From contig PHAF01000002.1 in NCBI GenBank assembly GCA_002841605.1, positions 1 to 40,458 of the forward strand: DNA of 40,458 nucleotides. Direction: 5' to 3'. Source of the DNA: Firmicutes bacterium HGW-Firmicutes-10. Its GTDB lineage: Bacteria; Bacillota_I; Bacilli_A; Erysipelotrichales; Erysipelotrichaceae. The translations under genes were made by a program, and so were the position numbers. Below, piece by piece: positions 1 to 40,458 of this stretch. Under the pieces are notes generated by a model that had not been told where the DNA came from, made no database searches, and was given only the letters and a program-made list of their open reading frames with translations. Position 1 is the first letter of the stretch. Every line of letters starts with the position of its first letter.

Positions 1-2
1 TT

Positions 3-848
3 CTAAATGAACTAGTCAAAAATGCATATAAGCATCAAGTTCGCTGTGTTGTCAGAAATACAACGGACACATCATTAATTGATGCGAGTGGATTAGATAT
101 CGAGAAAGTTGTTGGAGACGTTAACGATAATGAGTTTATAAATAATGTAACAAAGGGTGTTGACACTATCTTACACATTTACAACATTCATCAGTCACTC
201 GTTATTTTGCGATCAGCCATTGAAAATAAAGTCAAACGTGTCATACTCGTACATACAACCGGGATATACTCAAATTTTAAACGTGCATCACAAGAATACA
301 AAGACATAGAAGAAGAAGTGTATCAGATTGCATCAGATCCTAGGTGTTTAACAAAAGTTACTATACTGAGACCTACGATGATTTATGGGGATCTATGTGA
401 TAGCAATATTAGTAAGTTCATCAAAATCATTGATAAATTTAGAATTGTACCTGTTATAGATGGTGGTAAAAGTTTAGTTCAACCAGTTAATGCAAGAGAT
501 TTAGGTTTGGCATATTATGCAGTTCTTATGTCACCTGATAAAACCGATGGTAAATCCTATGATTTATCAGGCGAAAAACCTCTTAAGATGATTGAAGTTT
601 TTCGGATGATAAGTGATAATCTTAATAAGAGAACGATTTTTATTAACGTTCCTCTTGGATTCGGGGTATTGTTAGCTAGATTAGTAAGAATATTCACTTT
701 TGGAAAAGTCGACTATGTTGAAAAGGTTCAAAGAATGGGAGAGAATAGAAGTTATCCAAATGATGAAGCGAGAAGAGATTTTAATTTCAAACCTATGAGT
801 TTTGAAGAGGGTATTCAAATTGAAGTGAAACAGTATATTTTAAAGTAA
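3..848 (+). CDS. NAD-dependent epimerase/dehydratase family protein, 5'-truncated by window start
   Basis: Frame is open from base 3 to the stop at 848, upstream of the listed ATG at 207; contains VKRVILVHTTGIYS and TILRPTMIYGD motifs of extended SDR epimerases. Confidence 0.8.
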   Translation, partial: LNELVKNAYKHQVRCVVRNTTDTSLIDASGLDIEKVVGDVNDNEFINNVTKGVDTILHIYNIHQSLVILRSAIENKVKRVILVHTTGIYSNFKRASQEYKDIEEEVYQIASDPRCLTKVTILRPTMIYGDLCDSNISKFIKIIDKFRIVPVIDGGKSLVQPVNARDLGLAYYAVLMSPDKTDGKSYDLSGEKPLKMIEVFRMISDNLNKRTIFINVPLGFGVLLARLVRIFTFGKVDYVEKVQRMGENRSYPNDEARRDFNFKPMSFEEGIQIEVKQYILK

Positions 849-875
849 CAAAGTTAAGAAAGTAGGATTGAGATT

Positions 876-1985
876 ATGAAAATAGTAGTATTATCAAGTC
901 ATACTTCATCTCTTTTTTGGTTTCGTATGGATATGATGAAAGATTTTATAAAAAGTGGACATTCAGTTATTGCACTAGGACCAGAACCAGAAGAAAATTG
1001 GGCTTTTCGCTTTGAAAAAAGCGGAATTAAATATAAGCAGTTATTCGTCGAACGTAACGGAACGAATCCTTTAAGTGATTTGAAGACATATAGAGAGATT
1101 TATCGGTTTTTGAAAGAGGAGAAGCCAGATAAAGTTTTTGCGTATCAAGCAAAGACTGTGATTTATGGATGTCTTGCATCAAAGGCGAATAGAATATCTG
1201 AAGTTTACTCCTTAATTGCAGGTTTGGGTTCTGTTTTCCGAGGGGTTGGACTAAAGAATCAAATTATTAAGCAGATTATGAAGATACAATATCGAGCTGC
1301 ATGTAAAGCCAGCAAAATGGTTTTCTTTCAAAATGTTGATGATAAAAATGAATTTGTTTCAAATGGCTTGGTTGATGAAGAAAAGACTAGGATTCTAAAT
1401 GGTTCCGGAGTGAATCTTGAGAGGTTTACACCTGAACCTTTGCCAGATAAACCGGCATTTTTGTTTATTGGAAGATTGATTAAAGATAAAGGTGTTTTGG
1501 AATACATGCAAGCATGTAAGTTGATAAAATCTGAGTTTCCCGAAGTAAGATGCATGCTTGTTGGACCGTACGACAGTAACCCATCGGCATTGCGACCGGA
1601 TGAGTTGAAGCCCTATTTAGATCAACAGGTTATTGAGTATTTTGGTGAGCAGATTGATGTTCGACCTTTTCTAAAACTATGCAGTACATTTGTTCTTCCT
1701 TCCTATCATGAAGGAACACCAAAGACAGTTCTTGAAGCCATGGCTACAGGCCGCTCCATTATTACCAGCGATGCACCTGGATGCAGAGAAACAGTTACGG
1801 ATGGTTTGAATGGATATCTTGTTAAAACTAAAGATATTCAAGGATTGTATAAGAAAATGAAAGTTCTGATCGAGAATCCAGAACTTAATAAGTCAATGGC
1901 TGAGCAAAGCATTGTTCTTGCAAGAGATAAATATGATGTTGTTTTGGTCAATAAATCGATAATGGAGACTATGAAACTAACATAA
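876..1985 (+). CDS. Glycosyltransferase family 4 (PglA/CapM-like)
   Basis: 369 aa; FIGRLIKDKGVLEYMQA and PSYHEGTPKTVLEAMATGRSIITSDAPGCRETV GT-B donor-site motifs. Confidence 0.9.
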   Translation: MKIVVLSSHTSSLFWFRMDMMKDFIKSGHSVIALGPEPEENWAFRFEKSGIKYKQLFVERNGTNPLSDLKTYREIYRFLKEEKPDKVFAYQAKTVIYGCLASKANRISEVYSLIAGLGSVFRGVGLKNQIIKQIMKIQYRAACKASKMVFFQNVDDKNEFVSNGLVDEEKTRILNGSGVNLERFTPEPLPDKPAFLFIGRLIKDKGVLEYMQACKLIKSEFPEVRCMLVGPYDSNPSALRPDELKPYLDQQVIEYFGEQIDVRPFLKLCSTFVLPSYHEGTPKTVLEAMATGRSIITSDAPGCRETVTDGLNGYLVKTKDIQGLYKKMKVLIENPELNKSMAEQSIVLARDKYDVVLVNKSIMETMKLT

Positions 1986-1999
1986 AGGGGGAAATTGAT

Positions 2000-3319
2000 A
2001 TGAATTTATATGAGAAGATTAGAGATAGAGAAGAAAAGATCTCACTTATCGGATTAGGTTATGTTGGAATGCCAATCGCAGTTTCTTTTGCAAAAAAAGT
2101 GAATGTGATCGGTTTTGACATAAGCAAAGAGAAGATAGAGTTGTATAAACGAGGAATAGATCCAACGAAAGAGGTTGGGAATGAGATCATAAGAGATACG
2201 ACTATTGAATTTACGTCTGATGAAAAAAGACTAAGAGAATCAAAATTCCACATTGTTGCTGTTCCAACGCCGGTCAATTCTGATCACACTCCGGATTTAA
2301 GACCTGTAGAGTCGGCCAGCAGGACAGTGGGTAGGAATTTAACTAGAGGTTCTATCGTAGTTTTTGAGTCGACGGTTTATCCAGGTGTTACGGAAGAGAT
2401 TTGTATCCCAATTTTAGAAAAAGAATCGGGTATGATTTGTGGTAAAGATTTCAAAGTTGGATATTCACCGGAAAGAATCAATCCAGGGGATAAAGTGCAT
2501 CGATTGGAAACGATTGTAAAGGTTGTATCAGGAATGGATGAGGAATCCTTAGATATTATTGCCCAAGTGTACGAACTGGTAGTTATTGCTGGAGTTTACA
2601 GAGCTGAATCGATAAAAGTTGCTGAAGCTGCAAAAGTGATTGAAAACTCTCAGAGAGATATTAATATTGCCTTTATGAATGAACTCTCCATCATATTCAA
2701 CAAAATGGGGATTGACACAAATGCAGTTTTAAAGGCTGCAGGGACAAAGTGGAATTTCCTAAAGTTCACACCAGGGCTTGTAGGTGGTCATTGTATAGGG
2801 GTTGATCCATATTATTTAACTTACAAAGCAGAGCAATTGGGTTATCACTCACAAATTATTCTCTCTGGTCGAAAAATCAATGACGACATGGGAAGATATG
2901 TTGCAGAGAATCTTATCAAAAAACTTATCAAGGCAGATGTGTCAGTTAAGGATGCAAAAGTTGCTATCCTCGGATTTACATTTAAGGAGAACTGTCCGGA
3001 TATAAGGAATACAAAGGTAATCGACATCATAAATGAGTTGAAGGAATACGGTATTCATCCGATAATTGCGGATCCCGAAGCAGATTCTGATGAGGCAGTT
3101 CATGAGTATGGTATTGAGTTTGAGACTATTGAAGAGATATTTGATATGGACGCCATTGTTATAGCAGTTGGACATGATCGATTTCTGAATCTTTCAGATA
3201 AAGATTTTGAAAGGATGTTTAAAAAAGCACCGAATGAAAATAAAGTTTTATTGGACATAAAGGGTTTATTTGACAGAAAAAAATACGAATCTTTGGGATA
3301 CAGATACTGGAGATTGTAA
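2000..3319 (+). CDS. Nucleotide sugar dehydrogenase, UDP-N-acetylhexosamine type (TviB/WbpO-like)
   Basis: 439 aa; GLGYVGMPIA Rossmann motif, GYSPERINPGD, GGHCIGVDPYYL; SD aaagggggaaa upstream. Confidence 0.9.
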   Translation: MNLYEKIRDREEKISLIGLGYVGMPIAVSFAKKVNVIGFDISKEKIELYKRGIDPTKEVGNEIIRDTTIEFTSDEKRLRESKFHIVAVPTPVNSDHTPDLRPVESASRTVGRNLTRGSIVVFESTVYPGVTEEICIPILEKESGMICGKDFKVGYSPERINPGDKVHRLETIVKVVSGMDEESLDIIAQVYELVVIAGVYRAESIKVAEAAKVIENSQRDINIAFMNELSIIFNKMGIDTNAVLKAAGTKWNFLKFTPGLVGGHCIGVDPYYLTYKAEQLGYHSQIILSGRKINDDMGRYVAENLIKKLIKADVSVKDAKVAILGFTFKENCPDIRNTKVIDIINELKEYGIHPIIADPEADSDEAVHEYGIEFETIEEIFDMDAIVIAVGHDRFLNLSDKDFERMFKKAPNENKVLLDIKGLFDRKKYESLGYRYWRL

Positions 3320-3328
3320 GGAAAGGTA

Positions 3329-4312
3329 GTGTATATTATGGGATATGAAAATATTATGTTTGATAAAGATAGTGTATTTCTCGTTACAGGAGGAGCTGGT
3401 TTTATTGGCTCAAATTTGTGCGAAGCTCTGCTAGATAAAGGATATAAAGTCAAGTGTCTCGATGATTTATCGAACGGAAGTATTAACAACGTCGAAATAT
3501 TTGCGAACAATCCAAACTATACTTTTATCAAAGGCGATATAAGGGATTTTGACACTTGTTTAAAGGCTTGTGATGGTGTTGATTATGTTCTGAATCAGGC
3601 AGCTTGGGGAAGTGTACCAAGAAGCATCGAAATGCCTCTGCTTTACGAAGAGATAAATATCAAAGGTACATTGAACATGATGGAAGCGGCTAGACAGAGC
3701 GGTGTAAAAAAGTTTGTTTATGCTTCCAGTTCTTCTGTATATGGTGATGAACCCAATCTTCCCAAGTCGGAAGGGAAGGAAGGAAATCTGTTATCACCAT
3801 ATGCATTGACCAAAATGGTGGATGAAGAATATGGGAGATTGTATAAAAAATTGTATAATCTCGATACATACGGACTTAGATACTTTAATGTATTTGGAAA
3901 AAGACAGAATCCAAATGGAGATTATGCAGCAGTCATTCCTAAGTTTATTAAGCAAATTCTAAATAATGAGCGGCCAGTGATCAATGGTGATGGAAAGCAA
4001 AGCCGAGATTTCACGTATATTGATAATGTTGTTGAAGCAAATCTTAGAGCTTGCAAGGCATCTTCAGAGTTTGCCGGTGAAGCATTTAACATTGCCTATG
4101 GAGGGAGGGAATTTTTGATTGATGTTTATAACTCCCTTTGTAAAGCCCTTGATAAGAATATCGAACCTGTTTTTGGTCCAGATAGGATGGGTGATATCAA
4201 GCACAGTAATGCAGATATCAGTAAAGCCAAGAATTGCTTAGGTTATGATCCGAGTTGGAGTTTTGAGAAGGGTATCATTGCTGCAATTGAATGGTATAGG
4301 GAGAATTTGTAA
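3329..4312 (+). CDS. UDP-N-acetylglucosamine 4-epimerase-like SDR (WbpP/TviC-like)
   Basis: 327 aa; VTGGAGFIGSNL, QAAWGSVPRSIEMP, YxxxK-type SPYALTKMVDEEY. Confidence 0.85.
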   Translation: MYIMGYENIMFDKDSVFLVTGGAGFIGSNLCEALLDKGYKVKCLDDLSNGSINNVEIFANNPNYTFIKGDIRDFDTCLKACDGVDYVLNQAAWGSVPRSIEMPLLYEEINIKGTLNMMEAARQSGVKKFVYASSSSVYGDEPNLPKSEGKEGNLLSPYALTKMVDEEYGRLYKKLYNLDTYGLRYFNVFGKRQNPNGDYAAVIPKFIKQILNNERPVINGDGKQSRDFTYIDNVVEANLRACKASSEFAGEAFNIAYGGREFLIDVYNSLCKALDKNIEPVFGPDRMGDIKHSNADISKAKNCLGYDPSWSFEKGIIAAIEWYRENL

Positions 4313-4313
4313 T

Positions 4314-5498
4314 ATGTCAGTCGTTGATATCCTCTATGTGGGCGGTTTTGAGATGCCAGACAAGAATGCTGCAGCTCACAGAGTTCTTAGTAACGGAAAG
4401 ATTTTTAGGGAGTTGGGGTATAATGTAATTTTTATTGATGTTGATAAAAATCTGAGTTTCAATACGGATATCTTGAGTACATTTAAGAATGTTCAAGGTT
4501 TTGACTGTTGGTCAGTTCCGTATCCGAAAACTTATACTGATTGGATTAATTATTTGTCCAATATCGCTTCTATAAAAGTCATAGCAAGAAAATATAGCAA
4601 TATTAAGTTTGTGATTGCATATAATTATCCTGCACTGGCCCTTAGAAATCTCAAGTTATTTTGCAAGAAGAACGATGTTAGGATCATTGCTGATTGCACA
4701 GAATGGTATAGTACAAAAGGTACGAATGTTGTTTTTAGAATCATCAAAGGCCTTGATTCATTTCTCAGAATGAGAGTCATTCAAAAACAATTGGATGGAT
4801 TGATCGTCATTAGTAAATATTTGGAACAATATTATGCCGACTGTAAAAATGTAGTAAGGATACCTCCTTTAGTTGATATTAGTGAGCAAAAATGGAGATT
4901 TGATCTTTCTGAGCAATATGAAAATAAAGCTAAGCTTGATAAGATTCGTCTTATATATTCGGGAAACCCCGGGAAAAATAAAGACAAATTAAGCAATATT
5001 GTAGATTCTCTTTATACCCTTAACCGCTTCGATAATTATCTTATGGAAATCGTAGGAATCAGTAAGGATGATTTTTTAGTAAGTTATCCAGATTATAAAG
5101 AAAAGATTGAGATTCTGGGTTCAAAGATTAGCTTTGTAGGAAAAGTTTCTCATGAAGAGAGTTTGAAAAAACTTAAAAATGCGGACTATAGTATTTTTAT
5201 TAGAGATAAAACAAGGGTTACAATGGCTGGGTTCCCAACGAAATTTGTTGAGAGCATCACTTGCTCCACATCTGTTATTACGAGTGATGTCAGTGATTTA
5301 CGTGACTATTTATCTGATGATCTTAAAATGCACCTTATTGAAAATGATTCTGTGGCAAACATCACAAAGGTTTTAGAGAGTATTTTCTCTTCAGACAAGA
5401 GTGATGCAATGCAAAGAGGTAAGCAAAACAATGATTCATTTCACTTTATGAAGTATCAAGAATCGATGAGGAAATTACTGTCTGATAAGAGGGGTTAA
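4314..5498 (+). CDS. Glycosyltransferase (GT-B, GT4-like)
   Basis: ORF listed from 4245, but ATG at 4314 follows the previous stop (4312); LIYSGNPGKNKDKL and FPTKFVESITCSTSVITSDVSDLRDYL. Confidence 0.75.
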   Translation: MSVVDILYVGGFEMPDKNAAAHRVLSNGKIFRELGYNVIFIDVDKNLSFNTDILSTFKNVQGFDCWSVPYPKTYTDWINYLSNIASIKVIARKYSNIKFVIAYNYPALALRNLKLFCKKNDVRIIADCTEWYSTKGTNVVFRIIKGLDSFLRMRVIQKQLDGLIVISKYLEQYYADCKNVVRIPPLVDISEQKWRFDLSEQYENKAKLDKIRLIYSGNPGKNKDKLSNIVDSLYTLNRFDNYLMEIVGISKDDFLVSYPDYKEKIEILGSKISFVGKVSHEESLKKLKNADYSIFIRDKTRVTMAGFPTKFVESITCSTSVITSDVSDLRDYLSDDLKMHLIENDSVANITKVLESIFSSDKSDAMQRGKQNNDSFHFMKYQESMRKLLSDKRG

Positions 5499-5516
5499 TA
5501 AAAATGGAGATAAATC

Positions 5517-6536
5517 ATGTTTAAAGACAAGACATTATTAATTACTGGGGGAACCGGTTCTTTTGGAAATGCTGTCACAAAAAGATTTCTTGAAACAAAC
5601 ATTAAAGAAATACGCATATTTTCTCGTGACGAAAAGAAGCAAGACGATATGAGGAAATTGTATAATAATGATAAGTTGAAATTTTACATTGGAGATGTAA
5701 GGGATCTTTCCAGTGTTAAAAACGCAATGTTTGGAGTTGACTATATTTTCCATGCTGCTGCACTGAAGCAAGTTCCTTCATGTGAGTTCTTTCCTATTGA
5801 GGCAGTAAAAACAAATATATTAGGAACTGATAATGTTCTTACTGCTGCAATAGAAATGGGTGTGCGTAAAGTCATATGTCTTTCCACCGATAAAGCTGCA
5901 TATCCGATAAATGCCATGGGCATTTCGAAAGCTATGATGGAGAAGGTTTTTGTTGCAAAGTCAAGGAATGTAGATCCTGAAGAAACACTGATTTGTGGAA
6001 CACGCTATGGTAATGTAATGGCATCACGAGGTTCGGTTATTCCGCTGTTTATAGATCAGATTAAAAATGGTCAAACAATAACAGTTACTGATCCAAACAT
6101 GACAAGATTTTTAATGAGTTTAGAGGAGGCGGTGGAACTTGTATTATTTGCATTCAAAAATGCGAATGCTGGTGATATTTTGGTTCAAAAGTCACCGGCT
6201 TCTACTATTGGAGAGTTAGCGCTAGCAGTTAAAGAACTTTTCAATGCGGATAATGAGATCAAAGTTATTGGTACTCGTCATGGAGAGAAATTATACGAGA
6301 CTCTGCTGACGAGGGAAGAACACAGAATTGCTGTTGATATGGGAGGATTTTATAAAGTACCATCGGATAAAAGAGATTTGAATTATGACAAATACTTTGT
6401 TGATGGTGACCAAATGTTATCTTCAGAAGATGAATATAACTCACACAACACGGAAAGGCTTAGCAAAGCTCAAATCAAGAAAAGACTGCTCGAGCTTGAA
6501 TATGTCAGGGAACAACTTAAATCTTGGAACAAATGA
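5517..6536 (+). CDS. capE: UDP-N-acetylglucosamine 4,6-dehydratase (CapE-like), copy 1
   Basis: 339 aa; LLITGGTGSFGNAV, DVRDLSSVKNAMFGVDYIFHAAALKQVPSCEFFPIEAV; strongly similar along its length to the 31045-32064 product. Confidence 0.9.
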   Translation: MFKDKTLLITGGTGSFGNAVTKRFLETNIKEIRIFSRDEKKQDDMRKLYNNDKLKFYIGDVRDLSSVKNAMFGVDYIFHAAALKQVPSCEFFPIEAVKTNILGTDNVLTAAIEMGVRKVICLSTDKAAYPINAMGISKAMMEKVFVAKSRNVDPEETLICGTRYGNVMASRGSVIPLFIDQIKNGQTITVTDPNMTRFLMSLEEAVELVLFAFKNANAGDILVQKSPASTIGELALAVKELFNADNEIKVIGTRHGEKLYETLLTREEHRIAVDMGGFYKVPSDKRDLNYDKYFVDGDQMLSSEDEYNSHNTERLSKAQIKKRLLELEYVREQLKSWNK

Positions 6537-6773
6537 CATGAAAATGTTTCCCTATAGCGTAAGACTAGTCTGGCTGAACGGTTCAATAGATTATGCCAGA
6601 TTGCAATAGTATTCATGTGTAATATACGGTTGTGTTTTTACTTAATTGCTCTTAAGAACCGAAGAAGATCAAACTTTGCATAATGTGTCTGACAAGGGTT
6701 GAAGATAAACTATTTATACAAATATTGACAATAAGGTTGTTGAGGAGAAAATTGAAAGCGTAGGTTCATACAA

Positions 6774-7592
6774 ATGACAAGATTCTATTTTATTGCTGTA
6801 AATTATAACAGTGCAGATTTCACAAAATATTATATCGAGAGCATCCTTGCACTAAAGAAAACCACGGAAGAACATATTGAAGTGGTTATTGTTGATAACG
6901 ATTCAAACAGCAGCGATATGAGCAAGTTGGCATTATTGGAGGATGAAAACAATAATGTGAAAATTATTTGGTCACCAGATAATTTGGGGTATTTCAGAGG
7001 TCTAAACAGAGGAATAGAGAGCATAGAAAAAAATAATGATTCAATTTTTGTTGTCGGAAACAATGATTTGACATTTGATGAAGATTTTATACGTAACTTT
7101 TTAAAGATCAAGTACTCCGAAGATATTCTAGTAATTGCTCCGAATATCATCACAAAAGAAGGAAGACAGCAGAATCCTCATGTGGTTAAAGAGGTTTCTA
7201 AAACTGAAAAAATGAAAGTAGCTGTTTATTATTCAAATTACTATTTAGGTCAAGCTTTAAGACTGGTTAATCAAAAGATGAAACGATTGCGCAATAAACC
7301 GGTCCCATTAAAAAACAATTTTGGTCAAATGAAAATTAAAAGAGGTTTTGGGGCTTGTTATATTTTGACTCCCCACTTTTTTAAGCATTACGATAAACTT
7401 GATGATCGTGTTTTTATGTGGGGTGAGGAGGCACTATTATCGCATCAAGTGGAAAGCGTTGGTTGTGCAACATTATACGATCCTGAGATAAAAGTGATTC
7501 ATCATGAAAGTGCTAGCGTACAGAGTATTCAGTCCAAAAAGAAGTACTATATAACCAAGGAGTCTTACAAGATTTACAAGAAATATTTGTAA
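6774..7592 (+). CDS. Glycosyltransferase family 2
   Basis: 272 aa; FYFIAVNYNSADFT, VVIVDNDSN, NLGYFRGLNRGI. Confidence 0.85.
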   Translation: MTRFYFIAVNYNSADFTKYYIESILALKKTTEEHIEVVIVDNDSNSSDMSKLALLEDENNNVKIIWSPDNLGYFRGLNRGIESIEKNNDSIFVVGNNDLTFDEDFIRNFLKIKYSEDILVIAPNIITKEGRQQNPHVVKEVSKTEKMKVAVYYSNYYLGQALRLVNQKMKRLRNKPVPLKNNFGQMKIKRGFGACYILTPHFFKHYDKLDDRVFMWGEEALLSHQVESVGCATLYDPEIKVIHHESASVQSIQSKKKYYITKESYKIYKKYL

Positions 7593-7678
7593 ATTTGATG
7601 GTTGATATCACATATCAAAGGTAAAATTGATATGAGACTCATATCTTGTTAGCAGTTGTTTTGTTGTTATAAGGGGAG

Positions 7679-8815
7679 GTGTTTCAAATTCTAGTATACT
7701 TATTATATATATTACTTATCTTGGGAGGATTTTTGGCAAGGAAATCAAAATTATTTTCTTTGTATATTTTTATTTTCTTCGTAATCATATTCGGTCTGAA
7801 TAATCACCATCTTGGATATTCGGATTACTATAATATGGACTTTGAGAATTACTATACGGCATACTTGAGCAGTGCCAATCAAATAAGCCCAAGGAATATG
7901 GAAATAGGATTTAAGATAGTGATGTATATTAGTAATTTATTGGGATTGAGCTTAAACTCATTTCGATTCATTATCGGGTTATTCGGATTTAGTTTGATTT
8001 TCATCACAATAAAAAAGTATTCTAGTTATCCAAATTATGTGTTATCGCTGTATCTGATATATCCCTTTATTAACGATGTTATTCAAATAAGAAACTTCAT
8101 TGCTGCATCGATCGTTATTTTCTCAATAAGGTATCTTTTAGAAGATAAAAAGGGAAATCTGTTGAAATATGCTTTATTTGTATTTCTTGCAAGCCTTTTC
8201 CATATATCAAGCTTATTTTATCTTGTCCTGATTCTAGTGAAGTATCTTAAAACGAGACATTTTTTAAATCTTATCCTAATTGTTCTGCCAACCCTGATCA
8301 TATTGGCATATACATCATTTTATCCGTTTTTAGTAAGCAGAATCACGAGCAATCAGAAAGTACTTATGTATTTATCTAGAAGAACGACTTGGGGATTAAT
8401 TATCGTATACGGTACTATATTTATGATGTTTGGCGTACACTACATTTTAAACAGGGAAGCTAAGAAGAGTTTGATTGGCGAGAATAAGCTAAGGCCCGGA
8501 ATAGATGAAGGATCTTTGGTAGATAAAATGACTTTCTATGATATCCTGTTAAGAATTAATACCTTGATATTGCTTCTGTCACTGCCGTTGTTGATATATG
8601 ACTTTAACTATATTCGATTATACAGGAACATTTTGCCTCTAAATTACATTGTTTATGTGGATGCGATTATGTATAGACGAATTCCGGCTATGTCACATAA
8701 GTATTTTATATTGATTTTTATCTCTTTGAGTATCTTGTTTGTCATGTTTTATGGTTTAAATGCTTCCGAACAAATTTTTCCGGTTTTTAATGATAACATG
8801 TTATGGGGTTCTTGA
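7679..8815 (+). CDS. EpsG-family / Wzy-like polysaccharide polymerase
   Basis: 378 aa multi-pass membrane protein, EpsG-like NMDFENYYTAYLS and MEIGFKI motif region; start codon uncertain (GTG at 7679 lies inside the SD). Confidence 0.75.
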   Translation: MFQILVYLLYILLILGGFLARKSKLFSLYIFIFFVIIFGLNNHHLGYSDYYNMDFENYYTAYLSSANQISPRNMEIGFKIVMYISNLLGLSLNSFRFIIGLFGFSLIFITIKKYSSYPNYVLSLYLIYPFINDVIQIRNFIAASIVIFSIRYLLEDKKGNLLKYALFVFLASLFHISSLFYLVLILVKYLKTRHFLNLILIVLPTLIILAYTSFYPFLVSRITSNQKVLMYLSRRTTWGLIIVYGTIFMMFGVHYILNREAKKSLIGENKLRPGIDEGSLVDKMTFYDILLRINTLILLLSLPLLIYDFNYIRLYRNILPLNYIVYVDAIMYRRIPAMSHKYFILIFISLSILFVMFYGLNASEQIFPVFNDNMLWGS

Positions 8816-8850
8816 TATACACTGATAAATAAATGAAAGGAAACATTACT

Positions 8851-9735
8851 ATGAAAGGTATTATACTAGCAGGAGGGTCTGGTACCAGATTATATCCGCT
8901 TACCATGGTCACAAGTAAACAATTACTACCTATTTATGACAAACCCATGATTTATTACCCGCTATCAGTACTTATGCTTGCTGGAATCAAAGATATTTTG
9001 ATTATATCAACTCCGCAGGATTTACCTAATTTCGAAAAATTATTAGGTGATGGAAGTGAGTTTGGAATTGCTCTTTCATATGCTGAACAACCTTCACCGG
9101 ATGGACTCGCGCAGGCATTTCTTATAGGAGAGAGTTTTATCGGTACAGATAATGTTGCTATGATACTTGGAGATAACATCTATTATGGCAACGGGTTCAC
9201 TTCGATACTAAAAGAAGCTGTTGAAAATGCAAAGAATCGGATCGCAACTATTTTTGGTTATTATGTTAACGACCCTGAGAGATTTGGTATCGTTGAATTC
9301 GATGACCAAGGAAAGGTCATTTCAGTAGAAGAAAAGCCCAAAGATCCCAAGTCTAACTACTGTATTACAGGTTTATATTTTTATGATAACAGAGTGGTTG
9401 ACTTTGCAAAAAAAGTAAAACCATCTAAAAGAGGAGAGTTGGAGATTACTGATTTAAACAGATTGTATCTTGAGGATGGCACTTTAAATGTTAAGTTGCT
9501 TGGAAGGGGATATGCTTGGCTTGATACGGGAACGATGGACAGTCTGTTGGAGGCCGCTGAGTTTGTCCAGATGGTCGAAAAAAGGCAAAGTATTAAAATT
9601 TCAGCACTTGAGGAAATTGCTTTTAATAATAAATGGATTGATAAACAAAAATTGCTTTTATCAGCAAAGAAATACGGGAAATCTCCATACGGAGAACACC
9701 TTTTAAAAGTTGCCGAGGATAAAATCAGATACTAG
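8851..9735 (+). CDS. rmlA: Glucose-1-phosphate thymidylyltransferase
   Basis: [42 protein letters not shown] at 8851 is preceded by SD gaaagga, preferred over 8833. Confidence 0.95.
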
Positions 9736-9746
9736 TGAGGTATTCT

Positions 9747-11135
9747 ATGAATATTGTAAAAACAAAGTTGGATGATGTATGGATTATTGAACCGGATGTT
9801 TTTGGAGATCATCGAGGGTGGTTTACTGAAACTTACTCAAAGAAAAAATTTGAGGAAGTTGGCATTACTGTTAATTTTATTCAAGACAATCATTCAATGT
9901 CCAGCCAAAAGGGAACTCTTAGGGGATTGCATTATCAAACTAATCCAAAGGCTCAAACAAAATTGGTCAGGTGTTCAAAAGGTAAAATTCTTGATGTTGC
10001 TGTTGATTTGCGTAAAGGTTCAGCTACGTTTGGGAATTGGGTAAGTGTCGAATTATCAGATGAAAACAAAAGGCAGCTCCTTATTCCCAAGGGCTTTGCG
10101 CATGGGTTTCTTTCGTTAACCGACAAAGTTGAGGTTCAATATAAAGTAGATGAGTTTTACTCGGTTGATTGCGATAGAAGCATCAGGTACAATGATCCGG
10201 ATATAGGGGTAGAATGGGGTATAGAAAATCCTATTCTTTCTCAAAAAGATTTATCTGCACCGTTTTTAAGAGATCGCGATCCGGGGTTTAGCATGAGATT
10301 TTTGGTTACTGGTGGCAATGGCCAATTGGGTCATGATGTAGTAAAGAGATTAAGAGATTTGAATATGGATGTTGTTGCTCCAACAAGAAGTGAGTTTGAC
10401 ATTACAAACAGAGAGCAGGTTTTCGATTATGTATGTAGAGAGAAACCTGATTTTATTATTCATTGTGCTGCATACACATTCGTTGATAAAGCAGAAGATG
10501 AAAAAGAATTGTGTTATTCTATTAATGTGAATGGAACAATGAATGTGGTTGATGCCGCAAAAATAGTAAACGCAAGGATGGTATTCATTAGTTCTGATTA
10601 TGTTTTTGGTGGGACTGGTGATGAAGCTAACCATGAGGATACTGAAACCAACCCGGTTAATTACTATGGGTACACAAAGGAACTTGGTGAACAGTTAGTC
10701 AAGAATTCATTACTTCGGTATTTCATTGTCAGAACCTCGTGGGTTTATGGATTGCATGGAAATAATTTTGTTAAAACCATGCTCAGACTAGCTGAAAGTA
10801 AAAGTGAAATCAAGGTTGTTAGTGATCAGATGGGTGCGCCAACATATACTGTTGATCTGGCGAAGTTTATCGTTGATTTGATTCAGACTGAAAATTATGG
10901 TATTTATCATGGTGTCAATGAAGGATATTGCAGTTGGTATGATTTTGCCAAGATGATTTTTGATATGTCCGGAAAAAATACCGAAGTAACTGCCATTTCT
11001 TCAGAAGAATTCCCAACCAAGGCAAAGCGCCCTAAAAACTCGCGATTGACTAAGTTAAATACAGATTTGGCAAAAGTAGAGAGATTACCGAACTGGGAAG
11101 ATGCTTTGAAAAGGTTTTTGTCACAATTGCTGTAA
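9747..11135 (+). CDS. Fused dTDP-4-dehydrorhamnose 3,5-epimerase / dTDP-4-dehydrorhamnose reductase (RmlC-RmlD)
   Basis: N-terminal half FGDHRGWFTETYS, GTLRGLHYQ, GFAHGFLSL (RmlC); C-terminal half MRFLVTGGNGQLGHDV, YVFGGTG, YYGYTKELGE (RmlD) in one uninterrupted ORF; ATG 9747 preferred over GTG 9735. Confidence 0.92.
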   Translation: MNIVKTKLDDVWIIEPDVFGDHRGWFTETYSKKKFEEVGITVNFIQDNHSMSSQKGTLRGLHYQTNPKAQTKLVRCSKGKILDVAVDLRKGSATFGNWVSVELSDENKRQLLIPKGFAHGFLSLTDKVEVQYKVDEFYSVDCDRSIRYNDPDIGVEWGIENPILSQKDLSAPFLRDRDPGFSMRFLVTGGNGQLGHDVVKRLRDLNMDVVAPTRSEFDITNREQVFDYVCREKPDFIIHCAAYTFVDKAEDEKELCYSINVNGTMNVVDAAKIVNARMVFISSDYVFGGTGDEANHEDTETNPVNYYGYTKELGEQLVKNSLLRYFIVRTSWVYGLHGNNFVKTMLRLAESKSEIKVVSDQMGAPTYTVDLAKFIVDLIQTENYGIYHGVNEGYCSWYDFAKMIFDMSGKNTEVTAISSEEFPTKAKRPKNSRLTKLNTDLAKVERLPNWEDALKRFLSQLL

Positions 11136-11154
11136 GAATGAAGAGGTCAATCCA

Positions 11155-12573
11155 TTGAATGTTAAAGTGCTGAATTTTATAAAGAATATGTCATATACAA
11201 TATCTTCGAACCTAATAGCACTAGTTGTGTCGACTTTAGTGGTTTTAATTGTACCAAAGCTCATTGGTATTGAAGAATACGGCTATTGGCAGCTCTATAT
11301 TTTTTATTCATCGTATGTCGGTTTCTTGCATTTTGGATGGAATGATGGCATTTATTTAAGGTTTGGTGGGGAAGATTATGAGAATTTGGATAAAAAACTT
11401 TTTTTCTCACAGTTTATTGAGCTGCTCATTTTTCAAATCTTTATCGGTCTTTTTGTTTGGATATTTGCGATAATTTTTACAGATGATGTAAATCGAAGCT
11501 TTATATTACAAATGGTTGCAATTGCCATGGTTTTATTGAATACCAGGTTGATGTTTCTTTATATCCTTCAAGCTACAAATAGAATTAAAGAATATGCGCG
11601 CATCACAATGATCGATAGAATCGTTTATATTGTTTTGATTATTTTGTTTTTGTTTCTTGGTGTAAGAGACTTCAAGCTGTTAGTTATAACTGATTTAGTG
11701 GGAAAGTTTGCATCGTTAGTTCTAGCAATTTATTCTTGCAAAGAGATTGCTATCAACAAATTGAGTGATTTTTATTTCACTTTCAAAGAAATAGTTACCA
11801 ATACTTCAGTGGGTATCAAGTTGATGTTTGCAAATATTGCAAGTATGCTGATTATTGGCATTGTCAGGCTTGGTATTGAGCGCACATGGGATGTAGCTAC
11901 ATTTGGTAAAGTTTCATTAACGTTAAGCATTTCGAATATGATGATGATATTTATCAATGCGATAGGTATTATAATGTTTCCGATTTTACGGAAGACAAAC
12001 CAGAAAAATTTGGCGAATATTTACACTTCGATTCGGGATTTTCTAATGATATTCTTGCTTGGAGTTTTGGTGTTTTATTATCCCCTAAAATCTGCCATGG
12101 GATTTTGGCTGCCACAATATGCAGAAAGCCTTTTGTATATGTCATTGGTTTTCCCGATGTTTGTATTTGAGGGGAAAATGGCTTTACTTATCAATACTTA
12201 TTTAAAGACTCTCAGGCGTGAAAATGTCATGTTGCGAATAAATTTGTCAGCTATGTTTTTGAGTTTGCTTCTGACTTTCATATCAACACAGATTTTCCAG
12301 AATCTTGACTTTGCTATTGTTAACATAGTTGTACTTTTAGCACTTCGATCCGTTCTTGCGGAAGCTTATTTATCCAAGGAGTTAAATATTAAAGTGACAA
12401 GTGATATCTTCCTTGAATTATCACTTACTATTGTTTTTATTCTGTCAGGTTGGTTTATCAACTCGTGGAGTACAACATTGATTTATGGAGCTGCATTTCT
12501 GATATATCTGTTGATTAAAAGAAAAGATATTGTTGAGACTACAAAAAATCTAAAGCAAATTGTGAAAGCGTAG
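11155..12573 (+). CDS. Polysaccharide flippase, MOP/Wzx family (locus A)
   Basis: 472 aa, many hydrophobic segments, ELIGIEEYGYWQLY-type N-terminus; TTG start with SD gaagagg. Confidence 0.8.
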   Translation: MNVKVLNFIKNMSYTISSNLIALVVSTLVVLIVPKLIGIEEYGYWQLYIFYSSYVGFLHFGWNDGIYLRFGGEDYENLDKKLFFSQFIELLIFQIFIGLFVWIFAIIFTDDVNRSFILQMVAIAMVLLNTRLMFLYILQATNRIKEYARITMIDRIVYIVLIILFLFLGVRDFKLLVITDLVGKFASLVLAIYSCKEIAINKLSDFYFTFKEIVTNTSVGIKLMFANIASMLIIGIVRLGIERTWDVATFGKVSLTLSISNMMMIFINAIGIIMFPILRKTNQKNLANIYTSIRDFLMIFLLGVLVFYYPLKSAMGFWLPQYAESLLYMSLVFPMFVFEGKMALLINTYLKTLRRENVMLRINLSAMFLSLLLTFISTQIFQNLDFAIVNIVVLLALRSVLAEAYLSKELNIKVTSDIFLELSLTIVFILSGWFINSWSTTLIYGAAFLIYLLIKRKDIVETTKNLKQIVKA

Positions 12574-12585
12574 GAGGGTTAAGAA

Positions 12586-13641
12586 ATGAGAACGATTTTA
12601 GTTACAGGTGGTGCAGGATTTATAGGTAGCAATTTTATTAAGATGATGCTTAAAAAACACCCGGATTATCGGATTGTGAATGTGGATGTTTTGACGTATG
12701 CAGGTAATCTTGGGAATTTATCGGAAATTGATGCTTCTGAAAATTATGTTTTTGTTAAGACGGACATCAGAAACAGAGATGCCATGACCGAAATTTTCAA
12801 AGTGTACAGCCCCGATGCAATTGTTAATTTCGCTGCTGAATCTCATGTGGATCGCAGTATCGAAGAACCCGAGATATTCTTAACAACCAATATAATTGGA
12901 ACTCATGTCTTGTTGGAAACTGCGAAGAAGTTCTGGAAGATTGATTCAGACGATAAATATAGCAGGGAATACAAACCCGGCGTCAAATTTTTGCAAGTTT
13001 CTACGGATGAGGTATATGGTGCTTTAGGACAGTCAGGGTTATTTGTTGAAAGTATGCCTCTTTTGCCAAACAGTCCCTATTCTGCTTCAAAAGCTAGCGC
13101 AGATTTGATTGTCAGAGCATATAATGAAACGTTTGGAATGCCTGTTAATATAACAAGATGCAGCAATAATTACGGACCATACCAGTTTCCGGAGAAATTA
13201 ATCCCACTGATGATCAACAATTGTCTTCAGGAAAAAGATTTGCCTGTATATGGGGATGGAATGCAAGTAAGGGACTGGTTACACGTTTTTGATCATTGTG
13301 TGGCTATAGATACTGTTCTTCATAAAGGAAAAGATGGAGAAGTTTACAACATCGGTGGTAACAATGAAAAAGCGAATATCGAGATTGTAAAACTGATCAT
13401 TAATACTCTCGGGAAATCAGAAGATCTTATTAAGTATGTTAAGGATCGTCCGGGTCATGACAGAAGATATGCTATAGACAATACCAAAATCACGACAGAA
13501 TTAGGCTGGAAACCTTCTTATACTTTTGAGCAAGGGATTAAGGAAACCATTCAGTGGTATCTAGACAACAAAGAATGGACAGACAATATAGCAACCGGAG
13601 ATTATGCCAAGTATTATGAAAAGATGTATTCGAACGTTTGA
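12586..13641 (+). CDS. rmlB: dTDP-glucose 4,6-dehydratase
   Basis: 351 aa; VTGGAGFIGSNFI, NFAAESHVDRSIEEP, VSTDEVYG, YSASKASAD, ITRCSNNYGPYQFPEKLIP. Confidence 0.95.
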   Translation: MRTILVTGGAGFIGSNFIKMMLKKHPDYRIVNVDVLTYAGNLGNLSEIDASENYVFVKTDIRNRDAMTEIFKVYSPDAIVNFAAESHVDRSIEEPEIFLTTNIIGTHVLLETAKKFWKIDSDDKYSREYKPGVKFLQVSTDEVYGALGQSGLFVESMPLLPNSPYSASKASADLIVRAYNETFGMPVNITRCSNNYGPYQFPEKLIPLMINNCLQEKDLPVYGDGMQVRDWLHVFDHCVAIDTVLHKGKDGEVYNIGGNNEKANIEIVKLIINTLGKSEDLIKYVKDRPGHDRRYAIDNTKITTELGWKPSYTFEQGIKETIQWYLDNKEWTDNIATGDYAKYYEKMYSNV

Positions 13642-13713
13642 TTATTTTAAAAGTCAGTAAAATACACAAGTTGTTCATTGAAAGAAACAGATTACTTATC
13701 ATTAAATTGATAA

Positions 13714-13736
13714 ATGCTGTTTTTTCAGCATATTTT
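13714..13736 (+). terminator. Possible weak intrinsic terminator after rmlB
   Basis: ATGCTG-TTTTTT-CAGCAT followed by ATTTTG. Confidence 0.4.
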
Positions 13737-13763
13737 GACTGTTAAGAGCGATAGCAGTATAAT
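13735..13763 (+). promoter_or_regulatory. Sigma-A-type promoter for the 13790 lipoprotein
   Basis: TTGACT (13735-13740), 17-nt spacer, TATAAT (13758-13763). Confidence 0.8.
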
Positions 13764-13789
13764 GTTCAGTATAGGAATGGGGAACCAAA

Positions 13790-14818
13790 ATGAAAAAACG
13801 TCTATACTTAGTCATCGTTTTGTTTTTAGTTCTTGGTTGCAGTCCAAAACCAATCGAAGAAAAACCAGATCCGGAAGACCCAATTGTTATCGAAGATCCA
13901 GTTGTAATCGAAGAACCAATCGTGCGTTCCGTTTTCAACGGATTTGAATATGATGAAGATGAATATGAAGCGTTTTCAATTATGATTGAAAATACTGCCG
14001 CTGCGCGTCCTCAATCGGGATTGTCATTGGCGGATATCGTTTATGAGATTGCTGTGGATGGTTGGAATATTTCGCGTTTTATGGCAATATTCGGTACAAA
14101 TCATCCCAACAAAGTTGGTCCTGTCCGTAGTGCAAGAGTTCCGTTTGCCAATCTTCAAAAGGAATGGAAACTTCCGTTTGCACATTATGGAAGCGCTGAA
14201 ACTGGACAAGGAGATGCTCTTGTAATCCTTAAATCCATCAATCTACCCATTCGCTTTGATGGTCATAAAGGATTGAATGATGAGTTTTATTCGAGGGATA
14301 GTGCGAGATCTTCTCCACACAATGCTTACTTTAATGCTGAAAAAGCTATGGTAAAAATACCTGAATTGACATACGAAAAGCGGTTTACATTCGATGATAT
14401 TTCAAATGTTGATAATGCAAACGTAGAGACCGTTACTATGAAATACTCAACCATCAATCTAGTGAAGTATGAGTATGATTCGACTACTAAGAAGTATTTA
14501 CGTTTTGTTAATGGTGATCCGCACATGGATGCTTATACTAAAAAGCAGTTAGCCATTACCAATATCATTGTTTTGCATGCACCTCATCGTTCTGTGGAAG
14601 CAGCTCAATATGTCCTTGTGGATTTTATCGGGGAAGGCAAAGCTGAATACTTTGTAAACGGTAAGCATGAAATAGGTTCTTGGTTGAAATCATCCGGTGA
14701 AGCCATTACTAAGTTCTTTAACAGTGCCGGGGAAGAGATTGTTCTGCTTCCGGGTAATACGTGGATTCAAGTTGTTCATGATAAAATAAAGATTGAGGTT
14801 TTACCCGTTGCTCAATAG
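13790..14818 (+). CDS. DUF3048 (YerB-like) lipoprotein
   Basis: Lipobox LVLGC; ARPQSGLSLADIVYEIAVDGWNISRFMAIF and VGPVRSAR motifs. Confidence 0.88.
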   Translation: MKKRLYLVIVLFLVLGCSPKPIEEKPDPEDPIVIEDPVVIEEPIVRSVFNGFEYDEDEYEAFSIMIENTAAARPQSGLSLADIVYEIAVDGWNISRFMAIFGTNHPNKVGPVRSARVPFANLQKEWKLPFAHYGSAETGQGDALVILKSINLPIRFDGHKGLNDEFYSRDSARSSPHNAYFNAEKAMVKIPELTYEKRFTFDDISNVDNANVETVTMKYSTINLVKYEYDSTTKKYLRFVNGDPHMDAYTKKQLAITNIIVLHAPHRSVEAAQYVLVDFIGEGKAEYFVNGKHEIGSWLKSSGEAITKFFNSAGEEIVLLPGNTWIQVVHDKIKIEVLPVAQ

Positions 14819-14843
14819 GTAGATTCTTGTTCAATAACATAAG

Positions 14844-14880
14844 TGTCGCTTTCTTCGATGTGAGTCTGCGACATTTTTTT
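14844..14880 (+). terminator. Intrinsic terminator
   Basis: TGTCGC stem, about 18-nt loop, GCGACA, then T run. Confidence 0.6.
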
Positions 14881-14916
14881 TGGCTATTCTGCTCATTATG
14901 AACTTTGACAGGTCAA

Positions 14917-14945
14917 TTGTATATAAAGGTTGCGTATGATAAAAT
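14917..14945 (+). promoter_or_regulatory. Probable promoter for the 14971 lipoprotein
   Basis: TTGTAT (14917-14922), 17-nt spacer, TAAAAT (14940-14945). Confidence 0.5.
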
Positions 14946-14970
14946 GAAGAATATTAAAGGGGGGTAGCAA

Positions 14971-16506
14971 ATGAACAAAAAGAGATCTCACTTACTGATT
15001 TCAGTTTCTATCTTAGCTCTATTGATACTCATTGTTTCGGGCTGTTCTAAAAAGCCGGGTAATGATCTTTTGAATATGAAGTTTACCAAAGTGTATGTGG
15101 GTGGCTGGATGATGGAAACCGAAGATCGTCAGAAGCCGTTAAGTGAGGCGGATCGACTCGAGATCACCAACATCATTCAAATGTCGAAGTGGACATATCA
15201 AAAAGATTTGTCAGTGACTACTCAAAAGCCGATCATTGTTTTATATGATGCTTTAGGTGCGAAAGTTTCGATCAGTGAATATCAGGGTCAGGCCTTGGTG
15301 TATTATGTCGATGCATCAGCGCGCAACCGGGAGTTCTATTTTGCGCCGGCGGAGATATTACCGTTAATCAAAGCATTTAATGCACGTATAGAGCCGGATT
15401 TGGTCATTGGGGACAATGAAGAGTTGCCGGCGGAGTTATTGAACGTGTGGTTTACAAGCGCTTATGTAGGGCCTACACAAGACGCTACAGAGGATAAGTG
15501 GTTTGAATTAAAACAAGAGGACAGTTTGTATATCCGTGCGATGTTGGATATGAGTCGTTGGAGTGAAGCAAAGGACTTATCGGGTTATGCCTTTGAGTCT
15601 TACTATATGTTGAAAGGTGACGGGGGTTGGACGTTAAGTGTCGGTGTGCTTGCGGAGCAGGCCTTGGTGTCAGTCATCAACCCGCAAGTGGGTTATGCGC
15701 GTAAAGTGTTTTATGCGCCGATCAGCGTTTTGGGTGAAATTGAGGAAGTGTTACGTCGTTTGAGTCCGGTGATAGAAGTGGAAATCGTGGAGTTTATCAA
15801 TGCCAATCTCTCGCGTGCATATATCGGGGATTCCTGGATGGAATGGGATGGCAAGTGGTTTGATTTAAGTGAACCGCAGGGCAGTGAATTGCGCAGTTTA
15901 TTACGCATTGAAGACTGGATCGTGGCACATGATTTGCCGGCAAGGGGACTCGATGTGATTTACATCGTATCTTCGGATGACGGCATCTCGTTGTCGGTTT
16001 GTATTTGGGATGAGGATCGTTCTTTAGTCGGTGTGTCAGTAGTTGATAATGATATCGTGCGCAGGGAGTTCTATTATGCGCCGGTGACCATTATTTTGGA
16101 CGGTCAGAATTTGTTGACACAGATCCGTCCGGCATCGAAATATCCGCAGCTGAGTGAAGAATTGTTGAATGTGACGCTCATTGAGGTGTTTACCGGTGTC
16201 TGGTCGAATGACCCGGATGAGTTTGTGGAAGAATGGAGTGCCATAAGCGCGGAGAATGCGGTAGCATTAAGAGATTCACTGTCATTTGATTCTTGGGTCG
16301 TGGCGGAAAATCTGCCGCCGGTCGGGTTGAATCCGCAGGTATTGGTTAGAAGTGCAGATGGTATCCGGATATTTGGAACGATATTTGATGGTAAGTCGCT
16401 CTTTGGGGTGACCAATGAAGATGGTAATTCCCCGGCTCAGTATTATTTTGCGCCGGAGTGGGTCGTTGAGTTTTTAGTGGATTTATTGGAGTCGCTGGGA
16501 TACTAA
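14971..16506 (+). CDS. Lipoprotein composed of four divergent repeat modules, family not recognised
   Basis: Lipobox IVSGC; repeated LLNxxFTxxYVG ... W..AKDL ... FYYAP pattern four times. Confidence 0.85.
   Translation: MNKKRSHLLISVSILALLILIVSGCSKKPGNDLLNMKFTKVYVGGWMMETEDRQKPLSEADRLEITNIIQMSKWTYQKDLSVTTQKPIIVLYDALGAKVSISEYQGQALVYYVDASARNREFYFAPAEILPLIKAFNARIEPDLVIGDNEELPAELLNVWFTSAYVGPTQDATEDKWFELKQEDSLYIRAMLDMSRWSEAKDLSGYAFESYYMLKGDGGWTLSVGVLAEQALVSVINPQVGYARKVFYAPISVLGEIEEVLRRLSPVIEVEIVEFINANLSRAYIGDSWMEWDGKWFDLSEPQGSELRSLLRIEDWIVAHDLPARGLDVIYIVSSDDGISLSVCIWDEDRSLVGVSVVDNDIVRREFYYAPVTIILDGQNLLTQIRPASKYPQLSEELLNVTLIEVFTGVWSNDPDEFVEEWSAISAENAVALRDSLSFDSWVVAENLPPVGLNPQVLVRSADGIRIFGTIFDGKSLFGVTNEDGNSPAQYYFAPEWVVEFLVDLLESLGY
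15067..16500 (+). repeat. Four protein-level repeats of about 108-113 codons (approx. 15067-15390, 15436-15765, 15796-16128, 16162-16500)
   Basis: Each repeat ends in EFYFAP / VFYAP / EFYYAP / YYFAP and contains a W-x(2)-A-(K/H/E)-(D/N)-L segment. Confidence 0.8.
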
Positions 16507-16545
16507 AAAAAAACGGAGGTTGCTATCAAGCAACTTCCGTTTTGT
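16507..16545. terminator. Bidirectional intrinsic terminator between the convergent lipoprotein and cpsD operons
   Basis: AAAACGGAGGTTGCT-ATCA-AGCAACTTCCGTTTT with A run on the left and T run on the right. Confidence 0.85.
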
Positions 16546-16681
16546 CTTCTTCTTCAATAACCATGCCACCGGCACAGCAGCCGTGGACTTTCTTGGCATC
16601 TTCGCCGATGATACGGTAGATAAAAAACATCAATCCGCCAAAGGCTATCAGAAACAGTGCAACTATCAGAAAATCTTGCAT
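16526..16681 (-). CDS. 51-aa single-pass membrane protein with KKVHGCCAGG motif
   Basis: MQDFLIVALFLIAFGGLMFFIYRIIGEDAKKVHGCCAGGMVIEEEDKTEVA; SD AAGGAG 8 nt upstream of ATG; shorter than listed ORF (start 16723). Confidence 0.7.
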   Translation of the reverse strand: MQDFLIVALFLIAFGGLMFFIYRIIGEDAKKVHGCCAGGMVIEEEDKTEVA

Positions 16682-16685
16682 ATTG

Positions 16686-16829
16686 TTACTCCTTTGTGTT
16701 CTTTTCAACGGTATATCCACCACCGGTACAGCCGTGGACGTTTTTGCGTTCTTTACCTAATATCCAGGTAAACACTCCGATCAAAGCACCGACGATCACA
16801 AAGGAAAGGATGACTTCAATCTCAGACAT
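16686..16829 (-). CDS. 47-aa single-pass membrane protein with KNVHGCTGGG motif (absent from the ORF list)
   Basis: MSEIEVILSFVIVGALIGVFTWILGKERKNVHGCTGGGYTVEKNTKE; ATG overlaps the cpsD stop (AATGTCTGA), suggesting translational coupling. Confidence 0.72.
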   Translation of the reverse strand: MSEIEVILSFVIVGALIGVFTWILGKERKNVHGCTGGGYTVEKNTKE

Positions 16830-17622
16830 TGGTTTTACCCCTTTTGTCCTCTTTACGGACTTTCTTTTTGCGCTGTTTCAACTGTTGACCCAGCGTTTTG
16901 TTTTGTACGGTATTGTAATAATAACTGTAATAGGAATTGCGTTCTTCTTTGATCATCGTAACGCAGGTACCGATCACGTTGATGCCAGCCCGTTTGCATT
17001 GAGTCAAGGCAACTTTGGCGTGTTCTTTTTTGGTTTGCTCACTCGCAACACAGAAGAGCATGCCATCGGCTGCAAGTCCGACCGGAATGGCGTCGGGTAC
17101 CGGTAGTACCGGGGGGCCGTCCATAATGATCATATCGAAGCGCAGTTTCAGAAAACCAATGAACTCGCGAAAGCGCTTGGATGATAACATTTCGGCCGGG
17201 TTGGGGACATTGGGTCCTGAAGGCATGACGTAGAGATCATTTGCAATGTTGGGGTGCTTGATCTGTTGGACGTATTTCAGTACATTGAATCCATCGTTTT
17301 TAAAGTTAAGCAAAGCATCGGAGAGTCCGTTGCCATTGGATAAGTGAAACAGACGGTGAATATCCGGGATTCGCAAGTCACAGTCAATCAACAATACGCG
17401 TTGGCGATGTGAAGCCATAACGACAGCCAGATTAGCAGATGTAGTGCTTTTGCCCTCTGCAGCGTTGGCTGATGTGACCACAAGCACATTGATGTCGCTG
17501 TTAAAAGCGGAAAATTCGATATTTGTGCGCAAATGTCGGTATGCTTCACTGTGATCAAACACATATCCGCCATTTGAATTCTTTGGTTTTTCTCGTAAGG
17601 TGACTAAATTGATTTTTTCCAT
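16822..17622 (-). CDS. cpsD: CpsD/CapB-family bacterial tyrosine kinase
   Basis: SANAAEGKSTTSANLAVVMA Walker A, VLLIDCDLRIPDIHRLF Walker A', IIMDGPPV; C-terminal tyrosine cluster NSYYSYYYNT; ATG 17622 with SD AAAGGGGGATCCC. Confidence 0.93.
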   Translation of the reverse strand: MEKINLVTLREKPKNSNGGYVFDHSEAYRHLRTNIEFSAFNSDINVLVVTSANAAEGKSTTSANLAVVMASHRQRVLLIDCDLRIPDIHRLFHLSNGNGLSDALLNFKNDGFNVLKYVQQIKHPNIANDLYVMPSGPNVPNPAEMLSSKRFREFIGFLKLRFDMIIMDGPPVLPVPDAIPVGLAADGMLFCVASEQTKKEHAKVALTQCKRAGINVIGTCVTMIKEERNSYYSYYYNTVQNKTLGQQLKQRKKKVRKEDKRGKTNV

Positions 17623-17647
17623 GGGATCCCCCTTTAAGCATAGGTCA

Positions 17648-17676
17648 ATTATAGCGAGCATGACCAACGTTGTAAA
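17648..17676 (-). promoter_or_regulatory. Promoter for cpsD operon
   Basis: On the minus strand TTTACA (17676-17671), 17-nt spacer, TATAAT (17653-17648). Confidence 0.8.
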
Positions 17677-17755
17677 GAGTTGAGGAGCTTTTACAGGTGT
17701 TTGTTTGTTTGGATTTTCGTTTTTTGTATTAAAGTATTCCATCTTTGAATTTGTT

Positions 17756-17764
17756 TGGTATAAT
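17756..17764 (+). promoter_or_regulatory. Extended -10 promoter element for cpsC-cpsB
   Basis: TGGTATAAT about 20 nt upstream of the cpsC start; -35 is weak. Confidence 0.55.
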
Positions 17765-17785
17765 GTTTCGGTAGGGGGTAGTGCA

Positions 17786-18487
17786 ATGGAAGAAAAGTAT
17801 TTTGAAGAAAATGAGCGTGAGTTTGAGATAGATCTGGTTGAGCTATTGGCTATTTTATATAAGCATGCGCTGTTAATCATTTTAATGACGGCATTGGGTT
17901 TGACGATTGCTTTTGCGTATACGCGCTTTTTTGTTAAGCCGACGTATCGCAGTGAGTCAACGGTATATATCCAACCGGAGGTCAAAGAAGGCAATTTAAA
18001 CTTGAATGATTTAAACGTAAATCAGCGTTTGGTTGGTACGTATACGCAGCTGGCGAAAAGCAATGCGGTGTTAAATCAGGTTGTTCCGTTTTTTACGAGG
18101 GATAATATGGATGTGGACAGTATTCGCTCGGCGGTGTCGGTTTCGGCGATCGGCGATACACAAATCATTCGTGTCTCAGCGGTCACCATCGATCCGGAAC
18201 TTTCCGCGCGGTTGACCAACCGGGTGGTCAGTGTGTTCATTGAGGAAGTCGTAGAGACGATGACCATCGATAACTTGAGGGTCATCGATGCGGCGACGGT
18301 CAATACCAAAAAAGTAGGTCCCAATACGACGTTGAATACGGCGATCGGTGGTTTGCTTGGGTTGATGTTGTCGGTCGGTTTCGTCTTTTTGAAACTGATG
18401 TTGGATCGTACGATCCATAATCGTCATGACGCAGAGAAAGTATTGAATTTACCGGTGTTGGGTGAAATCAATTTTTATGAAGAATAA
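17786..18487 (+). CDS. cpsC: Wzz/CpsC-type chain-length determinant and kinase adaptor
   Basis: EIDLVELLAILYKHALLIILMTALGL, YRSESTVYIQPEV, second TM LGLMLSVGFVFLKLMLDRTIHN; ATG 17786 with SD tagggggtag. Confidence 0.9.
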   Translation: MEEKYFEENEREFEIDLVELLAILYKHALLIILMTALGLTIAFAYTRFFVKPTYRSESTVYIQPEVKEGNLNLNDLNVNQRLVGTYTQLAKSNAVLNQVVPFFTRDNMDVDSIRSAVSVSAIGDTQIIRVSAVTIDPELSARLTNRVVSVFIEEVVETMTIDNLRVIDAATVNTKKVGPNTTLNTAIGGLLGLMLSVGFVFLKLMLDRTIHNRHDAEKVLNLPVLGEINFYEE

Positions 18488-19253
18488 GTTTATCGATACG
18501 CATTGTCATGCCTTATGGGATTTTGATGATGGGGTCAAAAATAAAGATGAGGCGTTGGCGTTGCTTCGCTGTGCACATAGCACAGGGATTGCGACGCTTT
18601 TTGTCACTCCGCATAAGATCATTGAGGGCATGTATGATCCGACCATAAGCGAAATCGAACAAAAGCTCTCTGACCTAAAAAATCTAAGTCAAGAACACAA
18701 ACTCCCGTTAGAACTTAAGTATTCCAGTGAGTTTCGCATCAATGAAGAGTCAATCAAAGCCATTATCGAACAAAAGTATATTTGTTATCAGGATACAAAC
18801 TGGCTGTTGATTGAATTTACGCGTAGGACCATCGATTCGCGGATGATTGAAGATGCGATTTACGAACTCGACCGGATAGGCGTCAAATTGTTGATCGCGC
18901 ATCCGGAAAGATATTTTGACAATGAAAGACAAGCCGTAGCGACATGCAAGAAATGGCAGTCATGGGGATGTTATTTTCAGATCAACCGGACCAGTCTGTT
19001 AGGCATTCACGGAGAGCGGGCCGATAAGATTTCCTGGCGGCTGGTATCTGAAGGTTTGGCACATATCGTCGCATCCGATGCCCATCAGGGGCAGGGGAGG
19101 CGTGAATGCCGATTGGACGATGTGCATGCCATGATTGAAAGAAGATATGGTAAAGACACGGCCGATGATCTTTGCATACATAATCCGCAACGACTGACCA
19201 ACAATGAGTCGTTAATCGACATTTCCATAAAAAAGGCTTGGTGGCGCAGATAA
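18477..19253 (+). CDS. cpsB: CpsB/YwqE-type PHP-family tyrosine phosphatase
   Basis: DTHCHALWDFDDGVKN, FVTPHKIIEGMYDP, LLIAHPERY, HIVASDAHQ; ATG 18477 overlaps cpsC stop. Confidence 0.9.
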   Translation: MKNKFIDTHCHALWDFDDGVKNKDEALALLRCAHSTGIATLFVTPHKIIEGMYDPTISEIEQKLSDLKNLSQEHKLPLELKYSSEFRINEESIKAIIEQKYICYQDTNWLLIEFTRRTIDSRMIEDAIYELDRIGVKLLIAHPERYFDNERQAVATCKKWQSWGCYFQINRTSLLGIHGERADKISWRLVSEGLAHIVASDAHQGQGRRECRLDDVHAMIERRYGKDTADDLCIHNPQRLTNNESLIDISIKKAWWRR

Positions 19254-19255
19254 GT

Positions 19256-19282
19256 AAGAGAAAGTGATTTCTCTTTTTTTCT
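19256..19282 (+). terminator. Terminator for cpsC-cpsB
   Basis: AAGAGAAA-GTGA-TTTCTCTT followed by T run. Confidence 0.75.
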
Positions 19283-19284
19283 TA

Positions 19285-19432
19285 AAATAAAGAAAACCAG
19301 CACCGGGGGGCGGTGCTGGCTTTGTAGGATTCGTGAGTTCCCTCATGATAGTTGTGACGTCTTGGGGGAAGCCGCCACGGGTTCCGTAATCCTTGTCGGA
19401 AATGTGTGTGGGGGGGATTGCATTTCCGACAT
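19285..19432 (-). ncRNA. Candidate structured small RNA with C-rich loops
   Basis: Minus strand: promoter elements, 10-bp 5' hairpin GUCGGAAAUG...CAUUUCCGAC, central GGAUU...AAUCC domain, 3' terminator hairpin CCAGCACC-GCCCCCC-GGUGCUGG then UUUUCUUUAUUUU. Confidence 0.65.
19297..19319 (-). terminator. Intrinsic terminator of the candidate small RNA
   Basis: 8-bp GC-rich stem with UUUUCUUU tail only on the minus strand. Confidence 0.8.
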
Positions 19433-19437
19433 TTGAA

Positions 19438-19466
19438 ATATTATCACATATTTTAGGTGTTGTCAT
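19438..19466 (-). promoter_or_regulatory. Candidate small RNA promoter
   Basis: Minus strand ATGACA (19466-19461), 17-nt spacer, TAATAT (19443-19438); overlapping extended -10 TGTGATAAT. Confidence 0.6.
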
Positions 19467-19608
19467 CACTTATTATGAGAAATGAAAAAAATTTCACGTC
19501 TTGTCATGTTCGTCTATTTTAAGTGGTTAAAAAAAGAATCTTTGAAACAGTTTTCATTGAAATATATAGTAATTTTTATCATTAAAAATGAAATATGCCA
19601 ATATAAAG

Positions 19609-19637
19609 TTGTGAAATTTGTGTGATTATGATATATT
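19609..19637 (+). promoter_or_regulatory. Promoter for capD and locus B
   Basis: TTGTGA (19609-19614), 17-nt spacer, TATATT (19632-19637). Confidence 0.6.
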
Positions 19638-19652
19638 CATTCCGTTAGGGGT

Positions 19653-21512
19653 GTGGGGCTCTTGAAAAAATATCGTAGCATTCTTCTGTCTTTAACCGAT
19701 ATCGTGATGGTGCTTGTAGCATATTTTCTTGCTCTTTGGATCCGTCTCGATTTTTCTTTGCGTAATATTGCATTGTTTCATCACTTAATAGAACTGATTC
19801 CAGTAATTGCAATTACCTATTTACTTGCGCTTAAAATTGCGAGAGTTGATAAAACACTGTGGACTTCTCCGAGTGTTGATGAAGCTTTGAGGGTTACGTT
19901 AGCAAGTTTTGCCGGATTTATCGTTGTTTATAGTTACTGTGAACTGATGACAGAGGTCCATCTGCCTAAGAGTGTGCATATTATAGCGCTGATGCTCGTC
20001 GTTTTGATCTTGATATTTGTAAGGTTTACATATCGTATCTACCGGTTGTTATTATCAATCGGTCAAAGCAAATCGGATAATCTTAAGCGGACGTTGATCG
20101 TTGGTGCTGGAGATGCAGGTACGATGTTGTATAAAGAAATCGTTCAAAATCGCAAATATAACAACAAAGTGATTGGATTTCTGGATGATGATGATTATAA
20201 AGTTGGAAAACTGGTTATGGGAGTACCGGTTTTGGGTAAATCTACTGATGCGAAAATGGTTGCTATGAAGGAAAATGTCGAGGTCATCTACATTGCCATG
20301 CCTTCGGTTTCCGTTAAAAAGCAAAATCAGATCGCGCAGTTGTGTCATTCAAGCAAAGCTAAAGTATTTATGATTACCGGAACGCAGGACATGATCAGTT
20401 CTACCGGGATTCAGCGTTCGATTCGTGAAGTATCCATTGAGGATTTGTTGGGTCGAAAAGAAATTCACTTAAAGCAAGATGATTTAAAGCAATTGCTTGT
20501 CAATAAAAGCATACTGGTTACCGGTGCCGGCGGTTCAATTGGCAGTGAACTGGTCCGCCAAATCATTCAATTCTCTCCCAAAAGCATCATCATGTTGGAT
20601 ATCAGTGAAAATTCGATATACGAATTACAATCAGAACTGAATATTTGGCGTAAGGAAAAAAGGATTTCCGACGATGTGGAATACATTCCAATCATCGGTT
20701 CGATAAGAGACTTCGCGGCATTGGATATGATATTTGAAAGAGGTAAGTTTGACTTGGTCTTCCATGCGGCAGCGCATAAACATGTGCCACTGATGGAGAT
20801 GATGCCGGCGGAAGCTGTAAAGAACAATATCTTCGGTACCCAGCACATCATCGAGCTTTGTAAGAAACACAAAGTGATGAAGATGGTTCATATCTCTACG
20901 GACAAAGCGGTCAATCCGACCAATGTCATGGGAGCGACCAAGCGCTTTGTGGAGAAGATGATTCAGGCGGAAAGCAAAGACGGATATACCAAGTTTGCGG
21001 CGGTGCGCTTTGGCAATGTATTGGGTTCCAATGGAAGTGTCATTCCGCTCTTTAAAAAGCAGATTGCCAGCGGTGGTCCAGTGACGGTCACCGATCCAGA
21101 AATGATTCGTTACTTTATGACGATACCGGAGGCTGTCTCTCTTGTTCTTCAAGCCGCGACTTATGGTGAAGGCGGAGAGATCTTCGTATTGGATATGGGA
21201 GAACCGGTGAAGATACTGGATTTAGCGGAGAAGATGATATCCCTTGCCGGATTTGTTCCGTATCAGGATATCGATATCATTTTCACGGGATTAAGACCCG
21301 GTGAGAAACTCTACGAGGAATTACTGATGGATGAGGAAGGGTTAAAAGAAACTCCGAATCCATTGATAAAAATCACTCAGCCCATGACCATTTCAAAAGA
21401 ACAAATCATCCGGGAAGTGGAGTATCTTCGTAAAGTCGTATTGACCGATCAGTCGCGCGGTGAAATCGTGAAGGCTTTGATGGAAGCCGTTCCGACCTAC
21501 AGGCAGAGTTGA
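19653..21512 (+). CDS. capD: Membrane-anchored polysaccharide biosynthesis protein CapD/PglF-like (NDP-HexNAc 4,6-dehydratase)
   Basis: 619 aa; N-terminal TM segments, RTLIVGAGDAGTMLYKEI, LVTGAGGSIGSELVRQI, FHAAAHKHVPLMEMMPAEAV; GTG 19653 or TTG 19662 start. Confidence 0.92.
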   Translation: MGLLKKYRSILLSLTDIVMVLVAYFLALWIRLDFSLRNIALFHHLIELIPVIAITYLLALKIARVDKTLWTSPSVDEALRVTLASFAGFIVVYSYCELMTEVHLPKSVHIIALMLVVLILIFVRFTYRIYRLLLSIGQSKSDNLKRTLIVGAGDAGTMLYKEIVQNRKYNNKVIGFLDDDDYKVGKLVMGVPVLGKSTDAKMVAMKENVEVIYIAMPSVSVKKQNQIAQLCHSSKAKVFMITGTQDMISSTGIQRSIREVSIEDLLGRKEIHLKQDDLKQLLVNKSILVTGAGGSIGSELVRQIIQFSPKSIIMLDISENSIYELQSELNIWRKEKRISDDVEYIPIIGSIRDFAALDMIFERGKFDLVFHAAAHKHVPLMEMMPAEAVKNNIFGTQHIIELCKKHKVMKMVHISTDKAVNPTNVMGATKRFVEKMIQAESKDGYTKFAAVRFGNVLGSNGSVIPLFKKQIASGGPVTVTDPEMIRYFMTIPEAVSLVLQAATYGEGGEIFVLDMGEPVKILDLAEKMISLAGFVPYQDIDIIFTGLRPGEKLYEELLMDEEGLKETPNPLIKITQPMTISKEQIIREVEYLRKVVLTDQSRGEIVKALMEAVPTYRQS

Positions 21513-22021
21513 TGTACTGGCACGTACTGTTTGTGCTGGGTGGTCATGAAGAGAAGATTGTAAACAAGATCAACGAATCCGACCACGAAGCCTTTCTTCC
21601 CAAGGTGAAGAAGCTGTTCAAGCGAAACAGCACAATCAACAAGGAAGATGTATTACTTTTCAAGAATTATGTCTTCGTAAAATCAAACGAAAATACCATC
21701 AATTTTCAAAAGTATATCCAAAACGAAATTCAACACATGACCGGATTTATCAAACTGTTAAAACATGACACGCACACGGAATCACTTTATCCCCATGAGA
21801 AGGAATTCCTGATGAAGTTTACCGATGAGGAGAATGTGATTGATGAGAGCCAGGGTTTGATCAATGGCGATAAGATCATTATCACTCAAGGCCCCTTGAT
21901 GGGATTTGAGAGTCTGATAAGAAAAATTGACCGTCATAAACGCATTGCACAGCTGGAAATCGATATGTTTGGCGACAAACGCACGATTACCGTAGGATTA
22001 GAAATCATCAGTAAGCAATAA
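21512..22021 (+). CDS. loaP: LoaP-type NusG paralogue (processive antiterminator)
   Basis: WHVLFVLGGHEEKIVNKI NGN-domain start, LLFKNYVFVKS, C-terminal KOW-like NGDKIIITQGPLMGFESLIRKID; sits directly before a long polysaccharide operon; ATG overlaps capD stop. Confidence 0.85.
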   Translation: MYWHVLFVLGGHEEKIVNKINESDHEAFLPKVKKLFKRNSTINKEDVLLFKNYVFVKSNENTINFQKYIQNEIQHMTGFIKLLKHDTHTESLYPHEKEFLMKFTDEENVIDESQGLINGDKIIITQGPLMGFESLIRKIDRHKRIAQLEIDMFGDKRTITVGLEIISKQ

Positions 22022-22055
22022 TCAGTTGAGGTTGTATTGGTTGCATGTGGCATCA

Positions 22056-22132
22056 TACACCTCTTTCGATTTTATAGAAGTAGTCAACTGCGGAGCTCGT
22101 CTGTGGGCGAAGCCGTATCGAAAAGGGGTGTA
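22056..22132 (+). promoter_or_regulatory. Structured leader: 15-bp stem enclosing an inner hairpin and covering the SD of the 22138 gene
   Basis: TACACCTCTTTCGAT (22056-22070) pairs with ATCGAAAAGGGGTGTA (22117-22132, one bulged A); inner CGG...CGUC-UGUG-GGCG...CCG at 22091-22115. Confidence 0.65.
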
Positions 22133-22137
22133 GGGGA

Positions 22138-22755
22138 ATGTATGTCAACATAAAAAGATTTATTGATATCATATTGTCAGCAATTGGCTTGATCATCTTG
22201 TCACCAGTTTTCATCATAATTGTATTAGCAATCAAACTTGATTCAAAAGGTCCGATACTTTTCAAGCAGAAAAGAGTCGGAATAAACAAAAGCCATTTCT
22301 ATATTCTGAAATTCAGGACGATGAGAATTGATACTCCAAAAGATACACCGACGCATCTGTTAGAGAATCCGGATCAATGGATCACTAAAGTCGGGAAGTT
22401 TCTGAGAAAGTCATCACAGGATGAACTTCCTCAAATCATCAATATCCTTAAAGGTGAAATGTCCATCATCGGACCTCGACCGGCTCTTTGGAATCAGTAT
22501 GATTTGATTGAAGAAAGAGAGAAATACAATGCTAACAGCGTGCTTCCAGGCCTTACAGGCTGGGCACAGGTGAATGGCAGGGATGAATTGCCAATACCGT
22601 TAAAAGCGAAGCTGGATGGCGATTATGTAAGGGACATATCACTATCTCTCGATATTAAGTGCTTCATATTAACCATAACCAGTGTACTTAGCAGTAAGGG
22701 AGTCAAGGAAGGAACAGTTGAATATCCAAATTCCCAAAAGGGGTACATTCAATGA
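22138..22755 (+). CDS. Initiating sugar-phosphate transferase (bacterial sugar transferase, PglC/WcaJ family)
   Basis: KRFIDIILSAIGLIILSPVF, FKQKRVGINKSHFYILKFRTMR, RKSSQDELPQIINILKGEMSIIGPRP, PGLTGWAQVNGR. Confidence 0.95.
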   Translation: MYVNIKRFIDIILSAIGLIILSPVFIIIVLAIKLDSKGPILFKQKRVGINKSHFYILKFRTMRIDTPKDTPTHLLENPDQWITKVGKFLRKSSQDELPQIINILKGEMSIIGPRPALWNQYDLIEEREKYNANSVLPGLTGWAQVNGRDELPIPLKAKLDGDYVRDISLSLDIKCFILTITSVLSSKGVKEGTVEYPNSQKGYIQ

Positions 22756-23615
22756 AAAAGATACTTATAACCGGTAAAAACAGTTATATCGGAACAAGCT
22801 TTGAAAAGTGGATGAGTCAGTATCCGGATGAATACTCGATTAATTCGATTGATATGAAAGACGGAAGCTGGAGAGAACATGATTTTTCAATGTATGATGT
22901 CGTCTTTCATGTGGCCGGAATTGCGCATGTCTCATGTAACAAAAAGCTTAAAGATTTGTATTATAAAGTAAATCGGGATCTTACTATCGAGACAGCAGTA
23001 AAAGCGAAAGCAGAAGGTGTCAAGCAGTTTATTTTCATGAGTAGCATCATCGTTTATGGTAACGGTGTTGATAAATCAGGAATGATAACCAAAGATACGA
23101 TACCTCAACCAAAAGATTTTTATGGTGACAGTAAACTTCAGGCTGAAAATGGAATCTTGCCACTCAATGATGAGAATTTTAAAGTGGTCATCCTTAGGCC
23201 ACCCATGATATACGGACCTGGCTCAAAAGGGAATTTCCCTAAGTTAGTCAAACTTGCGAAAATAACCCCAATATTTCCTGATATAGGGAATATGAGAAGT
23301 ATACTGTATATTGATAACTTATGTGAGTTTATAAAAGCTATGATTATTCATGGTGAATCAGGACTTTTTTTTCCGCAGAACAAAGATTATTTAGAGACAT
23401 GCGAGATCGTTAAAACAGTAGCAGAAGTCCATGGAAAGAAGCTATTAAGAACTAAATTATTAAACCCAGTCGTGATGCTTATGCTTAGATTGGAGATTGT
23501 AAAAAAGGTTTTTGGTAATTTGGCTTATGATAAGTCTTTGAGTGATTATGATAATGTAAACTACCAAATTATAAATATCAGTGAAAGTTTATGGGTAATG
23601 GAGCGAGTCAAATAA
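22752..23615 (+). CDS. NAD-dependent epimerase/dehydratase
   Basis: ILITGKNSYIGTSF, FHVAGIAHVS, VVILRPPMIYGPGSKGNF. Confidence 0.85.
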   Translation: MKKILITGKNSYIGTSFEKWMSQYPDEYSINSIDMKDGSWREHDFSMYDVVFHVAGIAHVSCNKKLKDLYYKVNRDLTIETAVKAKAEGVKQFIFMSSIIVYGNGVDKSGMITKDTIPQPKDFYGDSKLQAENGILPLNDENFKVVILRPPMIYGPGSKGNFPKLVKLAKITPIFPDIGNMRSILYIDNLCEFIKAMIIHGESGLFFPQNKDYLETCEIVKTVAEVHGKKLLRTKLLNPVVMLMLRLEIVKKVFGNLAYDKSLSDYDNVNYQIINISESLWVMERVK

Positions 23616-24484
23616 TGGAAACAAGATACAGTGTATTGATGTCAATTTACAAAAAAGAAAAACCAATGTATTTTATTCAAAGCATTGAGAGCATAGTTAA
23701 TCAGACACTTAGACCAGACGAAATTGTGATTGTCAAAGATGGTGAACTTACAATTGATTTGGAAAAAATTATTGTTCAGTATACAGTCGATTATCCAGAA
23801 TTATTTACTATTGTACAACTTAACGAAAATGTCGGTTTGGGGCGCGCATTAGATGAAGGACTTAAACATTGCAGAAATGAATTGGTAGCTAGAATGGATA
23901 CAGATGATATCTCACTAAAAGAGAGATGTGAGATACAAGTTAGAGCATTTAGTGACAACCCCAAACTATGTATTGTCGGTACAATGATTGATGAGTTTTA
24001 TAATGAACCTGATAATATTGTCTCATCAAGAGTCGTGCCAGTGACTCATGGTGAAATACTTAAATTTATGAAACGTAGAAGTCCATTTAATCATCCAACA
24101 GTTATGTTTAGAAAATCTGAAGTGATCAGATGTGGTGGTTACGGAGTTATGAGAAGAAAACAAGACTTAGATTTGTTTTCTCGAATGCTAAATAACGGCT
24201 GCATTGCTCAGAATATTAATCAATCGCTATTATTGTTCAGGTCGAATGAAGACAATTTTAAGAGAAGAAAAAGTTGGTCATACTGCAAAAGTTATATGGC
24301 TGTTCAGTTAGTGATTTGGAAAAGAGGTCACTGTAGAATAAGTGATCTGGTTTTTGTTGTTACAGGACAGTTAATAATCTTTTTAGCTCCAATGTGGTTG
24401 CTTAAGGAGATTTCTAATAATTATTTGAGAGAGAAAACATTACAGGCTGGAGATAAAAATGTTATTAAAACAAAAATTGAATAA
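23615..24484 (+). CDS. Glycosyltransferase family 2 (EpsE-like)
   Basis: YSVLMSIYKKEKPMYFIQSIESIVNQTLRPDEIVIVKDG, ARMDTDDIS; ATG 23615 in a TAATG overlap. Confidence 0.9.
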   Translation: METRYSVLMSIYKKEKPMYFIQSIESIVNQTLRPDEIVIVKDGELTIDLEKIIVQYTVDYPELFTIVQLNENVGLGRALDEGLKHCRNELVARMDTDDISLKERCEIQVRAFSDNPKLCIVGTMIDEFYNEPDNIVSSRVVPVTHGEILKFMKRRSPFNHPTVMFRKSEVIRCGGYGVMRRKQDLDLFSRMLNNGCIAQNINQSLLLFRSNEDNFKRRKSWSYCKSYMAVQLVIWKRGHCRISDLVFVVTGQLIIFLAPMWLLKEISNNYLREKTLQAGDKNVIKTKIE

Positions 24485-25370
24485 AATTCAAAAAAGGCTG
24501 CTTTATATGATTTTAGATCTATTACCAGATAAGTTGGTTTTGAATCTGCAATATTTCGCTACGGTTGGAAGGAAACTCAATTTAAAGAATCCGGAAAGGT
24601 TTACTGAAAAGGTTCAGTGGTACAAACTGAATTATCGTACACCTTTGATGACAATTTGTTCCGACAAATATCTAATGCGAAATTATGTTGCAGATAAAGG
24701 TTACTCGGAATTTTTGCCTAGTTTATTAGGTATTTATGATTCATATAATCAAATTGATTTTACTAGTTTACCCAATTCATTTGCACTAAAATGTAATAAT
24801 GGTTCAGGTACTAATATTTTTATAAGAAATAAGGCAAACTGTGATCTTGGTGTGATTAAGAAAACAATTGATTCGTGGTCAAAAGTAAACACATTAAGTG
24901 TAGGAAGAGAGTGGTCATATCAAAATATCAAACAAAAAATAATTGTCGAGGAACTATTGACTCCAGAAGATGACTTTCAGATTGAGAATGGTCTTAATGA
25001 TTATAAAATACTATGTTTCAATGGTAATCCAAGATACGCTTGGGTCGATGTAAAAAGACACACTGATCATAGAAGGAATTTTTATGATTTGAATTGGATG
25101 CAGCTAAATGTTATGACAGACAAGCCCAACACAGATAGCGAAGTACCAAAACCGAGTTATTTTGAACTGATGCTAGAGATTGCAAGTGATTTTGCGCAAG
25201 ATTTCCCCTTTGTTAGAGTTGACTTTTACTGCTTAAATAACAGAATCTATATAGGTGAGTTGACATTCTATCCTTGGAGTGGTTGTGTTCAATTCATTCC
25301 TGACAGTTTTGATTTTGAACTTGGAAAGGCTTTCAAACTTCCATTTATAACAAGATCAAGGGAGGCTTAA
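24459..25370 (+). CDS. TupA-like ATP-grasp family protein
   Basis: NPERFTEKVQWYKLNYRTPLMTICSDKYLMRNYVADKGY, FALKCNNGSGTNI, DYKILCFNGNPRYAWVD, VRVDFYCLNNRIYIGELTFYPWSG. Confidence 0.85.
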   Translation: MLLKQKLNKIQKRLLYMILDLLPDKLVLNLQYFATVGRKLNLKNPERFTEKVQWYKLNYRTPLMTICSDKYLMRNYVADKGYSEFLPSLLGIYDSYNQIDFTSLPNSFALKCNNGSGTNIFIRNKANCDLGVIKKTIDSWSKVNTLSVGREWSYQNIKQKIIVEELLTPEDDFQIENGLNDYKILCFNGNPRYAWVDVKRHTDHRRNFYDLNWMQLNVMTDKPNTDSEVPKPSYFELMLEIASDFAQDFPFVRVDFYCLNNRIYIGELTFYPWSGCVQFIPDSFDFELGKAFKLPFITRSREA

Positions 25371-25375
25371 AATTG

Positions 25376-26494
25376 ATGGGTTCTAGTTTCACTAAAAAAA
25401 GATGCCTGTTTATTATTCCTCGAATGGGTAATGGAGGAGCCGAGCGGGTCATGTCTACTTTGGCAAATGAATTGTCATCTGAAAATAATGAAGTACTGAT
25501 TCTTTCGTTAACAACCAGTGATAGTTTTTATAAACTGAATGAAAAAGTAAAAATGGTAGGTGCGAACTACATAATAAGCAGAGATAGTAAGATTCTTAGA
25601 AGAATTGATATGCTAGTCAATGGTATAAAAGGTATATTTTTTGTACGTAGTTTAGTCAAAGAATGGAAACCAGATATTGTTATCTCATTCCTAACTCATA
25701 CTAATATATTATCTATAATTACTAAATTTTCTTATAAAAACATGAAGCTAATTGTTTCAGAGAGATGTGATCCTTTGGAAAGAAGTTTAACGTTAAGATT
25801 ATTGACAAAATATTTGTATCCATTTGCAGATGGGATTGTTTGTCAGAGTAAAGTTGTTGCTGAATTCTTTCCACAAACCGCTCAAAAGAATATCAAAATT
25901 ATTCAAAATCCAATTAATTATGAGTCTGTATCAAATAAAGAATTCTCGATTAAAAGAAAAGTTATAGTTGGTGTAGGGAGGCTTTTTGAACAAAAGAATT
26001 TTGAATTATTAATAGATAGTTTTAATGATATCAAAGATGACTTTCCACTACATAAATTGGAAATCTATGGTGAAGGACATTTACGCAACCAACTTGAAAG
26101 TCAAATTGAAAGACTAGATTTATGTAACAGAGTATTTCTAAGAGGTGTTATAAATAATGTTATGAAACATGTTTCTGATTCTGAACTTTTTGTCTTGTCA
26201 TCTAATTTCGAAGGGTTTCCCAATGCATTAATTGAAGCAATGGCTTCAGGATTGCCCGTTATATCAACGGATTTTTCTACAGGGGTAGCGCGAGATTTAA
26301 TTAAAGAAAATAACGGCATTATCGTTCCTGTTGGGGATCAGGAGTCACTTACCAAGGCAATGCGAACCATTTTGTCCAGTGAAGAACTGCAAAAAAAGAT
26401 GAGCATCGAAAACCGATGTCTCAACAATACTCTATCAGTTAAGTTGATACTTGATAAATGGATTGAATTGTTTGTTGATGTTATCTCTAAGTGA
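25376..26494 (+). CDS. Glycosyltransferase family 4
   Basis: IIPRMGNGGAERVMSTLANEL, VGVGRLFEQKNFELLIDSF, SSNFEGFPNALIEAMASGLPVISTD. Confidence 0.92.
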   Translation: MGSSFTKKRCLFIIPRMGNGGAERVMSTLANELSSENNEVLILSLTTSDSFYKLNEKVKMVGANYIISRDSKILRRIDMLVNGIKGIFFVRSLVKEWKPDIVISFLTHTNILSIITKFSYKNMKLIVSERCDPLERSLTLRLLTKYLYPFADGIVCQSKVVAEFFPQTAQKNIKIIQNPINYESVSNKEFSIKRKVIVGVGRLFEQKNFELLIDSFNDIKDDFPLHKLEIYGEGHLRNQLESQIERLDLCNRVFLRGVINNVMKHVSDSELFVLSSNFEGFPNALIEAMASGLPVISTDFSTGVARDLIKENNGIIVPVGDQESLTKAMRTILSSEELQKKMSIENRCLNNTLSVKLILDKWIELFVDVISK

Positions 26495-26559
26495 GTTACC
26501 TTGTTTAGGTTTCTTTGTGAGAAATTTGAGTATTTTTAATATTTTATAAGTGAGCAAAA

Positions 26560-27822
26560 GTGAAGATTATTAAAATTGATGGGTGGATGGTTATTATGAA
26601 ATTTAGGCTATTAACAATAAAAGAATATGCTACTTATACAGTACTGGTTTTATATATTTTATTTGTAACTGACAGTATGATCTTTGGATTAAACTCAAAT
26701 TCTACCATTGTCAGCTATGCAAAGATCTCAATTTTTGTTTTTTTGATGTTGCTTTTAATTTATTCTTTTATCATCAATATCAAACTGAATATAAAAGAGA
26801 TTATGGTAGCGCTAATTTTTGTTATATCGCTTTTAATCTCTATGATTTTTACGAAGGATTTTACAGGAGCATATTTTTTTAAAATAGCTTTGGTAATAAT
26901 TTCTTTGATTAGTGCAAAGTTGTTAAATATAAATAAATTCATAGAAGCTTATATTAATGTTATGATTTTTATTGCAATATTTTCGCTGTTTGCAATGTTA
27001 CTACAGGAGTCTATTATACAGTTAGATTTATTTCCTGAAATAACAACACCTAAGGGGTACGTTTTCACTAGTCTTGGATTAACAAATATTCCGCATTATA
27101 ATTCTTATAAAATAAGGAACTGGGGTCCCTTTTGGGAACCAGGAGTCTTCCAAGCATACCTTAATTTTGCATTGTTTTTTGTGATTTACTGGAGTAAAAA
27201 CAATGAAAAAAAGGGATTTTTTAGAGTAATTTTTATTTCGTTTGCAATCTTATCAACTCTTTCAACTGCAGGTATTATAGCAATGACACTCATGTTAACA
27301 AGTCTAGTGATTAAAAAAGACAACAACCCTAAAAATATTAGAAAAATAGCTCTGCTACTTCTATTTGCTTTAGTCTCAGTTTATGTTTTAAACAATCCTC
27401 ACTTAAGTACTATGATTTTTGGGAAATTATTTGTGCACTTTGAAGGGAACAACACTTTAATGAGCCGGTGGTACTCTATTACTGGAATTCTTAAGATTTA
27501 TAGCAGTAGTTTGATATTTGGAGTTGGACCAAATAATGTTCTGTTGGAACTTGCAAGTTACGCTAATAGAGCCATCTCTGCTACGAATACTATAACCTTT
27601 CATTTCGCTTCATTTGGATTATTCAGTGGTTTAATTTACATTTGGTACACTTATAAGAACGTCATCTTATCCTCAAAAAAAGCATTTGCTACAATTATGC
27701 TTATTGCATGGTTAAGTGTTATTTTAATGAGCCAAAATTTCACATACTCTTTATTTTTCAATATATTCATGTTTATGAGTTTTTCTGATAAAAACAAAGC
27801 GAAAGGTACTTACAATGGATAA
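26560..27822 (+). CDS. O-antigen polymerase/ligase-like (Wzy) membrane protein (locus B)
   Basis: 420 aa with about 10-12 hydrophobic segments; central loop NWGPFWEPGVFQAYLNFAL typical of Wzy-like proteins; start uncertain. Confidence 0.8.
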   Translation: MKIIKIDGWMVIMKFRLLTIKEYATYTVLVLYILFVTDSMIFGLNSNSTIVSYAKISIFVFLMLLLIYSFIINIKLNIKEIMVALIFVISLLISMIFTKDFTGAYFFKIALVIISLISAKLLNINKFIEAYINVMIFIAIFSLFAMLLQESIIQLDLFPEITTPKGYVFTSLGLTNIPHYNSYKIRNWGPFWEPGVFQAYLNFALFFVIYWSKNNEKKGFFRVIFISFAILSTLSTAGIIAMTLMLTSLVIKKDNNPKNIRKIALLLLFALVSVYVLNNPHLSTMIFGKLFVHFEGNNTLMSRWYSITGILKIYSSSLIFGVGPNNVLLELASYANRAISATNTITFHFASFGLFSGLIYIWYTYKNVILSSKKAFATIMLIAWLSVILMSQNFTYSLFFNIFMFMSFSDKNKAKGTYNG

Positions 27823-28732
27823 TTCTATAGCTATTATTCGATATACAAAAAGTGATTTCATTGCCAAGAATATTGAGTTTAATGGATTTACTGTAATAAA
27901 TGCCTACAAAAGCTCGAATTATGTTTCATATTTGATTTGGAAGACTTTGAAGTTATTAAACCTACCTGGACAGTCATTGTGGTACAATGGTAAACTTAAG
28001 CACACTTGTTTTGACACTATTATACTTATAGAATCGAATTTAACCGTTCACTTTGTAAACTGGATACGTAAAAATAACCCTAATTCTAGGATTGTTTTTT
28101 GGTATTGGAATATTGTCGAAAATACGATAAACCCTAGCCGAATAAAGGATGATTCAATTGAGAAGTGGTCTTTTTCAGAGAAAGATTGTGAAATTTATAG
28201 TATGCAGTACAACCCACCATTCTACTTTAAGAACATTAAAATTGAGCAGTCTAAAGAAGAGTACGATTTATATTTTGCAGGTAAAGATAAAGGTAGACTT
28301 TCCGCGCTTTTAGATTTTAAGAAAAAATCTGAAGAATTGGGATTAAATGTTTATTTACATGTATCACCAACGAGGAAGTTAGATTTGATATTTAACAGTA
28401 AGAATCTAAAGCCAGCTATAAGTTATGATCGAGTACTTGAAGATGTTGCCAAAAGTAAGGCGTTGCTCGATATTATTGAAGTAACTGATTCAGGTCAATC
28501 GCAGAGAACAATGGAGTCGATATTTTTTGAAAAGAAAATAGTAACAAACAGCAAACTTATAAAAAAGTTTGATTTCTATAATCAAGAGAATATTTTCGTA
28601 ATTGGAGAGGATAATATCGAAAAACTACCTTCATTTTTAAAAACTCCATATGTAAAAATAGATGAAAATATAATTAATCGTTACGAAGTAAGAAACTGGG
28701 TAAAGCGATTCTTAATAAATCAAGTGATTTAA
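27815..28732 (+). CDS. Putative polysaccharide biosynthesis glycosyltransferase, family unclear
   Basis: 305 aa; operon position, DLYFAGKDKGR and LDIIEVTDSGQSQRTMESIFFEKKIVTNS resemble a GT-B C-terminal domain. Confidence 0.55.
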   Translation: MDNSIAIIRYTKSDFIAKNIEFNGFTVINAYKSSNYVSYLIWKTLKLLNLPGQSLWYNGKLKHTCFDTIILIESNLTVHFVNWIRKNNPNSRIVFWYWNIVENTINPSRIKDDSIEKWSFSEKDCEIYSMQYNPPFYFKNIKIEQSKEEYDLYFAGKDKGRLSALLDFKKKSEELGLNVYLHVSPTRKLDLIFNSKNLKPAISYDRVLEDVAKSKALLDIIEVTDSGQSQRTMESIFFEKKIVTNSKLIKKFDFYNQENIFVIGEDNIEKLPSFLKTPYVKIDENIINRYEVRNWVKRFLINQVI

Positions 28733-29338
28733 TAATTAAAAATGAGTTGAAAAATGAGCGATGTTAATATGCCTTAACAAGTTTTTGATCATAGATAAGT
28801 AATACTTAAAATACTAAATTTTATCGAAAAATATATTTTTAGCTTATTTATTCTCTAGATTATTAAGCTTTCTAACTTGAAGTAGTCAATATGATATTAC
28901 AATATATTTAAGTATAGTAATGAACAGATGCAAAAAACTTAATGGATTATGTCGGATGTACCTTGGTAAAAATCACTAATTGATACTAGAATGTAGATGT
29001 TTCACTTAAATTTTTGGATTATTTGCAAAATACCGCTAAACTGTTTCAAGTGGTATACAAGTTAACTGTTCAATATTGCTGCTTTGAAAACATGTATAGC
29101 ACAATTGTGAATTATGAACTTGAGTTTATACACCCAGTATGCTCTTATTTGTAAGTTTAAAATCAGAAAGGTTTAGGTAGAAAATTATGGAACTAATATT
29201 ATCAAAGGAAATAGAATTCAGATTATCTTGAATACACTAATAAGAATTTCGAAAGCTTATTGGTCAATCTAGTCCTATCATTGTTTTTTTGAGTTTCAGA
29301 ATATCAAGAAATCTTGAGTTTATCTAGGAAGGCTCTAA

Positions 29339-30799
29339 ATGGAAAATAATTACACAAGTTCTAAAATAGTTTCATCTCTTCTTTGGAAATTTTTGGAAAG
29401 AGTTGGAACACAAGGAATTACTTTTGTTGTTCAGATTATATTAGCACGATTACTACTTCCTGAAGAATATGGAATTGTAGCAATAATTAACGTGTTTATT
29501 ATATTAGCAAATATACTTGTGCAAAGTGGCTTAAACTCAGCTTTGGTTCAAAAAAAGGATGCTGATGAAACAGACTTTTCGACAGTTTTCTTTTTAAGTA
29601 TATTTATCTCAATACTGTTATATTTAATATTGTTTCTTTTTTCTATAAATATTGCAGACTTTTATAATAATAGTAAGCTAGTTTTAATTATCAGAGTTTT
29701 GTCTTTAGTTTTAATTGCTGGAGCTGTTAACTCTGTTCAAATTGCATATATTTCGAAAAATCTGTTATTTAAGAAATTGCTTACAAGTAGTATTACTGCC
29801 TCATCTATTTCTGGGATTATTGGGATTATTATGGCACTTTATGGTTGGGGAGTTTGGGCACTGGTATTGCAACAACTACTGAATCAATTTTTAATAACTT
29901 TAATCCTTTGGTATAAAGTTAGATGGAGACCTCATTTTAGATTTTCAATTGATAGATTAAAACTCATGTTTTCGTTTGGATGGAAACTTCTGGTGTCATC
30001 GCTGCTTAACACATTATATAATGACATGAGAACATTAGTAATAGGCAAAGTGTTTAGTGCGAGTACATTAGGTTACTATAATCGAGGCAAACAATTTCCA
30101 GGATTAATCATCGACAATATTAATGGTTCTATACAAGCAGTATTGTTACCTGCTCTATCATCTCGTCAAGATAATTTAGATCGAGTAAAGAACTTAACAA
30201 GAAAATCTATATCTATATCAACCTTCATTGTTCTTCCAATCATTATCGGTCTAGCAGTAGTTGCAGAACCTATGGTTCACATAATTCTGACAGATAAATG
30301 GTTACCCGCCGTTCCTTTTATACAGATTTATTGCATAATATTTGCTTTGAGGCCAATACAGTCTGCGCATGTACAAGCTATAAACTCACTTGGAAGGAGC
30401 GACATTTTTCTAAAAATCGAGATTACTAGAACAATATTTGGTTTAATAATATTATTCATAAGTATACCATTCGGTGTGTTTGCAATTGCCTTTGGTGAGT
30501 TACTCGGAATAATTTATTCATCTTTCTTTTATAGTTATCCTAATGTAAAATTGATTGGTTATTCTTACATCGAGCAACTTAATGATATTTTTCCAGCATT
30601 TATAATTACAGTGATCATGTCTATTTGTGTGTATGCAATACAATATATCAGTATGTCAGCAGGAATACTACTAATCTTACAAATAACTTTTGGGATAATA
30701 TTTTATATTGCATTAGCCTTTCTATTTAGACTATCAGCACTCAATGAATTTTTGTCAGTTATCATACCACTTATGAAATCAGCAAAGTTTATCAAGTAA
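29339..30799 (+). CDS. Polysaccharide flippase, MOP/Wzx family (WzxC-like, locus B)
   Basis: 486 aa; LARLLLPEEYGIVAIINVFIILANILVQSGLNSALVQKKDADETDFSTVFFLSI. Confidence 0.92.
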   Translation: MENNYTSSKIVSSLLWKFLERVGTQGITFVVQIILARLLLPEEYGIVAIINVFIILANILVQSGLNSALVQKKDADETDFSTVFFLSIFISILLYLILFLFSINIADFYNNSKLVLIIRVLSLVLIAGAVNSVQIAYISKNLLFKKLLTSSITASSISGIIGIIMALYGWGVWALVLQQLLNQFLITLILWYKVRWRPHFRFSIDRLKLMFSFGWKLLVSSLLNTLYNDMRTLVIGKVFSASTLGYYNRGKQFPGLIIDNINGSIQAVLLPALSSRQDNLDRVKNLTRKSISISTFIVLPIIIGLAVVAEPMVHIILTDKWLPAVPFIQIYCIIFALRPIQSAHVQAINSLGRSDIFLKIEITRTIFGLIILFISIPFGVFAIAFGELLGIIYSSFFYSYPNVKLIGYSYIEQLNDIFPAFIITVIMSICVYAIQYISMSAGILLILQITFGIIFYIALAFLFRLSALNEFLSVIIPLMKSAKFIK

Positions 30800-31044
30800 A
30801 AGATTGTCAAAGCTAGATAGATAATTATGATAATTAAGCAGTTAGTGTTACATTTTCAAATATGGGATGCATCAGCGTATAAGTTATTACAACGTTGAAG
30901 TAAACTATATACGTATTTCATGATAATATTGAAGAAGATTCAGAAGTTTAAGTTTGGAGAATGTACCGTTACTTTGAAAATATAAATCAAATAGCAAATT
31001 AGTGAAAATGAAGAATCTTCTATAGAACCATTGGAGGGATATTT

Positions 31045-32064
31045 GTGTTAAAAGACAAATTGCTACTAATAACAGGTGGAACGGGTTCATTTGGTCATGC
31101 AGTCATGGAACGCTTTTTGCATACAGATATTAAAGAAATCCGGATTTTTTCTCGTGATGAAAAAAAACAAGAGGATATGCGTAAGCTGTACAAAAACGAT
31201 AAGCTTAAATTCTACATCGGTGATGTCCGTGATATTGCTAGTGTAAAGAATGCGATGCATGGGGTTGATTATATCTTTCATGCGGCCGCATTGAAACAAG
31301 TGCCTTCCTGTGAGTTTTTTCCAATGGAAGCCGTAAAAACAAATGTAATTGGAACTGATAATGTTCTGACCGCAGCTATTGAAATGGGAGTTAAGAAAGT
31401 TATATGTCTATCTACAGATAAAGCCGCTTATCCTATCAATGCCATGGGAATATCAAAAGCTATGATGGAGAAGGTGTTTGTAGCTAAGTCTAAAACAGTG
31501 GATCCGAGTCATACATTGATTTGTGGTACACGTTATGGAAATGTCATGGCATCTCGTGGTTCAGTCATTCCTCTCTTTATTGATCAAATCAAAAAGGGAT
31601 TACCCATTACGGTAACTGACCCCAACATGACACGTTTTCTGATGAGCTTGGCCGATGCGGTGGAGTTGGTAGTGTTTGCTTATGGCAATGCTTCGGCTGG
31701 GGATATTATGGTTCAAAAAGCTCCGGCTTCAACCGTCGGCGATTTGGCAATAGCAGTTAAGGAATTATTTCATGCTGATAATGAAATCAGAATTATTGGT
31801 ACTCGACATGGCGAGAAGTTGTATGAGACATTGTTGACAAGAGAAGAGTACATAGTAGCGAAGGATATGGGTAATTTCTTCAGAGTACCGGCAGATACAC
31901 GAGATTTGAATTATGATAAGTACTTTGTGGAAGGTGATGCGAAACTTTCTGGTGAGGAAGAATACAATTCACATAACACTGTTCGTTTAAATGTTGAGCA
32001 AATCAAGGAAAAACTGTTAGAATTAGAGTATGTCAGGAATGAACTGAGAAACTGGGTGAAATAA
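31045..32064 (+). CDS. capE: UDP-N-acetylglucosamine 4,6-dehydratase (CapE), copy 2
   Basis: 339 aa; GTG start with SD ggaggg; directly followed by capF and capG. Confidence 0.93.
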   Translation: MLKDKLLLITGGTGSFGHAVMERFLHTDIKEIRIFSRDEKKQEDMRKLYKNDKLKFYIGDVRDIASVKNAMHGVDYIFHAAALKQVPSCEFFPMEAVKTNVIGTDNVLTAAIEMGVKKVICLSTDKAAYPINAMGISKAMMEKVFVAKSKTVDPSHTLICGTRYGNVMASRGSVIPLFIDQIKKGLPITVTDPNMTRFLMSLADAVELVVFAYGNASAGDIMVQKAPASTVGDLAIAVKELFHADNEIRIIGTRHGEKLYETLLTREEYIVAKDMGNFFRVPADTRDLNYDKYFVEGDAKLSGEEEYNSHNTVRLNVEQIKEKLLELEYVRNELRNWVK

Positions 32065-33173
32065 TGAAGATTCTGGTAACTGGAGCACAAGGCTTTATTG
32101 GGAAAAATCTTATAGCAGAACTAAAAAACCGAAAGTATTCTGAGATTTTTGAGTTTGATAAAGAGACAGATTTTTCACTGTTGAATGAGTTTTGTGCACA
32201 AGCCGAATTTGTATTTCATTTGGCAGGAGTAAACCGTCCTGAAAATCCCAGTGAGTTTATGGAAGGGAATTTTGGTTTTACTTCAGAATTACTTACATTA
32301 TTGAAAAAACATAACAATACTTGTCCAATCATGATTTCCTCTTCCATACAGGCAGAACTTGAGAACCCTTATGGAGTAAGTAAGCGTGCAGGGGAAGACT
32401 TACTGTTTAAGTATTCAGAAGAAACAAATTCCAAAGTCTTGATTTATCGATTCCCGAATGTTTTTGGTAAGTGGAGCAGACCGAACTATAACAGTGCCAT
32501 TGCTACATTCTGCCATAAAATTTCAAGAGATGAAGAAATAACGGTCAATGATCCAAATGTAATTATGAAATTGGTTTATATTGACGATGTGGTTAATGAA
32601 TTATGTAACGCACTGCTTGGAAAAGAGAATGCTGTTGGAAGTTTTTGTGAAGTACCAATGGTCCACACAGTTACACTAGGTAAAATTGTTGAATTACTGT
32701 ATTCATATAAACAAAGTCGTGAAAGCAGAGAAGTACCTTATTTGTCAGATGTGTTTACTAAGAAACTATATAGTACTTATCTCAGTTTTCTTCCAAAAGA
32801 TAAATTCAGTTATCCTTTAAAAATGAATGTTGATCAGCGCGGATCGTTTACAGAGTTTATTAAAACTCCGGATCGCGGTCAGGTTTCAGTGAATATTTCT
32901 AAACCGGGCATAACCAAAGGTAATCATTGGCATCACACCAAGAATGAGAAATTTCTGGTTGTTAATGGAACTGGTGTGATCCGATTTCGTTCTTTAGACA
33001 CAAATGAAATTATTGAATATAACGTCAGTGGAGAAAAGCTTGAGGTTGTAGACATTCCACCAGGATACACTCATAACATAGAAAATCTTGGAAATACAGA
33101 TATGATTACGATTATGTGGGCAAATGAAGCATTTGACCCCAACTATCCAGACACATTTTTCTTGGAGGTATAA
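32064..33173 (+). CDS. capF: Bifunctional SDR-cupin reductase CapF
   Basis: MKILVTGAQGFIGKNLI N-terminus and cupin C-terminus GITKGNHWHHTKNEKFLVV, PPGYTHNIENLG. Confidence 0.93.
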   Translation: MKILVTGAQGFIGKNLIAELKNRKYSEIFEFDKETDFSLLNEFCAQAEFVFHLAGVNRPENPSEFMEGNFGFTSELLTLLKKHNNTCPIMISSSIQAELENPYGVSKRAGEDLLFKYSEETNSKVLIYRFPNVFGKWSRPNYNSAIATFCHKISRDEEITVNDPNVIMKLVYIDDVVNELCNALLGKENAVGSFCEVPMVHTVTLGKIVELLYSYKQSRESREVPYLSDVFTKKLYSTYLSFLPKDKFSYPLKMNVDQRGSFTEFIKTPDRGQVSVNISKPGITKGNHWHHTKNEKFLVVNGTGVIRFRSLDTNEIIEYNVSGEKLEVVDIPPGYTHNIENLGNTDMITIMWANEAFDPNYPDTFFLEV

Positions 33174-33174
33174 C

Positions 33175-34296
33175 ATGAAAAAACTTAAAGTCATGACCGT
33201 GGTTGGCACCCGACCGGAAATCATCCGGTTATCAGCCGTAATCAACAAACTCGAATCATCAGAAGCCATAGAGCATGTTTTGGTCCATACCGGACAGAAT
33301 TATGACTATGAGCTTAATGAAGTATTTTTTAATGACTTTAAGTTACGCAAGCCGGATTACTTTCTAAATGCGGCACAAGGTACAGCAATTGAGACCATAG
33401 GCAATATTCTCATTAAAATAGATCCGATACTTGACGAAGTTAAACCGGATGCATTTTTGGTTTTAGGTGATACCAACAGCTGCTTATGTGCTATCGCAGC
33501 GAAAAGAAAACACATTCCTATATTCCATATGGAAGCCGGAAACCGCTGTTTTGATCAACGGGTACCTGAAGAAACAAACCGTAAAATCGTCGATCACATC
33601 GCAGATATCAATCTTACATACAGCGATATCGCTAGAGAGTATCTTCTTAGAGAAGGCTTACCGGCAGATCGTATCATAAAAACTGGAAGCCCGATGTTTG
33701 AGGTTCTTGAATCACGCAAAGAGGATATTGAGAAGTCCGACATTATACATAGACTGAACCTTCAGGAAGGCAAGTACTTTGTTGTATCGGCACACAGAGA
33801 AGAAAACATCAATTCAGAAGAAAATTTCACAAATCTTGTAGATAGTTTAAATGCGATTGCTAATATATACAAGTTGCCGATTATCATGAGCACACATCCT
33901 AGAACAAAGAAAATGATTGAAAGTAAAGGCATTGAATTCAATCCATTGATTCAAAATTCGAAACCATTGGGATTTAATGATTATATCAAACTTCAAAAAG
34001 GTGCAAAGGCTGTTTTAAGTGACAGTGGAACCATTAGTGAGGAAGCTTCTATTCTAAACCTTAAAGCCTTAAACATCCGTCAAGCACATGAGCGTCCAGA
34101 AGCTATGGAAGAAGCAGTAGTTATGATGGTGGGTCTTAAGAAAGAAAGAATTTTGCAAGGTTTGAATATTCTTGATGCTAGACTCATGACAATGAGATTA
34201 GTATCAGATTACAGCTTGTTGAATGTATCTGAGAAAGTTTTAAGCATTTTAGTCTCTTATACTGATTATGTGAATAGAGTTGTTTGGGAGGAATAA
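33175..34296 (+). CDS. capG: UDP-N-acetylglucosamine 2-epimerase (non-hydrolysing), CapG-like
   Basis: VMTVVGTRPEIIRLSAVI, HTGQNYDYELNEVFF, HMEAGNRCFDQRVPEETNRKIVDH; ATG 33175. Confidence 0.93.
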   Translation: MKKLKVMTVVGTRPEIIRLSAVINKLESSEAIEHVLVHTGQNYDYELNEVFFNDFKLRKPDYFLNAAQGTAIETIGNILIKIDPILDEVKPDAFLVLGDTNSCLCAIAAKRKHIPIFHMEAGNRCFDQRVPEETNRKIVDHIADINLTYSDIAREYLLREGLPADRIIKTGSPMFEVLESRKEDIEKSDIIHRLNLQEGKYFVVSAHREENINSEENFTNLVDSLNAIANIYKLPIIMSTHPRTKKMIESKGIEFNPLIQNSKPLGFNDYIKLQKGAKAVLSDSGTISEEASILNLKALNIRQAHERPEAMEEAVVMMVGLKKERILQGLNILDARLMTMRLVSDYSLLNVSEKVLSILVSYTDYVNRVVWEE

Positions 34297-34306
34297 TTGT
34301 GATCAA

Positions 34307-36145
34307 ATGGAAATAAGGGAGATAAAGATTAGAAACTTTAAAAAGTTTAAGCACCTAAAGATTAAAGTTCAGAGCGATTTTTCGATTATTATTGGTGAGA
34401 ACAATTCAGGAAAAACAACGATATTCGAAGCAATTCAACTTTGGAGACATTGCTACAATATGTATACTACAAAAAAGGCAACAACATTTTATAATTCTCA
34501 TGAAAAACACATTAATTATAACGAGTTAGATTTTCTCAGGATTGCTAATGATTATGATTTATTTAACTCAAGAGGTACCATTGAGATTTCGTTGGTTTTC
34601 GCAGATAAATCAGAATTGTTTGAATTGGGATTTCTAATAAAAAAACCAAGTTCAATCTCGAATGCATATTTTAGGTGTTCAAAGAAGGATATAGAAAGTT
34701 TTAAAAAATTTGAAGTCTTCATGAATAGATCAAAGCTTAAGCTGGATAAGTTTATCTCGATTTATCAAACAAGACCGATATCCAACGTAATTAAAAACGA
34801 ACCATTCATGAATCTTGGTCAAATTCAAAAGAAAATATCCCAAGGGAAATCGTATGAAATACTTAGGAACAAGCTAGTAAGATTTCATAAAATAGAAGAT
34901 AATTTTTTAAAACTAAACAATAAAGTAAGTAAGGCTTTGTCAAAGGAAGTTGAATTTCATTACAGAAATAAACACAGATCAAACGAAGATGAATACATTA
35001 AAATCGAGGTTGAAATCGATAAAAGATCAAAAGACTTGTATTCACAAGGGAGTGGATTAATTCAAGCAACTGAAATCTTTTCAACACTTGGGATTACAGA
35101 ATCACTTATGAATGTCGTTTTGATAGACGAGCCTGATTCTCATTTGCACGGCAAACTTCAAGGCAGTTTAGTTGAGGAACTGAGGAATTATGAAAATTGC
35201 ACAATTTTTGTTATATCACATAATGATCATTTTGTTTCTGAAGCAGTAGAAGGTGAATTGTTTTACTTGAACAACTCTTACGATGAAGAAATAGTGCTAA
35301 GCCCTCTAGTACAATCTGACTTTGACAATATAAAGAGGGACTTGGGAGGGATAATTCTATCGATTGAAAAATTAAATTCATGCCATTCAGTGTTATTTGC
35401 AGAGGGAACCAAGGATATTGAGAGGTTAAATTTCATAATTGATATTGCTATATCAACTGATTTTAAAAGCCAAATTAACTCAAATTTTGTTGGAATTCAT
35501 TTGCGAGGTAGAGATAAAGTAAAAGATAAAATTGATGACTATTCTCGTTTACTAAATCAGTTTTTTAGAAAGACTAAGAAACTTGTTTGTATTCTTGATA
35601 AAGATTTTTGTACTTATGATACAGCAATTCAATTCTCAAAACAACTTAAAATACATTCAAACTTTAATGGGATTGTTTATCAACATCCTGGATATTGCAT
35701 AGAATCGACCTTGTTTAAAGAAACTGACAAACTATCCCTGTTTTTATCATTACAATATAATCTTAATATTGTCAATGTTAACGAATTCATAACAAAATTT
35801 TCCATTGAAATATTGAGTCACATAACGAATCCCAAAAGTGATTTATACATTGGTCTTGAAGAGAAATTTATCACACAGAAGAGAAATAGACCAGAATTGG
35901 GGCAGCAATTATTTAGTGATTTTATTAGAGAAGCTCTAATTGAATTGAGCAGCATTATGAACAAAGAGAACATTTATAGATTTATAGTAGAATTTGAAGA
36001 GGAGTTCAATATTTCAATATTTAGCAAACATTCAACAATGGAAGATTGTGTGAGTGATTTTATTGATGCTTATTTAAGTCATGCAAAATACAATAAAACT
36101 CTATTAAATCCTTTTTCTGAGTTAATTGATATTTTTTGCTACTAA
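34307..36145 (+). CDS. OLD-family ATPase/TOPRIM nuclease-like protein
   Basis: IREIKIRNFKKFKHL, Walker A GENNSGKTT, Walker B VVLIDEPDSHLH, TOPRIM-like VLFAEGTKDIERL and VCILDKDF; ATG 34307 preferred over TTG 34280. Confidence 0.82.
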   Translation: MEIREIKIRNFKKFKHLKIKVQSDFSIIIGENNSGKTTIFEAIQLWRHCYNMYTTKKATTFYNSHEKHINYNELDFLRIANDYDLFNSRGTIEISLVFADKSELFELGFLIKKPSSISNAYFRCSKKDIESFKKFEVFMNRSKLKLDKFISIYQTRPISNVIKNEPFMNLGQIQKKISQGKSYEILRNKLVRFHKIEDNFLKLNNKVSKALSKEVEFHYRNKHRSNEDEYIKIEVEIDKRSKDLYSQGSGLIQATEIFSTLGITESLMNVVLIDEPDSHLHGKLQGSLVEELRNYENCTIFVISHNDHFVSEAVEGELFYLNNSYDEEIVLSPLVQSDFDNIKRDLGGIILSIEKLNSCHSVLFAEGTKDIERLNFIIDIAISTDFKSQINSNFVGIHLRGRDKVKDKIDDYSRLLNQFFRKTKKLVCILDKDFCTYDTAIQFSKQLKIHSNFNGIVYQHPGYCIESTLFKETDKLSLFLSLQYNLNIVNVNEFITKFSIEILSHITNPKSDLYIGLEEKFITQKRNRPELGQQLFSDFIREALIELSSIMNKENIYRFIVEFEEEFNISIFSKHSTMEDCVSDFIDAYLSHAKYNKTLLNPFSELIDIFCY

Positions 36146-36147
36146 TA

Positions 36148-36175
36148 GAATTGCTTCTTTCTATTTTTCATGCAC
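36148..36175 (+). terminator. Possible AT-rich terminator after the OLD-like gene
   Basis: AATAGAA-TTGCTTCT-TTCTATT followed by TTTC. Confidence 0.45.
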
Positions 36176-36249
36176 AAATTTTTTGTGATACGATGACGAA
36201 TGATTGTAATGCAATAGTAATAAATTGAAATAAAAAGGGGGATTTTTTT

Positions 36250-37416
36250 GTGTAGATTGCAATTTCTGGAACAGGTTATGTTGGATTATCCAATGCTGTT
36301 CTATTAGCACAACACAATGAAGTTGTTACTTTGGATATCGTTTCAGAGAAAGTTGAAATGATCAATCGGAGAATATCTCCAATTATTGATACTGAAATAT
36401 CTGAATATTTAAGGGATAAGAAGTTGAATTTGGTTGGTACCACGGACAAGTATGTTGCGTATCGCGATGCTGATTACGTTATCATCTGTACACCGACAAA
36501 CTATGATCCTGTCGTTAATTATTTTGATACTAGCTCTGTTGAGACGGTAATTCGTGATGTGTTGGAGATCAATCAATCAGCAGTCATGATTATCAAATCA
36601 ACCGTGCCGGTTGGATTTACGGAGAGAGTCAGACATGAATTTGGGTGTGATAACATCATTTTCTCACCGGAGTTTTTGCGCGAAGGTAAAGCGCTGTATG
36701 ACAATCTCTATCCGTCGCGAATTGTTGTGGGTGAAGATTCAGTTAGGGCTCGTGTGTTTGCGTCTCTATTGGCTCAAGGTGCGCTTAAAAGCGATATTCC
36801 AATGTTGTTTACCGGGTCTACGGAGGCGGAGGCTATAAAGTTGTTTGCGAACACGTATTTGGCGTTGCGTGTCGCATTCTTCAATGAATTGGACTCGTAT
36901 GCGGAGATTCGTGGATTGAATACCAAGGAAATCATTGATGGGGTAGGTCTGGATCCACGGATTGGATCCCATTACAACAATCCATCCTTTGGCTATGGTG
37001 GATATTGTTTGCCTAAGGATACCAAGCAATTACTTGCGAATTACAGTGATGTTCCTCAAAATATCATGTCCGCAATCGTGGATGCCAATCGTACCCGAAA
37101 AGATCATATTGCGGAGATGATACTCAGAAGAAAACCTGATGTTGTGGGTATCTATCGTTTGACCATGAAAATGGATTCGGATAACTTCCGTCAGTCCGCT
37201 ATTCAAGGAGTAATGAAGAGGATTAAGGCAAAGGGTGTCAAGGTTGTTATCTTTGAACCAGCATTGAAAGAAGAATTGTTTTTTAACTCAGAAGTGATTC
37301 GAGATTTCTCGGCTTTTAAAGATATGTGTGATGTCATCGTTGCTAATCGATTATCACCTGAGCTGTCTGATGTAAGTGAAAAGATTTATACTCGAGATAT
37401 TTTTAGTAGAGACTAG
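36250..37416 (+). pseudogene. UDP-glucose 6-dehydrogenase (Ugd-like) with in-frame TAG at codon 2; may still be expressed
   Basis: SD aaaaaggggga, GTG 36250, TAG 36253, then [28 protein letters not shown]... in the same frame as ORF 36331-37416; catalytic GGYCLPKDT present. Confidence 0.75.
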
Positions 37417-37470
37417 TGATGTAGATTTTTCTATTTGAGGTAGGATATCGTTTAAGAGAAGGAGAGAAAC

Positions 37471-38478
37471 ATGAAAATTTTGGTTACCGGAGCTGCGGGA
37501 TTCATTGGTTATCATTTAACAGAAAAACTATTAGAAATGAATTATTCCGTTATAGGTATTGATAACTTGAATGATTACTATGATCCACGTTTGAAGAAGG
37601 CAAGACTGAATTTATTGTTGAGTCGTGAGAACTTCGTATTTCATAAGTGTGACTTGGTTGATCAATCCGGATTGTTTCAGATATTTGAAAACGATAAGCC
37701 GACGCATGTTATTCATTTGGCAGCACAAGCTGGAGTTCGCTATTCAATTGAGAATCCACAAGCCTATGTAGATTCAAATTTGATCGGGTTTTTAAATATT
37801 CTGGAAGCATGCAGGAAATATCCCGTAAATCACTTGATTTATGCTTCTTCTAGTTCTGTTTATGGTGGTAATAAAGTTGCTCCGTTCTCTACTAACCACA
37901 ACGTAGATCATCCGGTAAGTTTATATGCGGCCACAAAGAAGGCAAATGAGCTAATGGCTCACACATATAGCCATTTGTTCGGAATTCCTACAACAGGATT
38001 ACGTTTCTTCACCGTCTATGGACCGTATGGACGTCCGGATATGGCTTATTATTCATTTACTAGAGACATCATTGAAGGCAAGCCTATCAAAGTGTTTAAT
38101 CATGGTAAAATGGAACGTGATTTTACCTATATTGATGATATTGTTGAGGGAATTGTTCGTTTAATAGATAAAGTGCCGGAAGTTAATAAGGATTGGGATG
38201 AAAGCAAAGATGATTTGAGTTCAAGTTTTGCTCCTTATAAAATATATAACATCGGAAACAATCATCCTGTTCCTTTAATGAGATTTATCCAGGCATTGGA
38301 ATCTTCCATAGGAATTGAAGCAAAGAAAGTATACATGGACATGCAACCTGGAGATGTACTTAAGACGTTTGCGGATGTGTCAGATCTTGAAAGAGATATC
38401 GATTTCAAACCTTCTACAAGTATTGAGGATGGGATTGACAAATTTGTTATATGGTATAGGTCTTATTATAAAGTTTAG
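37471..38478 (+). CDS. UDP-glucuronate 4-epimerase-like SDR (CapI-like)
   Basis: VTGAAGFIGYHL, GIDNLNDYYDPRLKKARL, HLAAQAGVRYSIENPQAYVDSN, FTVYGPYGRPDMAYYSFT. Confidence 0.92.
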   Translation: MKILVTGAAGFIGYHLTEKLLEMNYSVIGIDNLNDYYDPRLKKARLNLLLSRENFVFHKCDLVDQSGLFQIFENDKPTHVIHLAAQAGVRYSIENPQAYVDSNLIGFLNILEACRKYPVNHLIYASSSSVYGGNKVAPFSTNHNVDHPVSLYAATKKANELMAHTYSHLFGIPTTGLRFFTVYGPYGRPDMAYYSFTRDIIEGKPIKVFNHGKMERDFTYIDDIVEGIVRLIDKVPEVNKDWDESKDDLSSSFAPYKIYNIGNNHPVPLMRFIQALESSIGIEAKKVYMDMQPGDVLKTFADVSDLERDIDFKPSTSIEDGIDKFVIWYRSYYKV

Positions 38479-38622
38479 ATAAGAAATCATAATGATTTGT
38501 GCAAACGTAACTTCAGGATTTCTGTATTACTTATAATTACTCTTGATAGAGTGCTGTCGATATTATAGTTATGATTCCCAAAGGTGATTTCCATAATGAC
38601 AAATGTAGAGAATTGAATTAAC

Positions 38623-38653
38623 GAGCTACTCATCAATGAGTGGCTTTTATTTT
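38623..38653 (+). terminator. Intrinsic terminator at the end of locus B
   Basis: GAGCTACTCAT-CA-ATGAGTGGCTTT inverted repeat followed by TTTTATTTTG. Confidence 0.65.
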
Positions 38654-38824
38654 GTGAAGAAGTTGCCTACAACATCCGATGCGATAGCTCTTGTTGAAAA
38701 ACGGGCTCAATTTGACTTAATGGAAAACAAATGGGACAATAGTAATGTTATCAATAATGTCTTGAAAAGTGAGCGCATAAAAGCCTTAGAGTATTTAAAA
38801 GAGGCTTTGGATATTGGGGAATGA
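38654..38824 (+). CDS. Small hypothetical protein or gene fragment
   Basis: VKKLPTTSDAIALVEKRAQFDLMENKWDNSNVINNVLKSERIKALEYLKEALDIGE; listed ATG at 38636 lies inside the terminator hairpin and no SD is visible. Confidence 0.35.
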   Translation: MKKLPTTSDAIALVEKRAQFDLMENKWDNSNVINNVLKSERIKALEYLKEALDIGE

Positions 38825-38837
38825 AAGCAGGTGAGTT

Positions 38838-40196
38838 ATGAAAGTATCAGAGTTTATCGTAAAAAAGAAGTACAGTGAGGCCAGCGGTGTTACTGCTTTG
38901 GTCTGTGAGGATATTTCGGTTGAACTCAATGGGTATGGCTGTTATGAGGAGATGGTTGACCGTGATTTGGATGATGAATTGGACGAGGTTGTCCGCTTTG
39001 TCTCACCGAATCTAAATGGTGAGGTCGATGAATCTATGTTGGCTGAGAAGTTGTTTGGTTTAGAGGATGACATACATCATGATGATCGTCTGGGTTATTA
39101 CCGTTCGTTGTATGCCGGATATGTGGTTGAAGGTGACTACCGGATGCAAGCTAGTTCAGGGGGAATGGGTACTTGGATATTTAAGGAACTGTTTGAAAAT
39201 GACTTGATCGATGGTGTCATCCCTGTCAAAGAGAATCCGGATAAAAGCAGTCCAATCATGTTTCAATACGATATCTCACGTTCGGTAGAGGAGATTCGGG
39301 CAGGAGCAAAGACCAAGTACTACCCCGTAGAACTTTCCCAAGTACTGAAGATCGTACGGGAAGTTGAGGGAAGATATGCCATTATCGGTATTCCCAGTTT
39401 TATCATGGTTATACGCTTGTTATGCGAGAAGGATGAAATCATCCGATCACGCATCAAATTCACCGTAGGATTGATTTGTGGGCATCAGAAGAGCAGTAAG
39501 TTCACTGATTTTCTCACGTGGCAAGTCGGTATCAAACCCGGTGATGTTACATCGATTGACTATCGAAAGAAACTGCTTGATCGCCCGGCCGATAAATACG
39601 GAATCGAGGTATCCGGAACTATGAGTGGCGTTGAGGTAAATGTCATCTGTCCGATCAGTGAATTGTTTGGACAGGACTGGGGCGAGGGATATTTCAAAGT
39701 GGAAGCCTCTGACTTTACGGATGACGTATTCAATGAAACCGCCGATATCACCGTCGGAGATGCCTGGCTGCCCAAGTATAATTCGGACAGTAAGGGAACC
39801 AGTATCATCATCATTCGAAATAAAGTGATTGAAAAGTTGGTAGATCATGGAATATCCAGTGGTCGCTTAGTGTTGGATCCACTGGATAAAGAAGACGTCT
39901 TTCAATCACAAGCCTCTCATTATCGCCATACCCACGATGAACTGGCTTATCGTTTGTATAAAAAGGATAAGGCTGGAGAGTGGCGTCCGAAAAAAAGAGT
40001 GGAAGCCTCCAATGAGATTTCCACAATGAGAAAGAAAGTACAGGATTTAAGAGAAGAAATCTATACACAAAGCCACATCGTCTTTAAAAAAGCGGTAGAA
40101 TTGGATGACTGGAACTATTTTGAATCAGAGATGGATAAACTATCCGAGGAATATAAGCAGTTATACAGGGTCAATGCTCGTCGAAAGAAGGTCTAA
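38838..40196 (+). CDS. Coenzyme F420 hydrogenase/dehydrogenase beta-subunit-like (FrhB family) protein
   Basis: YRMQASSGGMGTWIFKELFE, ADITVGDAWLPKYNSDSKGTSIIIIRN; SD caggtgag. Confidence 0.7.
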   Translation: MKVSEFIVKKKYSEASGVTALVCEDISVELNGYGCYEEMVDRDLDDELDEVVRFVSPNLNGEVDESMLAEKLFGLEDDIHHDDRLGYYRSLYAGYVVEGDYRMQASSGGMGTWIFKELFENDLIDGVIPVKENPDKSSPIMFQYDISRSVEEIRAGAKTKYYPVELSQVLKIVREVEGRYAIIGIPSFIMVIRLLCEKDEIIRSRIKFTVGLICGHQKSSKFTDFLTWQVGIKPGDVTSIDYRKKLLDRPADKYGIEVSGTMSGVEVNVICPISELFGQDWGEGYFKVEASDFTDDVFNETADITVGDAWLPKYNSDSKGTSIIIIRNKVIEKLVDHGISSGRLVLDPLDKEDVFQSQASHYRHTHDELAYRLYKKDKAGEWRPKKRVEASNEISTMRKKVQDLREEIYTQSHIVFKKAVELDDWNYFESEMDKLSEEYKQLYRVNARRKKV

Positions 40197-40247
40197 AATT
40201 CATTTAGTCTTTTATGCGAGTATCTTTTGAATCAGGATTTATGATTG

Positions 40248-40458
40248 TCATTTCTGTATCGGAAGCCACTCTAACACGCGCTGGATCTGTGCATCCCAAT
40301 ACTTCCACTGATGATCGCCCGGTGATTCTTCATACGTCAAATCAAATTGAAGGGCTTCGAGATGATTCTTCATGGTAATGTTAAGATCATACAAGAAATC
40401 CTCAGTGCCACACCACATATAGACTTTCGGAAGCGGCTTATTAGACATCGCCAGTGTA
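40248..40458 (-). CDS. Esterase (alpha/beta hydrolase, tributyrin-esterase-like), C-terminal part, truncated by window end
   Basis: KVYMWCGTEDFLYDLN and catalytic-His-like GDHQWKYWD; frame remains open to the window edge. Confidence 0.65.
   Translation of the reverse strand, partial: TLAMSNKPLPKVYMWCGTEDFLYDLNITMKNHLEALQFDLTYEESPGDHQWKYWDAQIQRVLEWLPIQK

Follow-up and report, generated by a model that had tools for sequence, protein, structure and literature searches.

The intergenic region between cpsB and capD in the capsule locus of Firmicutes bacterium HGW-Firmicutes-10 carries on its minus strand a small RNA gene which is conserved in four species, together with its strand, its structure, its invariant loops and its complementarity to capsule genes. 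On balance, we favour the view that this new and genus-restricted RNA represses capsule mRNAs by pairing with their Shine-Dalgarno (SD) sequences, that of capD in the first place.

Genomic context and conservation of the RNA gene

The window analysed here is the whole stretch of 40,458 nucleotides of contig PHAF01000002.1. The RNA locus spans positions 19285–19434 of its minus strand, between the end of cpsB (19253) and the TTG start codon of capD (19662), and is convergent with the former and divergent from the latter (Table 1). The preliminary description of the region had the sequence, strand and coordinates (19285–19432) right; the 5' end, near 19433, is an estimate from the -10 site. The minus strand of 19285–19432 folds at -54.5 kcal/mol, against a mean of -32.7 over 200 dinucleotide shuffles, none of which folds as well. 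The minus-strand promoter proposed earlier, ATGACA-17-TAATAT or the extended -10 form TGTGATAAT, was located by the scan, and the alignment of four species contains invariant runs TGATGACAACAC and AAAATATGTGATAA at this site. The only terminator-like site from a scan of the 2-kb region is that of the RNA itself, on the minus strand. Judged by its sequence signals, the RNA thus has its own promoter and Rho-independent terminator and is without a coding frame. The palindrome upstream of the promoter is a possible operator. Further copies of the promoter sequence, searched for in sampled genome stretches, were not convincing.

Table 1. Features of the RNA locus and neighbouring capsule genes (window coordinates)
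Feature	Position	Strand	Evidence or remark
Small RNA gene, ~145 nt	19289–19434	minus	fold z = -5.88; conserved in G004, G005, G006
RNA promoter, ATGACA (19466–19461)-17 nt-TAATAT (19443–19438), or extended -10 TGT-GATAAT (19448–19440)	19438–19466	minus	scan
Palindrome TGAAA-N4-TTTCA, upstream of RNA promoter	19483–19496		alignment; degenerate in G005
5' hairpin GUCGGAAAUG/CAUUUCCGAC, loop 1 CAAUCCCCCCCACACA	19395–19430	minus	alignment, structure
Segment CCCCACAC of loop 1, fully complementary to GUGUGGGG in capD leader	19406–19413	minus	alignment, start-region search
Middle domain: outer helix GGAUU/AAUCC and hairpin GUGGCG/CGUCAC with loop 2 UUCCCCCAA	19325–19393	minus	structure comparison
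Intrinsic terminator hairpin, C6 loop 3, then U-rich tail	19293–19323	minus	31 nt invariant in four species
cpsB, convergent with the RNA (CpsB/CapC phosphatase)	18462–19253	plus	Pfam PF19567, 162 bits
cpsB terminator, separate: AAGAGAAA-GTGA-TTTCTCTT and T run	19256–19281	plus	read from alignment
capD promoter TTGTGA-17-TATATT, predicted start ~19643–19645	19609–19637	plus	same spacing in the four species
capD leader and start CGTTAGGGGTGTGGGGCTC-TTG-AAAAAATAT, GTGTGGGG at 19651–19658	19643–19673	plus	31 nt invariant in four species
capD-like gene for a UDP-sugar dehydratase/epimerase, divergent from the RNA, proposed main target	19662–21512	plus	Pfam Polysacc_synt_2, 402 bits
loaP, NusG-type antiterminator	21512–22021	plus	NF033641, 145.5 bits (cut-off 125)
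cpsC, candidate target, whose start region GGTAGGGGGTAGTGCA is retained in G005	17786–18487	plus	rank 10/837 here, 10/522 in G005
cpsD tyrosine kinase, SD GGGGG, candidate target	16822–17622	minus	GGGGG in three species, surroundings diverging
Conserved lipoprotein-like gene, candidate target	14971–16506	plus	SD GGGGGG here; G004 and G005 have GGGGG, G006 does not

The data support a free-standing minus-strand gene rather than a cis-acting leader or riboswitch, as had been claimed. Instead of a same-strand gene, a convergent gene lies downstream of the RNA in all four species, namely cpsB or, in G006, an extra gene. The latter (contig L104, 490–792) encodes 100 aa with hydrophobic stretches and is located between the RNA and cpsB, indicating that the RNA is independent of the RNA–cpsB junction. 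The plus-strand terminator of cpsB, positioned just before the RNA 3' end, has a different sequence in each of the four species, and its function seems to be retained. That each species has its own diverged terminator argues for an end of plus-strand transcription at this point and for the minus strand as the one from which the conserved element is transcribed.

In a DNA search, the RNA was found in three of the six other genomes of the genus (98, 91 and 89% identity), all from uncultured Erysipelotrichaceae (HGW-Firmicutes-19, C8_maxbin.054 and RS262_metabat.bin.6). In the four-way alignment, it is 88–99% identical, versus 63–81% for cpsB DNA; the 31-nt terminator hairpin does not vary at all and the 5' hairpin hardly does. 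Invariant positions make up 18% of the spacer on the cpsB side and 35% of the upstream spacer. RNA and cpsB co-occur within the genus, with both present in four genomes and neither in three, one of which is 98% complete. Since the three genomes devoid of the RNA also lack cpsB, the RNA is a component of this particular form of the capsule locus. RNA and capD leader persist in G006 even though cpsB has no cpsC or cpsD beside it there. A covariance model run on 276 genomes from the family and on 320 from the order (316 besides the four carriers) recovered no further copy, and model and pattern searches outside the genus, in the order and in viral contigs, returned no match, the large model searches having been run with strict filters that can miss weak matches. 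The 21 exact pattern matches in genome contigs correspond to the three known relatives and to chance matches, L064 (14 bits) among them. The RNA is a new, narrowly distributed, genus-restricted family of the capsule locus; its kind, small RNAs with C-rich loops, is already known.

Structure of the RNA

The RNA consists of three stem-loop domains with a run of C in the loop of each. The 5' hairpin, the middle domain closed by GGAUU/AAUCC and the terminator, all recognized before, are kept in the four species, with standard pairs in 182 of 184 pair cells. The three C-rich loops are likewise invariant except for run length, so that unpaired C-rich motifs are conserved across species. Loop 1, of 16–18 nt, reads CAAUCCCCCCC(CC)ACACA, with C7 in the source genome and G004 and C9 in G005 and G006, and the computed opening energy of its core is zero. 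Loop 2, UUCCCC(C)AA, has C5 in the source genome (19364–19368) and C4 in G005. One hairpin of the preliminary description, the UGAG-GGAA-CUCA tetraloop, is not conserved: forcing its three conserved pairs costs ~6 kcal/mol in G005 and G006, and the structure common to the species has a CCC-GGG helix in its place. Covariation is present but weak. Two pairs of the outer helix are altered on both sides among species, which, with four sequences only, 60 of 500 shuffles also reach.

The capD leader as the best candidate target

The gene divergent from the RNA, capD, is the best candidate target and had been missed. Its leader, of ~18 nt and invariant in the four species, contains GUGUGGGG, a perfect 8-bp match to CCCCACAC of loop 1. 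The octamer GTGTGGGG is found in one of 836 start regions here and in one of 522 in G005, both times that of capD, and it also occurs upstream of a sugar-transferase gene in G004. Complements of loop 1 of at least 8 nt are present in only six of the 836 start regions (0.7%). The duplex between capD and loop 1 has an energy of -16.7 kcal/mol, and capD drops to 94th place among 837 if the cost of opening the target, computed on a genomic stretch, is included. On the predicted capD mRNA, opening costs 4.0–4.8 kcal/mol versus -14.4 for the duplex. The 31-nt block of leader and start was not found in 95 other genomes, with up to 3 mismatches allowed, and a capD paralogue in G005 carries a different leader. 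The conservation of the capD leader alone is not rare, because start regions match at 19 of 20 positions between the source genome and G005 in 8 of 73 comparable gene pairs. As leader and RNA are linked, their co-occurrence is not independent.

Other capsule genes and alternative explanations

The suggestion that the RNA may tune polysaccharide genes is supported in part. In the source genome, capsule-core start regions bind the C-rich loops better than the rest by duplex energy (p = 0.0003), and an anti-SD control shows no such preference (p = 0.48); in G005, the enrichment is not significant (p = 0.11). However, 20% of C-rich loops with shuffled bases perform as well as the real ones, so the enrichment reflects composition, that is, G runs. 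Capsule-core start regions are indeed rich in such runs: those of at least 5 G are kept before the lipoprotein gene, cpsC and cpsD (p = 0.003 in the source genome, p = 0.013 in G005), the SD runs of the three genes being 5–6 G long. In G004, they are present before the lipoprotein gene and cpsD, and that of cpsC is presumably present, judged from the reading frame. Background genes for these comparisons were called by a simple purpose-made gene finder, with approximate start codons, in 0.9 Mb of the source genome and a portion of G005; cpsD was added by hand. Complementarity to the SD is thus conserved for capD, cpsC, cpsD and the lipoprotein gene, subject to the same caveat on composition.

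Three target sites had been named previously. The GGGGG of the cpsD SD is conserved, whereas the site upstream of the 2000 gene is GGGGG here and GGTGGG in G005, and the putative ugd SD precedes a frame with an interrupted start in this assembly. The earlier interpretation is therefore partly supported: one hairpin and two of three named target sites are not conserved. In the ugd frame (window 36237–36331), GGGGGATT is followed by GTG-TAG in frame. As this interrupts the usual start, ugd appears to be broken or misassembled in the source assembly. The cpsBCD set is split (window 16822–17786), with cpsD on the minus strand and divergent from cpsC and cpsB, also in G004 and G005. The lipoprotein-like gene encodes 511 aa, is present in all four species and has no Pfam or NCBIfam match.

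The performance of shuffled loops, along with the many non-capsule genes that rank equal to or above capsule genes, would fit a global C-rich RNA which pairs with any GGGGG SD, with capsule genes among many targets and capD in no way special. We consider this unlikely, because the RNA is found only together with the capsule locus, and the exact match between CCCCACAC and GUGUGGGG, together with the invariant capD leader, points to a specific target. Less probable still is a decoy or scaffold function, in which an RNA-binding protein attaches to the C-rich loops and mRNA pairing is unnecessary. Both the loops and the stems, including that of the terminator, are almost invariant, exceeding what pairing loops alone would need, but nothing indicates a protein partner, and this reading leaves unexplained why complementarity to capsule start regions is conserved.

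We give very little credence to a plus-strand element of the cpsB–capD region, such as a LoaP recruitment hairpin on the capsule transcript. Such an element would be in keeping with loaP directly following capD and with the dependence of LoaP on a hairpin in the leader RNA of the operon that it controls (PMC12691694). Yet more pairs are broken on the plus strand (11 non-standard cells versus 2 of 184 on the minus strand), transcription of cpsB ends before the element in each species, and the conserved capD promoter lies after it. The known LoaP hairpin is of the UNCG type; none is conserved on either strand of the element, as judged by eye. Finally, a short protein gene can practically be dismissed: an 85-aa minus-strand frame covering the RNA is open in the source genome and G004, but changes in the length of C runs and elsewhere shift it in G005 and G006, leaving no reading frame common to the four species, and hence the locus is not a conserved protein gene.

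Comparison with known small RNAs

Among Gram-positive bacteria, a C-rich unpaired motif that pairs with SD sites is known from RoxS. Such motifs are also used by RsaE, SprD and FsrA (PMC4132741). The capsule RNA differs from these and other UCCC-loop RNAs in architecture and genomic place. Similar in design are LhrC1-5 of Listeria monocytogenes, in which the G-rich SD region of lapB mRNA is bound by three C-rich sites that are redundant, a hairpin loop and the loop of the terminator among them (PMC4132741). Three C-rich sites for SD pairing are also what we propose for the capsule RNA. However, LhrC is multicopy, has UCCC motifs and is controlled by LisRK, whereas the capsule RNA is single-copy, resides in the capsule locus, has pure C runs and ACAC, and is without an Rfam match. 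No Rfam family reaches its gathering score in the window; LhrC and RsaE are absent even among the weak matches at the locus under a relaxed threshold. One weak match is to ar14 (RF02344; 27.9 bits, E = 0.002, gathering score 58.8). The rhizobial SmelA075 has three hairpins, each with an anti-SD C-rich loop (PMC3927594), and its loop motifs suggest SD covering, as proposed here. From their shared CCUCCUCCC loop motif, ar14 and SmelA075 are presumably of the same kind. Given the score far below gathering, the CCUCCUCCC loops and the alphaproteobacterial hosts, the resemblance to the capsule RNA is one of analogy, not of membership. By analogy with the Listeria RNAs, the capsule RNA is likely an LhrC-like translational repressor of capsule genes.

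Proposed mechanism and implications

We infer that the RNA is expressed, pairs with mRNAs in the cell and represses them. The extended -10 promoter would yield an RNA of ~145 nt with three stem-loop domains. Loop 1, through CCCCACAC, and with less specificity the remaining C runs would pair with G-rich SD sequences of capsule mRNAs. The capD leader with its GUGUGGGG would be the main target, ahead of cpsC, cpsD and the lipoprotein gene. Ribosomes would be kept from entering, and translation of capsule genes would be reduced. Because its C-rich loops match the capD ribosome-binding site, the RNA probably turns capsule genes down.

Repression of capD could also lower the LoaP antiterminator, since loaP starts inside the capD stop codon (TTGATG) and its own SD is weak; the junction in G005, TTAATG, overlaps likewise. 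The RNA may thus gate the capD–loaP unit. A stronger version, in which the RNA serves to switch off a capsule antitermination circuit by blocking the capD leader and, via the overlapping start, LoaP, is speculative and in our opinion rather improbable. In G005, a further NusG-like gene (contig C27, near 32265), with an N terminus similar to that of loaP, is located after a second cps cluster.

In a limited literature search, no described Gram-positive capsule locus with its own small RNA adjoining the presumed target surfaced, and literature on small RNAs of Erysipelotrichaceae seems scarce. The two invariant stretches, the RNA loop and the leader of the neighbouring gene, match each other, which makes a sharp test possible. 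If the match proves functional, control by RNA would be added to the LoaP-type polysaccharide operons. In the off-switch reading, a single RNA borne by the locus would set the supply of enzyme and, along with it, how far the long capsule operon is transcribed.
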